A DNA stretch of 64,000 bases, from the NCBI GenBank assembly GCA_016000085.1, contig JAECRT010000001.1, forward strand, positions 62,001-126,000, read 5' to 3'. Both the position numbers and the translations under genes were made by a program. Below are positions 1-64,000 of this stretch, piece by piece. How positions within the stretch are numbered: the stretch's first letter is position 1; every line of letters begins with the position of its first letter. The notes beneath the pieces were generated by a model. The model saw nothing but the letters and a program-made list of their open reading frames with translations. It ran no database searches and had not been told where the DNA came from. The stretch is from Sphingomonadaceae bacterium (lineage in GTDB: Bacteria > Pseudomonadota > Alphaproteobacteria > Sphingomonadales > Sphingomonadaceae).

Positions 1-1
1 T

Positions 2-1084
2 GCCGAGGTAGAGGGCAGGGATGGGGTGAACCTGCGTCAGGCGGGCTTTTTTGTGGCGGCCAATCGCAACAAACGATCCATTACGCTCGATCATAGCAAG
101 TCCGAGGGCCAGGAAATCCTGCGCAAACTGGTCGCGGGCTCAGACGTGCTCATCGAAAATTACAAGGTCGGCGACCTGAAGCGTTTCGGGCTGGATTATG
201 AAAGTCTCAAGGCGATCAATCCCGGCTTGATCTACTGTTCGGTAACAGGCTTTGGCCAGACCGGCCCGATGGCGGCGCGGCCTGGTTATGACGGCCTGTT
301 CCAGGCGACGGGCGGCATGATGGCGGTCACCGGCATTGCAGACGGTCAGCCAGGGTCGGGGCCGCTGAAGGCTGGTCCGAGTCTCGTCGATTTCGTCACT
401 GGCCACAACGTCGCCATCTCCGTGCTCGCCGCGCTCCAGCATCGGAACCAGACAGGCGAAGGACAGCATATCGATATCGCCCTGCTGGACAGTTCGGTGG
501 CGATGGTCAGCCATATCATGCAGGATTATCTGCTCAGCGGCGTTACGCCCCCCCGTCTCGGCAATGGCGGCAATGGCGGCGGTCCGGCGGATCTTATTCA
601 TACCAGCGATGGAATGCTGTACCTGACCGCCGGTGGCGACGAACATTGGCGGCGGCTGACGGTGCTGATGGGTCAGCCCGAACTGTATCGCGATCCGCGC
701 TTCGATGAGAATTACAAGCGGGGCAAGCTGAACCGGCTGGAGTTGATGGACATCATCAACGAATGGAGCCGAGGATACACCTCCGAGGAGCTCCAGGGAA
801 AATTCGATGAGGTGAGCATTCCCGCCGCGCGCTACAATGAGTTGCCGGAGGTTTGGGAAGATCCGCAGGTCCAGCATCGGGGTCTGCGCGCGACGACGCC
901 GCACCCATGGTCGTCGACAGGTTCGGTCGATCTGATCGCAAGTCCGCTGGCCAATATGTCGCAATCGCCCGCGACTATCCGCCGCGCGCCGCCGCTGCTG
1001 GGCGAACATACCGCCGAAGTGCTGGGCGAATTGGGCTATGACGATGCGCGCATTGCCCAGTTGCAGGAGATGAAGATCTTCTGA
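2..1084 (+). CDS. CaiB/BaiF family CoA-transferase, 5' truncated by window start
   Basis: Open frame runs from base 2 without a start; FFVAANRNKRSITLD, GYDGLFQATGGMMAVTG and EGQHIDIALLDS are typical of family III CoA-transferases, including the catalytic Asp region. Confidence 0.88.
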   Translation, partial: AEVEGRDGVNLRQAGFFVAANRNKRSITLDHSKSEGQEILRKLVAGSDVLIENYKVGDLKRFGLDYESLKAINPGLIYCSVTGFGQTGPMAARPGYDGLFQATGGMMAVTGIADGQPGSGPLKAGPSLVDFVTGHNVAISVLAALQHRNQTGEGQHIDIALLDSSVAMVSHIMQDYLLSGVTPPRLGNGGNGGGPADLIHTSDGMLYLTAGGDEHWRRLTVLMGQPELYRDPRFDENYKRGKLNRLELMDIINEWSRGYTSEELQGKFDEVSIPAARYNELPEVWEDPQVQHRGLRATTPHPWSSTGSVDLIASPLANMSQSPATIRRAPPLLGEHTAEVLGELGYDDARIAQLQEMKIF

Positions 1085-1096
1085 CCAGGCAAAGGC

Positions 1097-1122
1097 TCCG
1101 GCGGCTCTTGCGGGCCGCCGGA
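1097..1122. terminator. Hairpin between convergent genes
   Basis: TCCGGCGGC-tcttgcgg-GCCGCCGGA, perfect 9-bp arms. Confidence 0.55.
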
Positions 1123-1130
1123 TCTGCACC

Positions 1131-2303
1131 TCATCCGCGCGGCTCCCGTGGCATCCCAAGGCCTCGCTCGGAAATGATGTTGCGTTGAATCTGGTCGGTC
1201 CCGGCATAGATGGTGTCGGACCGGCTCATCAGATACATGTTGGGAAGGCCATCGAACCTTTCCTCGCTGATGCCGATCTCGCCTTCCTGCCCCAGCACGT
1301 CCATGGCGAGTTCGCCCAACGCCTTGTGCCACAGTGACCAGTAGAGCTTGTAGCTATAGGCCGCGCCCGAAAGATCCGCGCCGCCCTCGCCGTCGGATAA
1401 CATCCGCAGACCGTTATAGCGCATGATCTTCAGCCCTGCATGAGCCTTGGCGATCTTCTGCCGGATGATCGGGTCACTTGCTTTGCCGTTACGTTTGGCG
1501 ATGGCGATGACTTCGTCCAGTTCGTTGCGGAAATGCATCTGCTGGGCGAGTGTCGACACGCCCCGCTCGAAGCCCAGCAGCGCCATCGCGACCTTCCAGC
1601 CATCGCCTTCCTCGCCGATCCGATCGATGGTCAGCGCCTCCGCCCCGTCAAAAAAGACCTCGGCAAATTCGGCCTCGCCGGTCATCTGGCGGATGGGCCG
1701 GGGGTCCACTCCGGGCTGGTCCATCGGCACCATCAGGAAGGACAGGCCCTTATTGCCGACGCTGCCCGCCTCGGTCCGCGCGATGACGAAGCACCAGTCG
1801 GCAATCGTCCCCATCGACGTCCAGATCTTCTGCCCATCGATAATATAGCGGTCGCCCTCGACGCGCGCCTTGGTCTTTACGTTGGCAAGGTCGGACCCGG
1901 CGCCCGGTTCAGAATAGCCTTGGCACCAGATCGTCTTGCCATGGGCGATGTCGGGCAGAAAGCGTGCCTTCTGATCTTCGCTGCCCATGGCGATCAGCGT
2001 CGGTCCCAGCAACTCCACGCCCAGATGCCCGACACGGGGCGGCGCCTTGGCCCGCGCATATTCTTCGGCGAATATGATCTGTTCGGCGATGGAGGCGCCC
2101 CGGCCGCCCCATTGCTCGGGCCAACCGACCACGCTCCACCGCGCTTCCCCCAGCGCCGCTTCCCAGGCGCGACGTTCCTCGACATTGTCGGTCTGGTTGG
2201 TCTGACCGCGCACGGCCTTGAAAGGGCCGGACAACTGGCTGTTCAACCAGTCGGCCGCCTCCTCGCGAAAGGCTTTGAGTTCAGGGGCGAAGGCAAGCTG
2301 CAT
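1131..2303 (-). CDS. Acyl-CoA dehydrogenase
   Basis: [28 protein letters not shown] and the C-terminal [21 protein letters not shown] are typical ACAD motifs. Confidence 0.9.
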
Positions 2304-2306
2304 GGA

Positions 2307-3509
2307 TCAGGCGACCTCGAACAGGCCAGCGGCACCCATGCCGCCCGCCACGCACATCGACACGACGACATATTTGACGCCGCGGCGCTTGCCCTCGATC
2401 AGCGCATGGCCGACCAGGCGCGATCCGGTCATGCCGAACGGATGGCCGATGGCGATACCGCCGCCGTTGACGTTCAGCTTTTCCGGGTCGATTCCCAGCT
2501 TCTGCTGGCAATAGACCGCTTGGCTTGCGAAGGCTTCGTTGATTTCCCACAGGCCGATATCGTCTATCTTCAGACCCGCACGATCCAGCAGCTTGGGGAT
2601 AGCGAACACCGGGCCGATGCCCATCTCGTCGGCGCCGCAACCCGCGACCTGGAAGCCACGATAGACGCCCAGGATCGGCCGTCCTTCCTTCTGCGCGGTG
2701 GCGAGGTCCATGACGACCTGCGCGGAAGCGCCGTCGGACAGCTGGCTGGCATTGCCCGCCGTTACATGCTTGCCCTCCTGAATGACCTGCCCATTTTTGA
2801 ACACGGGCTTCAGGCCGGCAAGCGCTTCATAGGTGGTGCCAGCGCGGATGCCCTCATCCTTGGCCAGCGTCAGCTCTTCCTTGCCGGTCTCATTGCCTTC
2901 CTTGTCGAACAGTGTCTTGGTGACGGTGATCGGCACGATTTCGGCATCGAAGCGGCCTGCTGCCTGCGCGGCGGCGGCGCGCTGCTGCGACAGTGCGGCA
3001 AAGCGATCCTGTGCTTCACGGTCCACGCCATAGCGTTCGGCGACGATTTCTGCCGTTTCGATCATCACCATATAGGCATCAGGATCTTGCGCCTTGATGA
3101 ATTCGGACCGGTTACGAAATGCTGGCGCGTGCTTGTTGAGGGTCAGCGAGATGCTTTCCATCCCACCGGCCACCGCAACGTCGATTTCGTCGCACATGAT
3201 GCCACGCGCGGCGAGGGCAATGGCGTTGAGCCCCGACGAGCATTTGCGGTCCAGCGTAAAGCCCGCGGTCGTGTTAGGCAGTACAGACCCATGGACGGTC
3301 AGGCGGCCCAGATTATAGCTCTGGGTATTCCAGTGATTGCCGACGCCCAGATAAACGTCATCGACGCGCGCCGGGTCGATCCCCGCGCGTTCGATAGCGG
3401 CATTGACGACATGCGCCGACATGACGGGTGCTTCGGTATCGTTGAACGCGCCGCGATAGGCCTTGCCGACGCCGGTGCGAGCAGTGGAGATGATGGCTGC
3501 TTCACGCAT
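2307..3509 (-). CDS. Acetyl-CoA C-acyltransferase (thiolase)
   Basis: [28 protein letters not shown] and [13 protein letters not shown] active-site motifs; start placed at [12 protein letters not shown] rather than at the longer ORF. Confidence 0.9.
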
Positions 3510-3523
3510 GGGAAAATTCCTTG

Positions 3524-3916
3524 TTAAAAACCGTGCATGTTGGTGGGGCCCCAATAGGCGCGCATTTCGATCACCTCATTGGCTTCATTGAAGCGGAAGG
3601 TGTCGATCACATCGATGCGCTTGGCACCGCCGTCGAAATTGAGGTTCACCGAAAAGGGGAACACCGCATAGTCGCCGACCACGCGCACCGGTCCTTCGAG
3701 CTTCAGCTTCGCACCGGTCTTCATGGACTCGGCATAGAAGGCGCGAACGGCTTCCCGCCCATGATGGACCGGTGTGCCGATCGGGTCTTCGACCGTCGCA
3801 TCGGCGGCATAGAGGGCGGCAACCTGATCGGCGCTGCCCGCCTCGAACGCGGCGACATAGGCGTGGACGGCGGCTTCCATCTTTGCGGGGTCTGGCATCT
3901 TCGTGGGATCGGGCAT
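3524..3916 (-). CDS. NTF2-fold ketosteroid isomerase (steroid delta-isomerase) homologue
   Basis: [49 protein letters not shown] aligns with bacterial KSI; Tyr and both Asp catalytic positions appear conserved. Confidence 0.82.
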
Positions 3917-3921
3917 CTTGC

Positions 3922-4386
3922 TTACTCCGGAAAATAGCGTGTGATGGCTTCGACAACGACGGCAGGCTTTTCTTGGCCCTCAATTTCGACGGTGACGCGG
4001 ATCACCGCCTGGATCGCCGCGCCATTGGCGACCGCCTCGACCGAGAGAATTTCGCCGACCCCGCGAATGCGCGAACCGCAGCGCACGGGATTGAGGAAGC
4101 GCAGCTTGTTGGTGCCGACATTCAGGCCGCTGGCAAAGCGCCGCACGTCGATCATGCTGGGCATCATCAGGTTGGTGAGGCTGAGCGTCAGATAGCCATG
4201 GGCAATGGTCGCACCGAACGGACCGTCCTTGGCGCGTTCCGTATCGACATGGATCCATTGATGATCCCCGGTCACATCGGCAAAGCCGTCGATCATGGCC
4301 TGATCGACTGTCAGCCACTCGCTGGGACCAAGGATCGTGCCTTCCTTGCCTATCAATTCGCGGGGCGATTCAAAGATGGTGGTCAT
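3922..4386 (-). CDS. MaoC-like (R)-specific enoyl-CoA hydratase
   Basis: FADVTGDHQWIHVDTERAKDGPFGATIAHGYLTLSL hot-dog hydratase signature. Confidence 0.88.
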   Translation of the reverse strand: MTTIFESPRELIGKEGTILGPSEWLTVDQAMIDGFADVTGDHQWIHVDTERAKDGPFGATIAHGYLTLSLTNLMMPSMIDVRRFASGLNVGTNKLRFLNPVRCGSRIRGVGEILSVEAVANGAAIQAVIRVTVEIEGQEKPAVVVEAITRYFPE

Positions 4387-4389
4387 GGA

Positions 4390-5181
4390 TCAGGCCCTTT
4401 GGCTGGACACGGAGACGATCTCTCCGGTCATGTAGGAGGACAGGTCGCTTGCCAGGAACATCATGACATTGGCGATTTCCCACACTTCGGCGGGGCGTCC
4501 GAACGCTTCCTTCTCGACCAGCTTGTCGAGTGCTTCCTGACTGGTCACCTTGGCAAGGAAGGGATGCATGGCCAGGCTCGGCGACACGGCGTTGATGCGC
4601 ACGCCATGTTCTGCCGCCTCGATCGCGGAACAACGGGTAAAGGCCATGACGCCAGCCTTGGCCGCCGCATAATGGGCCTGGCCCTTTTGCGCGCGCCAGC
4701 CCAGGACAGAGGCGTTGTTCACCATCACGCCCGACTTGTTGGCATACATGGACGGCAGGAAGGCGCGGGTCATGCGGAACAGGCTGGTCAGCGTGACATC
4801 GAGCACCCGGTTCCACTGGTCATCGGTCATGTCGACAACATCGACCTCTCCACCAAGTCCCGCATTGTTTATGAGCACGTCGACCTTGCCAAGGGCGGCC
4901 AGCGATGCATCGCGCAGGCCCTGCACGGCCTGTTCGCTGGTAACATCGCAAACGAACGTCGCTGGCCGTTCCACGCCCGCTTCATCGGCGATCCGATCAG
5001 CGGCTTCGCCAAGGCGGCGTTCGTGGAAATCGCTGATCAGCAGCTTGGCGCCTTCCTCAGCGGCGCGCTTCGCCGCCGAAAAGCCGATGCCCGTGCCCGC
5101 AGCGGCAGTCACTACCACGGTCTTGCCGGTCAGCAGGCCGCGCGGGGTGGGATAGGGGGGAACAGGGACAGTTGCAGCCAT
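4390..5181 (-). CDS. ipdF: SDR oxidoreductase, IpdF-like (5-OH-HIP-type dehydrogenase)
   Basis: KTVVVTAAAGTGIG, NNAGLGGEVDVVDMTDDQWNRVLDVTLTS and VNNASVLGWRAQKGQAHYAAAKAGVMAFTRC resemble actinobacterial IpdF; next to other ipd genes. Confidence 0.75.
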   Translation of the reverse strand: MAATVPVPPYPTPRGLLTGKTVVVTAAAGTGIGFSAAKRAAEEGAKLLISDFHERRLGEAADRIADEAGVERPATFVCDVTSEQAVQGLRDASLAALGKVDVLINNAGLGGEVDVVDMTDDQWNRVLDVTLTSLFRMTRAFLPSMYANKSGVMVNNASVLGWRAQKGQAHYAAAKAGVMAFTRCSAIEAAEHGVRINAVSPSLAMHPFLAKVTSQEALDKLVEKEAFGRPAEVWEIANVMMFLASDLSSYMTGEIVSVSSQRA

Positions 5182-5263
5182 TATACCAGATCCTTGCATG
5201 TTACGGGCGTCAACGCCGCCCGGTCGAGTTGTGTATGGGGCAGGGGAAGGGCGACGACGCCGG

Positions 5264-6352
5264 TCATGCGGCGACCCTGTCCCCATCCAGCAAAAGCTTC
5301 GCCAATGCCTCGCGATGGGTATCGGCCGAACCCAGCCAGCTTGCCGTAGCGCGCGCACGTTTGAAGTAGAGGTGGGCGTGATGTTCCCAGGTGAAGCCGA
5401 TGCCGCCATGCAACTGGATCGCATCGCCGCTGATTGAACAATAGGCGTCGGACGCATAGGTGCGGGCGATATGGCAGGCTTCGGCCAGTTCTTCACCATC
5501 CTCGTCAATGGCTGCCGCTGCATAATAGGCGGCCGAGCGTGATGCCTCGACCAACAGCATCATGTCCGCCAGCATATGTTTATAGGCCTGGAACGAACCG
5601 ATCTGGCGGCCGAACTGCACGCGTTGCCCCGCATAATCCACGGTCGCGTCGAGGCTGTATTGCATCCCCCCCGTCTGCTCCGCCGCCAACAATCCCGCGC
5701 CGATGGAGAGCGTCCGTGCGATCGCGGCCTGCGCGCCGCCCGCCTCACCCAGCACCATGTCGGGTGTTACCGCGCAGTCGAACGTCAACGTCGCGAAGCG
5801 GCGGGTACGATCCAGGCTAGGCAGCGCTTCGACCGTCAGGCCGGGCGTGCTGCGTTCCAGTACGATCAAGCTATCGTCCGCCGTCGCGACGACGATCAAT
5901 TCTGCGACATGGCCGAAGGTCACGAAATGGGCCGTGCCGGTCAGCCGATCACCCGATAAGGTCGGGCGGTCGGCTGTTCCAGCGAAACAGGCCCGGGTGC
6001 CAGCGCAGAGACGAGGGAGGAGGGTCGTATGCTGCGCCTCATTCCCGGCTGCCAACACTGCCTGGACCGCCAGAACCGCCGTTTCGAAAAAAGGCACCGG
6101 GGCCAGCATACGCCCCATCTCTTCCAGGACCAGCGCCATTTCGACAGCGCCCAGCCCCAGACCGCCATGCGTCTCCGGCACCATCAGCCCAGCGAAGCCC
6201 ATCTCGCCGGCCAGGGCTTGCCACAGGCTTTCGTCAAAGCCCGTCGTTCCCTCGACCACTGCGCGAATTACTTCCGGACTGGCGGCGTCGGTCAGGAAGT
6301 CGCGTGCGGCTCCCTGAATGGCGCGTTGGTCATCGCTGAGCGCGAAGTCCAT
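5264..6352 (-). CDS. Acyl-CoA dehydrogenase
   Basis: MDFALSDDQRAIQGAARDFL, QRVQFGRQIGSFQAYKHMLADM, QLHGGIGFTWEHHAHLYFKR. Confidence 0.9.
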   Translation of the reverse strand: MDFALSDDQRAIQGAARDFLTDAASPEVIRAVVEGTTGFDESLWQALAGEMGFAGLMVPETHGGLGLGAVEMALVLEEMGRMLAPVPFFETAVLAVQAVLAAGNEAQHTTLLPRLCAGTRACFAGTADRPTLSGDRLTGTAHFVTFGHVAELIVVATADDSLIVLERSTPGLTVEALPSLDRTRRFATLTFDCAVTPDMVLGEAGGAQAAIARTLSIGAGLLAAEQTGGMQYSLDATVDYAGQRVQFGRQIGSFQAYKHMLADMMLLVEASRSAAYYAAAAIDEDGEELAEACHIARTYASDAYCSISGDAIQLHGGIGFTWEHHAHLYFKRARATASWLGSADTHREALAKLLLDGDRVAA

Positions 6353-7257
6353 CAGGCGGCTCCGTAAACCGACTTGGCGGGTTCGCGGGTCGTCAGCAGC
6401 TGGCGGACGATCGCATCCATCTCGCCTGGCTCAATGCGCGCGCCCTTGTCATAGGCCGGGCTGTCGGTCCAACCCTGCGACAGGAAGACTTGGCCGCCCT
6501 TCAGCTCAAACACCTGGCCGGTCACACCCTTCGACTGTTCCGACACCAGATAGGCGACGAGCGGCGCCATATTTTCCGGTGCAAACAGGTCGAATTCGCC
6601 TTCCTTCACCTCCATGTCGAAGGCGCCGGTATTGGTCATGCGAGTGCGCGCATTGGGCGCCAGCGCATTGGCGGTGACGCCCAGCCGCCCCAGTTCCGCT
6701 GCCTGCACCAAAGTCAGCCCCGCGATACCCGCCTTGGCCGTCGAATAGGCGGACTGACCGATCGAACCCTGAAGGCCCGCGCCCGACGTCGTGTTGATAA
6801 TACGGGCGTCGACCGGATTGCCCGCCTTGCTCTGCGCGCGCCAATATTCCGCGGCGTGGCGGCTGGTGCAGAAATGGCCGCGCAGGTGAACACGGATCAC
6901 TGCATCCCATTCTTCCGGGCTACAGGTGAAGAACATGCGGTCGCGCACGAAACCGGCATTGTTGACCACGGCATGCAGCGCGCCGAAAGTGTCGAGCGCG
7001 GCTTCCACCATGCGCTTGCCCGCATCCCAGTCCGCTACGTCATCCGTGTTGGCGACCGCTTCCCCGCCCATGGCGCGAATCTCGTCCACCACCTGCTCCG
7101 CCGCGCCCTTGGTTTCCCCGGCCTCACCATGGGTGCCAACACCCAGATCGTTGACCACCACTTTGCAACCTTCAGCCGCCAAGCCCAGCGCATAGGCTTT
7201 GCCAAGGCCATTGCCAGCCCCGGTTACGATCGCAACGCGTCCTTCGCAGATACCCAT
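6352..7257 (-). CDS. SDR oxidoreductase (MFE-2/17beta-HSD4-like 3-hydroxyacyl-CoA dehydrogenase type)
   Basis: GRVAIVTGAGNGLGKAYALGLA, NNAGFVRDRMFF, QSAYSTAKAGIAGLT. Confidence 0.87.
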   Translation of the reverse strand: MGICEGRVAIVTGAGNGLGKAYALGLAAEGCKVVVNDLGVGTHGEAGETKGAAEQVVDEIRAMGGEAVANTDDVADWDAGKRMVEAALDTFGALHAVVNNAGFVRDRMFFTCSPEEWDAVIRVHLRGHFCTSRHAAEYWRAQSKAGNPVDARIINTTSGAGLQGSIGQSAYSTAKAGIAGLTLVQAAELGRLGVTANALAPNARTRMTNTGAFDMEVKEGEFDLFAPENMAPLVAYLVSEQSKGVTGQVFELKGGQVFLSQGWTDSPAYDKGARIEPGEMDAIVRQLLTTREPAKSVYGAA

Positions 7258-7284
7258 TTCTTCTACTCCTTCACAGCCCGCTGA

Positions 7285-7728
7285 TCATGACGCGACCGGG
7301 ATCAGCAGGTGCTGACTAAGGTCGCCGACGAGATCGAGCAGGGAATAATCACGTTCAGAAAAATGCCATTCGCCGCCCACGCGAACGAAGGCGTCATGAT
7401 AGCGGCCCGCGCAAATGGCCTGCAAAGGCAGGTCCGGCGTGGCCTGGAAAACCGTATAGTAGGACCGGCAGGTCGCCGTCCCTGCGACATCATCCACCTC
7501 CACGATCGGGTTGGTGATGACATGCTTGGTCTTCGGTGTGCCACAGGGGTAGATGCGCACATGCGCGCGCCACAGCGCCAGCATGGGCGCTGATCCTTCC
7601 ACCACCTCGCCATCGCCGGTCTTGATCCGGGCGCGGGTGAAAAGCGCGGCCACCGCTTCCATCTCGCCCGCATCCATCAGTTCGGCATAGCGATACAGAA
7701 GGTTGGTGATCTGCGTTGCGCTGCTCAT
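7285..7728 (-). CDS. NTF2-like/SnoaL-like protein (putative dehydratase or isomerase fold)
   Basis: ITNLLYRYAELMDAGEMEAVAALFTRAR... with Tyr and Asp spaced as in BaiE/scytalone-dehydratase-like proteins. Confidence 0.75.
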   Translation of the reverse strand: MSSATQITNLLYRYAELMDAGEMEAVAALFTRARIKTGDGEVVEGSAPMLALWRAHVRIYPCGTPKTKHVITNPIVEVDDVAGTATCRSYYTVFQATPDLPLQAICAGRYHDAFVRVGGEWHFSERDYSLLDLVGDLSQHLLIPVAS

Positions 7729-8369
7729 GCTTTCTCTCCCGTTTCCGCCATGCGGCGTTGGCGTTCTTCGGCGGTCTTGCCCACAAGGCGCACTGCAATG
7801 GCGTCGGAACGGATACGCTGCCGATCCGGCTCTGCCGCGCGCAACGGCTCTGCTTCGATCAGGTCGGTCAGCGCGGCGCGGGCGAGCTTTTGATATTCGC
7901 CGTCGCCGTCATTGCGCCATGTGATCTGATGCGGCTCGAACGTCTTGATGACCTTCGCTGGATTGCCGACCACCAGACTGCGGGGTGGCGTTTCTACATC
8001 CGACTTCACCAGACTCAGCGCCGCGACCAGATTTTCCGACCCTATCACGGCATTGTCGAGGATCACCGCATTCATCCCGATCAGCGCATTCTCCCCAATC
8101 TCGCAGCCGTGGATGATCGATCCATGTGCAATCGTCGCGCCCCGCCGAATGATGGTGTCGCGCAACTGGTTGGCATGGACAGTGACGTTGTCCTGAATGC
8201 TACTGTCGCCCTCCACCACAATTCGCCCAAAATCGCCGCGCAAGGATGCGCCGGGCGCGATGAAGCAGCCCGGTCCGACGATCACATCTCCGATCAGCGA
8301 CGCTAGCGGATGGACATAGCTGGTCGGATCGACCACCGGGACGATCCCCTGATAGGCGTAGCAGGGCAT
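7725..8369 (-). CDS. Left-handed beta-helix hexapeptide protein (gamma-carbonic-anhydrase/CaiE/PaaY-like)
   Basis: Hexapeptide repeats IGDVIVGPGCFIAPGASLRGDFGRIVVEGDSSIQDNVTVHA. Confidence 0.85.
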   Translation of the reverse strand: MPCYAYQGIVPVVDPTSYVHPLASLIGDVIVGPGCFIAPGASLRGDFGRIVVEGDSSIQDNVTVHANQLRDTIIRRGATIAHGSIIHGCEIGENALIGMNAVILDNAVIGSENLVAALSLVKSDVETPPRSLVVGNPAKVIKTFEPHQITWRNDGDGEYQKLARAALTDLIEAEPLRAAEPDRQRIRSDAIAVRLVGKTAEERQRRMAETGEKA

Positions 8370-8384
8370 GGGCCAGGCGCTCCG

Positions 8385-9536
8385 TTACAGCCGTTCGATG
8401 ATAGTGACGTTGGCCTGCCCGCCACCTTCGCACATGGTCTGGAGGCCATAGCGACCGCCGGTGCGCTCCAGCGCGCCCAGCAAGGTCGTCATCAGCCGCG
8501 CACCAGTCGCGCCAATCGGATGACCAAGCGCGATGGCGCCGCCCTGCACGTTCACCTTCTCATGCGGGATATGGAGTTCCTTCATCCACGCCATGGTGAC
8601 GCTGGCAAAGGCCTCGTTGCATTCGAACAGGTCGATATCCTCGATCCGCATACCCGCCTTTTTCAGGGCATATTGCGTGGCCGGGATCGGGCCTGTCAGC
8701 ATCCACACGGGATTGGCGGCGCGGACCGACAGATGATGGATGCGCGCGCGGGGCTTCAGCCCATGTTCCTTCACGGCCCGCTCGCTGGCGATCAGCAGGG
8801 CAGCGGCGGCATCGCAATTCTGGCTGGCGATCCCGGCGGTGATGACACCACCTTCATTGACGGGCTTCAACGTCGCCAAGCCTTCCAGCGATGTCGTCGG
8901 GCGGATGGTTTCATCCTTCGTCAGCCCTTCGAGCGGCGCGACTTCCGCGTCGAACCAGCCATTGTCCCAAGCCAACTGTGCGCGCTGGTGGCTGGCAAGG
9001 GCGAATCTTTCCATCGCTTCGCGGCTGATTTGCCAATTATCGGCGATCATTTCGGCGGACTTGATCTGATTGACCTCTTCCATGCCATAGCGGTCGACCC
9101 AGCCCTTCGCACCATGGAAGGGACTGTCAAACCCATATTGCGCGCCCGCGATCATCGCGGCCATGATGGGAATCTGGTTCATCGCCTGACTGCCGCCGGC
9201 GACGACCAGATCCTGCGTGCCGCTCATCACGCCCTGCGCCGCGAAATGGACCGCCTGCTGACTGGAACCGCATTGGCGGTCGACAGTGACGCCGGGGACT
9301 TCCTCGGGCAGGCCAGCGACCAGCCAGGCGGTGCGCCCGATGTCACCCGCCTGTCCGCCGATCGTCTCGGTGCAACCCCATACGACATCATCGACCAGTG
9401 CCGGATCGATGCCGGTACGGTCGACCAGCGCGCGGATGGGATGGGCGCCAAGGTCCGCCGGATGAACATGGGCCAGACTGCCCTTCTTGCGCCCGACAGG
9501 CGAGCGGACGGCGTCGATGATATAGGCTTCAGGCAT
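8385..9536 (-). CDS. fadA6: Thiolase, FadA6-like (steroid lower pathway)
   Basis: MPEAYIIDAVRSPVGRKKG, TVDRQCGSSQQAVHFAAQ, GGAIALGHPIGATGAR, MCEGGGQANVTI. Confidence 0.78.
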   Translation of the reverse strand: MPEAYIIDAVRSPVGRKKGSLAHVHPADLGAHPIRALVDRTGIDPALVDDVVWGCTETIGGQAGDIGRTAWLVAGLPEEVPGVTVDRQCGSSQQAVHFAAQGVMSGTQDLVVAGGSQAMNQIPIMAAMIAGAQYGFDSPFHGAKGWVDRYGMEEVNQIKSAEMIADNWQISREAMERFALASHQRAQLAWDNGWFDAEVAPLEGLTKDETIRPTTSLEGLATLKPVNEGGVITAGIASQNCDAAAALLIASERAVKEHGLKPRARIHHLSVRAANPVWMLTGPIPATQYALKKAGMRIEDIDLFECNEAFASVTMAWMKELHIPHEKVNVQGGAIALGHPIGATGARLMTTLLGALERTGGRYGLQTMCEGGGQANVTIIERL

Positions 9537-10560
9537 TTTCACTCTCGCGTGCAAAGGTCTGGTCCGGCCCCATGGGCTGGCTGAATATGCGTGCGGCGAT
9601 GCGCGCGCGGTGGAAAGTCGGGGTGCCCCATGCCTGGGTCAGCGCCAGCGCACGCTTGAGGAAGAGGTGGACGTCAACTTCCCAGCTATATCCCATGGCG
9701 CCATGCACCTGGATGGAGGCGCGGGCGGCCTTGTCCGCCGCTTCCAGCGCCACCAGCTTGGCGTGACTGACGCGGGCACGCGCCTGTACGTCGCACGCGG
9801 CGATTTCAGCCGCCGCCGCCGCGACGACCGGCTTTGCGAACTCGATCGCGACCTGCGCGGTGGCAAGGTGATGCTTGACCGCCTGATAGCTGCCGATCGG
9901 CTTGCCGAATTGCTGGCGTTCCTTGGCATAGTCGACCGCCAGATCGACGGCTCGTTGGGCAAGGCCCAGGCCCATGGCTGCGTTGAAAAGGGCGGCGCGG
10001 CCCAGTGCCAGATCCCAATCCGCCGTCCCCAACGCGGTCGCGTTCGCGGCGTCCCACTCGACGGAAAACAGGCGCCGGAAGGGATCGATGCTGGGTTGCG
10101 CCGTCAGCGTCACCTGATCGGGCGTGGCCAGAAAAGCCTCGCCATCTTTTTCCAGCAGGATCGCAGCGGCGCTGTCGGCATTGGCGACGAAAGGATTGAG
10201 CGGATGGGCAATCGCGATGGTCGCCAGCGGATCGGCCAGCACTGCATGATCCGGCGCCAGCGCGGCGAGCATTGGCGCTGCCACGCCTGCGCTCTCGACC
10301 AGCGGTTCGGGCAACGCGACATAGCCCGCTTCCTGTGCGATCAGGGCAAAGTCGGTTTCGGAAAGGCCAATGCCGCCTGCGCTTTCGGGCAGCAACACCA
10401 GCGTCAGGCCGGTTTCGACGATCGAGGCCCAGCGCGCATCGTCGCGCGCCACACCAGCTTCCATCATTTTGCGCCAGTGATCGGGGGTGCAGCTATCGGC
10501 GAACAGCGTCCGCGCAGTGTCCGCGAACATCAACTGTTCTTCGCTGAGCGTGAAATCCAT
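9529..10560 (-). CDS. Acyl-CoA dehydrogenase (short partner type)
   Basis: MDFTLSEEQLMFADTARTLF, ERQQFGKPIGSYQAVKHHLATAQVA, IQVHGAMGYSWEVDVHLFLKR. Confidence 0.88.
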   Translation of the reverse strand: MDFTLSEEQLMFADTARTLFADSCTPDHWRKMMEAGVARDDARWASIVETGLTLVLLPESAGGIGLSETDFALIAQEAGYVALPEPLVESAGVAAPMLAALAPDHAVLADPLATIAIAHPLNPFVANADSAAAILLEKDGEAFLATPDQVTLTAQPSIDPFRRLFSVEWDAANATALGTADWDLALGRAALFNAAMGLGLAQRAVDLAVDYAKERQQFGKPIGSYQAVKHHLATAQVAIEFAKPVVAAAAAEIAACDVQARARVSHAKLVALEAADKAARASIQVHGAMGYSWEVDVHLFLKRALALTQAWGTPTFHRARIAARIFSQPMGPDQTFARESENA

Positions 10561-10570
10561 TTCTTCCTCC

Positions 10571-11725
10571 TCAGCGCGGCAGGCCGAGCATGCGCTCGGC
10601 TATGATGTTGCGCTGGATCTCGTTCGATCCGGCATAGATCGGTCCGGCGAGCGCGAAGATATAATCGTCGATCCAGTCCACCGGGCTAGCGTCGGGCGCT
10701 TCCTGCCTCAGCTCCGCTATGGGGCCGAGGATGGAGAGCGCGGTCTGCATCAGGTGAATGTCGAGTTCCGACCAAAAAATCTTGTTGGTGCTGGCTTCCG
10801 GCCCGATCTTCGCGCCGGCCATCAGGCGCGAGGCGGTCTGATAGATGTTGAGCGCATAGGCGTCCGCATTCATGTGCGCCCGAACGACATCCGCCTCCAG
10901 AGCCGGGTCAGCGTTGTCCTTGTGCGCTTCCCAAAGCTGAGCCAGCTTGGCGGTCGCGACCTGATAGCGGGCAGGGGAGCGCAGCATCAGGCCACGCTCG
11001 AACCCGGCCGTCGCCATGCAGATGTGCCAGCCTTGGCCCTCGTCACCGAGCCGGTTGAAGGCGGGTACGCGGACATTCTCCAGAAAAATCTCTGCGAAAC
11101 CGACATGGCCGTTGATCTTCTTGATCGCATTGACCGTGACGCCCGGCGCATCGAGCGGAAAGAAGATCAGCGACAGCCCCTTGTGCCGTTCCGTCCCCGG
11201 CGTGCGAAACAGGCCGAACGCCCAGTCGGCAAACACGGCGCGGCTCGACCAGATTTTATGGCCGCTCAGCACATAGTCGTCGCCATCCTGCACACAGGTC
11301 GCCCGCACCCCCGCAAGATCGCTACCCGCCTGTGGCTCCGACCAGGCCTGCGCCCAGATTTCCTCGCCGCTCGCCATTTTGGGCAGGAAGCGCTGCTTCT
11401 GCTCATGCGTGCCGAATTCGATCAGCGTGGGGCCAAGCAGGAAGATACCGTTTTGGTTGACCCGACCCGGCGCTCCGGCGCGATAATATTCCTCCTCGAA
11501 TATCAGCCATTGGATCAGGTCGAGACCACGACCACCATATTCGACGGGCCAAGTCACCATGCCCCAGTCGCCGGATTTCAGCGTCTTTTCCCACTGACGA
11601 TGCGCCTCGAAGCCTTCCCGCGTGGCGTCATAATGTTCCAGCGGCTCGGACGGCACATGCGCGGCAAGCCATGCGCGCACCTCCGCCCGAAAGGCCTGTT
11701 GTTCGGCAGTGTAGGTCAGGTCCAT
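10571..11725 (-). CDS. Acyl-CoA dehydrogenase (FadE30-like)
   Basis: WPVEYGGRGLDLIQWLIFEEEYYRAGAPGRVN, AWSEPQAGSDLAGVRA, YAGSNEIQRNIIAERMLGLPR. Confidence 0.88.
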   Translation of the reverse strand: MDLTYTAEQQAFRAEVRAWLAAHVPSEPLEHYDATREGFEAHRQWEKTLKSGDWGMVTWPVEYGGRGLDLIQWLIFEEEYYRAGAPGRVNQNGIFLLGPTLIEFGTHEQKQRFLPKMASGEEIWAQAWSEPQAGSDLAGVRATCVQDGDDYVLSGHKIWSSRAVFADWAFGLFRTPGTERHKGLSLIFFPLDAPGVTVNAIKKINGHVGFAEIFLENVRVPAFNRLGDEGQGWHICMATAGFERGLMLRSPARYQVATAKLAQLWEAHKDNADPALEADVVRAHMNADAYALNIYQTASRLMAGAKIGPEASTNKIFWSELDIHLMQTALSILGPIAELRQEAPDASPVDWIDDYIFALAGPIYAGSNEIQRNIIAERMLGLPR

Positions 11726-12480
11726 CAGAACTTGGCCGCCTTGCCGGTTTCGACAAAGGCGTCGCGCGCCTTCTGGCTGTCTTCATGCATATACATTTCG
11801 AGTGTGAAGCCCTGTTCCCAGCGATAGCCGCGATCAACGTCGCGGGCTTCCAGGCCGTTCAGCGCTTCCTTGGCGATCACCAGCGCCTTGCGCGACTTGG
11901 ACGCGATCAGCGCGGCGAAGGCGCGGGCTTCGGTTTCCAGATCGGCGCGAGGCACGACCTTTTCGACTGCGCCCAGGCGATAGGCTTCCTGCGCCGGAAT
12001 AGTGCCGCCGGTGAAGAAGGCCGCGCGCACCTTGTGCAGCGGCAACATCCGCGACATGTGGCTGGCACCGCCCATCGCGCCGCGGTCGACTTCCGGCAGA
12101 GAGAAGAACGCGTCATCCGCCGCGATGATCGTGTCTGACGCACCGCAAATGCCAATGCCGCCACCGATCACGAACTTGTGCACTGCCACGACCACCGGCA
12201 CTTCCGCTTCGTGGATCGCCTTGAAGGTCAGGTAATTGCCACGATTGAGATAAGGGATGCGTTCGGGATGCGCTTGCATTTCCTTGATGTCGACGCCGCC
12301 ACAGAAGCCGCGCCCTTCGGCGCGGATCAGGATGCAGTTGACCTCTGGATTACGCGCGGCCCCATTGACGATTGCGGGCAGGCTGTTCCAAGTTTCGCTG
12401 TCAAAGGCATTTACCGGTGGCACGTCAAAGACGATTTCCGCGATCCGGTTCTCAATATTGCACGTGATCGGCATCTTCAA
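11725..12480 (-). CDS. echA20: Enoyl-CoA hydratase/hydrolase, EchA20-like
   Basis: ILIRAEGRGFCGGVDIKEMQAHPERIPYLNRGNYLTFKAIHEAEVPVVVAVHKFVIGGGIGICG and YRWEQGFTLEMYMHEDSQKARDAFVETGKAAKF resemble EchA20. Confidence 0.78.
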   Translation of the reverse strand: MKMPITCNIENRIAEIVFDVPPVNAFDSETWNSLPAIVNGAARNPEVNCILIRAEGRGFCGGVDIKEMQAHPERIPYLNRGNYLTFKAIHEAEVPVVVAVHKFVIGGGIGICGASDTIIAADDAFFSLPEVDRGAMGGASHMSRMLPLHKVRAAFFTGGTIPAQEAYRLGAVEKVVPRADLETEARAFAALIASKSRKALVIAKEALNGLEARDVDRGYRWEQGFTLEMYMHEDSQKARDAFVETGKAAKF

Positions 12481-12488
12481 TCCTCTCT

Positions 12489-13577
12489 TCAGGCTGCCGG
12501 AACGGCTTCGCGGCCCATCGCAGCAAGTATGTCCAGCCGCGTATGCGCATCGGCGACGATGCGATCGACCAGTTGCTGGCAGCTTGGTATGTCATTGATA
12601 CGGCCACCAACGACGCCGGTCGCCATCACGCCATGTTCGATGTCCCCATCGACCACGGCCTTCTGGATCAGCATCGGCATGGTCGCGGCCATCATCGCCT
12701 GCTTGAGCGGCATGGCGCCATGCGCCGTCATGCCGCGCGCCGACTTGATAAGGTCGATCCAACCCGCGCCCGTCTGCTTCTTCATCGCCATGCTGGCTTC
12801 GATGGCGCGCAACCACATGCCCAGTTTGCCGGATTTTTCGATCCGGTCCATCAGGCTGGTGCGGACCATCCGCTGCGGAATGCCGTCCAGCTTGATGGTG
12901 ACGATGATCCGATCGGTCGAGGCTTTCAGATATTCCGCCTTGGCGCTGTCGGGCACAGGGCTTTCCTTGGTCAGCAGGAAGCGCGTGCCCATGGCGATCC
13001 CCACCGCGCCATAGGCGAGCGCTGCAACCAGCCCACGTCCGTCGGCAAAGCCACCGCTGGCGATAACCGGTACGTTCACCGCGTCCAGCACCTGCGGCAG
13101 CAACACGGTGCTCGGCACGGAGCCCGTATGCCCACCGCCTTCGCCGCCCTGCACACTGACCATGTCGACGCCCAGTTCGACCATTTTCTGCGCATGTTTG
13201 ACGGCCCCCACCGTGGGTATGCACAGGATGCCTGCATCCTTGAATCGCCCGATCATCTTGGCGTTCGGGCCACGCCCAAAGCTGACGGCGCGGATCTGAT
13301 CCTTGTTGGCCAGGATCAGGTCAACAATCTGTTCGGCGCCCGGCTGAAAGCTGTGGAAATTGACGCCGAAAGGCCGGTCGGTTCCCTGCCGCACCGTCAG
13401 GATCTTTTCGCGCGCCTCTTCCGGCGTCATCACAGCGGCACCCAGGAAACCGAAGGCGCCGGCGTTGGAGCTGCCAATCACAAGGCTGGGTTCCGCCACC
13501 CATCCCATCGCGGTCTGGATGATCGGCCAGTGGCAGCCCAGCCGCTCGGTCAGGATGGTGTGCAGCGGATCGCCCAT
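12489..13577 (-). CDS. ipdC: Nitronate-monooxygenase-family flavoprotein, IpdC-like
   Basis: LTERLGCHWPIIQTAMGWVAEPSLVIGSSNAGAFGFLGAA, VSVQGGEGGGHTG, VIASGGFADGRGL; operon context. Confidence 0.8.
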   Translation of the reverse strand: MGDPLHTILTERLGCHWPIIQTAMGWVAEPSLVIGSSNAGAFGFLGAAVMTPEEAREKILTVRQGTDRPFGVNFHSFQPGAEQIVDLILANKDQIRAVSFGRGPNAKMIGRFKDAGILCIPTVGAVKHAQKMVELGVDMVSVQGGEGGGHTGSVPSTVLLPQVLDAVNVPVIASGGFADGRGLVAALAYGAVGIAMGTRFLLTKESPVPDSAKAEYLKASTDRIIVTIKLDGIPQRMVRTSLMDRIEKSGKLGMWLRAIEASMAMKKQTGAGWIDLIKSARGMTAHGAMPLKQAMMAATMPMLIQKAVVDGDIEHGVMATGVVGGRINDIPSCQQLVDRIVADAHTRLDILAAMGREAVPAA

Positions 13578-14485
13578 CAGTTGTCCCCGGCCTGCTTCTT
13601 GTTGGCCGCCGCCATCGACTTGGCGTCCATGCCGCCCAGCGAATTGCGTGACGTCAGGTCGCTTTGCGCATGGGCGAAGTGGTGCATGTGGAATACCGCA
13701 TCGCTCGCGCTGCGCTTCCCGCGCAGTTCCTCGACATGGTTGAGCGCCTGTTTCGTCAGCCAGTTGCCCAGCCGTGGTCGCGTGGCCAGTTCGTCCGCCA
13801 TTTTCTTGACGTCGGCCAACAGCGTGTCGCGCGTCGACAGGCGGTTCACCATGCCGAAATTATAGGCACGCTCCGCTGACATGCGCTCGCCCAGCAGGAT
13901 AAACTCCTTGGCGATGCGGGGCGGCAGTTCAAATCCGTGGGCGAAATATTCAACGCCAGGGATGCCCATGCGGTTGACCGGATCCTGGAAAAACGCGTCG
14001 TCCGTCGCGACGATCAGGTCGCAGACCCACGCCAGCATCAGCCCGCCCGCGATACAAGCGCCCTGCACGGCAGCGATGGTCGGCTTGGGCATGTCGCGCC
14101 AGCGGCGGCACATGCCCAGATAGACTTCATGCTCCCGGGTATAAAGGAACTCGGCCCCCGGCTTATTGGTATGGTCGGGCAACAGCAGCTTGCGATCCCA
14201 GCTTTTCGCGACATCGCGCCCTGGCGTGCCGATGTCATGCCCGGCAGAGAAATGCTTTCCCTCGCCGCGCAGCACGATCACATGGACATCGTCGTCATTG
14301 ACCGCCCGCTGGAACGCCTCGTCCAGCGCATAGGTCATCTGGCTGTTCTGGGCATTGTTGAACTGGGGCCGGTTCATGATGACGTGGGCGACTGCCCCGT
14401 CCACTTCATAGCGGACGGGTTCGTCGGTCTCATAGACGATATCGGCTTTTTTGGGTTCAACCAGGCGGTCAAGGTCGTTCATCAT
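13577..14485 (-). CDS. Enoyl-CoA hydratase
   Basis: AHVIMNRPQFNNAQNSQMTYALDEAF, LRGEGKHFSAGHDIG, QGACIAGGLMLAWVCDLIVATDDAFF. Confidence 0.88.
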   Translation of the reverse strand: MMNDLDRLVEPKKADIVYETDEPVRYEVDGAVAHVIMNRPQFNNAQNSQMTYALDEAFQRAVNDDDVHVIVLRGEGKHFSAGHDIGTPGRDVAKSWDRKLLLPDHTNKPGAEFLYTREHEVYLGMCRRWRDMPKPTIAAVQGACIAGGLMLAWVCDLIVATDDAFFQDPVNRMGIPGVEYFAHGFELPPRIAKEFILLGERMSAERAYNFGMVNRLSTRDTLLADVKKMADELATRPRLGNWLTKQALNHVEELRGKRSASDAVFHMHHFAHAQSDLTSRNSLGGMDAKSMAAANKKQAGDN

Positions 14486-15270
14486 GCCCTCCTTGCAGGC
14501 GGATTATCCTTGATGACGGATGCACGGATGTTGTGCGGGTCGAGGCTGGCGATGATCGCCAGCGCCTCTGCGCCGGGCAACGGCGTTTCGACAATATTGC
14601 CCTTCTCCAGCGGAAAGCCGGTGGCTTCCTGCACTTCGTCGAAGGTGACGCCAGGATGCAGCGACACGACACGGATGGCGTTATCCTTGCCGCCAAAGTC
14701 CATGACGCACAGGTTGGTGACGATCGCGCGCAGGTCGACGCCCGAATAATTGCCGCCCGGCACGCGCTTGGCCGGATTATATCCCACGCCCGACACCATA
14801 TCGACTTCGCTGCTCACGAACGTCCGCGCGCTGTGCAGGGGGAAGAAGAAGCTGTTGGGATGATAGATGGTGTTGCCCGGAAAACCGCGCACGCCCAGCA
14901 TCTGCGTCTTGGGCTTGTCGTAGGTGCCGCCCAGATAGCTCAGGTTGATCTGGCCGAAGCGGTCGAGCTGAGTGGGCGTCACCATCGCATGGCGGCGCCC
15001 CGTCCACACCGCGCTGTCGAAGAAGCGCGAGAAGGGCAGGTGGCCCGCCGCCTTGCGATCCTCATAAGCGCGCGGCCCGATCGGCACCGGCTGTTCGACC
15101 AGATAGGCTTCGCCATCGGTCATCATCAGCTCGGGGCTATGGGTCAGCTTGGCAAGGCTGGCGCCCAGCCGTGGGACCGGGCCGACACCAGTAGCGATAA
15201 TCTCGCCATTGTTGCGGAAAGCTTCAGAGCAGGCGAAAATGCAGAGTTCTGCGAGAGTTACGTCAGTCAT
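14482..15270 (-). CDS. ipdB: CoA-transferase beta subunit, IpdB-like (COCHEA-CoA ring hydrolase type)
   Basis: MTDVTLAELCIFACSEAFRNNGEIIATGVGPVPRLGASLAKLTHSPELMMTDGEAYLV; start overlaps the ipdA stop (ATGA). Confidence 0.82.
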   Translation of the reverse strand: MTDVTLAELCIFACSEAFRNNGEIIATGVGPVPRLGASLAKLTHSPELMMTDGEAYLVEQPVPIGPRAYEDRKAAGHLPFSRFFDSAVWTGRRHAMVTPTQLDRFGQINLSYLGGTYDKPKTQMLGVRGFPGNTIYHPNSFFFPLHSARTFVSSEVDMVSGVGYNPAKRVPGGNYSGVDLRAIVTNLCVMDFGGKDNAIRVVSLHPGVTFDEVQEATGFPLEKGNIVETPLPGAEALAIIASLDPHNIRASVIKDNPPARRA

Positions 15271-16175
15271 CAGAATATCGGAAGCGGAAGAGCCGCCACC
15301 GCCTCCTTTCCGCCAATGCTTTCCAGATAAGCTTCCTCGGTAGCGCCGACGAAGCGGTCCGCCACGGCCGACCAGTCGCCCGGCTCCCGCGCCGCGTCGC
15401 CATAGGCCTTGAATGCCTTCATGTCCCAGCCATAGGCCGGCGGCATGGAACTGGGATGCGCGCCACAGGGCATATGGACAACGCCGCTGACGAAGCAGCG
15501 TTCGAAGACGTTGTAATGCGCCTGATCGGGATAATGATCTTCCATCCGGTCGACCAGTTCCTCGCACGAGACATAGGTTTTTGCCGCAGCCTTCGCGAAC
15601 CACTCATCATAATAGGAATCGGGGCCGAAGAGGTGGACATTGCCGCGCCAGTCGCTGCGGTTGGCGTGGATCAGCGCCACGTCCAGCTTAAGCGCAGGCA
15701 TTGCCACCAGCGTCTCGGCGTCCTCATAGGGCGACTGCACGGTTTTCAGGCCGCCCAGTTCAGCCAGATCCGTGCCCAGGCCCACGCGGGTCGGCAGGAA
15801 GGGCAGGCCGAAAGCAGCGGCCTTCAGCCCCCATTGGAACATGCCTTCGTCCAGTTCCAGCACCTCGATCTGTCCAGTTTCGCGCGCCTTGCGGAACCAG
15901 GGTTCCAGCGGAATGGCGTCAAGCGATACAAAGGCGAAGACGAGCTTTTTCACCTTGCCTGCTGCGCACAGCATCCCGACATCCGCGCCGCCATAAGCGA
16001 CCACGGTCAGATCCTTCAGATCCGAACGCAAAATCTCCCGAACCAATGCCATCGGCTTGCGCCGTGGACCCCAACCGCCGATCCCGACGGTCATCCCATC
16101 ACGCATGGACGAGACTATGTCCCGCGCGGACATTCGCTTGTCTAATGTCACTGTTTTCATCTCACTCACTTTCAT
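15270..16175 (-). CDS. ipdA: CoA-transferase alpha subunit, IpdA-like
   Basis: KRMSARDIVSSMRDGMTVGIGGWGPRRKPMALVREILRSDLKDLTVVAYGGADVGMLCAAGKVKKLVFAFVSLD. Confidence 0.82.
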   Translation of the reverse strand: MKVSEMKTVTLDKRMSARDIVSSMRDGMTVGIGGWGPRRKPMALVREILRSDLKDLTVVAYGGADVGMLCAAGKVKKLVFAFVSLDAIPLEPWFRKARETGQIEVLELDEGMFQWGLKAAAFGLPFLPTRVGLGTDLAELGGLKTVQSPYEDAETLVAMPALKLDVALIHANRSDWRGNVHLFGPDSYYDEWFAKAAAKTYVSCEELVDRMEDHYPDQAHYNVFERCFVSGVVHMPCGAHPSSMPPAYGWDMKAFKAYGDAAREPGDWSAVADRFVGATEEAYLESIGGKEAVAALPLPIF

Positions 16176-17076
16176 GGGCCCATTTGTGGCCCCAATCGCT
16201 CACGGACAGGCTTGTGGTCGGAACCCAGCTGGCCGGATCGATCACCAGTCCGTTCCAGCCATATTCGATGTCGAACCCGCCCGGTGTTTGGATGTAGAAG
16301 GATGTCATCTTGTCATTGACGTGACGTCCCAAGGTGGCCGACAGCGGAACCTTGCCCTTGCTTTTAAGTACGCGATCATAGGCGCGTCCGACATCCTCCA
16401 GGCTGCCTGTTTCCAGCATCATATGCACGGCACCATTAGGGTTTTCAGGCATCTGTCCCAGCGCCAGGCTATGATGGCGACTGTTGCAATGCAGGAAGGC
16501 AAAGCCAACGCCCGGATCGTCCGCCCCACCGCCCATCATGTAGAAGCGACCCAGATCAGTGTCGCCAAAACCCATCACATCCTTGTAGAATTGATGCGTT
16601 TCGTCGAAATTGGGGGCGGTCAGCACAACGTGCCCCAATCCCATGTCGCCATTGTCGCCGGTGACGAACCGACTTACCCCCGCAGGCGATACGAAAGGCG
16701 CGTAGTCGACGAATCGTCCGTAGAACAACTCCATTGCATTGCCCGCGGGATCGGACGAGCGCGCCAGCGCATAGACTTTGCGCGCTCTAGCCTCCATGAC
16801 ATCCGCACGCTCCACTGACCGTCCCGCCGCTTCCAACCGGGCTAGCGCTGCTTCGAAATCTTCCTGAGTCGAAAATTCCCAACCGGGAGCGATGAAAGCG
16901 TCGCGGTCCCCTTTCTGTACCCACAGGCGAAAGGGGCGATCATCCATCCGGAACAGCGCGACATCTTCACGATCGGACGCTGCAGGCATCAAGCCAGCGA
17001 TGTTGCATGCGAAATCGCGCCACGCGGACAAGTCGCGTGCTTCGATAATCACATAGCCCAGCGATGTTACTGCCAT
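16162..17076 (-). CDS. hsaC: Extradiol ring-cleavage dioxygenase (VOC fold), HsaC/TesB-like
   Basis: Two-domain glyoxalase/BphC-type; metal ligands in GHVVLTAPNFDETHQFYKDVMGF, NSRHHSLALG and FDIEYGWNG. Confidence 0.82.
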   Translation of the reverse strand: MAVTSLGYVIIEARDLSAWRDFACNIAGLMPAASDREDVALFRMDDRPFRLWVQKGDRDAFIAPGWEFSTQEDFEAALARLEAAGRSVERADVMEARARKVYALARSSDPAGNAMELFYGRFVDYAPFVSPAGVSRFVTGDNGDMGLGHVVLTAPNFDETHQFYKDVMGFGDTDLGRFYMMGGGADDPGVGFAFLHCNSRHHSLALGQMPENPNGAVHMMLETGSLEDVGRAYDRVLKSKGKVPLSATLGRHVNDKMTSFYIQTPGGFDIEYGWNGLVIDPASWVPTTSLSVSDWGHKWAHESE

Positions 17077-17139
17077 TTCTGCCGCCTTACGCTAAAGTTC
17101 ATTTCATACCCCTCCCAATGTCCTCTGCGTTAGCAAATT

Positions 17140-17150
17140 GTCAAATTGAC
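17140..17150. promoter_or_regulatory. Perfect short inverted repeat GTCAA-A-TTGAC in divergent promoter
   Basis: Sequence read directly in the hsaC/hsaA intergenic region. Confidence 0.5.
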
Positions 17151-17158
17151 TACGCAAA
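17151..17158. promoter_or_regulatory. TACGCAAA element, reverse complement of the element at 17291-17298
   Basis: Exact 8-bp inverted pair within the divergent promoter. Confidence 0.5.
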
Positions 17159-17284
17159 TCTTATTGCGACGAGGCGCTTTATGATAAATTTCGCCTCCCA
17201 TGCGCCCTGGAGCAACGAGGGATTGGCAATTCGTTCGTGAATCGCCTATAAGCATCGCGCAGAATGTGCAAGTCCTGATTGTCT

Positions 17285-17313
17285 TGACGTTTTGCGTATT
17301 AAAGCGATATATG
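17285..17313 (+). promoter_or_regulatory. Putative sigma70-type promoter for the hsaA operon with TTTGCGTA inside the spacer
   Basis: TTGACG-17 nt-ATATAT, with TTTGCGTA at 17291-17298 between the hexamers. Confidence 0.45.
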
Positions 17314-17351
17314 AGCTACGCATCGCGCCGATTCAGGTCGCGCAGCTTTGA

Positions 17352-18584
17352 ATGGAGATGGTGATGACGGGAGCGATGGCAGGACAAATGACGGATGCGG
17401 TGGAGGGATCGCCGCCTTCGCCTGAAAGCCTGATCGAGCGCGCACGCGCGATGATTCCCGTGCTCCGCGAAAGAGCGCGCGCCTGCACGCTGAACCATGA
17501 TGTTTCCACCCAAACGGTTGCGGAAATGACAGAGGCCGGTTTCTTCCGCGTGCTCCAGCCCCGGCGCTGGGGTGGCTATGAAATGCACCCCAATGTGTTT
17601 TTTGACATTCAGAAGGCGCTGGCAGAAGGATGTATGTCGACCGGCTGGATCTATGGCGTGCTGGGCTGCCATCCCTATGAACTGGCCCTGTTCCATGACG
17701 AGGCGCAGCGCGAGGTCTGGGGTGACAATCCCGACATGCTGGTGTCGTCGACCTATCAACCGGTAGGCAAGGTCGAAACAGCCGAAGGTGGCTTCTATCT
17801 GTCAGGTCGCTGGGGCTTTTCCTCAGGCTCCAGCCATTGCGGCTGGGTGCTGCTGGGTGCGATCAATTTCGACACCAATGGCGGTCCGCCCGACATGCGC
17901 ACCTTCCTGTTGCCCCGTTCCGACTATCAGGTCATCGAAGGGACATGGGACACGTTCGGTCTTCAGGGCACGGGCAGTTTCGATATCGTCGTGGAGCGCG
18001 TGTTCGTTCCGGACTATCGTACGCACAAAGCCAGCGATGGCTTCGCCTGCGCCAATCCCGGCCAGAAGGAAAATGACGGCCCGCTTTATCGCCTTCCCTG
18101 GGCACAGGTTTTCATGCGCTCGGTCTCGACGGCTGCTTTTGGCGGCGCGCGCGCCGCGACGAATGCAGCGATAGAGATTATGCAAAACCGCGTATCCAGC
18201 AACACCGGCAAGGCGTCAAAGGCGGATCCCTTCCTGCATGCGGCGATCGCGCGGTCCATTGCCGAAGTGAATGAGATGGAACTGACCCATCGCAGCACTT
18301 TTGACGAGATGATGAGCTATGCGCAGCGCGGCGAGGCAGTGCCGATGGATCGGCGCGGCCTGTTCGCCTATCAGTCCGCCAGCGTCGTGCGCCGCATGGC
18401 GGATCTGGTGGATGACATGGTGAAGCTGCTTGGCGGCCGGGCCGTTTATATGTCCAGTCCGATCCTTCAGCCTTGGCTCGATCTGCACGCTGCGCGCGCG
18501 CATGTCGCAAACGACCCCGCGAATCGCACCAGCGACGTCATTGGGACCATGCACGGCGAACCGCCGGTATTCACGTTCATCTGA
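17352..18584 (+). CDS. hsaA: Acyl-CoA-dehydrogenase-fold flavin monooxygenase, HsaA/TesA2-like (3-HSA hydroxylase oxygenase)
   Basis: EMTEAGFFRVLQPRRWGGYEMHPNVFFDIQKALAEGCMSTGWIYGVLGCHPYELALF and C-terminal DVIGTMHGEPPVFTFI; ATG could also be 17364. Confidence 0.83.
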   Translation: MEMVMTGAMAGQMTDAVEGSPPSPESLIERARAMIPVLRERARACTLNHDVSTQTVAEMTEAGFFRVLQPRRWGGYEMHPNVFFDIQKALAEGCMSTGWIYGVLGCHPYELALFHDEAQREVWGDNPDMLVSSTYQPVGKVETAEGGFYLSGRWGFSSGSSHCGWVLLGAINFDTNGGPPDMRTFLLPRSDYQVIEGTWDTFGLQGTGSFDIVVERVFVPDYRTHKASDGFACANPGQKENDGPLYRLPWAQVFMRSVSTAAFGGARAATNAAIEIMQNRVSSNTGKASKADPFLHAAIARSIAEVNEMELTHRSTFDEMMSYAQRGEAVPMDRRGLFAYQSASVVRRMADLVDDMVKLLGGRAVYMSSPILQPWLDLHAARAHVANDPANRTSDVIGTMHGEPPVFTFI

Positions 18585-18595
18585 GAGGAACCTTC

Positions 18596-19411
18596 ATGGG
18601 CAATGATGTTTCCCGCAAGACGCATAGCGTCACGGGCGGTTATGATATTTCGGTCGCGGAAATGGGCGCTGGCCCCGTCGTCGTATTCATCCACGGCAGC
18701 GGTCCGGGTGCGTCGGGCGATTCCAATTTCCGGCAGAATGCGCAGGCTTTCGCGAAAAGCGGCTATCGGGTCATTCTGCCTGACCTTATCGGTTACGGGC
18801 AGTCCTCTAAGCCGGAGGATATCGACTATACGCTCGAACTGTTCACCAATACGCTTTACGAGGCTTTGCAAGCGCAGGGCGTCGAAAAGGCGACCCTGGT
18901 CGGCAACTCGCTGGGCGGCGGTATCGCGATCCAGATGGCGCTCGATCATCCGGAATTCGTCGACAAGCTGATCCTGATGGCGCCGGGCTGCATCCATGAG
19001 CGCGAAGACTATTTCAAAATGCCGGGTATCGCCGGCATGGTTAGCTCCTTTGGCGGTCCCGATTTCAATGAGGATGAACAACGGCGTCTCATAACCAATC
19101 TGGTATATGATCCGGTCCACGTCACCGACGCACTGGTCAAGGAACGCTTCGCGGTTGCCCGCACGCAGCCTAAGGATGTGATCATGCGGATGCGGACGCC
19201 CAACCTTGCGCCGCGTCTCAATGAACTGAAGATGCCGATCCTGCTATTTTGGGGCTATAATGAGCGCTTCATGCCGCTGGAGGGTATCAACCTCTTCCTC
19301 GAAGCCTGCGATGACGTCCGCGTCGTTACCTTCAACAAGGTTGGCCACTGGGTGCAGGTGGAGCGCGCTGCGGAGTTTAATCGCTTTGCGGTGGATTTCC
19401 TGAATGGCTAG
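18596..19411 (+). CDS. hsaD: Alpha/beta-fold C-C bond hydrolase, HsaD/TesD-like
   Basis: VVFIHGSGPGASGDSNFRQN, LVGNSLGGGIAIQMALDHPEFVDKLILMAPG, VGHWVQVERAAEFN; ATG after GAGAGGAA. Confidence 0.85.
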   Translation: MGNDVSRKTHSVTGGYDISVAEMGAGPVVVFIHGSGPGASGDSNFRQNAQAFAKSGYRVILPDLIGYGQSSKPEDIDYTLELFTNTLYEALQAQGVEKATLVGNSLGGGIAIQMALDHPEFVDKLILMAPGCIHEREDYFKMPGIAGMVSSFGGPDFNEDEQRRLITNLVYDPVHVTDALVKERFAVARTQPKDVIMRMRTPNLAPRLNELKMPILLFWGYNERFMPLEGINLFLEACDDVRVVTFNKVGHWVQVERAAEFNRFAVDFLNG

Positions 19412-19904
19412 CAGCCCCGACAGGACTTTGGCTGTTGCGGATATGGCCACGGATTTTCGTGGAGCAATGCGCAGGCTCGCGTCCGGCGTAGCGATCGTCG
19501 TGGCGCAAGGGGCGGGTGCACCGGTCGGGATGGCGGCCACGTCGGTCACATCATTGACCATGGACCCGCCCGCGATATTGGTGTGTGTCAATCAGTCGGC
19601 GGGCATTCATCCCTGCCTGACGCCTGGCAGTCCGATCAGTGTCAACATTCTCTCGCGCCATCAGCGTGACGTCTCCGCTGCGTTCGGCGGTGCAGTGGCG
19701 CGGGAAAAACGTTTCGAAGTCGGGCAATGGTCGATCGATGACCATGGCCTGCCCACGCTGGACGAAGCACAGGCGAACCTTGCCTGTACGATCGGCAACA
19801 TCATGCCGTTCGGAACGCACAGCATCGTCGTCGCGCACGTGACCGCCATACGCCTCAGCGCGGCTGTCGAGCCCCTTATCTATCAGGATGGACAATATCT
19901 GTGA
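19404..19904 (+). CDS. hsaB: Flavin reductase, HsaB-like
   Basis: FRGAMRRLASGVAIVVAQGAGAPVGMAATSVTSLTMDPPAILVCVNQSAGIHPCL. Confidence 0.83.
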   Translation: MASSPDRTLAVADMATDFRGAMRRLASGVAIVVAQGAGAPVGMAATSVTSLTMDPPAILVCVNQSAGIHPCLTPGSPISVNILSRHQRDVSAAFGGAVAREKRFEVGQWSIDDHGLPTLDEAQANLACTIGNIMPFGTHSIVVAHVTAIRLSAAVEPLIYQDGQYL

Positions 19905-20695
19905 GCAACATTGTGGATCAGGGCCTGAACGACACGCTGGCTGACGAACTCTATCGTGCCTTGCGGGAAGGCCGCACGGTAGCGCCGCTGATGGCGCGCT
20001 ATCCCGCGCTGACGATCGATGACGCCTATGCCATTTCGCTGGGTGCGCTGGAGCGCCGCAAAGCGGATGGCGAGCGGGTCGTCGGCAAGAAAATCGGCGT
20101 CACGTCAAAGGCAGTACAGGACATGCTGGGCGTGCATCAGCCCGACTTCGGTTTCCTGACCGATCGCATGTTCGTCGAAGGCGATATCGACATTGCAGCT
20201 AATGGCCTGATCCAGCCGCGCGCCGAAGCGGAAATCGGCTTCATCCTGAAGGACAGCCTGAAAGGACCGGGTGTCACGGCGGAACAGGTGATCGCCGCGA
20301 CAGAGGCGATCGTCCCTTGTTTCGAAATTGTCGACAGCCGCATTCAGCACTGGAAAATCGGTATTGTCGATACGGTGGCCGACAATGCGTCCTGCGGGGT
20401 CTATGTGCTGGGCGAGGCGCGGGCGAACCCGCGCGATCATGACCTGCCTAACCTGCACGTTACCGTGACCAAGAACGGCCAGCCGCTTTCGGAAGGCTAT
20501 GGCCGTGCCGTGCAGGGGTCTCCTGCCGAAGCGGTGGCATGGCTCGCCAATACGTTGGGTGTCCATGGCGTGACGCTGGAGGCGGGCGACGTGATCCTGT
20601 CGGGCAGCCTTGTCCCACTCGAACCGGCCAGGGCCGGGGATGTATTTGAAATGCAGTTGCACGGCATCGGCGCCTGCACCGCCCGTTTTATATAA
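19901..20695 (+). CDS. hsaE: 2-hydroxypenta/hexa-2,4-dienoate hydratase, HsaE/TesE-like
   Basis: GKKIGVTSKAVQDMLGVHQPDFGFLTDRMFVEGDIDI and AEIGFILKDSLKGPGVTAEQVIAATEAIVPCFEIVDSRI. Confidence 0.86.
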   Translation: MSNIVDQGLNDTLADELYRALREGRTVAPLMARYPALTIDDAYAISLGALERRKADGERVVGKKIGVTSKAVQDMLGVHQPDFGFLTDRMFVEGDIDIAANGLIQPRAEAEIGFILKDSLKGPGVTAEQVIAATEAIVPCFEIVDSRIQHWKIGIVDTVADNASCGVYVLGEARANPRDHDLPNLHVTVTKNGQPLSEGYGRAVQGSPAEAVAWLANTLGVHGVTLEAGDVILSGSLVPLEPARAGDVFEMQLHGIGACTARFI

Positions 20696-20700
20696 TGTTT

Positions 20701-20725
20701 TTTGCGTATCGCTGACGCGATGCTG
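20701..20725 (+). promoter_or_regulatory. TTTGCGTA element followed by ATCGC-tgac-GCGAT hairpin upstream of hsaG
   Basis: TTTGCGTATCGCTGACGCGATGCTG; matches TTTGCGTAT..GCGAT in the hsaA promoter. Confidence 0.45.
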
Positions 20726-20738
20726 AGGGAGTGAGTTA

Positions 20739-21686
20739 ATGACTGGCAAGGTCAAGGCAGCGATCATCGGATCGGGCAATATTGGCACCGACCTCATGGT
20801 CAAGATGGTCAAATATCCGCAAAATATGGAATTGGTGGTCGTCGTCGGCATCGATGAAGCCTCCGAAGGCCTGGCCATGGCGCGCGAGCGCGGTGTGGCC
20901 ACCACGCATGAAGGCTTGGAAGGCCTGCGCGCGATGCCGCAATATAAGGACATTGGCATCGTCTTCGACGCGACCTCCGCCTATGCGCACAAGGTGCATG
21001 ACGCTGCGCTGCGCGCCGATGGCAAGCAGGTGGTGGACCTGACCCCCGCCGCGATCGGTCCCTACACCATCCCGACCGTTAACGGCGAAGCCAATCTGGA
21101 CGCGGGCAACGTCAACATGGTGACATGCGGCGGGCAGGCCACCATCCCGATGGTTGCTGCGGTAAGCCAGGTGGCGACCGTCCATTATGCGGAAATCGTG
21201 GCCTCCGTTTCGTCGCGTTCGGCTGGCCCTGGCACCCGTGCGAATATCGACGAATTCACCCGCACCACCGCAGGCGCCATCGAAAAGGTTGGCGGCGCGG
21301 CGCAGGGCAAGGCGATCATCATCCTCAACCCCGCCGAACCGCCCATGATCATGCGCGACACGGTCTTCACCCTGTCCGAAGGCGCTGACGAGGACGCCAT
21401 CCGTGCCTCGGTCGAGGCAATGGTGAAGAAGGTTCAGGCCTATGTCCCGGGCTATCGCCTGAAGCAGGAAGTCCAGTTCGAACGCTTCGGTGACAATAAT
21501 AAGCTGAAGATTCCCGGCCGCGGCGAATTTACCGGCATCAAGACGATGATCCTGCTCGAAGTCGAAGGGGCGGGGGATTATCTTCCCAGCTATTCGGGTA
21601 ACCTCGACATCATGACCGCTGCCGCCAAGGCGACGGGCGAATTGCTCGCGCAGCGCATTATTGCAGGAAAGAAGGTGGCAGCATGA
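20739..21686 (+). CDS. hsaG: Acetaldehyde/propionaldehyde dehydrogenase (acylating), HsaG/TesF-like
   Basis: [56 protein letters not shown]. Confidence 0.9.
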
Positions 21687-22729
21687 ACGCGCAATTTGAC
21701 GTCGAAGCGGGCGACAAGCTCTACATTCAGGACGTAACCCTGCGTGACGGCATGCACGCTATCCGCCACATGTATGGTATCGACCATGTAAAGGCGATCG
21801 CCAAGGCACTGGACGATGCGGGCGTCGACGCGATCGAGGTCGCGCATGGCGACGGCCTCAACGGCGCCAGCTTCAACTACGGCTTTGGTGCGCATACCGA
21901 CTGGGAATGGCTGGAAGCCGTCGCTTCGGTACTGACGAAGTCGGTTCTGACCACCTTGATCCTGCCCGGCGTGGGTACTGTAGATGAGCTGCGCCGCGCC
22001 TATGACATTGGCGTGCGATCAGTGCGCGTTGCAACGCATTGCACTGAAGCGGACGTGTCGAAGCAACATATCGGCATCGCCCGCGATCTGGGCATGGACG
22101 TGTCCGGTTTCTTGATGATGAGCCATATGATCGAGCCGGACGTGCTCGCCCAACAGGCGGTCCTGATGGAAAGCTATGGCGCGCAGTGCGTCTATGTCAC
22201 TGATAGCGGCGGCGCGCTCGACATGGACGGCGTCCGCGCGCGGTTCGAAGCCTATGACCGTGTCCTCAAGCCTGAAACCCAGCGCGGCATGCACGCCCAT
22301 CACAATCTGTCGCTCGGCACCGCCAATTCCATCGTTGCGGCACAATGCGGTGCGGTGCGTATCGATGCGTCGCTCACGGGCATGGGCGCGGGGGCGGGCA
22401 ATGCCCCGCTCGAAGTGTTCATCGCCGCCGCCGACCGCAAGGGTTGGAACCATGGCTGCGATGTCAACGCGCTGATGGATGCGGCGGAGGATCTGGTCCG
22501 TCCGTTGCAGGTTCGCCCGGTGCGCGTCGATCGCGAAACTCTGGCATTGGGCTATGCCGGCGTTTATTCCAGCTTCCTGCTCCACGCGGAAAAAGCGGCC
22601 GAAACATATGGCCTCGATACCCGCACGATCCTGGTCGAACTGGGCCGCCGTAAAATGGTCGGCGGCCAGGAAGACATGATCGTCGACGTCGCCCTTGATA
22701 TGGTCAAGGCGCGCGAGGCCGCCGCCTGA
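21683..22729 (+). CDS. hsaF: 4-hydroxy-2-oxovalerate/oxohexanoate aldolase, HsaF/TesG-like
   Basis: [46 protein letters not shown]; overlaps hsaG stop. Confidence 0.9.
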
Positions 22730-22740
22730 CGCATCAGCAT

Positions 22741-22774
22741 CCGTTCGGTCGGGTAGTGATATCCGACCGAACGG
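22741..22774. terminator. Perfect 12-bp hairpin downstream of hsaF (attenuator or processing site)
   Basis: CCGTTCGGTCGG-gtagtgatat-CCGACCGAACGG, no strong T tract. Confidence 0.5.
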
Positions 22775-22799
22775 CTAAAGACAGAATGAGGAGAGGGGC

Positions 22800-23639
22800 G
22801 TGACAGCCAAGAGAAGCCTGTCGCTCGATCATATTACCGTCACCGATACAACGCCTTGGCAGCTTGTGGAGTTGGCAGCGGCGACCGGCTGTTCTGGTAT
22901 TTGTCCCTTTCTGCATTCGATGGCGGTGCTCCCGGCGATGCCGGAATATGATCTCGTGCGCGATCCCGTCGCGCGCCGGACCACGCGCGACGCCCTGGCC
23001 GCTAGCGCTATGACCGTGGACCTCATTTATCCCTTCACGATGGCGGGGCGCACGGTCGTGGCCGATTTCGCGCCTGCGCTGGAGGCGGGGGCGGATCTGG
23101 GCGCACCGCTCGCCAATATTCTGTGCTATGATCGCGAGCCCGCGCGACGCGCGGACAATCTGGCCAAACTGGCGGAACTGGCCGCGTCCTTTGGTATCGG
23201 CCTCGCGATTGAATTCTATCCCCCTTCGCAAATCCGTACGCTGGCCGAGGCCCTTGCGGAAATCGAACGGATCGGTCGTGCCGACATCGGCGTGACGCTA
23301 GATCTTCTGCACATCATGCGGGGCGGGGACGTCCCTGCCAGCATGGCGTTACTGTCCCATCCTTCTGTCCGGATCGCCCAGATTGCCGATGGGCCGGCGC
23401 AGATGGCCGCTGACCGGGTCGAATGGGAAGCGGGCATTCAGCGCCTGTTGCCCGGCGAGGGCACTTTTGACATTCCCGCCTTCGTCGCGGCGCTCGATCC
23501 ACACCTACCGCTCAGTGTGGAGACGCCCCGGCAATCGGCGCTCGATGCAGGCCTGTCTGCGCTGGAACGTGCCAGTGCGGCTGTGAATGCAATACGCGCA
23601 TCCCTCGATCATGGTCGTGCGATCCCCGTTCCCCGATAA
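22800..23639 (+). CDS. Sugar-phosphate isomerase/epimerase-like TIM-barrel protein
   Basis: GIGLAIEFYPPSQIRTLAEALAEIERIGRADIGVTLDLLHIMRGGD, GEGTFDIPAFVAAL; GTG start. Confidence 0.78.
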   Translation: MTAKRSLSLDHITVTDTTPWQLVELAAATGCSGICPFLHSMAVLPAMPEYDLVRDPVARRTTRDALAASAMTVDLIYPFTMAGRTVVADFAPALEAGADLGAPLANILCYDREPARRADNLAKLAELAASFGIGLAIEFYPPSQIRTLAEALAEIERIGRADIGVTLDLLHIMRGGDVPASMALLSHPSVRIAQIADGPAQMAADRVEWEAGIQRLLPGEGTFDIPAFVAALDPHLPLSVETPRQSALDAGLSALERASAAVNAIRASLDHGRAIPVPR

Positions 23640-23651
23640 CGACTGAAAGGC

Positions 23652-24614
23652 ATGAAAGAAATGCGCCACCTTGTTGATCCGTCATTGCTGCCCGGTCTGG
23701 ACCTTATCCCGGCATTCGACCTCAATTTGGACAGCTTGCCTGCTATCCGTCAGGGCATGGAGCAGATGTCGGCGCTGGCGCCCGAACCGGAAGGAACCGG
23801 CGTTACATGGCGAGAGGATCGGGTGGAGACGGCGGATGGCCGAAAGGTAACCGTGCGCATCTATACGCCAGATAACCGGACTGTAGTGTTGCCAGCGATT
23901 TTCCACATTCACGGCGGCGGCTATATTATGGGATCGGTCGCCACCAATCATGGCTCCAACATGCAACTGGCGGCCGCGGTCGACGCCGTGGTCGTGTCGG
24001 TCGATTATCGACTGGCGCCAGAAACACCAGCTCCGGGGTCGGTAGAGGATTGTTATGCGGCGTTATGCTGGTTGCATGAACAGGCGGCGCAGATAGGTGT
24101 CGATCCGGCTCGGATCGCGGTACGAGGCGAAAGCGCGGGCGGGGGGCTCGCGGCCGCGCTGACCCTGCTGGCGCGGGATAGGGGTGGTCCCGCAATCGCT
24201 TATCAAAACCTCATCTATCCCATGCTGGATGACCGTACTTGCATCACCGGGCAGGCCGATCACCTGGGTGCCTTTGTCTGGACGCCACAGGCCAACGCTT
24301 TTGGTTGGCGATCGCTGCTAGGGCAAAATCCGGGGGCAGCGGATATCACGCCTTATGCCGCGCCCGCCCGCGCGGTCGATCTGACGGGTTTGCCACCTGC
24401 CTTCATCGCGGTCGGCGGGCTCGATCTTTTTGTCACTGAGGACATGGATTATGCCGGTCGTCTCATCGAGGCAGGCGTAGCCACGGAACTGCATGTCTAT
24501 TCCGGCGCCTATCATGGGTTTGATGTGCTGCCGGATGCACCGGTGGCCGTTCGGATGCATAGGGATGCCGTCTCTGCGCTACGCCGCGCATTGCACGGAG
24601 AAGAGGCAGCCTGA
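23652..24614 (+). CDS. HSL-type (family IV) alpha/beta hydrolase/esterase
   Basis: HIHGGGYIMGS oxyanion motif, VSVDYRLAPETPAPGSVEDCYAAL, GESAGGGLAAAL nucleophile. Confidence 0.88.
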   Translation: MKEMRHLVDPSLLPGLDLIPAFDLNLDSLPAIRQGMEQMSALAPEPEGTGVTWREDRVETADGRKVTVRIYTPDNRTVVLPAIFHIHGGGYIMGSVATNHGSNMQLAAAVDAVVVSVDYRLAPETPAPGSVEDCYAALCWLHEQAAQIGVDPARIAVRGESAGGGLAAALTLLARDRGGPAIAYQNLIYPMLDDRTCITGQADHLGAFVWTPQANAFGWRSLLGQNPGAADITPYAAPARAVDLTGLPPAFIAVGGLDLFVTEDMDYAGRLIEAGVATELHVYSGAYHGFDVLPDAPVAVRMHRDAVSALRRALHGEEAA

Positions 24615-24629
24615 CCATCCGATATTAAA

Positions 24630-24662
24630 GCAGCCGGTCCGATTGGATCGGACCGGCTGCTC
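24630..24662. terminator. Strong bidirectional hairpin terminator
   Basis: AGCAGCCGGTCCGAT-TGG-ATCGGACCGGCTGCT, perfect 15-bp arms between convergent genes. Confidence 0.75.
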
Positions 24663-24702
24663 TGTCTTTCCAGCTATTTGAAAAAGACGCTCTAACTGCC
24701 GC

Positions 24703-25671
24703 TTATTCGGCGCGCAGTTCGGCCAGATCCTCTGGGGACAACTTGAGCGCGGTGGCCTTTACGCTTTCCTCGAGCCGCGCCGGGCTGGACGCACCGAAGA
24801 TTGGGATCACCTGCTGCGGCTGGTTCAGCAGATAGGCTAGAACAACTTCCGACACGCTCACGCCATGACGCTGCGCCACCGCCTTTGCCGCCTCGAAACG
24901 GGCTTTGTTGACCGGGTTGTCGTAAAAGCCCTTGAGGGCATCGGACACAGCGTCCTCCCCCTTTTCCAGCATCGCGAAATAACCACGGCTCTGTGAGCAA
25001 TAGGGAATGACGGCAAGGTCAGCGCCCTTGAGCGCGCCGCCATGATCCTCAAAATAATATTGATAGCCCTGCTGTATAGCGTTTTGTTCGTGCGGTTTTG
25101 CGAGGCCCCAGAAAGGTTCGACGGCGACGAAGCCGGTCTTGCCCTTGGCTTTGGCATAGGCATTGGCTTCCATGACGCGGGCGTCGGTCCAGTTGGACGC
25201 GCCGAACCAGCGAATCTTGCCCGCCGCCTTGGCGTCGTTCAGGAAATCGATGAGTTCGCTGACCGGGGTTTCCGGATTGTCCATGTGCAACCAGTAGAGG
25301 TCGATTGCCTCGACGCCAAAATGGTCGAGGCTCTCATCCAGGTCGCTGGCAATGTCCGTGGGATTGGCGCGGTTACGATAATCGCCTGCGCGCATGTCGA
25401 AATGACCGCCCTTGGTGGCGATGACGAAATCCTCGCGTTTCTTGCCCTTGAGCCAGGCGCCAATCGCTCGCTCGCTGGCACCCTTGGGCGCGTCTGGCAT
25501 CCAGTCGCCATAGGAACGCGCGGAATCGATGAAATTACCGCCCAATTCCGCAAATTTGTCGAGAATGGCGTTGGAACGGCCCTGATCGATCTGCCAGCCC
25601 AGCATATTGGTGCCATAACAGAGGCGGCTGACCATAAGGTCGGTATGAGCGATGGTCACTTTCGAAAGCAT
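24703..25671 (-). CDS. Aldo/keto reductase
   Basis: GNFIDSARSYGDWMPDAPKGASERAIG, DFVIATKGG, DLYWLHMDNPETPVSELI, GASNWTDARV. Confidence 0.88.
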   Translation of the reverse strand: MLSKVTIAHTDLMVSRLCYGTNMLGWQIDQGRSNAILDKFAELGGNFIDSARSYGDWMPDAPKGASERAIGAWLKGKKREDFVIATKGGHFDMRAGDYRNRANPTDIASDLDESLDHFGVEAIDLYWLHMDNPETPVSELIDFLNDAKAAGKIRWFGASNWTDARVMEANAYAKAKGKTGFVAVEPFWGLAKPHEQNAIQQGYQYYFEDHGGALKGADLAVIPYCSQSRGYFAMLEKGEDAVSDALKGFYDNPVNKARFEAAKAVAQRHGVSVSEVVLAYLLNQPQQVIPIFGASSPARLEESVKATALKLSPEDLAELRAE

Positions 25672-25981
25672 GGCTGTCTCCTGAGGGGGTATAACCCCAC
25701 TTTCTATTGGTCTTGTAAAGACCGGCTATCGCCCGCCGGCAAGCGCACTCCGCACTTGCCAGATGGGATTTTTAGCATCGCGGCCTGCTCCATTCGTTAC
25801 GCATATCGTCAGGATAATGGAAGAATAATGTGATATTTTCTCATATTTACGGAATATGCCTACGATAATTGCCGATGTGATCCGACCCGGCATGGGCTGA
25901 CGCGCCTATAAGCACCATGATAACTGGCGCTTCTGAATTCCCCACGCTATGTTCCGCTGATGGTTTGGAGGCGGTACGAGA

Positions 25982-26464
25982 ATGCAGATGAGAAGCGGGC
26001 GGGCGATAACACCGCCTTTATTGGATGCGCTGGATAGCAATATCATCGAAATTCTCCGCACCAATGGCCGTGCGACCAACCAGGACATTGCCAAACAGCT
26101 TTCGGTCACAGCCGCGACCATTTCCGCCCGACTGCAGAAAATGGAGGATGCGCGAGCGATGCGTGTCGTCGCGGTGACGGATTTTGCGGCCCGCGGTTAT
26201 AATGTCATCATCGCAGTGGGCGTAAAAGTGCGCGGCCGCAACGTTCAGGACGTTGGCCGTGACCTGGGGAAATTCCCCGAAGTGCTGAGCGTCAACATCA
26301 TGAATGGCAGCCACGATCTGGAGCTATTGGTCGCTCTCCATGACTTTTCCGAAGTCCAGGAGTTTCTCTACGACCATATCGCCGGCATTGCGGGAGTGGC
26401 GCAGATCGAAGCCGGCGTCGCCGTCGATATCGTGAAATATGAATTCAATGTGGTGCCGCTATGA
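25982..26464 (+). CDS. Lrp/AsnC family transcriptional regulator
   Basis: LLDALDSNIIEILRTNGRATNQDIAKQLSVTAATISARLQKMED HTH followed by a RAM-like domain. Confidence 0.87.
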   Translation: MQMRSGRAITPPLLDALDSNIIEILRTNGRATNQDIAKQLSVTAATISARLQKMEDARAMRVVAVTDFAARGYNVIIAVGVKVRGRNVQDVGRDLGKFPEVLSVNIMNGSHDLELLVALHDFSEVQEFLYDHIAGIAGVAQIEAGVAVDIVKYEFNVVPL

Positions 26465-26949
26465 CCGAACCGAGTTGGCAGCGCCTTGACGCGCTGGATC
26501 ACAAGATCGTCGACAAGCTTTCCCGCGATGCGCGGATTTCCAATCGCGCGATCGCGGCCGAACTGGGCGTGACGGAGGGGACGATCCGTACGCGGATCAA
26601 GCGGTTGCAGAATGAAGGACTGATTCAGTTCACGGTGGTCACGGATTTCCGGATGGCGGGATCACCTAATCTGTGCATGTTGGGTATCGACGCTGACCCG
26701 TCGCGTGTGACCGAACTGGCGGAACGGCTGAAACATATGCCGGAAATCAGCTGCGTCATTCTGATGTTGGGCCGCTATAATCTGCTGGCCATGGGGCTTT
26801 TCACCAATATCGAGCAGTTGAACGAGCTGGTGATCGACCAGATCCGCAGTCTGCCCGGCGTGCAACAGGTGAACACGGCGATTTCGGTCCATAATCTGAA
26901 ATATGAAGCCAGTGTGGCAAAGATCGCGACCACGAAACAGGAAGACTGA
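26461..26949 (+). CDS. Lrp/AsnC family transcriptional regulator (second, overlapping)
   Basis: LDALDHKIVDKLSRDARISNRAIAAELGVTEGTIRTRIKRLQNEG; ATGA overlap with the preceding gene. Confidence 0.87.
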   Translation: MTEPSWQRLDALDHKIVDKLSRDARISNRAIAAELGVTEGTIRTRIKRLQNEGLIQFTVVTDFRMAGSPNLCMLGIDADPSRVTELAERLKHMPEISCVILMLGRYNLLAMGLFTNIEQLNELVIDQIRSLPGVQQVNTAISVHNLKYEASVAKIATTKQED

Positions 26950-27025
26950 CTGGTCCTGTCAGGTGGGACAACTTCCGCACCGCTCGGCCATTATCCAAAA
27001 ATGCCTGCGGTTCGCACGGCGCGCG

Positions 27026-27898
27026 TTAGCGTTCCCCCATGCTTTCAGCATCCCCATGAAATATGGCGGCCGTGCTGTCGAAGCTGCGACTGGCCGCCTC
27101 CGCCAACGGCAGGGTGCGAACGGCATCGGACAGAATCTCTACCCCATAAGGGCCGTCATAACCTGCCTGACCCAGCGCCGCGACAAAGCCCCCAAGGTCA
27201 AACGCGCCCTCACCGCACAGCCTGCGATGGCGCATCGTATCCTCCGTAATCGGGCCGTGGATCGCCCGATCGGCATCGCACAATTCCGCTGCCTTGATGT
27301 AGCGGGCCGGAACCTGCGCCACATCGCCCACCGAACCGCCCGAACGGACGACATGCCAGATGTCGATCAGCAGCCCGCCATTGGGCGCGGCGGCCCGCAT
27401 CACCATGTCGAGTGCCGAGTGCAGGTCCGGCAAGTCCGAGAAGGGGATCATCTCCAGCGCCATCAGCAGGTCGTGCCGCGCGGCATCCGTGCAGAGAGCC
27501 GCAAATTGTTCCGCCAGATACCCGACATCCCACCCCTGACCGCCGAAGGGCGGCATCACTTTCACATGGCGTGCGCCCAGTGCGTCAGCCGCGCGAAACA
27601 GTTCAGCCCGTGTGGCGTCCGACCGTTCGCGTACTTCCCCCTTTGCGAACCAATCGGCCAGATATTCCAGCTCGACGATATGCAGCCCCGCATCGGATAG
27701 TTGCGCGCGTAACGCGGTGTAATCGCCGCCATTCTCGCGCCAATGCATCAGATCGCCCAACCAGAAGCCAACTCCGGCATAACCCGCTCGCGCCGCCGCC
27801 TCGATTCGGTCTTCCAACCGCCAGCGGCTGATATTGTCCGGCCAGTCCGGGCGCACATCACCCGCTATGGTCCAGCAGGTCGCGATCAGCGAAACCAT
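27026..27898 (-). CDS. Sugar-phosphate isomerase/epimerase-like TIM-barrel protein
   Basis: MVSLIATCWTIAGDVRPD..., MALEMIPFSDLPDLHSALDMV, GLLIDIWHVVRSGGSVGDVAQVP; start moved inside the long ORF. Confidence 0.8.
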   Translation of the reverse strand: MVSLIATCWTIAGDVRPDWPDNISRWRLEDRIEAAARAGYAGVGFWLGDLMHWRENGGDYTALRAQLSDAGLHIVELEYLADWFAKGEVRERSDATRAELFRAADALGARHVKVMPPFGGQGWDVGYLAEQFAALCTDAARHDLLMALEMIPFSDLPDLHSALDMVMRAAAPNGGLLIDIWHVVRSGGSVGDVAQVPARYIKAAELCDADRAIHGPITEDTMRHRRLCGEGAFDLGGFVAALGQAGYDGPYGVEILSDAVRTLPLAEAASRSFDSTAAIFHGDAESMGER

Positions 27899-27912
27899 CG
27901 GTTGCCCTTGCT

Positions 27913-28674
27913 TTAAAAGAATTGCGATCCACCGTTGATGTTGATGACTTGCCCGTTGATCCACCGCGCGTCTTGCGACAACAGCATCGCCACCATGGCT
28001 GCCTGATCCTCCGATTGTCCAAGCCGGGTGCTGCGGCCGGTTTTGACGAAATGATCGATCACAGCCTGTGGCACTTGTCCGCCGTCGCGCAGTTCCTGGG
28101 TCATGGTAAAGCCCGGCGCCACGGCATTCGCCGTGATGCCTTCCCGGCCCCAGCGCGCGGCGACATGACGCATCAGCGCCTCCAGCCCGCCTTTGGACAT
28201 GGCATAGCAGGGACGCTCCGGCTCGCCCGCGCGCGCCGATCCCGAACTGGTGTAGACGATCGCGCCGCCCTTGTTTGCCAGTAGATGGGGCAGCACCGCC
28301 CGCGTGCAAAGCAGGTGCCCGCGCAGGTTGACGGCCACCGTTCGTTCGAACACCGCCAGATCGACGTCCAGCGCATCCGTATCCTCGAAAATGACGCGCA
28401 AGTCCGCCGCGTTGACGTGCGCGCCATCAAGTCCGCCCAGTCCCTCCACCGCCTGGGCGATCGCGGCCTTGACCGACGCTTCGTCGGCAATGTCGACAGG
28501 CACGGCGAAGGTGCCGCAGCCCAATTCCGCCGCCAGCTTTTCCGCCCCGTCCAGATTGATGTCGGACGCGCAGACCCGAGCGCCTTCCTCGACCAGCCGC
28601 CGCACCGTCGCAGCGCCGATGCCGGTCGCCGACCCGATAACGATGATGCGCTTGTCGTTCAGCCGCTCGGTCAT
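27913..28674 (-). CDS. SDR oxidoreductase
   Basis: KRIIVIGSATGIGAATVRRL, CYAMSKGGLEALMRHVA, NGQVININGGSQFF. Confidence 0.9.
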   Translation of the reverse strand: MTERLNDKRIIVIGSATGIGAATVRRLVEEGARVCASDINLDGAEKLAAELGCGTFAVPVDIADEASVKAAIAQAVEGLGGLDGAHVNAADLRVIFEDTDALDVDLAVFERTVAVNLRGHLLCTRAVLPHLLANKGGAIVYTSSGSARAGEPERPCYAMSKGGLEALMRHVAARWGREGITANAVAPGFTMTQELRDGGQVPQAVIDHFVKTGRSTRLGQSEDQAAMVAMLLSQDARWINGQVININGGSQFF

Positions 28675-28689
28675 GCCGTTCTCCCTCGC

Positions 28690-29589
28690 TTATTCCATGC
28701 GTGGTGTTTTAACGCCTGCATTCTCACATGCATAGTGAAGAAGCGCAGAATAATCCTTAGATGCGTAGTCATTTGCCCTTACCGCTCCGAAAACAGCATG
28801 TGCAGCCGCGCCCATCGGCAGGCCGACCCGGTTCTCCGCCGCTGCATTCATGGCCAGGGTCAGATCCTTGAAGGCAAGGTCGATGGTGAAGCCCGGCTCG
28901 ATGTCGCCCTTCAGCGCCTTGTTGACCATCAGCACATGGAATTGCCCGTTGCGCGCGGTGGTGCCGCCGGTCACATCATGCATGGTCTGGATGTCCAGGC
29001 CCAGCTTGGTGCCCAGTGCAATCGATTCCGCCACGATCTGCGCGGTCGACAGCAGCATGAAATTGTTTATCACCTTCATCCGGCTGCCCATGCCCGGCGC
29101 GCCGCAACGATAAATGTCAGTGCCCATCGCGTTGAGCGCCGGTTCGACCCGCGCGAAATCCTCGTCGCTCGCGCCGACCATGAACAACGACTCTCCCCGT
29201 TCGGCGTGCAGCGCCAGCCGCCCGATCGGGGCGTCGACAAAGGCGATGCCCTTGGCCGCGCAGGCCGCAGCGACCCGATCCGTGCCGTTGGCGTCGATGG
29301 TCGACAGGTCCATCAGCAACGCGCCTGCGTCGATATGCGCAAGCACACCGTCTTCGCCGAGCACCACCGCATCGACATGCTGCGTCGCCGGCAGCACGGT
29401 GATGACGATATCCTGGCCCTTGCTCGCTTCTGCGATGCTTGCCGCCTTGGTCGCACCGAGCGCCGCCACCTTGTCCATCTTGGTTTCGTTGATGTCATAG
29501 ACCGTGACGGCAAAGCCCTTGCGCTGAAGGTTGGACGACATGGGCAGGCCCATCGCGCCAAGGCCGATAAAGCCGATCTTCGTGGTCAT
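28690..29589 (-). CDS. NAD(P)-dependent beta-hydroxyacid dehydrogenase (3-hydroxyisobutyrate dehydrogenase family)
   Basis: KIGFIGLGAMGLPMSSNLQRKGFAVTVYDIN, GAPGMGSRMKVINNFMLL. Confidence 0.88.
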   Translation of the reverse strand: MTTKIGFIGLGAMGLPMSSNLQRKGFAVTVYDINETKMDKVAALGATKAASIAEASKGQDIVITVLPATQHVDAVVLGEDGVLAHIDAGALLMDLSTIDANGTDRVAAACAAKGIAFVDAPIGRLALHAERGESLFMVGASDEDFARVEPALNAMGTDIYRCGAPGMGSRMKVINNFMLLSTAQIVAESIALGTKLGLDIQTMHDVTGGTTARNGQFHVLMVNKALKGDIEPGFTIDLAFKDLTLAMNAAAENRVGLPMGAAAHAVFGAVRANDYASKDYSALLHYACENAGVKTPRME

Positions 29590-29635
29590 GGGAATTTCCT
29601 CTCAATCTGTCCCGCCGGATCGCCCGGCAAAATAC

Positions 29636-30886
29636 TCAGTGCAACCGCTCGGCAATCACGCCCGCTTCGATCAGCGCGGCGAAGCGCTGATCGTCCACGC
29701 CCAGCAGGTCGGCCAGCACCGTGCGCGTATCCTCGCCCGATCGGGGCGGCGCGTGGCGGTAATCGGCGGGCGTCTTCGACAGCTTGCCCGGAAAGCCCAG
29801 CACTTTCACCTCTGTCCCGTCAGAGCGCACCATGTCGCGAACCACGCCACGCGCAACGATTTGGGGATCGGCGAGGATATGGGGAATGTCGTTGACCCGG
29901 CCGCCGGGCAGCTTGGCCGCCTCCATTGCGGCGATCAGGTCGCCCGACCGCCATTTCGCGATGGCGGGCCGCATTTCCGCCTGCAAGGCGTGGCGATTGG
30001 GCGATCGCCCGCCATTGTCGCGGAAGCGCGGATCGTCGGGCAGGTCGGACAACCCGAGCAGATCACAAAAGCTGCGGAACTGCCGATCATTGCCCAGCGC
30101 CACCAGTATGTCGCCATCCGCGCAGGCAAAATCCTGATAGGGAACGGTGTTGGGATGCTCATTGCCCAACCGCCGGGGGAGCATCCCCCCATTCATATAG
30201 TTGGACGCCTGATTGGCCAGCATCGACACCTGCGTATCCAGCAGCGCCATGTCGATATGCTGCCCTTCGCCGGTTCGATCCCGATGGTTCAGCGCGGCCA
30301 GGATCGCAATGGCGGAATATAGCCCCGTCACCAGATCGCTGACCGGTATACCCACCTTCATCGGGCCGCCGCCCGGCTCGTCGTCGGGCCGCCCGGTGAT
30401 AGACATGAGGCCGCTCATGCCCTGAATAAGGAAGTCGTATCCGCCCCGGTCCTTATAAGGACCATCCTGCCCGAAGCCGGTGATCGAACAATAGATAAGC
30501 CGTGGATTGATCGCCGACAGGGTCGCATAGTCCAGCCCATATTTGGCGAGGCCGCCCACGCGAAAATTCTCGACTACGATATCGCAATCCAGCGCGATCC
30601 GCTGGATCAGATCGGCGCCGCGCGGATCGGCCAGGTTGATCGCTGCCGATTTCTTGTTGCGATTGGCGCAGAGATAATAGGCCGCGTCCTTCGACCCGTC
30701 CTCCAGAAAGGGCGGCCCCCAGCGACGGGTGTCGTCTCCCTGTCCGGGCTGTTCGATCTTGATGACGTCAGCGCCCAGATCGCCCAATATCTGCGTGCAC
30801 CATGGCCCGGCCAACACGCGCGACAGGTCCAACACCTTCATTCCAGCCAGCGGCCCGGTCGGCTTTTCGGCGGCGGCGGCGCTCAC
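29636..30886 (-). CDS. CaiB/BaiF family CoA-transferase
   Basis: GMKVLDLSRVLAGPWCTQILGDLGADVIKIEQPGQGDDTRRWGPPF, EGQHIDMALLDTQVSML. Confidence 0.9.
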   Translation of the reverse strand: MSAAAAEKPTGPLAGMKVLDLSRVLAGPWCTQILGDLGADVIKIEQPGQGDDTRRWGPPFLEDGSKDAAYYLCANRNKKSAAINLADPRGADLIQRIALDCDIVVENFRVGGLAKYGLDYATLSAINPRLIYCSITGFGQDGPYKDRGGYDFLIQGMSGLMSITGRPDDEPGGGPMKVGIPVSDLVTGLYSAIAILAALNHRDRTGEGQHIDMALLDTQVSMLANQASNYMNGGMLPRRLGNEHPNTVPYQDFACADGDILVALGNDRQFRSFCDLLGLSDLPDDPRFRDNGGRSPNRHALQAEMRPAIAKWRSGDLIAAMEAAKLPGGRVNDIPHILADPQIVARGVVRDMVRSDGTEVKVLGFPGKLSKTPADYRHAPPRSGEDTRTVLADLLGVDDQRFAALIEAGVIAERLH

Positions 30887-31683
30887 TTGTCCTTGAATTC
30901 CGGCGCACGTTTGCCAAGGAACGCGTCAATCGCTTCATGATGATCCTGCGTATAATGGGCCATCGCCTGATAGCCCGCCGCCAGTTCCAGCAGCGAAGGC
31001 AGCTTCATATGGACGCCTTCGCGCATCAGGCGTTTGGCCATGCGCGTGGCGTGGCCGGGGTTGGCGGCGATTTTCCCGGCCAGTTCCAGCGCACGGTCCA
31101 TCAACCGCGCGCCCGGCACGACTTCCGCGACCAGCCCATAGTCGAGCGCGGTCGCCGCATCGAGCGCGTCGCCGGTCAGCGTCATGATACTGGCCCGCTG
31201 CGGCCCGATCAGGCGGGGGAGCAGCCAAGCGCCGCCGCCGCCCGGAATGATGCCCAGCTTCACATAGCTTTCCGCTACGACGGCATTGTCGGCCATGATG
31301 CGGATGTCGCACATGCAGGCGATGTCGAGGCCCAGGCCGATTGCCGGGCCGTTGATCGCCGCAACCAACGGCACTTCCAGTTCCAGCAGCGCCGGACCGA
31401 TCATCTGCACGTTGGTGCGATAGTTGTTGCGGATTTCATAGGGGGTGCCGCCGAACATGCCGGATCGGTCCTGCATATGCTTGACATTGCCGCCCGCGCA
31501 GAAGGCCTTGCCTTCGCCCGTCAGCACGATCGCGCGGACGGATGGGTCGCGCGCCATTTTCGCGCAGAAATCCACGATCTCCTCGCTATGCGCCGACTCG
31601 GAAATAGCGTTGCGCTCATCAGGGCGGTTGAAGCGGGCGATAACGACCGGGCCGTCTCGTTCGACCAGCAGGAACGGGTCCAA
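30883..31683 (-). CDS. Enoyl-CoA hydratase/isomerase
   Basis: VVIARFNRPDERNAISESA, LTGEGKAFCAGGNVKHMQD, GLGLDIACMCDIRIMADNAV. Confidence 0.9.
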   Translation of the reverse strand: MDPFLLVERDGPVVIARFNRPDERNAISESAHSEEIVDFCAKMARDPSVRAIVLTGEGKAFCAGGNVKHMQDRSGMFGGTPYEIRNNYRTNVQMIGPALLELEVPLVAAINGPAIGLGLDIACMCDIRIMADNAVVAESYVKLGIIPGGGGAWLLPRLIGPQRASIMTLTGDALDAATALDYGLVAEVVPGARLMDRALELAGKIAANPGHATRMAKRLMREGVHMKLPSLLELAAGYQAMAHYTQDHHEAIDAFLGKRAPEFKDK

Positions 31684-31791
31684 ATCAAGCTCTCCTTTAC
31701 ATAATGGACTGGCTATTTGCGCGCTACGCTAGGCTTTGCGATCTTTTCACGCTAATATTGATTTTTGCTTCATTGATACACAGGAGCTATC

Positions 31792-32676
31792 GTGGAACTG
31801 CGCCAGCTCCGCTATTTCGTGACCCTTGCCGATACCCGCAATTTCCATCGCGCGGCCGAACGGCTCAACATGTCGCAGCCACCGCTGACGGTAGCAATCC
31901 GCAAGCTGGAGGAGGAACTGGGTACGGCGCTGTTCGTGCGCGGCTCGCGCGGTGTGACGCTGACGCCCGCTGGCCGCACCTCGCTCGACATTGCGCGCGC
32001 CACGCTGGCACAGGCGGATCGCTTTCGGGAAGCTGTGCGCGAAGGGGCGGCAGGGGAAAGGGGGCGATTGCGTGTCGGTTTCGTGGGGTCCGCGACCTTT
32101 GAGCTGCTGCCGCGCATCATCCCGGAATATCGCCGTCGCTATCCGGCGGTCGAACTGGTGCTGGAGGAAGCAACCAGCGTTGAAATCACGCGCAAGCTGG
32201 TGGCGGGCGAGTTGGATGTCGGTCTGGTCCGCTTGCCGCTGCTCGAAATCGCGGCGGTGGATACCGAAGTGATCGATCCCGACGAACTCCATGCTGCTTT
32301 GCCGGCAGGAAGCCCCTTTGCGCGGACGGACAGTGTGGACTTGGGCGCGCTGGCCCCCGAACCCTTCATTCTGCAAAGCCGGATCAGCGTGCTGCATTCC
32401 ATCACGCTGACCGCCTGCCATGAAGCGGGTTTCGTGCCGCTGGTCGCACAGGAGGCGGCACAATTAAGCGCGGTGCTGGCGTTGGTCCGTTCCGGACTTG
32501 GCGTTGCCCTCGTGCCCTCGCGCGCCGCGCGCGCCGCGCCCCAGGGAGTGCAGTTGGTTCGCCTCGCCCACCGTGTGCCGATCGCAACCGGCGTTGCCCT
32601 GCCGCGCGGCGCTGCGGTCCCGCTCGCCCGCAACTTCGCCGCCATTGCGTCCGATAGCGATAGAATATCGAAATAG
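31792..32676 (+). CDS. LysR family transcriptional regulator
   Basis: MELRQLRYFVTLADTRNFHRAAERLNMSQPPLTVAIRKLEEELGTALFVRGSRGVTLTPAG. Confidence 0.92.
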   Translation: MELRQLRYFVTLADTRNFHRAAERLNMSQPPLTVAIRKLEEELGTALFVRGSRGVTLTPAGRTSLDIARATLAQADRFREAVREGAAGERGRLRVGFVGSATFELLPRIIPEYRRRYPAVELVLEEATSVEITRKLVAGELDVGLVRLPLLEIAAVDTEVIDPDELHAALPAGSPFARTDSVDLGALAPEPFILQSRISVLHSITLTACHEAGFVPLVAQEAAQLSAVLALVRSGLGVALVPSRAARAAPQGVQLVRLAHRVPIATGVALPRGAAVPLARNFAAIASDSDRISK

Positions 32677-32694
32677 GAAAATTCGATATTGGAC

Positions 32695-33915
32695 ATGCCG
32701 ACCGGCACAATGCGATCTCCCGTCCACTTCGCTGTCCAACTTACGCATTTCGAGGTCGGCTTGTTCGAGACATTGACCCTATCCCGGCTCCCCCCGGAGG
32801 ATGAAGCGCTGCGCCCCGCTCTGCGGGCGCTCATCGCCGATGCCATTGTCGATCTGCCGATGCACCGCCGGGCCAGATCCTGGCAGGGCTTCGACGCCGC
32901 CTTCAGCCGCAAGCTGGGGCAGGCAGGCTATCTCGGCTTGTCTTTGCCCAAGGAATATGGCGGCGTCGGTCGCGGTCCCTTCACCCGCTTCGTGGTGGTG
33001 GAGGAACTTCTCTCCGCTGGCGCGCCGGTTGCCGGCCATTGGATCGCCGACCGCCAGAGCGGCCCGCTGATTCTGCATTACGGCACGGAAGCGCAACGCC
33101 AATTTTACCTCCCCCTTATTTCTAAAGGCGAGGCGTTGTTCTGTATCGGTATGAGCGAACCCAGCTCTGGCTCCGACCTCGCCAGCGTGCGCAGCCGCGC
33201 CGATAGGCAGGAGGATGGCGGCTGGCTGCTCAACGGCCAGAAGATCTGGACCACCAATGCGATGCACAGCGACTATATGATCGCGTTGGTCCGCACCTCC
33301 GGAGCCGGCGCCGACCGGCAATCGGGCCTGTCACAGCTGATCGTCGACCTGAAACTGCCCGGCATCACCATCCGTCCGATCGTCGACCTGACGGGTGACG
33401 CCCATTTCGCGGAGGTCTTCTTCGACAATGTCCCGCTCGCGCCCGACGCGCTGATCGGCGAGGAAGGGCAGGGGTGGAAGCAGGTCATGGCCGAACTCGC
33501 CTTCGAGCGCAGCGGCCCGGAACGCATCTATTCCTCCGTCGTCCTGATCGACGCCTGGGTCCGCCATCTGGACGCAGTGGGCCGAAAGGACAGCGCGTCG
33601 CTACGGCTGCTGGGATCGCTGACGGCGCAACTCGCGGTACTGCGCGAAATGTCGCTCGCCGTTACTGCGCGGCTGGTTGCGGGGGAAAGTCCGGTGGTGG
33701 AAGCATCGCTGATGAAGGATCTGGGCACAGGTTTCGAGCAAGCCGTGCCGCAGCTCATCGGTGACGATCTGGCGTCTCATCCGGATGAGCCAGTGGATGC
33801 CGAACTCTATCGGACCCTGCTTTATGTCACGCATATCGCGCCCAGCTTCTCGCTGCGTGGCGGGACGCGCGAGATCCTGCGCGGCATCATCGCGCGCGGC
33901 CTTGGCCTTTGTTAA
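32695..33915 (+). CDS. Acyl-CoA dehydrogenase (start approximate)
   Basis: LSLPKEYGGVGRGPFTRFVVVEELLSAGAPV, GMSEPSSGSDLASVRSRA, NGQKIWTTNAMHSDYM, SFSLRGGTREILRGIIARGLGL. Confidence 0.88.
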   Translation: MPTGTMRSPVHFAVQLTHFEVGLFETLTLSRLPPEDEALRPALRALIADAIVDLPMHRRARSWQGFDAAFSRKLGQAGYLGLSLPKEYGGVGRGPFTRFVVVEELLSAGAPVAGHWIADRQSGPLILHYGTEAQRQFYLPLISKGEALFCIGMSEPSSGSDLASVRSRADRQEDGGWLLNGQKIWTTNAMHSDYMIALVRTSGAGADRQSGLSQLIVDLKLPGITIRPIVDLTGDAHFAEVFFDNVPLAPDALIGEEGQGWKQVMAELAFERSGPERIYSSVVLIDAWVRHLDAVGRKDSASLRLLGSLTAQLAVLREMSLAVTARLVAGESPVVEASLMKDLGTGFEQAVPQLIGDDLASHPDEPVDAELYRTLLYVTHIAPSFSLRGGTREILRGIIARGLGLC

Positions 33916-33933
33916 GCGGGAAGGAATAGCATC

Positions 33934-34857
33934 ATGAACATGGCTGAACTGATCGACCCCTTTGCCCGCCTGATCGAGGATATGTGCACGCCCGCTGCTA
34001 TCCGCGCGGTTGAGGAGGGCAGAGACATCGCCCCTATGTGGCAGGCTTTTTCCCAATCCGGTTTTCTCGACGCACTCGTCGCGGAGGATGCCGGCGGGGC
34101 GGGCCTGTCACTGGCCGATGCAGCGCCACTGATCGCGTTGCTGGGACGCCATGTGGTGCCGCTGCCCGTGGGCGACACGATGATCGCGCGGGCGCTGCTC
34201 GCCGGAGCAGGTATCACGGCACCCACTGGGCCAATCGCGATTGCCACCGGCAACGGAGCGGTGCCGTTCGCCGCTATGGCTTCCCACATCCTTTCCGGCT
34301 CGGCCCAGGCGCCTGTGCTGACCGAGGTAAAGGCCGAGTGCACAGGCGTGCATCACGATACCGATGCTTATACACCGGGCCTCGCGGGTCAGGCGCTGCG
34401 TCCGGTTGCCGCTGTTCTGCGCGCCCTGTTGATCTCCGGCGCGGCAGGTCGGGTCATGGACATGACCGTATCTTATGCCAATGAACGCAGCCAGTTCGGC
34501 AAGCCGATCGGTAAGCAGCAGGCGGTTCAGCAGCAGCTTTCCGTTCTTGCCGAACAGGTGGTGGCGGCGCGCATTGCTGCCGCCATCGGCGCGCGCTCCG
34601 GCCTGCCTCCCCGCTTGGCCGACGCCGCCATCGCCAAGCATGGCGCCAGCCTCGCCGCCGCGCAGGTGGCTGCGATCGCGCATGCCGTCCATGGCGCCAT
34701 CGGCATCAGTGAGGAATATGATCTTCAATTGCTGGCCCGCCGCCTGCACAGCTGGCGTCTGGCCGACGGGTCGGAGGGCTATTGGGCAGGCGTGTTGGGT
34801 GAATTGCGTGCAGCGGAACCCGCCGTGCCGACCGTGGACTTTATCCGGGCAGCCTGA
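33934..34857 (+). CDS. Acyl-CoA dehydrogenase (short, 307 aa; likely partner subunit of the preceding gene)
   Basis: VSYANERSQFGKPIGKQQAVQQQLSVLAEQVVAARIAA, HAVHGAIGISEEYDLQLLARRLHSWR. Confidence 0.86.
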   Translation: MNMAELIDPFARLIEDMCTPAAIRAVEEGRDIAPMWQAFSQSGFLDALVAEDAGGAGLSLADAAPLIALLGRHVVPLPVGDTMIARALLAGAGITAPTGPIAIATGNGAVPFAAMASHILSGSAQAPVLTEVKAECTGVHHDTDAYTPGLAGQALRPVAAVLRALLISGAAGRVMDMTVSYANERSQFGKPIGKQQAVQQQLSVLAEQVVAARIAAAIGARSGLPPRLADAAIAKHGASLAAAQVAAIAHAVHGAIGISEEYDLQLLARRLHSWRLADGSEGYWAGVLGELRAAEPAVPTVDFIRAA

Positions 34858-34884
34858 CCCGCCAGGACGAAAGGAAAGAGGAGC

Positions 34885-36315
34885 ATGTCGACCCCACGCC
34901 CGTTATTCGACGGCCAGGAACGCAGCCATGGCTCGCTCGGCATGATGGATCTCGTCAATCCCGCTACCAGCGAAGTGATTGCCTTAATCCCCAAATGCGG
35001 CGAGGTCGAAGCGCACGAAGCCGCCAGCCTGTCGGCCGAAGGCTTCGCGATCTGGTCGGTCATGTCGGCCCTCGATCGCAGCAAGATCATGCGCCGCGCC
35101 GCTGATCTGATGCGCGGGCAAGCGGACTCCGCCGCCGTGGAAATGACCCGCGAGCAGGGTAAGCCGCTGGCGCAGGCCAAGGGGGAATGGCAGGCATCAG
35201 CCGACCTGCTGGACTGGTATGCGGAAGAAGGGCGTCGCGCCTATGGCCGCCTGATCCCGACGCGCGCACCTGACATGCGCTGGGCCGTCCATCGCCGCCC
35301 GATTGGCCCGGTCGCGGCTTTCACGCCCTGGAATTTCCCCGCCTGGACGCCGATGCAGAAGCTTGCCCCGGCGCTCGCTGCCGGTTGCTCGGTCGTACTG
35401 AAACCCGCCGAGGAAACGCCCAGCGCCGCTTTGCGCATAACCCGCGCTCTGCTCGATGCCGGCTTGCCGCCCAAGGTTTTGACGGTCCTCTGGGGCGACG
35501 CTCCCGCTATTTCCGCCGCGCTCTGTGCAGCGCCGGAAATTCACAAAGTGACACTGACCGGCTCTACCCGTGTTGGCCGGATTCTGGCCAGCGCAGCGGG
35601 CCAGCACCTCAAGAAGGTGACGATGGAGCTGGGTGGTCACAATCCCGTCATCGTCGCGCGCGACGCCGACCTCGCCACGGTCGTGCCGCTGGCGGCCGAG
35701 TTCAAGTTCCGCAACGCCGGGCAGGTGTGCGTCTCACCGACGCGCTTCCTGGTCGAACAGCCGCTCTATGCCGATTTCGTCGCCGGGGTAAGCGAAGCAG
35801 CGAAAAAACTGCGCGTGGGCAATGGCATGGATGCCGACACGCAGATGGGGCCGCTGACCACCGCCGGGCAACTTTCCAAGATCGAGGCGCTCACCGCCGA
35901 CGCGGTGCAACGTGGCGCGACGCTGGAAGCCGGCGGCTCGCGGATCGGGAATAGCGGCTATTTCTTCGAACCGACGGTCCTTTCAGGCATGACGCCCGGG
36001 ATGTTGGCGATGAATGAGGAACCGTTTGGCCCGTTGATGCTGGTCATGCCAATGGAGGATATCGATGCAGCGCTGAGCGAGGCGAACCGTTTGCCCTATG
36101 GCCTTGCGTCTTACGCATTCACCAACAGCATGAGCACCGAGCGCGAGATCGTGGGTGGGATCAACGCCGGGATGCTGGGCTTCAACCATTTCGCCATGGC
36201 GATGCCCGAAACGCCTTTTGGAGGTGTGGGCGACAGCGGCATCGGATCTGAAGGCGGCATTGAGGGGATGGATGCTTATCTACGGCCGTTCCTTGTCAGC
36301 GCAAGGGTGGCCTGA
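34885..36315 (+). CDS. NAD(P)-dependent aldehyde dehydrogenase (semialdehyde dehydrogenase type)
   Basis: GPVAAFTPWNFPAWTPMQKLAPALAAGCSVVLKPAEETP, TLTGSTRVGRIL, ELGGHNPVIVARDAD, NAGQVCVSPTRFLV. Confidence 0.92.
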   Translation: MSTPRPLFDGQERSHGSLGMMDLVNPATSEVIALIPKCGEVEAHEAASLSAEGFAIWSVMSALDRSKIMRRAADLMRGQADSAAVEMTREQGKPLAQAKGEWQASADLLDWYAEEGRRAYGRLIPTRAPDMRWAVHRRPIGPVAAFTPWNFPAWTPMQKLAPALAAGCSVVLKPAEETPSAALRITRALLDAGLPPKVLTVLWGDAPAISAALCAAPEIHKVTLTGSTRVGRILASAAGQHLKKVTMELGGHNPVIVARDADLATVVPLAAEFKFRNAGQVCVSPTRFLVEQPLYADFVAGVSEAAKKLRVGNGMDADTQMGPLTTAGQLSKIEALTADAVQRGATLEAGGSRIGNSGYFFEPTVLSGMTPGMLAMNEEPFGPLMLVMPMEDIDAALSEANRLPYGLASYAFTNSMSTEREIVGGINAGMLGFNHFAMAMPETPFGGVGDSGIGSEGGIEGMDAYLRPFLVSARVA

Positions 36316-36384
36316 ATAGCGCGCTCCGCATCCGACAACGGGTCGAGCAAGGCTAAGCCATGAATTCGTATGCAACGCGCAGGT

Positions 36385-36418
36385 TTTAATTGCACGGGTT
36401 GATGCAATTAAATATTAT
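36385..36418 (+). promoter_or_regulatory. Promoter with overlapping operator-like inverted repeat
   Basis: TTTAATTGCA-cgggttga-TGCAATTAAA (perfect 10-bp arms) overlapping TTGCAC-17 nt-TATTAT. Confidence 0.6.
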
Positions 36419-36454
36419 GAGTGTCTGCTTACTTCCAACATCTGGAGAGTTTTT

Positions 36455-37534
36455 ATGCTTAGCGAGTCTCAACGGCGGCATTTGTCCGATATCCTTCAGC
36501 CAGCCTCCTCCCCGCGCAAGATCGACAACATCTTCACCGAAGATCAACGCCGCCGGATGCTGGACGTTGTGCATGGCGGCGAATGGAAACTGATCATCGC
36601 CCAGCATTTCGCCAATGCCGAGGAGCTGATCGCAACCTTCGCCGGTGGCTTTCCGGAGGGTTTTCAGCCCACGCTCGATATGTTCCTGACGCCAACCTTT
36701 CGCGGTTTCTTCGCCAACTATTCCGCACTGCTCCATCCCGAACTCCATGACGTCTTCTATAATGAGACGTTTTTGGATCATGCAAAGTCCTACTGGAACG
36801 CCGAATATGCCAAACCGCAAATGATGTTGTTCAACATCAACGGTCCCTGCGGCAACAATGATCCGGGGCATCTGGATTCACCAAGTTTCCGGGGCGTTCG
36901 CTATGAAAATTCACCGACTTGGCTCTGTTCCATCATGGGTCGTTCTGGTCTGTTCCAAGACTATTTGATCAAAATGGCGCAGGTCATCACCTGGTTCAGC
37001 CACGATCCGGCGAGCGGCTTTACCTATTGGCCTAAAGGGCCGCTGGCTAAGCCGGAACGCCTTGCCGCTCCAGTCTATAATCGCGGCGTCGTTGTCCAGA
37101 ATGAGATGATGGTGCATCGCGGGGAAGCCAACGGTGCGGTAGAGCGCCAGCGCCCTGTTGGCCTTGGCTTCGAAAGTATCTTTACGGGTGAAACGGGCGA
37201 TCGCGACGGTTGGGTCGTCAAGACCGATGGTCAGGTAATCGAACGGTATCACACCGATGACTTGCGATTCCTGGTCCATTGGTCCGCCGAAGTGTTCGAG
37301 GATTATACCGAACTAAAGAAAAATATGGATGGGTCGGACAACCTGACCATCGACCGGGTCTTCGAAACCCTCATAAAAGATGTTCGCGCTCGCGGGATTG
37401 AAATAGAGATGCCGACCGATCCGCTGCGCGATCCGGCCTTTATCAATACATTAAGTAGTGCCTATAATTATGGCGGTCCGGCGGAATATCCGGTGGAAGC
37501 ACCGCGCGGCGAGGTCTACGCGGCGGCCGCCTAA
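36455..37534 (+). CDS. Putative non-heme Fe(II)/2-oxoglutarate-type oxygenase, family not recognised
   Basis: GHLD (HxD), downstream NEMMVHRGEANGAVERQRPVG with a second His and an Arg at +10; GFTYWPKG..VYNRGVVVQNEMMVHRG resembles a double-stranded beta-helix; good RBS. Confidence 0.5.
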   Translation: MLSESQRRHLSDILQPASSPRKIDNIFTEDQRRRMLDVVHGGEWKLIIAQHFANAEELIATFAGGFPEGFQPTLDMFLTPTFRGFFANYSALLHPELHDVFYNETFLDHAKSYWNAEYAKPQMMLFNINGPCGNNDPGHLDSPSFRGVRYENSPTWLCSIMGRSGLFQDYLIKMAQVITWFSHDPASGFTYWPKGPLAKPERLAAPVYNRGVVVQNEMMVHRGEANGAVERQRPVGLGFESIFTGETGDRDGWVVKTDGQVIERYHTDDLRFLVHWSAEVFEDYTELKKNMDGSDNLTIDRVFETLIKDVRARGIEIEMPTDPLRDPAFINTLSSAYNYGGPAEYPVEAPRGEVYAAAA

Positions 37535-37550
37535 CTCTGCACATGGAATG

Positions 37551-37588
37551 AAAAGGGGCGCCGTGACGATCAGAACGGCGCCGCTTTT
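37551..37588. terminator. Bidirectional rho-independent terminator
   Basis: AAAAGGGGCGCCGT...ACGGCGCCGCTTTT, 14-bp stem with one mismatch and A/T tracts between convergent genes. Confidence 0.75.
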
Positions 37589-37609
37589 CATATTATCGCG
37601 GCGTCGGAG

Positions 37610-38386
37610 TCAAACCCCGAAGCCACCGGCCACCGAAAGGGTCTGGCCGGTCACATAATTGGCGTCGTTCGACGCCAGAAAAACAGCGGCCTTGCCGATA
37701 TCCTCGGGCTTGCCCCAACGCTTGATCGGCAGCATCGCCTTGACGTTACGTTCCCAATTCTCGTCGAAATAGCCCTCTTTTTGGCCAATTTTGAACTGGC
37801 CCGCGTCTATCACGCCGACGAGGATGGAATTGGCGCGGATCTCATGCACACCTTCTTCCTTGGCGATGCCCTTGATCAGGGATTCATTGCACGCCTTTGG
37901 TGCGACCGACAGGCCGTCCAGATGTGGCCACCAGTCATGGCCGCCCGATCCCAGATGGACAAACGAGCCGCCTCCCTGCTGGCGGAAATGCGGAATGACG
38001 ATGCGCGCCGCATGATAGAAGCCGAACGCCTCGATCTCCATCGACGCGCGAAACTGGTCTAATGCCCAGTCGGCGATGTTGACTTGCGCTACGACCGGTC
38101 CGGCGGCCCAGACTATGCTGTGGACGCGACCATGCGCCTTGACTGCTTCGGCAAAGCCGGTTTCCATCTCTCCGTAATTGCGGACATCAGCTTGATGGAT
38201 TGTTGCGCTGCGGCCGATGGCGCGAATTTCTTCGGCCGCCGCTTCTGCGACCTCCTTCTTGGAGCGGTAGAAGATGGCCACATTCGTGCCTGCTTTCGCA
38301 AATTCGACCGCTACGCCCTTACCGATTCCGCCGCTGCCGCCGAAGATCGCAACCGCGCCTTCTGGAAATGCTCTGTCCATTCTCAT
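37610..38386 (-). CDS. SDR-superfamily protein with SxxxK in place of YxxxK
   Basis: GAVAIFGGSGGIGKGVAVEFAKAG, HGRVHSIVWAAGPVV, GLSVAPKACNESLIKGIAKEEG. Confidence 0.85.
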   Translation of the reverse strand: MRMDRAFPEGAVAIFGGSGGIGKGVAVEFAKAGTNVAIFYRSKKEVAEAAAEEIRAIGRSATIHQADVRNYGEMETGFAEAVKAHGRVHSIVWAAGPVVAQVNIADWALDQFRASMEIEAFGFYHAARIVIPHFRQQGGGSFVHLGSGGHDWWPHLDGLSVAPKACNESLIKGIAKEEGVHEIRANSILVGVIDAGQFKIGQKEGYFDENWERNVKAMLPIKRWGKPEDIGKAAVFLASNDANYVTGQTLSVAGGFGV

Positions 38387-38408
38387 CCTCTCCTATGTGG
38401 TTCAGTAA

Positions 38409-39482
38409 TTATTCGGCCGCCTCGACCAGGCTGGGAGCCGGCGCCATACCGCCAGTATGATGTATGCCGTTGGCACGCGCCTGATAATCTGCGGCCTTGT
38501 CGCGTGGGTTGTAGAATTGCCGATACCAGACCCGGTTGCGATGGAAGGGGCCATCGGTAGGCAGGCGTAATATGTTGAACGCCGGTCCCTTGGTTCTCCA
38601 GATCGCGAAATCCTGGGAAAAGGCGGCGAGGCCTGCGGCGTGATAGGACGATCGCAACTCCATATCCGCCGCGCTAGGCGAAGTGTTACGCGTCCGTGTG
38701 ACGATGCCGTGCCATACCTGCGTCACGCCATCCTCCTTGGGGGTATGGCATATGATCTGGACCGCATCGGTTTCGCCGGAATAGCGGGCTATGAGGATAC
38801 CCGGCCCGGTGTAGAAGGCGTCCACGTCCAGCACACCATCTTCGCTGGTCATGGTTTCATGTCCTCCACCCGATACCTGCCTACCGATCACACCATCGAA
38901 AACGGAATCGAAATAAGCGAGTTTCTGGCCGTGGATCGGCCCGAAATGGTGCGTATCGACCAGATTGTCGATAATCTCCTGCGGGTGGACGTTCAACGTG
39001 CCCAAATCGTCATAATCGCCACAAATCCATTGAGGATCATCCCATTCGGGCAGATCCGGAAGCGCGTGATCCGGTGCGCCGCCTTCCGGATCGTGCCAGG
39101 CAAAGACACAGCCGAAACGCTGCTCGACTGGATAGGCGCGTATCTTGGCCGCAGGTGGAATTGCGCCGTCGAAATAGGGAATATGGTCACAACGACCATC
39201 CGGTCCGAAACGCCAGCTATGATAGGGGCAGCGAATGGAGTCGCCCTCGATCCGGTGGGCGGCCGCTGCGGAAGATTGCTCGGCTGCGAGATGCGCTTGC
39301 ATGTGCGGGCAATAGGCGTCCAGCAACACGATCCTGCCAGATTCGCCACGATAGATGACGAGGTCGCGGCCCAGCATCCGGATAGGTGTAGGGGCGTCTA
39401 TTAAATCGCTCGCCCGCGCCACCATCAGCCAGCCGCGCGGAAATGTGAATTCGCCCAAGCCGTATTCAGCGGTCGTTGCCAT
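38409..39482 (-). CDS. kshA: Rieske [2Fe-2S] oxygenase, KshA-like (3-ketosteroid 9alpha-hydroxylase oxygenase type)
   Basis: Rieske CPH...CPYH, mononuclear iron DNLVDTHHFGPIHG, FPRGWLMVARASDL; start at MATTAEYGLG with upstream GAGAGGAAAT. Confidence 0.78.
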   Translation of the reverse strand: MATTAEYGLGEFTFPRGWLMVARASDLIDAPTPIRMLGRDLVIYRGESGRIVLLDAYCPHMQAHLAAEQSSAAAAHRIEGDSIRCPYHSWRFGPDGRCDHIPYFDGAIPPAAKIRAYPVEQRFGCVFAWHDPEGGAPDHALPDLPEWDDPQWICGDYDDLGTLNVHPQEIIDNLVDTHHFGPIHGQKLAYFDSVFDGVIGRQVSGGGHETMTSEDGVLDVDAFYTGPGILIARYSGETDAVQIICHTPKEDGVTQVWHGIVTRTRNTSPSAADMELRSSYHAAGLAAFSQDFAIWRTKGPAFNILRLPTDGPFHRNRVWYRQFYNPRDKAADYQARANGIHHTGGMAPAPSLVEAAE

Positions 39483-39616
39483 ATTTCCTCTCCCGGCGTG
39501 GTTCTGTCCCGCCATGACATGGAAATGACTGGCCTTTCCTTGCGAAACAACCAACTTTGATGACATCATATCGTTACGTGATACTATTATTTTATTCAAT
39601 GATAGGATTGTGAAAA

Positions 39617-40384
39617 TTGATCAGGACGAGGCGGCCTGGCATCTCTACGGTGCTTTCCGAACTGAGACGGGAGTTGAAGGGGCAGGGGCTTCGTGTGGCC
39701 GATCTTGCCAAGGCCTTGAATGTGGCGGAGCCGACTGTCTGGCGATGGCTTCGAGGAGAGGGGCTGACCCTCGATAGGCTGGACGAAATCTGCGCCTTTG
39801 CGGACATCGACCTGCGTGATCTTCTCGCGCGCCCGGAAAACGAACAAAGGGACAATTTCACCTTGGCACAAGAACGCATATTGGCGGCCGATCGTGGTCT
39901 TGCTCTTGTGTTCTTTGCCATTCTCCACGGCGCGCAGCCTCGAGATATAGAACAGGAATTCGGCCTGCCATCGGATCGGCTCACCAGCCACCTTGACCGG
40001 TTGAAACGCCTTGGGCTGATCGAAAGCTCGACGCGCGGCTATATTCGCCCCCAGGTACGGCGGTCTGTGCGCTGGCGTCGAGGCGGTCCGCTATCGATCG
40101 CCTTCGAGCGCACCGTCAAACCATTGTTCATGTCGATGGATTTGGGATCGCCGACTGCCCGCTACGTGTCCGATATGCTTTCCTTGACCGACGCCGGACA
40201 GGCAAGAGTTCAGGCTTTGTTTGAGGCTTTGCGCGAAGATATTCATGCAATCAGTGCGCAGGAACAGGCTGCGCGGTTGGAAGGGCGGGCGTGGAGCGGC
40301 ATATTAATGATGGTCCGCCCTTTCGATACTACGGAAATGACGTCCGAATGGCGAAACAATGCCGACGATATGCGGGACGCCTGA
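39617..40384 (+). CDS. Transcriptional regulator with N-terminal XRE-like HTH and second winged-helix-like segment
   Basis: LRVADLAKALNVAEPTVWRWLRGEGLTLDRLDEIC and DIEQEFGLPSDRLTSHLDRLKRLGLIESSTRGYI. Confidence 0.78.
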   Translation: MIRTRRPGISTVLSELRRELKGQGLRVADLAKALNVAEPTVWRWLRGEGLTLDRLDEICAFADIDLRDLLARPENEQRDNFTLAQERILAADRGLALVFFAILHGAQPRDIEQEFGLPSDRLTSHLDRLKRLGLIESSTRGYIRPQVRRSVRWRRGGPLSIAFERTVKPLFMSMDLGSPTARYVSDMLSLTDAGQARVQALFEALREDIHAISAQEQAARLEGRAWSGILMMVRPFDTTEMTSEWRNNADDMRDA

Positions 40385-40424
40385 CCAAGCATATCACACA
40401 GAAAATCGAAGAAAGGGTGAGGCG

Positions 40425-41192
40425 TTGGCAACATTTCCGGAAGGGTGCGCTCTGCTATTTGGGGGCAGCGGCGGGATTGGCAGTGGTATATCGCGTGTTT
40501 TCGCAGCGTCAGGCAGCGATATCGCCATCGTGTACCGCAGCAACGAGGCGCGCGCGGAACAGCTTGTGTCAGATGCGTGCGGCATGGGACGCCGGGCAAC
40601 GGCTCATCGAGGGGATGTGGCCGATCCCGACGATGTTCGGGCAGTCGTAAAGGACGCCATAGCCGCTCATGGACGCGTACATAGCGTCATCTGGGCGGCG
40701 GGACCGCTGGTCAACCAGCGTTATCTCTCCTCCACGCCGATGGAGGAATGGCGTCACGCCTTCGATGTCGAGGTGCATGGCTTTCTTGCGGCGGCACAGG
40801 CGAGCATTCCCCATATGCGCGACCAGGGTGGTGGCAGTTTCGTGACGCTGGGATCAGCCGGCCATGACTTGTGGCCATCGCGGGACGGCATGTCGGTAGC
40901 TGTGAAAGCGTCAAATGAACAATTGGTGCGCGGCATCGCCAAGGAAGAGGGGCGCTATGGCATACGCGCCAATTCAGTGCTCGTCGGCGTAATCGATGCG
41001 GGACAATTACATGAACTCACCCGCGAGGGCCAGATCGACCAGCGCTGGGTAGACAATACACATCGGCTGTTATGTCTGAAGCGCTGGGGGACGGCGGAGG
41101 AAATCGGCCATGGGTGTTTGTTCTTCGCCTCCAATGAGGCTGCCTATGTGACGGGCCAGCGTATCTCGGTTTCTGGCGGTTTTGGCGTGTGA
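40425..41192 (+). CDS. SDR-superfamily protein with SxxxK in place of YxxxK (paralogue of 37610-38386)
   Basis: CALLFGGSGGIGSGISRVFAASGSDIAIVYRS, GRVHSVIWAAGPLV, GMSVAVKASNEQLVRGIAKEEG; probable TTG start after GAAAGGGTGAGG. Confidence 0.83.
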   Translation: MATFPEGCALLFGGSGGIGSGISRVFAASGSDIAIVYRSNEARAEQLVSDACGMGRRATAHRGDVADPDDVRAVVKDAIAAHGRVHSVIWAAGPLVNQRYLSSTPMEEWRHAFDVEVHGFLAAAQASIPHMRDQGGGSFVTLGSAGHDLWPSRDGMSVAVKASNEQLVRGIAKEEGRYGIRANSVLVGVIDAGQLHELTREGQIDQRWVDNTHRLLCLKRWGTAEEIGHGCLFFASNEAAYVTGQRISVSGGFGV

Positions 41193-41236
41193 GATGATGC
41201 CAAGTCAAAGCGAAGCGATAATAAGATCAAGGCGGT

Positions 41237-42313
41237 TCAGCTGATGTGGGATAGCCGCCAAGCGGAAGGCGACTGGCCCGTCCATTGGTAGAAGGCGCGT
41301 CGAAACGCCCCCGTATCGCTGAAGCGTGTACGGCGCCCCACTTCGGTAATTGTCAATCGAGGGTCTAGCAGCAACTGGCACGCCAATGCATATTTCGCTT
41401 TGGTCTTGATCTGCGCCAGCGACGTACCCTCCGCCATCAGGCGGCGCTTGAGCGTTGCCACGCTGATACTGAACTGCCTTGCCAGTTCGATGGCCGAGGA
41501 CGGGGTGTCTCCACTTGCCAGCATCGTGCTGAACAGGTGGGACAAGCGCTCGGACAATGGCGCCTCCTTCGATTGCACCAGTTCCATGTCGAAGGGGAAA
41601 TAGCCCAGCAAATGATCCAGTTCGAACGTGGTGCGGATCACCGGCCTGTCCAGATAGATTGCAGCAAAGCGCACGCTGTTTTCTGGTGCGCCATGGCGGA
41701 CCGGGCACGGCACCAGATAGGAAGCGGTCCTTTCGTCAAGCAGGGGAGGATAGCGCATGGCCACGCCCAGCAGCGGTATATCCTCACCGATCAGCCAGCC
41801 AAAAAGACGATGATAGGTTGAAAGGCCGGTCAGGTCCGACAGGTAGGCACAGGCGTTGCGGACCCGCCGGACAGTCGGCATGGCCAGCGTGGCGGCTCCA
41901 TCCTCGACCTTGAGGACGAGCCGGGCCAGGCGCGGCCCGATCAGTGCCGAGAATTGATCCGTCCGATCAATCGCGTCGCGCAGTGTTCGGCATGTGATGA
42001 TGCAATGGCACAGCATGTCGATCCCGGCCTTGGTCAGCGGTTCGCGACCTTCCTGCCGCGCGGCATGGGCATCAAGCAGCCAGGTGCAATGCGCATAAAG
42101 GCGCGTGAAGTCGTCATGCAGTAACGGTTGTCCGGTTTTTCCGGGTGCCAGCAGGGATGGAATAAGATGGGCCAGCCCCGCTTGCCGCAACAGGGCCGGC
42201 GGGTCGCCATCGAATCCTGCAACCAGTCGCAGAAGGTCGCGGGCGATGACTGCCGACACGGCTCCGGAGACCGGACGGGACAGTTGTTTGCGAATGATGA
42301 GCCCTTTTGTCAT
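41237..42313 (-). CDS. AraC family transcriptional regulator (OruR/arabinose-bind-2 type)
   Basis: SSAIELARQFSISVATLKRRLMAEGTSLAQIKTKAKYALACQLLLDPRLTITEVGRRTRFSDTGAFRRAFYQWTGQSPSAWR. Confidence 0.9.
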   Translation of the reverse strand: MTKGLIIRKQLSRPVSGAVSAVIARDLLRLVAGFDGDPPALLRQAGLAHLIPSLLAPGKTGQPLLHDDFTRLYAHCTWLLDAHAARQEGREPLTKAGIDMLCHCIITCRTLRDAIDRTDQFSALIGPRLARLVLKVEDGAATLAMPTVRRVRNACAYLSDLTGLSTYHRLFGWLIGEDIPLLGVAMRYPPLLDERTASYLVPCPVRHGAPENSVRFAAIYLDRPVIRTTFELDHLLGYFPFDMELVQSKEAPLSERLSHLFSTMLASGDTPSSAIELARQFSISVATLKRRLMAEGTSLAQIKTKAKYALACQLLLDPRLTITEVGRRTRFSDTGAFRRAFYQWTGQSPSAWRLSHIS

Positions 42314-42391
42314 GACCTTTGAGCTAATCCTACATTTGCGCGGGCGCTGCAATGAGGAAGACAAAGGGGGTAACGATAAGGAACGAAAAGG

Positions 42392-43024
42392 ATGGCCGAG
42401 AACGAAAGCCTGTTGGCGCGGATTGACCGTTTGGAGTCTCTCGACGCGATCCGGCAACTGCCCGCGAAATATTCGCTGGCGTTAGACATGCGTGATTCCG
42501 ACGCTTGGGTGAATCTTTTTCCCGAAGACGTGCGCGTGGGCGGAGGCAAGAGCGGACGCAAGGCGCTACGTGATTGGTTCGATGAGACCCATTCAATGCA
42601 GTTTGATGGTACATCCCACCATATTGGTGGTCATATCATTGATTTTGACGATCCCGATCATGCGCAGGGCGTTGTCTATTCGAAGAATGAGCATGAAAGC
42701 GGCGCGGAATGGGTCATCATGCAGATGATGTATTTCGACCAGTATGAGCGCATTGACGGCCGCTGGTATTTTCGCCGCCGCCTGCCGCTCTATTGGTATG
42801 CGACGGATCTCAACAAGCCGCCGATCGGCGATCGCAAGATGCGCTGGCCGGGCGTGCCGCCCTATCATGGCAGCTTCCACGACTTGTTTCCGAGCTGGAA
42901 AACCTATTGGGACCGGCAGGGCCAGGCGCACGAGGGGCCGGTGGAGCCAGCCGCGCCGCTGGAGAAATTCATAGAAACGATGCGCCGGGGCGCTCCACTG
43001 CCCAAGCCGCGCGTGCGGAGTTGA
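42392..43024 (+). CDS. NTF2/SnoaL-like protein, candidate BaiE/Hsh2-type hydroxysteroid dehydratase
   Basis: LARIDRLESLDAIRQLPAKYSLALDMRDSDAWVNLF...GTSHHIGGHIIDF; Tyr/Asp(+5)/His arrangement as in BaiE. Confidence 0.65.
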   Translation: MAENESLLARIDRLESLDAIRQLPAKYSLALDMRDSDAWVNLFPEDVRVGGGKSGRKALRDWFDETHSMQFDGTSHHIGGHIIDFDDPDHAQGVVYSKNEHESGAEWVIMQMMYFDQYERIDGRWYFRRRLPLYWYATDLNKPPIGDRKMRWPGVPPYHGSFHDLFPSWKTYWDRQGQAHEGPVEPAAPLEKFIETMRRGAPLPKPRVRS

Positions 43025-43029
43025 GCGGC

Positions 43030-44103
43030 ATGACGGACATTTTCTCTCCTGTGACATTGGGCGACATCGCTCTTTCCAACCGCATCGTCATGGCGCCGAT
43101 GACCCGCGACCGTGCCGGGCCGAACGACGAACCCACGCCGATCATGGTCGATTATTATCGGCAGCGTGCGTCCGCGGGCCTGATCATTACCGAAGGCACC
43201 CAGCCATCGCCGGCCGGAAAGGGCTATTGGCGCACCCCTGGCATCCATAGCGAGGCGCAAGTCGATGGATGGCGTCAGGTCACTGACGCGGTGCATGGCG
43301 CAGGCGGCAAAATCGTCATGCAGATCATGCATGTCGGGCGCGCCGCTGTGCAGGCCAACAAGGATGCCGACGCCGAAACCGTGGCCCCGTCGGCAATTCC
43401 ATGTTCTGACAAGATTCCGGGGCCGGACGGCGTGCCGGTTGAAACGGCGATGCCACGCGCTTTGGAAACCGATGAGATTGCTGGGGTTGTTGCCGAATAT
43501 GTGACCGCCGCACGCAATGCGATCGCTGCCGGCATGGATGGTGTCGAACTGCATTGCGCCAGTGGCTATTTGCCCATGCAATTCCTGTCTTCCAACAGCA
43601 ATCAGCGCACCGATCGCTATGGCGGATCAGTGGAAAACCGCATCCGTTTCGTTGTTGAAGTACTCGAGGCGCTTGCGGAGGCCATCGGGCCGGGAAGGGT
43701 AGGCTTTCGTATCTGCCCCGGCGTCAAGTTCAATGGCATGGACGACGCGAACCCGCACGAAACCTATACAGCGCTGCTGAAGGCCGTGGACGGCATGGGG
43801 TTAGCCTATTGTCATCTGATCCACATCCCCCTCGATGAGCAGGATGCACTGGATCTGGTGCGGGAAAACTGGAACGGCGCGGTCATAGAAAACAGCGGAC
43901 TGACGCTGGACAAGGCACAAGCGGTGCTGGCGGAAGGGAAAGCACAGGCCGTGTCCTTCGGCTATCTTTTCATCGCCAATCCCGATCTGGTCGAACGCTT
44001 CCGCGCGGGCGCATCGCTGGCCAAGGGTAATCGCGCCAACCTCTACACGGGCGAAGGCGACGATCGCAAAGGTTACACCGATTATCCGATGGTGGGTGCT
44101 TGA
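43030..44103 (+). CDS. NADH:flavin oxidoreductase / old yellow enzyme family
   Basis: LSNRIVMAPMTRDRA, ITEGTQPSPAGKGYWRTPGI, VELHCASGYLPMQFLSSNSNQRTDRYGGSVENR. Confidence 0.9.
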   Translation: MTDIFSPVTLGDIALSNRIVMAPMTRDRAGPNDEPTPIMVDYYRQRASAGLIITEGTQPSPAGKGYWRTPGIHSEAQVDGWRQVTDAVHGAGGKIVMQIMHVGRAAVQANKDADAETVAPSAIPCSDKIPGPDGVPVETAMPRALETDEIAGVVAEYVTAARNAIAAGMDGVELHCASGYLPMQFLSSNSNQRTDRYGGSVENRIRFVVEVLEALAEAIGPGRVGFRICPGVKFNGMDDANPHETYTALLKAVDGMGLAYCHLIHIPLDEQDALDLVRENWNGAVIENSGLTLDKAQAVLAEGKAQAVSFGYLFIANPDLVERFRAGASLAKGNRANLYTGEGDDRKGYTDYPMVGA

Positions 44104-44135
44104 GCCCTGGCGTCGCAATCCAAAAGGAGAGAGGG

Positions 44136-44927
44136 ATGGTTAAGCTATTAGAAGGGCGCAGCGCGCTCGTGACCGGAGGTGGTCAGGGCGTAGGGCAGGG
44201 TATCGCGCGTTCGCTCGCTGAAGCTGGTGCAAATGTCGCTATTGCCCAGCGCAATGCGGAGCAGGGCGAGGCAGAGGCGGAATATCTACGCAATGCACAC
44301 GGCATCGACGCTTTTTTCATCCAGACCGACGTGACCAAGAGTGCCGAGGTCGAGGCTATGGTCGAGGCCGCGCATGAGCGGTTCGGTCGGCTTGATATCC
44401 TCGTCAACAATGCGGGTGCCAGCTTTCCGAAGCGGATTGAGAACCATAGCGATGGGGATATGGAAGGCTCCTTCGCGCTCAACTATTATGCCGTGTTTTG
44501 GGCCATGAAGGCTGCGTTCCCGATCATGAAGGCGCATGGCTATGGCCGCGTGATCAATCTGGGATCGCTCAATGGTGTCAACGCGCACATGTTCACCGTG
44601 GCCTATAACGCCAGCAAGGAAGCAATGCGGGCCTTGACCCGGACTGCGGCTGTCGAATGGGGCGGCGCAGGCATTACCTGCAACATAATCTGCCCATCGG
44701 CGACCAGTCCAGCGGCGCGGGACTATTTTGCGAACAATCCCGAAATGACCGATGCGATCCTGAAACAGGTGCCGGCCGGGCGCTTTGGCGATGCTGAGAA
44801 GGATATAGGCCCACTCGCCGTTTTCCTGGCCAGCGAGGGTAGTGGTTATTTGAGCGGTAATACCTTCTTTGCTGACGGCGGTTCGTCGGTGAATGGCGTG
44901 GCTTGGCGGCCTGAAGTCGAGGATTGA
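44136..44927 (+). CDS. SDR oxidoreductase
   Basis: RSALVTGGGQGVGQGIARSLAEAG, NNAGASFPKRIENHSDG, VAYNASKEAMRALTRT. Confidence 0.9.
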   Translation: MVKLLEGRSALVTGGGQGVGQGIARSLAEAGANVAIAQRNAEQGEAEAEYLRNAHGIDAFFIQTDVTKSAEVEAMVEAAHERFGRLDILVNNAGASFPKRIENHSDGDMEGSFALNYYAVFWAMKAAFPIMKAHGYGRVINLGSLNGVNAHMFTVAYNASKEAMRALTRTAAVEWGGAGITCNIICPSATSPAARDYFANNPEMTDAILKQVPAGRFGDAEKDIGPLAVFLASEGSGYLSGNTFFADGGSSVNGVAWRPEVED

Positions 44928-45730
44928 TCATGATGGAAAGATTAAAGGGAAAACGTGCTGTCGTTACCGGCGGCGCGCAAGGGATTGGCGCGGCCATCGC
45001 ACGGCGCCTGGCAGTAGAGGGCGCGACGGTCGCCATACTGGACCTTGACGCAACCGCCGCGAGCGCAGTGCTTCCTGCGCCGCACGTCGGCATCGCCTGC
45101 GACGTACGGGACACGGCCTCCGTCGATGCGGCCTTTGCACAGGCGAAGGCCGCGCTGGGCGGTGTCGATGTGCTGGTCAACAATGCGGGGCGCGGAAGTG
45201 CGCCGGGCGACGGTATGGACAAATATTATGCCGCGCAGGCGCAGCAGGCTGCGGGTGAAGCGGTGTTCGTTGACCAGACGATCCATTGTTCGGATGAGGG
45301 CTGGGCCGGAGTGATGGCCGTGACGCTGGACGGCACCTTCCGTTGCAGTCGCGCAGCCGTGCGCATCATGGCTGAACAGGGCGGGGGCGGGGCCATCGTC
45401 AACATTGCCTCCACATCGGGAGTGAAGGGCGATGGTCCCGTGCCGTACTGCGCGGCCAAGGCGGCGGTCCTGGGCATGACACGGGCAATGGCGCGCGAGT
45501 TGGCCGATCGTGGGATCCGCGTCAATGCGGTCAATCCGGGTGCAACGGAGACACCTATCTATGCCACGCTCCCTTCCGAACTGAAGGACGCCATAGCGGC
45601 CGACAGCCTGATGAAGCGGCTAGCCCATCCAGATGAAATTGCGGGCGCGGTGGCGTTTTTGGCGGGTGATGACGGCAGATTCGCCACGGGCAGCATCGTG
45701 ACAGTTAATGGCGGCGCCTGGTTTACCTGA
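44924..45730 (+). CDS. SDR oxidoreductase
   Basis: KRAVVTGGAQGIGAAIARRLAVEG, VNNAGRGSAPG, PYCAAKAAVLGMTRAMAREL, ATGSIVTVNGGAWFT. Confidence 0.9.
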   Translation: MIMMERLKGKRAVVTGGAQGIGAAIARRLAVEGATVAILDLDATAASAVLPAPHVGIACDVRDTASVDAAFAQAKAALGGVDVLVNNAGRGSAPGDGMDKYYAAQAQQAAGEAVFVDQTIHCSDEGWAGVMAVTLDGTFRCSRAAVRIMAEQGGGGAIVNIASTSGVKGDGPVPYCAAKAAVLGMTRAMARELADRGIRVNAVNPGATETPIYATLPSELKDAIAADSLMKRLAHPDEIAGAVAFLAGDDGRFATGSIVTVNGGAWFT

Positions 45731-45912
45731 GACGCGATGGTAGACGAAACGGCATGGGGCAGTTGGACAGCTAGGTCGCAATCGTGAATGCGACCCGCAG
45801 GATTTCGCATCAAATTCATCTACCCCTTCGCCAATTACCCGACGTGGGCTGGGAGATAATGGATCTCGAATGCTGCGCAGATTGGCACAATACCTCCCAT
45901 TATCATCATTGA

Positions 45913-46021
45913 TTGCGAAAAATATATCAAATCTAATGCTGCGTTATTGGCTAGCCGCGCCGCAGCCTATATCACCGTCCAAACTTTGATAGTGGACGGC
46001 GGGCAGACCAAAGCGTTCTGA
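45913..46021 (+). pseudogene. SDR C-terminal remnant (boundaries approximate)
   Basis: In-frame DCEKYIKSNAALLASRAAAYITVQTLIVDGGQTKAF-stop resembles an SDR C-terminus (..LASDAASYITGQTLVVDGG..) with no upstream SDR body. Confidence 0.6.
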
Positions 46022-46052
46022 TTCGTCGCGCAAGAGAGACGAGGATCCAGAC

Positions 46053-47519
46053 TTGGCCGATATATCGCTGCACCGACCTTTTCCCGCGTCCGAGGTTAAG
46101 GCGTGGGATTATGAAACCGATGTTGCTGTTATCGGCTTTGGCGCAACGGGCGCGTGCGCCGCGATCGAGGCCGCGAATGATGGCGCACGCGTCATGCTAT
46201 TCGAGCGCGGATCTGGCAGCGGCGGCGCGTCAGCCCTGTCCGGCGGCGAGATTTATATTGGCGGCGGTGGCGGGACGGATGCTCAGCGTGCCGCAGGCTT
46301 TGAAGACACTACCCATGATTTTGCGGCATATCTCAAAGCAGCAGGCGGACCCTGCGCCGATGATGCCAAATGCGAACTCTATGCGCGCGAGGCGCTTAAA
46401 CATTATGAATGGCTAAAAGCCCAGGGCGTGCCCTATCGCGGTAACTACCTGCCCGGGAAGCATATCGAGCCAACCGACGATTCAACGCTGATCTGGTCGG
46501 GCAGCGAGGCGGCTTGGCCGTTCTGTGACCTGGCAAAACCCGCTCCACGCGGGCATGTGATCGCGCATATGGGCTGGGGCGGTGGACGGCCCTTGATCGA
46601 TTTGCTCGAAAGCCGTGCTCGTGACTTAGGTGTGCAGGTAGAAACGGACGCACGCGCCGTAGCGCTAGTGCAGGACGAGGCGCAACGCGTGGTTGGTGCC
46701 GTCGTGCGCATCGACAATCAGAATCTCTTTGTCCGTGCGGCCAAGGGCATTGTTCTGGCGACAGGCGGTTTTGTCTTTAACGAAGATATGCGACGCCGTT
46801 ACTGCCCAGAAACCTTCAAGATCAGCAGCCCTATCGGCGATCAGGATGATGGGTCGGGCATAGAATTGGGCGTGAGTGTCGGCGGTGATGCGGTCCATAT
46901 GGAACAATTTTTCACAACTTGTCCGTGGACCATGCCGGAACCGCAGGCCCATGGCGTATTCGTCAATCAGGCTGGCCAGCGTTTCATCAACGAGGATTGC
47001 TATCATGGCCGCGTGAGCCGGTGCGCAATCGACCAACTGGGCGACAGGGTATATTTGTTGCTCGACATCGCTCATTTCGATCAGCCGTTGGAAATGGCCG
47101 GGATCACCGTCGCTGGAACTGGCGAAAGCTGGGAAGAGGTTGAGGTGGAACTGGAAATGGCGCCCGGTACATTGAGCGCCACCATGGCTTTCTACAATGC
47201 CCAGGCGGCGGAGGGGCGCGACCCGCTGTTTCACAAACGCCTGCCGATTCTGACGCCGCTGGACCAAGGACCGTTCGTGGCGCTCGAGTTGAATTTTGCG
47301 AGCAGCTATTTCAGCTTTTTCACGCTGGGGGGGCTGCGCACCTCAACCGATGGTGAAGTACTGAACCGTGCTGGAGTAGCGGTTCCGGGCCTGTTCGCCG
47401 CCGGACGCTGCACGTCCGGACTACCTGCCTGGGGGCATGGTTATAGTTCTGGCCTCAGCCTGGCGGATTGCACATTTTTCGGCCGTCAAGCCGGGAAGGC
47501 AGCCGCCGCTGCCAAGTAG
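46053..47519 (+). CDS. FAD-dependent 3-ketosteroid dehydrogenase-like protein (KstD/fumarate reductase flavoprotein superfamily)
   Basis: DVAVIGFGATGACAAIEAANDGARVMLFERGSGSGGASALSGGEIYIGGG, GIVLATGGFVFNEDMRRRYCP, AWGHGYSSGLSLADCTFFGRQAG; probable TTG start. Confidence 0.8.
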   Translation: MADISLHRPFPASEVKAWDYETDVAVIGFGATGACAAIEAANDGARVMLFERGSGSGGASALSGGEIYIGGGGGTDAQRAAGFEDTTHDFAAYLKAAGGPCADDAKCELYAREALKHYEWLKAQGVPYRGNYLPGKHIEPTDDSTLIWSGSEAAWPFCDLAKPAPRGHVIAHMGWGGGRPLIDLLESRARDLGVQVETDARAVALVQDEAQRVVGAVVRIDNQNLFVRAAKGIVLATGGFVFNEDMRRRYCPETFKISSPIGDQDDGSGIELGVSVGGDAVHMEQFFTTCPWTMPEPQAHGVFVNQAGQRFINEDCYHGRVSRCAIDQLGDRVYLLLDIAHFDQPLEMAGITVAGTGESWEEVEVELEMAPGTLSATMAFYNAQAAEGRDPLFHKRLPILTPLDQGPFVALELNFASSYFSFFTLGGLRTSTDGEVLNRAGVAVPGLFAAGRCTSGLPAWGHGYSSGLSLADCTFFGRQAGKAAAAAK

Positions 47520-47720
47520 GCGGCGGTCGCAGGATGATGGCGGGCAGGGCGGTCCGCGTGATTGGTCAGTTCCGTTGCGATCGGATTGAAAAGGTTGGCA
47601 TCGTCGGTGTCCCACTTAGTGAGTGATAATCCAGGGCATCAAAAATTTAGAACAGCATCGCGCTGATGATGTTGGGTTTCCATTTATAAAAAATGATTTT
47701 TCAGAGGGGGCTTGGGGTCG

Positions 47721-49739
47721 ATGAACGCATCGAAAACGCAGCAGGATGCCACAAATCGTCGGTCGGGACGTATGGGTCGACGGGTGGTTATAGGCGTTGT
47801 TGGGGCGGCTGCCATTGTGGCGCTCATGGCGGCAACTGACTCATTTTCCTGGTTCCGGGCACGACCCGTCATCGATTATAGCGGTCCAATTGCGGCATGG
47901 ACACAATGGGGCGGAGATAGCGGAGGCGCACGTTATTCCCCCCTGACGCAGATCACCGCAGAAAATGTCTGGTCTCTCAAACCGGCATGGACCTATCATA
48001 TCGGCGCCGTCACCGCTCCTGAACCCATTTCACCGACTTTCGAGGCGACACCTATCACAGCCGAGGGCCGACTTTACGTCTGCTCGGGCGGTGGCCGCAT
48101 CGCGGCGGTCGATCCGGAAACGGGTAAGGAAATCTGGGCGGTAGACCCGAAGTCGGATAATTTCAGCACCTATTTGCTGAACTGCCGGGGCGTCACCTAT
48201 GCCCGGGATGCAGCCACCAAAGCTGGAGAGGCCTGTTCTGGACGGATTTTTGCGGGAACGCTCGACGGCAGGCTGATCGCGCTCGATTCCGTGACCGGGC
48301 GGGCGTGCCGTTCCTTCGGCGCCCACGGCATTCTCGATCTCAAGCCGGGGCTTGGCAAGCAAGAGCGCGGCGATCTGTCGATCTCGTCACCCCCGGTGAT
48401 TATCGATAACAAAATTGTCGTCAACGGGCGGATCGTCGACAATATGAGGGCCGATGTGCCTGCTGGCGCCATCCGCGCATTTGATGTGCATAGCGGAAAG
48501 CCGGCCTGGTCATGGAACGCCTTGCCACCGGGCATGGACGACGCCCGGAATGCACCGTCAGGCGAGCAGTTCGTGCGCGGCACGCCCAATTCGTGGGCAC
48601 CCATGTCGGCTGATCCCAAACTAAATCTCGTCTATGTTCCGATGGGAAACCCTGCGGTTGATCATTTCGGCGGAAATCGCAACGGGATTGACTATTATGG
48701 CAGTTCGGTTGTTGCGCTCGATGCGGCGACCGGTGCCGTCCGCTGGCACTTCCAGATCGTGCATCATGACGTTTGGGACTATGATATCCCGGCGCAGCCG
48801 ACGCTGTTCGAATTCCCAACCGCAAGCGGCCCGGTACCTGCTCTCGCCCAGACCACCAAGCAGGGCCATATCTTCATTCTGGATCGGCGCACCGGCAGGC
48901 CGCTTTCCCCGGTTATTGAGCGACCGGTGCCACAGGGCGGGGTGGCAAGTGAACACCTGGCCCCGACACAGCCTTTCCCGGCCAATCCGGCTTTCATCAT
49001 TCGCGATCCAGACCTGACCGAAGACGACATGTGGGGCTTTACCTTTTACGATAAGGGGAAATGCAAGGCGCAGTTCCGAGCCGCCGATTATAAAGGTCTG
49101 TTTACGCCACCCTCGACGAAGGGCTGGATTCAGTTTCCAAGTTTTCAGGGTGCTTCGAATTGGGGTGGCGTGACGATCGATCCGGAACGCGGAATCCTCA
49201 TCGCGAATACGCAACAGGTCGCATCGGTCATGAAATTGGTGCCACAAGCGGAAATCGCCGTGCGACAGAAAGCCGGGGATCAAATTATACCGACCAAAGG
49301 AGCGCCCTATGGTCTATCCATGAAGCCTTTGCTTTCGCCCTTTGGAGCGCCCTGCAACCGTCCGCCGTGGGGCACATTGACGGCGATCGATCTAAAGGCC
49401 GGCAAGCGCCTTTGGGAGGTTCCCTTTGGCACGACCCGGGACCAGGCGCCGTTTCCTCTCTGGCTGAAACTGGGCGTGCCTAATTTGGGAGGCTCGATTG
49501 TAACCGCATCTGGCCTCATTTTCATCGGTGCGGCGACGGATAATTATTTGCGAGCCTATGACATTCGCACAGGCAAGCAACTTTGGCGTACACGCCTTCC
49601 CGCCGGCGGGCAGGCGACGCCAATGACCTATCGACTAAGCAAAAATGGCCGCCAATATGTCGTCATTGCTGCTGGAGGACATAAATATCTCGGTACCGGC
49701 AGCGGAGATGCACTTGTGGCTTACGCGCTGCCGCAATGA
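47721..49739 (+). CDS. Membrane-anchored PQQ-dependent dehydrogenase (glucose/quinate type)
   Basis: One N-terminal TM segment, WTQWGGDSGGARYSPLTQITAENVWSLKPAWTYHIG, IVHHDVWDYDIPAQPTLFEF, NWGGVTIDPERGILIANTQQ. Confidence 0.87.
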   Translation: MNASKTQQDATNRRSGRMGRRVVIGVVGAAAIVALMAATDSFSWFRARPVIDYSGPIAAWTQWGGDSGGARYSPLTQITAENVWSLKPAWTYHIGAVTAPEPISPTFEATPITAEGRLYVCSGGGRIAAVDPETGKEIWAVDPKSDNFSTYLLNCRGVTYARDAATKAGEACSGRIFAGTLDGRLIALDSVTGRACRSFGAHGILDLKPGLGKQERGDLSISSPPVIIDNKIVVNGRIVDNMRADVPAGAIRAFDVHSGKPAWSWNALPPGMDDARNAPSGEQFVRGTPNSWAPMSADPKLNLVYVPMGNPAVDHFGGNRNGIDYYGSSVVALDAATGAVRWHFQIVHHDVWDYDIPAQPTLFEFPTASGPVPALAQTTKQGHIFILDRRTGRPLSPVIERPVPQGGVASEHLAPTQPFPANPAFIIRDPDLTEDDMWGFTFYDKGKCKAQFRAADYKGLFTPPSTKGWIQFPSFQGASNWGGVTIDPERGILIANTQQVASVMKLVPQAEIAVRQKAGDQIIPTKGAPYGLSMKPLLSPFGAPCNRPPWGTLTAIDLKAGKRLWEVPFGTTRDQAPFPLWLKLGVPNLGGSIVTASGLIFIGAATDNYLRAYDIRTGKQLWRTRLPAGGQATPMTYRLSKNGRQYVVIAAGGHKYLGTGSGDALVAYALPQ

Positions 49740-49751
49740 TCATGACGTGTC

Positions 49752-49778
49752 GACGCGGGCGAATGACACGCCCGCGTC
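49752..49778. terminator. Hairpin between convergent genes
   Basis: GACGCGGGCG-aatgaca-CGCCCGCGTC, perfect 10-bp arms. Confidence 0.6.
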
Positions 49779-49814
49779 TATTAACGATCTCGATCGTGGC
49801 GGAGCCACCTTCAT

Positions 49815-50270
49815 TCACTCGCTGTGTCTGGGTTCAATTCTTGCGAGGCTGATGGCAAAGCCGCATCGCTCAGCAGTATCCAGATTGAACTCCTGGTATC
49901 TGATAAACATGCCTCCCAAATGCCGGTCAATTTCGGCCTGCGTGTAGTCTAGGGCGTGAACGGACCTGTAGCCGTCGCGTGTCGCCCGTTCCATCGCGGC
50001 ATCGCCGTCATCCACGTTGAAGAACACGTTCATCACGCCTTCTCCATGCGTCGCCAGAAATGCGGACACGGCGCTGCTTTCCTCACGACCCGGGAGAGGA
50101 GCGCACAACTCGATGCCCGCATCCCACGCGATGGATACACCTATGCCAAAGGGCTCTCCGGTCCAATGCGCGTCGACAAAAGTTGCGCCCAGGAGATCGT
50201 GATATCTTCGCTTTGCAATTTCCAGATTGCGTACTGCAATCATGATACGGTTCACGCCTTTGACACCCAT
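49815..50270 (-). CDS. VOC/glyoxalase-fold protein
   Basis: VKGVNRIMIAVRNLEIAKRRYHDLLGATF, AWDAGIELCAPLPG. Confidence 0.75.
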   Translation of the reverse strand: MGVKGVNRIMIAVRNLEIAKRRYHDLLGATFVDAHWTGEPFGIGVSIAWDAGIELCAPLPGREESSAVSAFLATHGEGVMNVFFNVDDGDAAMERATRDGYRSVHALDYTQAEIDRHLGGMFIRYQEFNLDTAERCGFAISLARIEPRHSE

Positions 50271-50375
50271 AATTCTCTCCTTTGGGGATATTGATCACCC
50301 TGCGCTTAAATGTGCCAGTCTCCAGCGGTCCAGACATGCGGATGGCCAGAGCCTGTTCATAATATCGTGTTGCCA

Positions 50376-52499
50376 TCACAGCGCGCGCGCCACTGTCGCA
50401 GCGCTCCGCATAGCTCCTTCCACAAAGCCGACACCTGCCGCGTCACCGATGATATGTGGGCTAAACCCACTCGCCCGCAATTGTTGGGCGAAACGGTCGT
50501 CGCCGTCCGCGCCCTTGGCTATCAGGACATGATTGGCCTGCCACTCGAGCTTGTTGCCTTCAGCCGAAACGGCGCGGACCGCATCCTTGCTGATCTCGAT
50601 ATCGTAAACCGACGGGAAGAATCTGACGCCGGCATCTTTCAGATCATCGAGAATTCGCCATCGGCGAACAATCTGGAGTCCTCGCCCAAATTTCGCGGCT
50701 TGGTCGATGATCGTCACGTGGCGCCCCCGATGGGCCAGGAATTCCGCGAGTTCGAGTCCGACCAGATCTCCCCCAACGATGACGATCTCCTGGCCGAACG
50801 GCATCCAGCTTTTCGTGGCTGCGCGAACCACCGATGGAACAGTTGTGGCACCGGTCGCAGAGGCAAGCCTTGCCGCCGCCCGGGCGGACCATCCCAGCTT
50901 CTTGCGTCCTGGCGCGGGTGCCTCGCCCAACATCAGGCGCCGCAAATCGTCGCCGTTAAGCACATGCGGCAAGTCGTCTCCGGGAAGTCGGCAGAGATCG
51001 CGACGGGCGCCACTGGCAACCACAACCTCGTCGGCGCCAATCGAGCGTAGCATCTCCACGGTTGCTTCGGTGTTCAGGCGCACATCGATGTCTGTTGTCT
51101 CGACTTCGCGGATCAGCCATTCGAGCAAGTGTTCGTTGGGATCATAGGCGATCGAGGCGAACCGTAACGTGCCCCCAAGGACCGCCGCTCGTTCGATCAG
51201 GGTGACCTTATGACCTCGCAGGCGTGACCGGCGCGCAGCCTCCAGTCCTGCGGGCCCGCCACCGACCACGACGACGTGCTTGGGGCAGGGGGCTGGTTCC
51301 AGCCATGCAGCCTGTTCAAAAGCTGTTTCCGGATTAACCGCACAGCGCACCGAATCTCCGAGATAGATCGCGCTAATGCAGGTGTAACAATAGATGCAAG
51401 GCAATATGCTTTCGGGATCGCCCTTGGCCAACTTGGCCGGGAGATCAGGGTCCGCCAGGATCTTTCGCCCCATCGCGAGGAAGTCGGCCTCCCCGCGCGC
51501 AATGATCCCCTCTGCATTTGCCGGCTCGATCCGTCCCGAAACGATCACCGGCACTGATACTGCTGCCTTGATCGCCGCAGCCTTCGAGATGTTGAGACCT
51601 GGCTCATGAGGGGTGTGCGAGCCGGAGTGGAGCGCGCCGCGCGACGTTTCATGATTGGCCGTGACGGTGATTGCCTGGGCGCCGGCGGCCTCGGCGAGCC
51701 TTGCCGTCTCTAGCGCATGGTGAAGCCGGATACCGCCCTCGCGCTCATATTCCTCGGTGTCGATCTTGCACCAAACCGCGATATCGCCGCCAGCCCCCTC
51801 TCGCACCGCCCGGATGATCTCGACAAGCAGGCGAGACCGGTTTTCGACACTACCACCATATTCATCCTCGCGTCGATTGGTCGCGGGCGATAGAAAGGAG
51901 GAAATGATATAGCCATGCCCCGCATGGATCTCGATCCCATCGACGCCAGCTGCGCGCGCGCGTCTCGCCGCCGCGCCAAACATCGCTACAAGCTCCGCGA
52001 TATCCTCCCGGGTCATGACCTTGTAGCGAACGTCCCGAAGCTGGAAGAACGGGGCGACGGCTGCCTCTTCCTCCAAGAAACCCGCCATCATGTCGCCATC
52101 GATGATGACAGGAAGCGAGGGCGTCCACGCCGGCCGCCCGGCCAGCATGTCCTCCATGGCCACCAGTCCCCCGAAATGGAGCTGAACCGCAAACCGCGCA
52201 CCATGAGCCTGCACGTCGCGGGCGAGCAGTGCCAGACCGGCGATATGCCCGTCTTCGGACAGAGCTGGCTGGCCTTTCATGTTGGAACCGATTGGCCAAC
52301 CAACCCCCACTACGCCCAGCGTCACCAAGCCGATGCCGCCTTCAGCCTGTCGACTGTGGAAAGCCCGCAGACGCTCGCCGCATGTGCCGTCCGCTTCGGC
52401 CAGGCCCGCCCCCATGGCGGTCAGCAGCATACGGTTCCGCAACGTCATTGGTCCAATGCGACCACGCGCGCTGAGATAGTCAAAGCGAGGCGCGGCCAT
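50376..52499 (-). CDS. 2,4-dienoyl-CoA reductase-like FMN/FAD/4Fe-4S oxidoreductase (OYE family, BaiCD/BaiH-like architecture)
   Basis: OYE barrel GIEIHAGHGYIISSFLSPATNRREDEYGGSVENR, Cys cluster CIYCYTCISAIYLGDSVRC, FAD motifs KHVVVVGGGPAGLEAARRSRLRGHKVTLIE and VIVGGDLVGLELAEFLAHRG. Confidence 0.88.
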   Translation of the reverse strand: MAAPRFDYLSARGRIGPMTLRNRMLLTAMGAGLAEADGTCGERLRAFHSRQAEGGIGLVTLGVVGVGWPIGSNMKGQPALSEDGHIAGLALLARDVQAHGARFAVQLHFGGLVAMEDMLAGRPAWTPSLPVIIDGDMMAGFLEEEAAVAPFFQLRDVRYKVMTREDIAELVAMFGAAARRARAAGVDGIEIHAGHGYIISSFLSPATNRREDEYGGSVENRSRLLVEIIRAVREGAGGDIAVWCKIDTEEYEREGGIRLHHALETARLAEAAGAQAITVTANHETSRGALHSGSHTPHEPGLNISKAAAIKAAVSVPVIVSGRIEPANAEGIIARGEADFLAMGRKILADPDLPAKLAKGDPESILPCIYCYTCISAIYLGDSVRCAVNPETAFEQAAWLEPAPCPKHVVVVGGGPAGLEAARRSRLRGHKVTLIERAAVLGGTLRFASIAYDPNEHLLEWLIREVETTDIDVRLNTEATVEMLRSIGADEVVVASGARRDLCRLPGDDLPHVLNGDDLRRLMLGEAPAPGRKKLGWSARAAARLASATGATTVPSVVRAATKSWMPFGQEIVIVGGDLVGLELAEFLAHRGRHVTIIDQAAKFGRGLQIVRRWRILDDLKDAGVRFFPSVYDIEISKDAVRAVSAEGNKLEWQANHVLIAKGADGDDRFAQQLRASGFSPHIIGDAAGVGFVEGAMRSAATVARAL

Positions 52500-54808
52500 C
52501 AGAATTTCACCCGTAGATCGATGCCATAGGTTCGGGGTTCCGCATAACTGACAGTGGCAAATCCCAGCGATCCGAAGTCCACGCCGCCAAGCAGGTAATT
52601 TTCATTGGTGATATTTTTTCCCCACACCGCAATCTCGGCACCGCTACTGCCCAGCCGCAGTTCCGACAGGGTAACGCGCGCGTCCAGGCGGCCAACGCCA
52701 TCGTCCGCGATCACATCGTTGAACGGGTTCAACAGCGTTCCCGCATGCCAGTACATGCTGCTCCGGTAGGAATAATCGAGCCGTGCCGAGAGCTGGCCGA
52801 AGGCAAAGGGATCAAAGCGGTATTCCAGCCCCAGACTGGCGGTGGTGTCGGGTGAATAAATGAAATGGGCATCATCCGCGATGTCGACGACCTGGTCGGT
52901 CAGCGGATTTCGGATCTCGAATGTCTTGTAGTCCCGGTGGGTGTAGCCGACATTGCCGGTCAGGATGATGTTGTCGGTGATAAGCCCCGTGAATTCGGCT
53001 TCGACGCCGTTATAATGCGCGCTTCCGGCGTTGACGGTGATGCCGAGCGAACCACCGGACCCGGCTAAGAACTGGCCCACCTGGACATCCTTGTGCACGG
53101 CATGGAAGACGGCGAGGTTGAACCGCAGGCGACGATCGAAAACTTCTGTCTTCAGCCCGATTTCGTAGGAAGTAAGGTTTTCCGGGTCGAACCCTTCATT
53201 GATCGAGCGAGCATTGAAGCCGCCCGCCTTGTATCCGGTCGCAATCCGGGCATAGGCCATGATGTCGTCGGACCAGTCATAATCGAGCGTGATGGCCCAG
53301 TTGAAATTGTTGAAGCTGCGGTCGAGATTGCGCGCATTGGGAAGTGTCTGGTTGAGATGCTTGTCATCCCAGGTGTAGCGCCCCCCTCCGGTAAGGTTGA
53401 GCCGATCGGTCAGCGGAGTTGTAACCTGCCCAAACAGAGCTTTCGATTTCGATCTGTGACGATAGATGAAATTGCTCGCGAGATTAACGCCAAAGGAATC
53501 CACACTCACGCTCGGCGTCACGGGAATGGGCGCCGGCGACGGGACGATGAACGTCAGAAAGGTCGGATTTTCCTCTTTCGCGCTCTCTTCGAAATAGAAA
53601 GCGCCGAGTACGAACTCAGTCCGATCGCCGATCTTGCCGAGCAGATTGAATTCCTGGGTCCACTGATCCTGATCCCGCTCAAAGGTGAGATGAAACAGGC
53701 TGATCGGCTGAACGCCCAGCGGAATGAAAGGACCGCCAGCAAACAGGATAGGATCGACCACGAATCCGACCAGCCCGCCATTACCGTCCTGATCGTTGAC
53801 GACCGAATTGGACCATTTCCGATAGCCGGTCAGCGAACGCAGTGTCAGATTTTGGCCAAGGTCAACCTCGGCCGTGAGCGCGTGGCCCTGCACTTTGTCG
53901 CGTATGGGACCATCATGGTCCAGGGTCAGCCGATTGATCCTGTTGCGCGAGATCTGAGGTGCGAGCCCGCCCAGCGCGGATGAGGCATTGATGTAGGCTG
54001 CAATGTCAGGCCGCGCGAATGCCAACTGGTTCTGGTTCGCCACGCTGCGCCGGCTATTGTAGTCATAAGTGTAGTTCAGTCGCAGGGGGCCATCCTGATC
54101 GTAAGCGACCGATAGCCGAAACGCATCGACGTTGTAGGCGCCCGGATCGGCACTGTCCTTGGCCAGCACATTGTCGGCATAGCCGTCGCGCTGTTTGTGC
54201 AGATAGGTGAATTGCGCGCGAACGCCGCTGTCGCCTAGCGTCCCGGTATTGAGGCTGGTCTTGGTCTGGATGTAACCGAAACGGCCATAGCTCAACCATT
54301 GCTCGACGCCGAAATCTGCCGTCGGCTTTTTGGAGATAAGGTTGACTGCGCCGCCAATGGTGTTGCGGCCGTATAATGTGCCCTGCGGTCCACGCAGGAC
54401 TTCGATCCGCTCGAGGTCGACCAGGTCAAAAACGGCGCCGGAACTTCGCCCCAGGATAATGCCGTCGACATAAATGCCCACAGGCGAATCCACCGTAAGG
54501 ATCGTCTCGCTCTCCCCAATACCGCGAATGAAAAGCGCGATGTTCGAGGTCGATGCGCCGGTCGTGGTGATGCTGAGATTTGGTGCAATCGCCGTCAGGC
54601 TGGAAACATCCGTGATGCCGCGCTTGTTGATCGTATCAGCCGTCACGGCGCTGATGGCCAGCGGCGTGTCCTGTAGATTTTCCGACCGCTTCTGTGCGGT
54701 CACTACGATCTCTTCGAGCGACGCGTTATTCTGCGCGGTTTGCTGCGCATGGACGGGCGCGCAAAACAGATATGTGCATCCAGCAAGCAGCCAGGCATTT
54801 CTGGTCAT
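52499..54808 (-). CDS. TonB-dependent receptor
   Basis: Signal peptide, EEIVVTAQKRSENLQDTPLAISAV TonB-box/plug, VLRGPQGTLYGRNTIGGAVNLISKKP, C-terminal aromatic LRVKF. Confidence 0.92.
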   Translation of the reverse strand: MTRNAWLLAGCTYLFCAPVHAQQTAQNNASLEEIVVTAQKRSENLQDTPLAISAVTADTINKRGITDVSSLTAIAPNLSITTTGASTSNIALFIRGIGESETILTVDSPVGIYVDGIILGRSSGAVFDLVDLERIEVLRGPQGTLYGRNTIGGAVNLISKKPTADFGVEQWLSYGRFGYIQTKTSLNTGTLGDSGVRAQFTYLHKQRDGYADNVLAKDSADPGAYNVDAFRLSVAYDQDGPLRLNYTYDYNSRRSVANQNQLAFARPDIAAYINASSALGGLAPQISRNRINRLTLDHDGPIRDKVQGHALTAEVDLGQNLTLRSLTGYRKWSNSVVNDQDGNGGLVGFVVDPILFAGGPFIPLGVQPISLFHLTFERDQDQWTQEFNLLGKIGDRTEFVLGAFYFEESAKEENPTFLTFIVPSPAPIPVTPSVSVDSFGVNLASNFIYRHRSKSKALFGQVTTPLTDRLNLTGGGRYTWDDKHLNQTLPNARNLDRSFNNFNWAITLDYDWSDDIMAYARIATGYKAGGFNARSINEGFDPENLTSYEIGLKTEVFDRRLRFNLAVFHAVHKDVQVGQFLAGSGGSLGITVNAGSAHYNGVEAEFTGLITDNIILTGNVGYTHRDYKTFEIRNPLTDQVVDIADDAHFIYSPDTTASLGLEYRFDPFAFGQLSARLDYSYRSSMYWHAGTLLNPFNDVIADDGVGRLDARVTLSELRLGSSGAEIAVWGKNITNENYLLGGVDFGSLGFATVSYAEPRTYGIDLRVKF

Positions 54809-54875
54809 TTCTTCTCCCCTTCACTTTTATATGGGGTAAACCTAGCGGGACTAAGGACGGCAGAAGGGGGCATTA

Positions 54876-54903
54876 GCGTGCAAATTAGGGGGGATTTGCG
54901 CGC
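54876..54903. promoter_or_regulatory. Inverted repeat in AraC/TonB-receptor divergent promoter
   Basis: GCGTGCAAAT-tagggggg-ATTTGCGCGC, 9 of 10 paired. Confidence 0.5.
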
Positions 54904-54916
54904 AGATATGCTATGA

Positions 54917-56017
54917 TTGGCAGAAAGCGCCCGGAGGAAGAACAAGATGCGTCAGCCCGTGTCGGCCATAGCCAGCTTGGTCCCCGCCGCAGCCATGGTC
55001 GTGTTGCTCGATACTCTCGAGGAAACTGGTGGCGACGTATCGGGCGCCCTCAGACGCTCCGGACTGACGATGATTGAAGCGGCTTTGCGTGAAGGCCGCG
55101 CGCACTTGGTTTCGCGGGCGGCCATTGCGCGGTTAGCGGCGGATTGCGTGCTGGCCTTCCATTACGAAAGTTGCCGAAAGAACGGGATGAAGCCGTTCCC
55201 GGTCCGCAACCATCGCATTCTGCTGCTGGCGATGCTCGGCTGTTCGACTATGCGCGAGGCCATCGGCGTGATGACCGACTTTTATGCAATGCTGGGCGAT
55301 CAGGTAGCCAAATGGACTGTTTTGGAGGATGGTAATGTCGTGCGGTTTACGATCGACCGGCGGACCCGCGAGAAGAGTGTCTCAGAACTATTGATTTCGA
55401 TCTTTTCGCTGGCAAGCTATCATCGGATTATGGGCTGGCTGGTCTGTACAGAGGTGCCACTGATCGACGTGACCGTGGCTTATCCCAGTACATTGCGCCA
55501 CGCAGCCCTTCCCGAACTGTTCAGCATTAGTCCACGATTTGGCCAGACGACGGATAGCTTTGCCTTCGCCAGTCATTTTCTCGATCGGCCGATCGCCCGC
55601 AAGGCGAGTGAACTGGATGCCCTGTTCGCCTTGTTCCCTTTCGATCTGCTCCCTCCCGATTATGGGGATGAGAGTTTGAGCTCGCAGGTTTTGGCAGCCA
55701 TTCGCGCCGCTCTCTCGCTTGACGGGCAGACGCCTGGCATCGAAACGCTGGCGCGTATGTTCGGCCTGACCCCGGCCACCTTCCGTCGCCGTCTCGCGCG
55801 GGAAGGCAGGTCTCTTGTCCAACTCCGCATACAATGTCGCCGCGATCTCGCCTTTGAGTTGCTCTGCGGCACGACACTCAGTGTCCGTGAGATCGCATCG
55901 CGCCTGCAATATATCGATGTTTCCACTTTTCGACGGGCTTTCACGACATGGACGGGGTTGCCGCCAGCTACTTGGCGCCTGGCAGCAAACCCGCCCGACA
56001 GGATGAATCCCGGCTAG
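54917..56017 (+). CDS. AraC family transcriptional regulator (paralogue of 41237-42313)
   Basis: IETLARMFGLTPATFRRRLAREGRSLVQLRIQCRRDLAFELLCGTTLSVREIASRLQYIDVSTFRRAFTTWTGLPPATWR; true ATG possibly 54947 (MRQPV). Confidence 0.9.
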   Translation: MAESARRKNKMRQPVSAIASLVPAAAMVVLLDTLEETGGDVSGALRRSGLTMIEAALREGRAHLVSRAAIARLAADCVLAFHYESCRKNGMKPFPVRNHRILLLAMLGCSTMREAIGVMTDFYAMLGDQVAKWTVLEDGNVVRFTIDRRTREKSVSELLISIFSLASYHRIMGWLVCTEVPLIDVTVAYPSTLRHAALPELFSISPRFGQTTDSFAFASHFLDRPIARKASELDALFALFPFDLLPPDYGDESLSSQVLAAIRAALSLDGQTPGIETLARMFGLTPATFRRRLAREGRSLVQLRIQCRRDLAFELLCGTTLSVREIASRLQYIDVSTFRRAFTTWTGLPPATWRLAANPPDRMNPG

Positions 56018-56481
56018 CCAACGGCTCAGCGCCCATTCTCTGACGCAATATCTCGGCACAGATAGTCGGCGAAGCCATTCAGGCACCGACATTTTGATCG
56101 GATACGGAGGCGTCCCGATCGAAGGCAATGCTATGTCGTAGGGAAGGGGGCACGCCCCGGCGGAGTGACGGATGGGATTGCGGGCAAGAGTCGTGCACGG
56201 CTGCGGCGCTCGACCAACGAGACGAGACTGGCATTGCCAAATTCTCGTTGGAAGAGCGGCGACGATCAGGCCCGTGACGACCGGATAGATGGCTTCATGG
56301 CAGACCGTCTCACGAAGCCCACGATGTCGCGCTGAGATCCAGTATCTCTCCGCCCATCAATAAGTCCGATAATATATCTTATGTTAAATTCACGGCATTT
56401 GAAAAAATCGGTAACCTGTCCCGCTTGCCGCAACCCGCAAACCATGCGGGAGGCCAAGGATAAACCCCAGCCTCCCTCCAT

Positions 56482-57255
56482 TCACGCAGCTTTCGCGACT
56501 TGGGCGATCAGGGCAAGCACCTGGTCGGCATGCTCCTTCCGACAGATCAGCAGATCCGGCAGATAGACGTCACTCTGATTATAGATCAACGGACTGCCGT
56601 CGATCCGGCTGACATGTAGGCCATGGGCCAAGGCGACGGCCGCAGGCGCCATGCTGTCCCATTCATATTGGCCACCCGAATGCAGGTAGATATCGGCCTG
56701 CCCCAATATTACTGCCATCGCCTTGGCGCCCGCCGAGCCCATCGGCACTAACTCCGCGCCCAGCTTTTCCGCCACCGCCACCGCTTCGGCAGCAGGCCGG
56801 GTCCGCGACACGACCATGCGGAGTATGGCGGGTGCAGGCGGCACCGCGATCGGCTGATCGGACCGCAGCACCGTGCCTCCCTCCAGTCCCGGCAGCGCGA
56901 CAGCGCCTAGCACCGGCGCGCCATCCACGGCCATGCCGACATGAACCGCCCAGTCGGTCCGCGCCTCGCCATATTCGCGCGTGCCGTCGACCGGATCGAC
57001 GATCCACACCCGGCTCTTTTCCAGCCGTGCCGGATTGTCCTTTTCTTCCTCCGACAGCAGGCCGTCTTCTGGCCGCTGTTCGCGCAGGGCATGGACCAGG
57101 AACTGGTTCGCGGTCTGGTCCCCCGCCTTACCCAGCGCCTTGGGACTGAACATCCCACTATCGCGGACGTTCAACAAAATCCTGCCGGCTACGTCGGCAA
57201 GATGCGCGGCCAGATCTGCGTCGGACATACCGGTGTTTTTAGGCGTGTCGCTCAT
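56482..57255 (-). CDS. cysQ: 3'(2'),5'-bisphosphate nucleotidase / inositol-monophosphatase family
   Basis: [44 protein letters not shown]; overlaps cysNC. Confidence 0.85.
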
Positions 57256-59168
57256 GGGATCAGCCTCGCAACGATGAAGTCAGCCGCTTCTTCCGCGCTC
57301 ATCGCGCCGGTGTCGATACGGATTTCGGGATCTTGCGGTGCTTCATAGGGGCTATCAATCCCGGTGAAGTTCTTGAGCGTCCCTTCCCGCGCCTTTTTGT
57401 AAAGCCCCTTAACGTCGCGCGCTTCCGCATCAGCCAGTGAAGTATCGATGTGCACTTCGATAAACTCACCCGGCTGCATCATCTGCCGCACCATGTCGCG
57501 CTCCGAGCGGAAGGGCGAGATAAAGGCAGTGATGACGATCAGGCCCGCATCGGTCATCAGCTTCGCCATTTCGCCCACACGGCGGATATTTTCCACCCTG
57601 TCCGCATCGGTAAAGCCCAGATCCTTGTTCAGCCCATGGCGTACATTGTCCCCGTCCAACAGGAAGGTATGGCGGTTCATCCGCGCCAGCTTCTTCTCGA
57701 CAATGTTGGCAATGGTCGATTTGCCAGCGCCCGATAGCCCGGTGAACCACAGCACGGCCGGCTTCTGGTTTTTCATTGCCGCATGGCTCTCGCGACCGAC
57801 GTCGGTCGGCTGCCAATGGACATTTTGTGCGCGCCGCAGGCTGAAGTGCAACATCCCCGCAGCTACGGTGGCATTGGTGATCTTGTCGATCAGGATGAAG
57901 CCACCCAGCGTGCGATTGTCGGCGTAAGATTCGAACACCACTTGCCGATCGGTCGACAGATTGGCGACGCCGATAGCGTTGAGGTCCAGCGTCTTGGCGG
58001 CCAGATGCTCCATCGTATTGACGTTAACCTGATATTTGGGCTGCTGGATCGTCGCGGTGACGGTCTGCGTCCCAATTTTTAGCCAATAAGGACGACCGGG
58101 CAGCATTTCCTCGTCCGCCATCCACACGACTGTAGCCTCGAACTGGTCGGCGGCCTGTGGCGGATTGTCAGATGCGGCGATCACATCACCGCGCGAGCAA
58201 TCGACTTCGTCGGCAAAGCATAGCGTAACCGACTGACCGGCGACGGCTTCATCCAAATCGCCGCCCAGCGTGACGATGCGGGTGATCGTGCTGGTTTTGC
58301 CCGACGGCAGCACACGCACCGGATCGCCTAGCTTGACGGCGCCGCTTGCGATCTGGCCGGAAAAGCCGCGAAAGTCGAGATTGGGACGATTGACCCACTG
58401 CACGGCCATGCGGAACGGCTTTGCCTGATCGGAAAGCTGGTCGACCTCGACATTTTCGAGATGCTCGATCAAGGCCGGGCCCTTGTACCAGGGCATATTC
58501 TCCGACAGGCCGGTGATATTATCACCCTTGAACCCGGAGATCGGAATGGGGGTGAACGCCGTAATGCCTATCGAACGGGCGAACTGCGTATAATCCTCAA
58601 GGATCGTGTCATAGACCGACTGGTCATAATCGACCAAGTCCATCTTGTTCACGGCCAGCACGATGTTCTTGATGCCGATCAGATGCGCCAAATAGCTGTG
58701 CCGCCGAGTCTGGACCAACACGCCCTTGCGCGCGTCGATCAGGATGACGGCCAGATCTGCGGTGGACGCCCCGGTCACCATGTTACGGGTATATTGTTCG
58801 TGGCCGGGCGTGTCGGCAACGATGAACTTACGCTTTTCTGTGTTGAAGAAACGATAGGCGACATCGATGGTGATGCCCTGCTCCCGCTCGGCCGCAAGGC
58901 CGTCCACGAGAAGGGCGAAATCGATCTCCTGCCCCTGCGTACCGACCTTCTTGCTGTCGGACTGGAGCGCTTCAAGTTGATCCTCGAAGATCATCTTGCT
59001 GTCGTACAGCAGTCGCCCGATCAGCGTCGACTTGCCGTCATCCACCGACCCGCAGGTGATGAAGCGCAGCATCGTCTTGTGCTGGTGGGTGTCGAGATAC
59101 TGGTCGATATCTTCGGCGATCAGCGCATCGGTTTGATAGATCGCCTCGTTGACAAGCGTATCGGACAT
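57252..59168 (-). CDS. cysNC: Bifunctional sulfate adenylyltransferase subunit 1 / adenylylsulfate kinase
   Basis: [36 protein letters not shown], and C-terminal APS kinase [20 protein letters not shown]. Confidence 0.95.
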
Positions 59169-60088
59169 CAGAAATACCCCTCCTGCTTCTTCTTCTCCAT
59201 GCCCGCTCCGCCGGCATCCTTGTCGATCGCGCGCCCCTGACGTTCGGACGTTGTCGTCAGCAATGTTTCCTGAATAACCTGCGGCAAAGTCGTCGCGGTG
59301 CTCTCGACCGCGCCGGTCAGCGGGTAGCAGCCCAACGTGCGGAAACGGATCGAACGCATAACGGGCGTTTCGCCGGGCAGCAGCGGGAAGCGATCGTCAT
59401 CCACCATCAACAACATGCCGTCGCGCTCGACCGTCGGGCGCTCAGCCGCAAAATAGAGCGGCACGATCGGCACATCATTGAGGTGGATATATTGCCAGAT
59501 ATCCAGTTCAGTCCAATTGCTGATCGGGAAGACGCGGATGCTCTCGCCCTTGTTCTTTCGGGCGTTATAGAGGTTCCACAACTCCGGGCGCTGGTTCTTG
59601 GGGTCCCAGCCATGCGATGCCGTGCGGAAGGAGAAAATGCGCTCCTTGGCGCGGCTCTTTTCCTCGTCCCGTCGCGCGCCACCAAAAGCCGCATCGAATC
59701 CATAGAGGTTGAGCGCCTGCTTCAACCCTTCTGTTTTCCACATGTCGGTATGCAAAGCGCCATGGTCGAAAGGGTTGATCCCCCGGTCCATCGCTTCTTG
59801 ATTATGATAGACAAGCAATTCCATGCCGCTTTCACGTGCCATGCGATCCCGCAGCTTATACATTTCCTGAAACTTCCAGGTCGTGTCGACATGCAGCAGA
59901 GGAAATGGCGGGGGCGAAGGATAGAAAGCCTTGCGCGCCAGATGCAGCATCACGGCTGAATCCTTGCCCACGCTATACAACATCACCGGCTTTTCAGCTT
60001 CGCTCACAACTTCACGCATGATGTGGATCGCTTCGGATTCCAATCGCTCCAGATGAGTCAGATTCTTTGCAGCCAACGCCATTGGCAC
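59168..60088 (-). CDS. cysD: Sulfate adenylyltransferase subunit 2
   Basis: [47 protein letters not shown]; ..GYF C-terminus; start may be 60082. Confidence 0.95.
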
Positions 60089-60150
60089 ATCCCCTTCCTG
60101 TTCTTACGGGTCGATGCCAGCGGTTTAAATGACATGACAGAATCGCGAAC

Positions 60151-60164
60151 CTCCCATATGGGAG
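60151..60164. promoter_or_regulatory. Perfect 14-bp palindrome overlapping the RBS of the LuxR-type gene
   Basis: CTCCCATATGGGAG ending 4 nt before the ATG at 60169. Confidence 0.45.
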
Positions 60165-60168
60165 CAAC

Positions 60169-61275
60169 ATGCAGCTTACCAGCACCGACGAAACCGACCT
60201 GCTGATTCCGCTCTATGCCGGCGTGCATGATCAGGCGCAGTGGGTGACCTTCCTGTCTCGCATCCAGCGGCGCACGGGTGCCGATTATGCCGCGCTGATC
60301 TTCGCTCAGGGCGACATGCCTATCCACCAATCCAAGGAAGTTTTCGCGGGACATGATCTGCGCGCGGAGGCCAGGCAACTTGGCATGGACAGCCTATATG
60401 CGGAGGATCGAGCGCATTATGACCGGCTTCGCCCCGGCCGCGTCTATCATATGGCTGAATTTGCCGCTGGTGATCAGCGCTTTCGCGAAACGCAGGATAT
60501 ATCCAACCAGCGATTGGGTCTGAGCGACACGCGCATCGTGCGGATCAAGGAACAGGAAGGCACCAGCGCGTGGTTGACGCTGGTCAGCAAAAGCCATCTC
60601 TTCGCGGCGGTGGACGGCGCGCTGCTGACGGCTGTCGCCCCGCATGTCGCCATTGCATTGCAAAGCTTCGTCCTGACCGAAAGGCAACGCATTAGAGCAG
60701 CGGCCAGTTGTGATGGCCTTTCTCGTGCGGGTGTCGGCTGGATCGTTCTGGGCCGCGATGCGCGCATCATCGATATAGATCCAAATCTTGCGCCCCTGCT
60801 GCAAGCTGTTGGTGGAGCGGAGCATCTGCTGGGCGAAAGGCTTCCGTCTGACACGCCGCAAGTCCGGCAGGACATTCAGCGTGCGGCCAGCGATTTTGCC
60901 AATAATGTCGATGCCATGCCGCGCGCGATTACGCTGATGCAAGAACCGCGGCTCGATGCCTTGCTCGTCCCCATGCGCGATCGTCCGGAAGCTGCGCTGG
61001 CGATGCCGGTGATGCTGGCCATCTGTCGCATGCCACGCGATAGCAACGCTGATCGGCTGCCGATGCTGACTGCCCTGTTCGGGCTGTCGCGCCGGGAATC
61101 GGAACTCGCCTTTGCCCTCAGCGATGGCCGCACCATCTCGGAAGCGGCCAACCTGATGGGCCTGACCGAGGAAACCGCACGCAACTATACCAAACGCATC
61201 TATGCGAAAATGGGCGTGAGGGGACAGGCGGAACTGGTCCGCCAGATCTTCCTGAGCAGCGCCAGCCTGGCCTGA
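60169..61275 (+). CDS. LuxR-type helix-turn-helix regulator
   Basis: C-terminal LFGLSRRESELAFALSDGRTISEAANLMGLTEETARNYTKRIYAKMGVRGQAELVRQIF. Confidence 0.87.
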   Translation: MQLTSTDETDLLIPLYAGVHDQAQWVTFLSRIQRRTGADYAALIFAQGDMPIHQSKEVFAGHDLRAEARQLGMDSLYAEDRAHYDRLRPGRVYHMAEFAAGDQRFRETQDISNQRLGLSDTRIVRIKEQEGTSAWLTLVSKSHLFAAVDGALLTAVAPHVAIALQSFVLTERQRIRAAASCDGLSRAGVGWIVLGRDARIIDIDPNLAPLLQAVGGAEHLLGERLPSDTPQVRQDIQRAASDFANNVDAMPRAITLMQEPRLDALLVPMRDRPEAALAMPVMLAICRMPRDSNADRLPMLTALFGLSRRESELAFALSDGRTISEAANLMGLTEETARNYTKRIYAKMGVRGQAELVRQIFLSSASLA

Positions 61276-61326
61276 CCGGGCGTCAGGAGGCAGGTGCCGT
61301 CCGCCATCCCCTGACGATCACCCTGA

Positions 61327-63468
61327 TCAGTAATGCGCGCGGATACTGGCGAACAGCGTCCGGCCGGTTTCGGGGAAACCGTCGGTCAACGTGTAATAAT
61401 CGTCAAACAGGTTACGCCCACCGATGCCAATGTCGATATTATCTGTCAGCGCATAATCGACCCGGATACCCGCATTCACATAAGCGCCGGTCCGATAATA
61501 GCGTTGCGGCTGTGACGCGGGCAGCGCAGTGAACAAAGTCCAGCGGTTTGATGCCAAATCGACGCTGGGAACGACGTGCAGCCCGTCAACCGGTGACCAA
61601 TCGGCATAGGCGAAGCCCTTGTGGGCAGGGACGCCGGTCGGTCGAAACGCGGGATTGGCGGCGTAACTCAGGTCGCGTTTGATGCCGGTATAGTTCGCGC
61701 CGATGTCCAATCCCGGCAAAACCGTCAGTGATACCGACAGTTCCACGCCATAATATTTGCCGCTGCCCACATTTTGGCTCTGGGTCAGGTTGGTAAGAGT
61801 GCAACCTGGGGTCGGGACGGCGGGCGGAGTGGTCGTTGCGGTGCATGGATAGGCTGGGGTGGCGACGGTAAAGATGGCGTCGTCGATCCAGCTGTAGAAG
61901 GCGGCGGCTTCCATGCGCAAACGATTATGCGTCCAGGTGCCGCCGATTTCTGCGTTGGTGGCACGTTCCGCCTTCAGATTCGGATTGGGAATGGCCGTGT
62001 TGAAACGCTGGCTGAACCGTTCGAAGATGGTCGGGAAGCGCGCGCGTGACGACAGGCTGGCGTGCAGGTTCAGCGCTTCGCTGGCCTGCCAGTCGAACCG
62101 GCCCTGCGCATTCCATGTGTCCGCGTCACGGCGCGGATAGTTGTAGATCACCGAAGTCCCGGTGGTGCCGAGCGGCGCACCAAACTCCTCCGCCAGCTTA
62201 AGGTCGCGCCAATCGAAGCTGCCGCCCAGCGTGAAGCGCAGCGCAGGGGTCAGCGCGATTTCGTTCTCCAGCGCGAGCGAGAAGCTGTTTTCGGTCTGCG
62301 TTTGGTCCGGTTCGGTCGTCGGCACGCCTGCAGTGGAGAAGCTCGTCTGTGCCTCGACATGCTTGTCATGGCGATAGTGGAACGCCAGGCGCAGCGTGTC
62401 GGTGTCGGTGGCCCGGAAATCAAGCTGGGCCGAACCGCCCCACGCCTTGTCGGCATAGGGGCTGTCAAAGGCGAAGGGGCGGCTCTGCGTCGACATCGTG
62501 CGATCGTTGAAGGAACGCAGGATCGAATCGAACTGGTTGTAATAAGCGCGCGTCTTGAGCGTCGCCCGGTCGCCCAGTGCGGTGGTCGACAGGAAATAGA
62601 TGCTGGTGATGTTCCATTCCGGCCAGTCCCAGAACCGCGGCGTCGTCACTGTGTCGCTGATGTGCAGCGGCGCGCTCTTGGCGCCCTCCTGATAGGTATA
62701 GCTGAGCGCATATTCGTCGGTGGCGTTGGGAGTGAAGCCAATCTTGGCATTGACGCGCCAGTCGCGGGTGCGCGAGAAATCGCGCGCGCCACCATCCTCC
62801 AGCGCGGTGTTGCGTGGCGTGAAGTCGTTGGGCAGATCCCAATGATCGGTAAAGCTGCGCGCGTAGCTGGCCTGCGCATACCATTTGTCCTGTTTCGTCC
62901 CGACCATCGCGGAGGTGGAATAGCCCGCATAATCGGTGTCATTGTCGAAATTGACGGTGCCGCGCACGTCGATGTCGAGTTCCTTCGTCGGCTTGCGCGT
63001 GACGAGGTTGATCGCGCCGCCCATCGCGCCCGGACCGTCCAGCACGGAGGCATAGCCCTTGGCCAACTGAACCTCGGATATGTCGGTGGTCAGGAAACGG
63101 CCATAATCGAGCCGGTTGTCGGCGGGCAGATAGACGCGGATGCCATCGATCGACAGCGGCACCTGAAACCGGTCGAAGCCGCGCACGAAGACGAGCCGTT
63201 CGTTGCGCGTGCCGCCGCTGTTTCCCGATGATACGCCAGGCATCAAATTGACGGCATCGTCCAGCGCTGTGCGGTTGAACGTGTAGATGGCGTCCGACGA
63301 CAGGGTGGAACTGTCGATGCCCATGCTCTGTGTGCGGGGCGCGGTGACGATGATCTGACCAAGGGAAAAGCGATTGTCGGCATCCGCATCGGGTGCGACA
63401 TCCTGCGCCTGCGCTGTGGACGCCAGAAGGGTTACAGCCCCCATCATAAGGGCCAGAGTTGCGCGCAT
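61327..63468 (-). CDS. TonB-dependent receptor
   Basis: MRATLALMMGAVTLLASTAQAQ signal peptide, plug GQIIVTAPRTQSMG, GNSGGTRNERLVFVRGFDRFQVPLSIDGIRVYLPADNR, C-terminal FASIRAHY. Confidence 0.92.
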   Translation of the reverse strand: MRATLALMMGAVTLLASTAQAQDVAPDADADNRFSLGQIIVTAPRTQSMGIDSSTLSSDAIYTFNRTALDDAVNLMPGVSSGNSGGTRNERLVFVRGFDRFQVPLSIDGIRVYLPADNRLDYGRFLTTDISEVQLAKGYASVLDGPGAMGGAINLVTRKPTKELDIDVRGTVNFDNDTDYAGYSTSAMVGTKQDKWYAQASYARSFTDHWDLPNDFTPRNTALEDGGARDFSRTRDWRVNAKIGFTPNATDEYALSYTYQEGAKSAPLHISDTVTTPRFWDWPEWNITSIYFLSTTALGDRATLKTRAYYNQFDSILRSFNDRTMSTQSRPFAFDSPYADKAWGGSAQLDFRATDTDTLRLAFHYRHDKHVEAQTSFSTAGVPTTEPDQTQTENSFSLALENEIALTPALRFTLGGSFDWRDLKLAEEFGAPLGTTGTSVIYNYPRRDADTWNAQGRFDWQASEALNLHASLSSRARFPTIFERFSQRFNTAIPNPNLKAERATNAEIGGTWTHNRLRMEAAAFYSWIDDAIFTVATPAYPCTATTTPPAVPTPGCTLTNLTQSQNVGSGKYYGVELSVSLTVLPGLDIGANYTGIKRDLSYAANPAFRPTGVPAHKGFAYADWSPVDGLHVVPSVDLASNRWTLFTALPASQPQRYYRTGAYVNAGIRVDYALTDNIDIGIGGRNLFDDYYTLTDGFPETGRTLFASIRAHY

Positions 63469-63542
63469 ATTAATTTCCCCTTTGGTCATTCGACTCGCTA
63501 TATCTGGCCATATATAGTTTTAACGAGTTGAGGAAAGACCCG

Positions 63543-64000
63543 ATGCCCCCCTTCCCCTCCCTTCTGATTCTGAGCGTTGCCGCAGCCGGGATGGCGGCAA
63601 CGTCCGCCTCTGCGCAGATGGCGGCGATGCCATCCGCCGCGCAGGCCTGCGCCGTTCCGGCCGACCTGCCGTCAGCCATGGCGTCGTGGCGCACGCCTGT
63701 TCCGTTCAAGGCTGTTGGCGACCACAAGGCGGTGAAAGTCGCGCAACTGACACCGGGTCAGGCCGTGACCCTCGCCCTGCTACCGACCCCGCAGGTCAGC
63801 TATCCGCTACGCCCGGAAAAGCCGGGTGGTAGCGTCAGCTATGGCGGGCTGGCCCGCTTTACGGTCGATCAACCGGGCACATGGCGCGTGGCATTGGGTA
63901 GTGGTGCATGGGTCGATGTGGTCAAGGACGACAGGGCCGCGCCATCGATCGCCCATGGCCATGGGCCGGATTGTTCGGGCATTCGCAAGATGGTGGATTA
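63543..64000 (+). CDS. Secreted/periplasmic protein of unknown function, 3' truncated by window end
   Basis: ATG at 63543 with no stop to the window end; MPPFPSLLILSVAAAGMAATSASAQ signal peptide; not in the supplied ORF track because it lacks a stop. Confidence 0.72.
   Translation, partial: MPPFPSLLILSVAAAGMAATSASAQMAAMPSAAQACAVPADLPSAMASWRTPVPFKAVGDHKAVKVAQLTPGQAVTLALLPTPQVSYPLRPEKPGGSVSYGGLARFTVDQPGTWRVALGSGAWVDVVKDDRAAPSIAHGHGPDCSGIRKMVD

Follow-up and report, generated by a model that had tools for sequence, protein, structure and literature searches.

A Tyr-less SDR subfamily with an acid at the tetrad Asn position, represented by two paralogues near a KshA-like Rieske oxygenase gene

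Two paralogous SDRs encoded within the window (the whole stretch of 64,000 nucleotides that was analysed) belong to one subfamily in which Ser stands at the position of the catalytic Tyr. Translation confirmed the motifs SVAPK in SDR1 and SVAVK in SDR2 that the initial annotation had read at their YxxxK sites, and placed SDR1 on the minus strand, which had been left unstated. Written out, the motifs are D-G-L-S-V-A-P-K in SDR1, in the context LGSGGHDWWPHLDGLSVAPK, and D-G-M-S-V-A-V-K in SDR2, in the context LGSAGHDLWPSRDGMSVAVK; the two proteins share 52% identity. A second change had gone unremarked, as Glu119 stands in for the tetrad Asn in SDR1 and a fixed Asp occupies the position seven residues before the Lys (Lys-7). 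We use the label SDR-S for the small, well-conserved Tyr-less subfamily of bacterial proteins containing SDR1 and SDR2. Its members carry (Glu/Asp)-Ser-Ser-Lys in place of the Asn-Ser-Tyr-Lys tetrad, together with an invariant Asp at Lys-7. Judged by these residues, SDR1 and SDR2 must either work by an atypical mechanism or have another function. The genes and codons concerned are listed in Table 1.

Table 1. Positions of the genes and active-site codons discussed, in the window unless a locus is given
Feature	Position	Strand	Basis or remark
SDR1, 258 aa, SVAPK	37610..38386	-	translation; Pfam adh_short_C2 151 bits
SDR1 Glu119 codon	38030..38032	-	tetrad Asn position; homologues Glu 84/89, Asp 5/89
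SDR1 Ser147 codon	37946..37948	-	catalytic-Ser position kept; Ser 87/89, Thr 2/89
SDR1 Asp157 codon	37916..37918	-	Lys-7, FabI Tyr156 position; 89/89
SDR1 Ser160 codon	37907..37909	-	Lys-4, catalytic-Tyr position; 89/89
SDR1 Lys164 codon	37895..37897	-	invariant
KshA-like Rieske oxygenase	38409..39599	-	Pfam KshA_C 186 bits, Rieske 65 bits
HTH regulator between SDR arms	39617..40384	+	Pfam HTH_26; divergent from Rieske-SDR1
SDR2, 255 aa, SDR1 paralogue, SVAVK	40425..41192	+	translation
SDR2 Glu116 codon	40770..40772	+	
SDR2 Asp154 codon	40884..40886	+	
SDR2 Ser157 codon	40893..40895	+	catalytic-Tyr position
SDR2 Lys161 codon	40905..40907	+	
NTF2-like genes	L011:8767-9327, L199:10764-11318, L200:10689-11228		overlap SDR1-orthologue ends

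The spacing of the active-site residues puts Ser160 at the Tyr position. Ser147 and Ser160 of SDR1 lie exactly 13 residues apart and Ser160 and Lys164 four apart, which is identical to S138/Y151/K155 of E. coli FabG (numbering of PMC7973133). In a gap-free profile alignment with S. aureus FabG (3osu), S160 lines up with the Tyr and E119 with the Asn of that protein. Both AlphaFold2 models are confident classical SDR folds (pLDDT 93 and pTM 0.91 for SDR1, 95.3 and 0.93 for SDR2), with TM values of 0.86-0.91 for SDR1 against FabG and similar structures, and the Pfam adh_short/adh_short_C2 matches of SDR1 and SDR2 reach 151 and 155 bits. In the SDR1 model, the helix spanning residues 158-181 begins right after Asp157; this residue would be a helix N-cap at the least, and may be only that. 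The start of SDR1 is the ATG at 38386 or two codons further in, and that of SDR2 is the TTG at 40425; an alternative ATG at 40359 would overlap the gene upstream.

To avoid circularity, the active site was left out when the subfamily was delimited, and all open reading frames were scored with profiles restricted to residues 8-112 and 187-258. At scores of at least 150, 89 of 89 distinct sequences carry E/D119, D157, S160 and K164, whereas below this value none of 192 does, a pattern far beyond chance. The Gly-rich motif, the Ser about 13 residues upstream and the Lys had all been described as kept, and this holds across the subfamily, apart from Thr at the Ser position in 2/89: Gly16, Gly19, Gly20 and Gly22 are present in 89/89, with the T of TGxxxGxG replaced by F or V. 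Further invariants are E177-E178-G179 and R184-A185-N186, with E168 in 88/89. At the end of beta-2, Arg41 is present in 74/89 and an acid in none, favoring NADP(H) as the cofactor.

The Tyr loss stands out against the other SDRs of the genome, in which a search gave 38 SDR-like matches. Five more in the window, and about 40 genome-wide with a complete motif, keep YxxxK, as had been stated for the window; the sole exception is FabI, with a normal YNVMGVAK. Other apparent non-Tyr SDRs in this genome were rejected, being one-column alignment shifts. Human DECR1 has Ser at the Tyr position and its catalytic Tyr 11 residues earlier. An alternative of this kind was rejected for SDR-S, as the 89-sequence alignment has no conserved Tyr at the DECR1 position; near-invariant Tyr columns number only two among these sequences, one being Tyr40, where beta-2 ends, and the other Tyr244 of the C-terminal YVTGQ segment. 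The initial annotation had itself named another Tyr at the catalytic position as a finding that would speak against it, and none was seen. Its suggestion of non-classical chemistry is hence supported, with the tetrad Tyr and Asn both gone and no substitute Tyr conserved.

In the trees, SDR-S forms one clade with SH-aLRT of 99-100, whether the active-site columns are included or removed. SDR1 and SDR2 fall into separate sub-clades, indicating that they duplicated after the Tyr had been lost, in one event inherited twice. Two independent, convergent losses are therefore rejected. The earlier argument, which took a change shared by two paralogues as proof of selection, fails on this point, since both inherited it from one ancestor. 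Its conclusion of selected function rather than decay stands on other grounds, namely the invariant residues of 89 sequences and a dN/dS of 0.06-0.12 against orthologues, which indicates purifying selection.

Relatives were found mostly in Sphingomonadales, with Actinobacteria sampled unevenly. A match at E <= 1e-25 occurs in 50 of 401 Sphingomonadales genomes, the weak end including some Y-type and other matches. In a phylum scan of 399 genomes, SDR-S members score at least 334 bits, followed by a drop to 186 bits or less; three of these members lie outside Sphingomonadales. The best matches under the gap have YxxxK, with rare exceptions such as L176, and a second phylum-wide search from another centre covered the same genomes and brought no additions. 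The L176 gene, on the minus strand, encodes an unrelated SDR without the Tyr and Lys of YxxxK (ALAAASRG). Among the hosts of SDR-S members are Sphingobium estronivorans, Croceicoccus estronivorus and the bile-salt degrader Sphingobium sp. Chol11 (L022), in which the SDR-S gene adjoins a Rieske gene.

SDR-S shares with classical SDRs (FabG, 7alpha-HSDH, glucose dehydrogenase) the Rossmann fold, a length of ~255 aa, the Gly-rich motif, the tetrad Ser and Lys, and the C-terminal YVTGQ...GGF. It differs in the change of Tyr to Ser and of Asn to Glu/Asp, in the new invariant Asp at Lys-7, and in (W/A)AAG(P) where classical SDRs have NNAG. By fold, Pfam match and Gly-rich motif it thus belongs with the classical SDRs, whereas the Asn-Ser-Tyr-Lys tetrad of that class is missing. 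No NCBIfam model reached its cut-off, all being missed by a wide margin, and PDB holds no entry near family level (best 181 bits, against at least 273 for SDR-S members). Hence, neither a curated family model nor a solved structure for SDR-S was found in NCBIfam and PDB. Public records name the members 'SDR family oxidoreductase', '3-ketoacyl-ACP reductase' and similar. Fold alone has been the basis for naming thousands of genes 'SDR family oxidoreductase' or FabG, and SDR-S members carry such names though two of the four tetrad residues differ.

Tyr-less SDRs as such are already known, among them SimC7, BcSDR and the PRK07576/DECR-like proteins. In human peroxisomal DECR, acidic residues and water stand in for the Tyr. 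The PRK07576 group resembles SDR-S in having no Tyr at Lys-4 (Val or Ala), an Asp at the Asn position and the Lys kept; at Lys-7 it has Gln, in contrast to the Asp of SDR-S. Its model, NF005752, is the second-best NCBIfam match of SDR1, and membership in this 2,4-dienoyl-CoA-reductase-like group was rejected at 136 bits against a cut-off of 321. One quick tree makes the group sister to SDR-S at SH-aLRT 83 and another sets it apart, while different quick trees put SDR-S beside different Y-type rows; a tree joining the two is not rejected (AU p 0.83). FabI-type divergent SDRs (YxxMxxxK) also lack a Tyr at Lys-4 and have their proposed catalytic side chain at Lys-7, with Tyr156 and Lys163 as the catalytic pair of E. 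coli FabI (PMC10864336). SDR-S, in contrast, has Asp at this position, keeps Ser147 and is classical-type in overall sequence, and FabI-type membership was rejected as YxxMxxxK is absent, Lys-7 being occupied by Asp and Lys-4 by Ser in 89/89.

BcSDR of Burkholderia cenocepacia (LxxxK) shares with SDR-S a classical fold and a clade-conserved replacement of the Tyr, and has a water at the Tyr-OH site (PMC11614110). It differs in having Leu rather than Ser, in keeping its own Asn and Ser as candidate bases, and in lineage. SimC7, likewise an SDR-superfamily member without catalytic Tyr, reduces a ketone by substrate-assisted catalysis (PMC5039031), but has an extended-SDR fold and a Ser-Ile-His triad and has lost the Lys as well. 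Neither the open-access literature searched nor the family libraries contained a conserved D..S...K layout combined with an acid in place of the Asn, and no Tyr-to-Ser SDRs were found in that literature. SDR-S offers a large natural set in which the Tyr is replaced and the replacement fixed, making Tyr-less proton movement directly testable.

The gene surroundings offer a further level of detail. Directly upstream of SDR1, with 22 nt between its stop and the SDR1 ATG, lies the Rieske gene, whose product contains both the Rieske and KshA_C domains and has KshA as its best solved match (4qdc, E 1.5e-45). SDR2, HTH, Rieske and SDR1 genes follow one another in this order also in S. vermicomposti, Sphingobium sp. 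OAS761 and S. herbicidovorans (loci including L002 and L003); in S. quisquiliarum, the SDR2/Rieske/SDR1 arms are the same. Two diverged Rieske kinds pair with the two SDR kinds. The initial annotation had proposed a search for SxxxK homologues near kshA; among 77 members, 21 have a Rieske gene as their immediate upstream neighbor on the same strand, but most members are found elsewhere. Other members adjoin OYE/FadH-type flavoproteins or FAD_binding_2 (KstD-type) enzymes, and a distant sub-clade (L109, L110, L113, L115, L120) sits in a conserved cluster with acyl-CoA dehydrogenase, MaoC and alpha/beta hydrolase. An NTF2-like gene directly follows many SDR1 orthologues, overlapping by about 8 bases, and is absent beside SDR1 in the window. 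From these gene neighbors we infer a role in the catabolism of steroid-like compounds or polycycles. In Sphingomonadaceae, where steroid pathways have known gaps, SDR-S draws attention to an uncharacterised step alongside KshA-like oxygenases.

The reading we favor, tentatively and with somewhat less than even confidence, is that SDR1 and SDR2 are NADP(H)-dependent C=C reductases of steroid-like or polycyclic catabolism that use carboxylate or water protonation. Lys164 and the intact Gly-rich motif would hold NADP(H), and the substrate would be the C=C bond of a conjugated enone or enoyl thioester arising in the breakdown of a steroid-like or polycyclic compound. Hydride would pass to the beta carbon, Ser147 and Ser160 would hold the enolate oxygen, and the proton would come from water or Asp157, polarised by Glu119 and Lys164, in place of the Tyr. 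C=C reduction is favored because SDR enoyl reductases tolerate loss or relocation of the Tyr, as in FabI and in human peroxisomal enoyl-CoA reductase, where Phe takes the place of the Tyr (according to PMC7973133). The enoyl-reductase-type PRK07576 group is also Tyr-less with an acid at the Asn position, and the neighbors include KshA-like Rieske, OYE/FadH-type and KstD-type FAD_binding_2 proteins. The reading is weakened by the disagreement of the quick trees on PRK07576 kinship, by the possible restriction of Asp157 to an N-cap, and by a Rieske adjacency covering 21 of 77 members only. A more detailed version, which we consider doubtful, is a third SDR catalytic layout: the Asp at the FabI-Tyr position and the Glu at the tetrad-Asn position would transfer the proton while Ser-Ser-Lys hold substrate and cofactor, serving a sphingomonad steroid or polycycle step directly after Rieske oxygenation.

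The top sequence and structure matches, being ketoreductases and hydroxysteroid dehydrogenases, also weaken the C=C reading. FabG and 7alpha-hydroxysteroid dehydrogenase are the nearest characterised relatives in both sequence and fold, which agrees with the strongest rival, an ordinary ketone/alcohol oxidoreductase whose substrate would be the product of the Rieske enzyme or some other hydroxylated ring. Here the Tyr would be dispensable, with the proton delivered via water, the substrate itself or a Lys relay. E. coli FabG without Ser, Tyr and Lys is still active (PMC7973133), SimC7 manages ketone reduction without the Tyr (PMC5039031), and a Rieske and SDR pair usually means dehydrogenation of the oxygenated product. 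However, hydroxysteroid and dihydrodiol dehydrogenases retain the Tyr, and the change of Asn to an acid and the invariant Asp157 would be left unexplained. We regard this rival as a distinct but minority possibility.

The two invariant or near-invariant carboxylates lie at positions that in SDRs reach the active site, and could instead form an Asp157/Glu119 acid-base pair in a non-redox or redox-neutral enzyme (isomerase, dehydratase or epimerase), with NAD(P) as cofactor or relic. The NTF2-like gene after many SDR1 orthologues would suit such an enzyme, as steroid isomerases and dehydratases use this fold. The NADP-binding elements and Lys164 are nevertheless fully kept and the recurrent neighbors are redox enzymes, making this reading unlikely. 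Quite unlikely is a catalytically silent SDR, serving the Rieske system or another SDR as a scaffold, a sensor or a partner subunit that binds the cofactor. The two best-known acid-base residues are lost, and diverged SDR-S and Rieske genes are recurrently paired, but most members lie away from Rieske genes, the new residues close to the active site stay invariant over identities of 30-100%, and a silent SDR would have no need to keep Ser147 and Lys164. The whole Gly-rich motif, these two residues and the new invariant acids of the catalytic helix appear to fit an enzyme better than the structural or sensor role considered initially. Decay or a sequencing artefact has nothing in its favor and is refuted by the recurrence of these residues in 89 different sequences, which come from many species and projects, with intact reading frames and a dN/dS of about 0.1.

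Several smaller features were observed at these loci. The window contains a FadH/OYE-type flavoprotein gene (50376-52499, minus strand; BaiCD 376 bits, cut-off 825), homologues of which immediately precede SDR1-type genes in L005, L007 and L031. The cluster of the distant sub-clade also has a glyoxalase-like gene and a gene for an unassigned 150-aa protein. Convergent with SDR1 is an open frame of 359 aa without Pfam or NCBIfam match (36455-37534, plus strand). The true start of the Rieske gene is probably the ATG at 39481, which has a good ribosome-binding site; this start would put the divergent genes about 135 bases apart. The minus strand carries promoter-like hexamers at 39586-39616.
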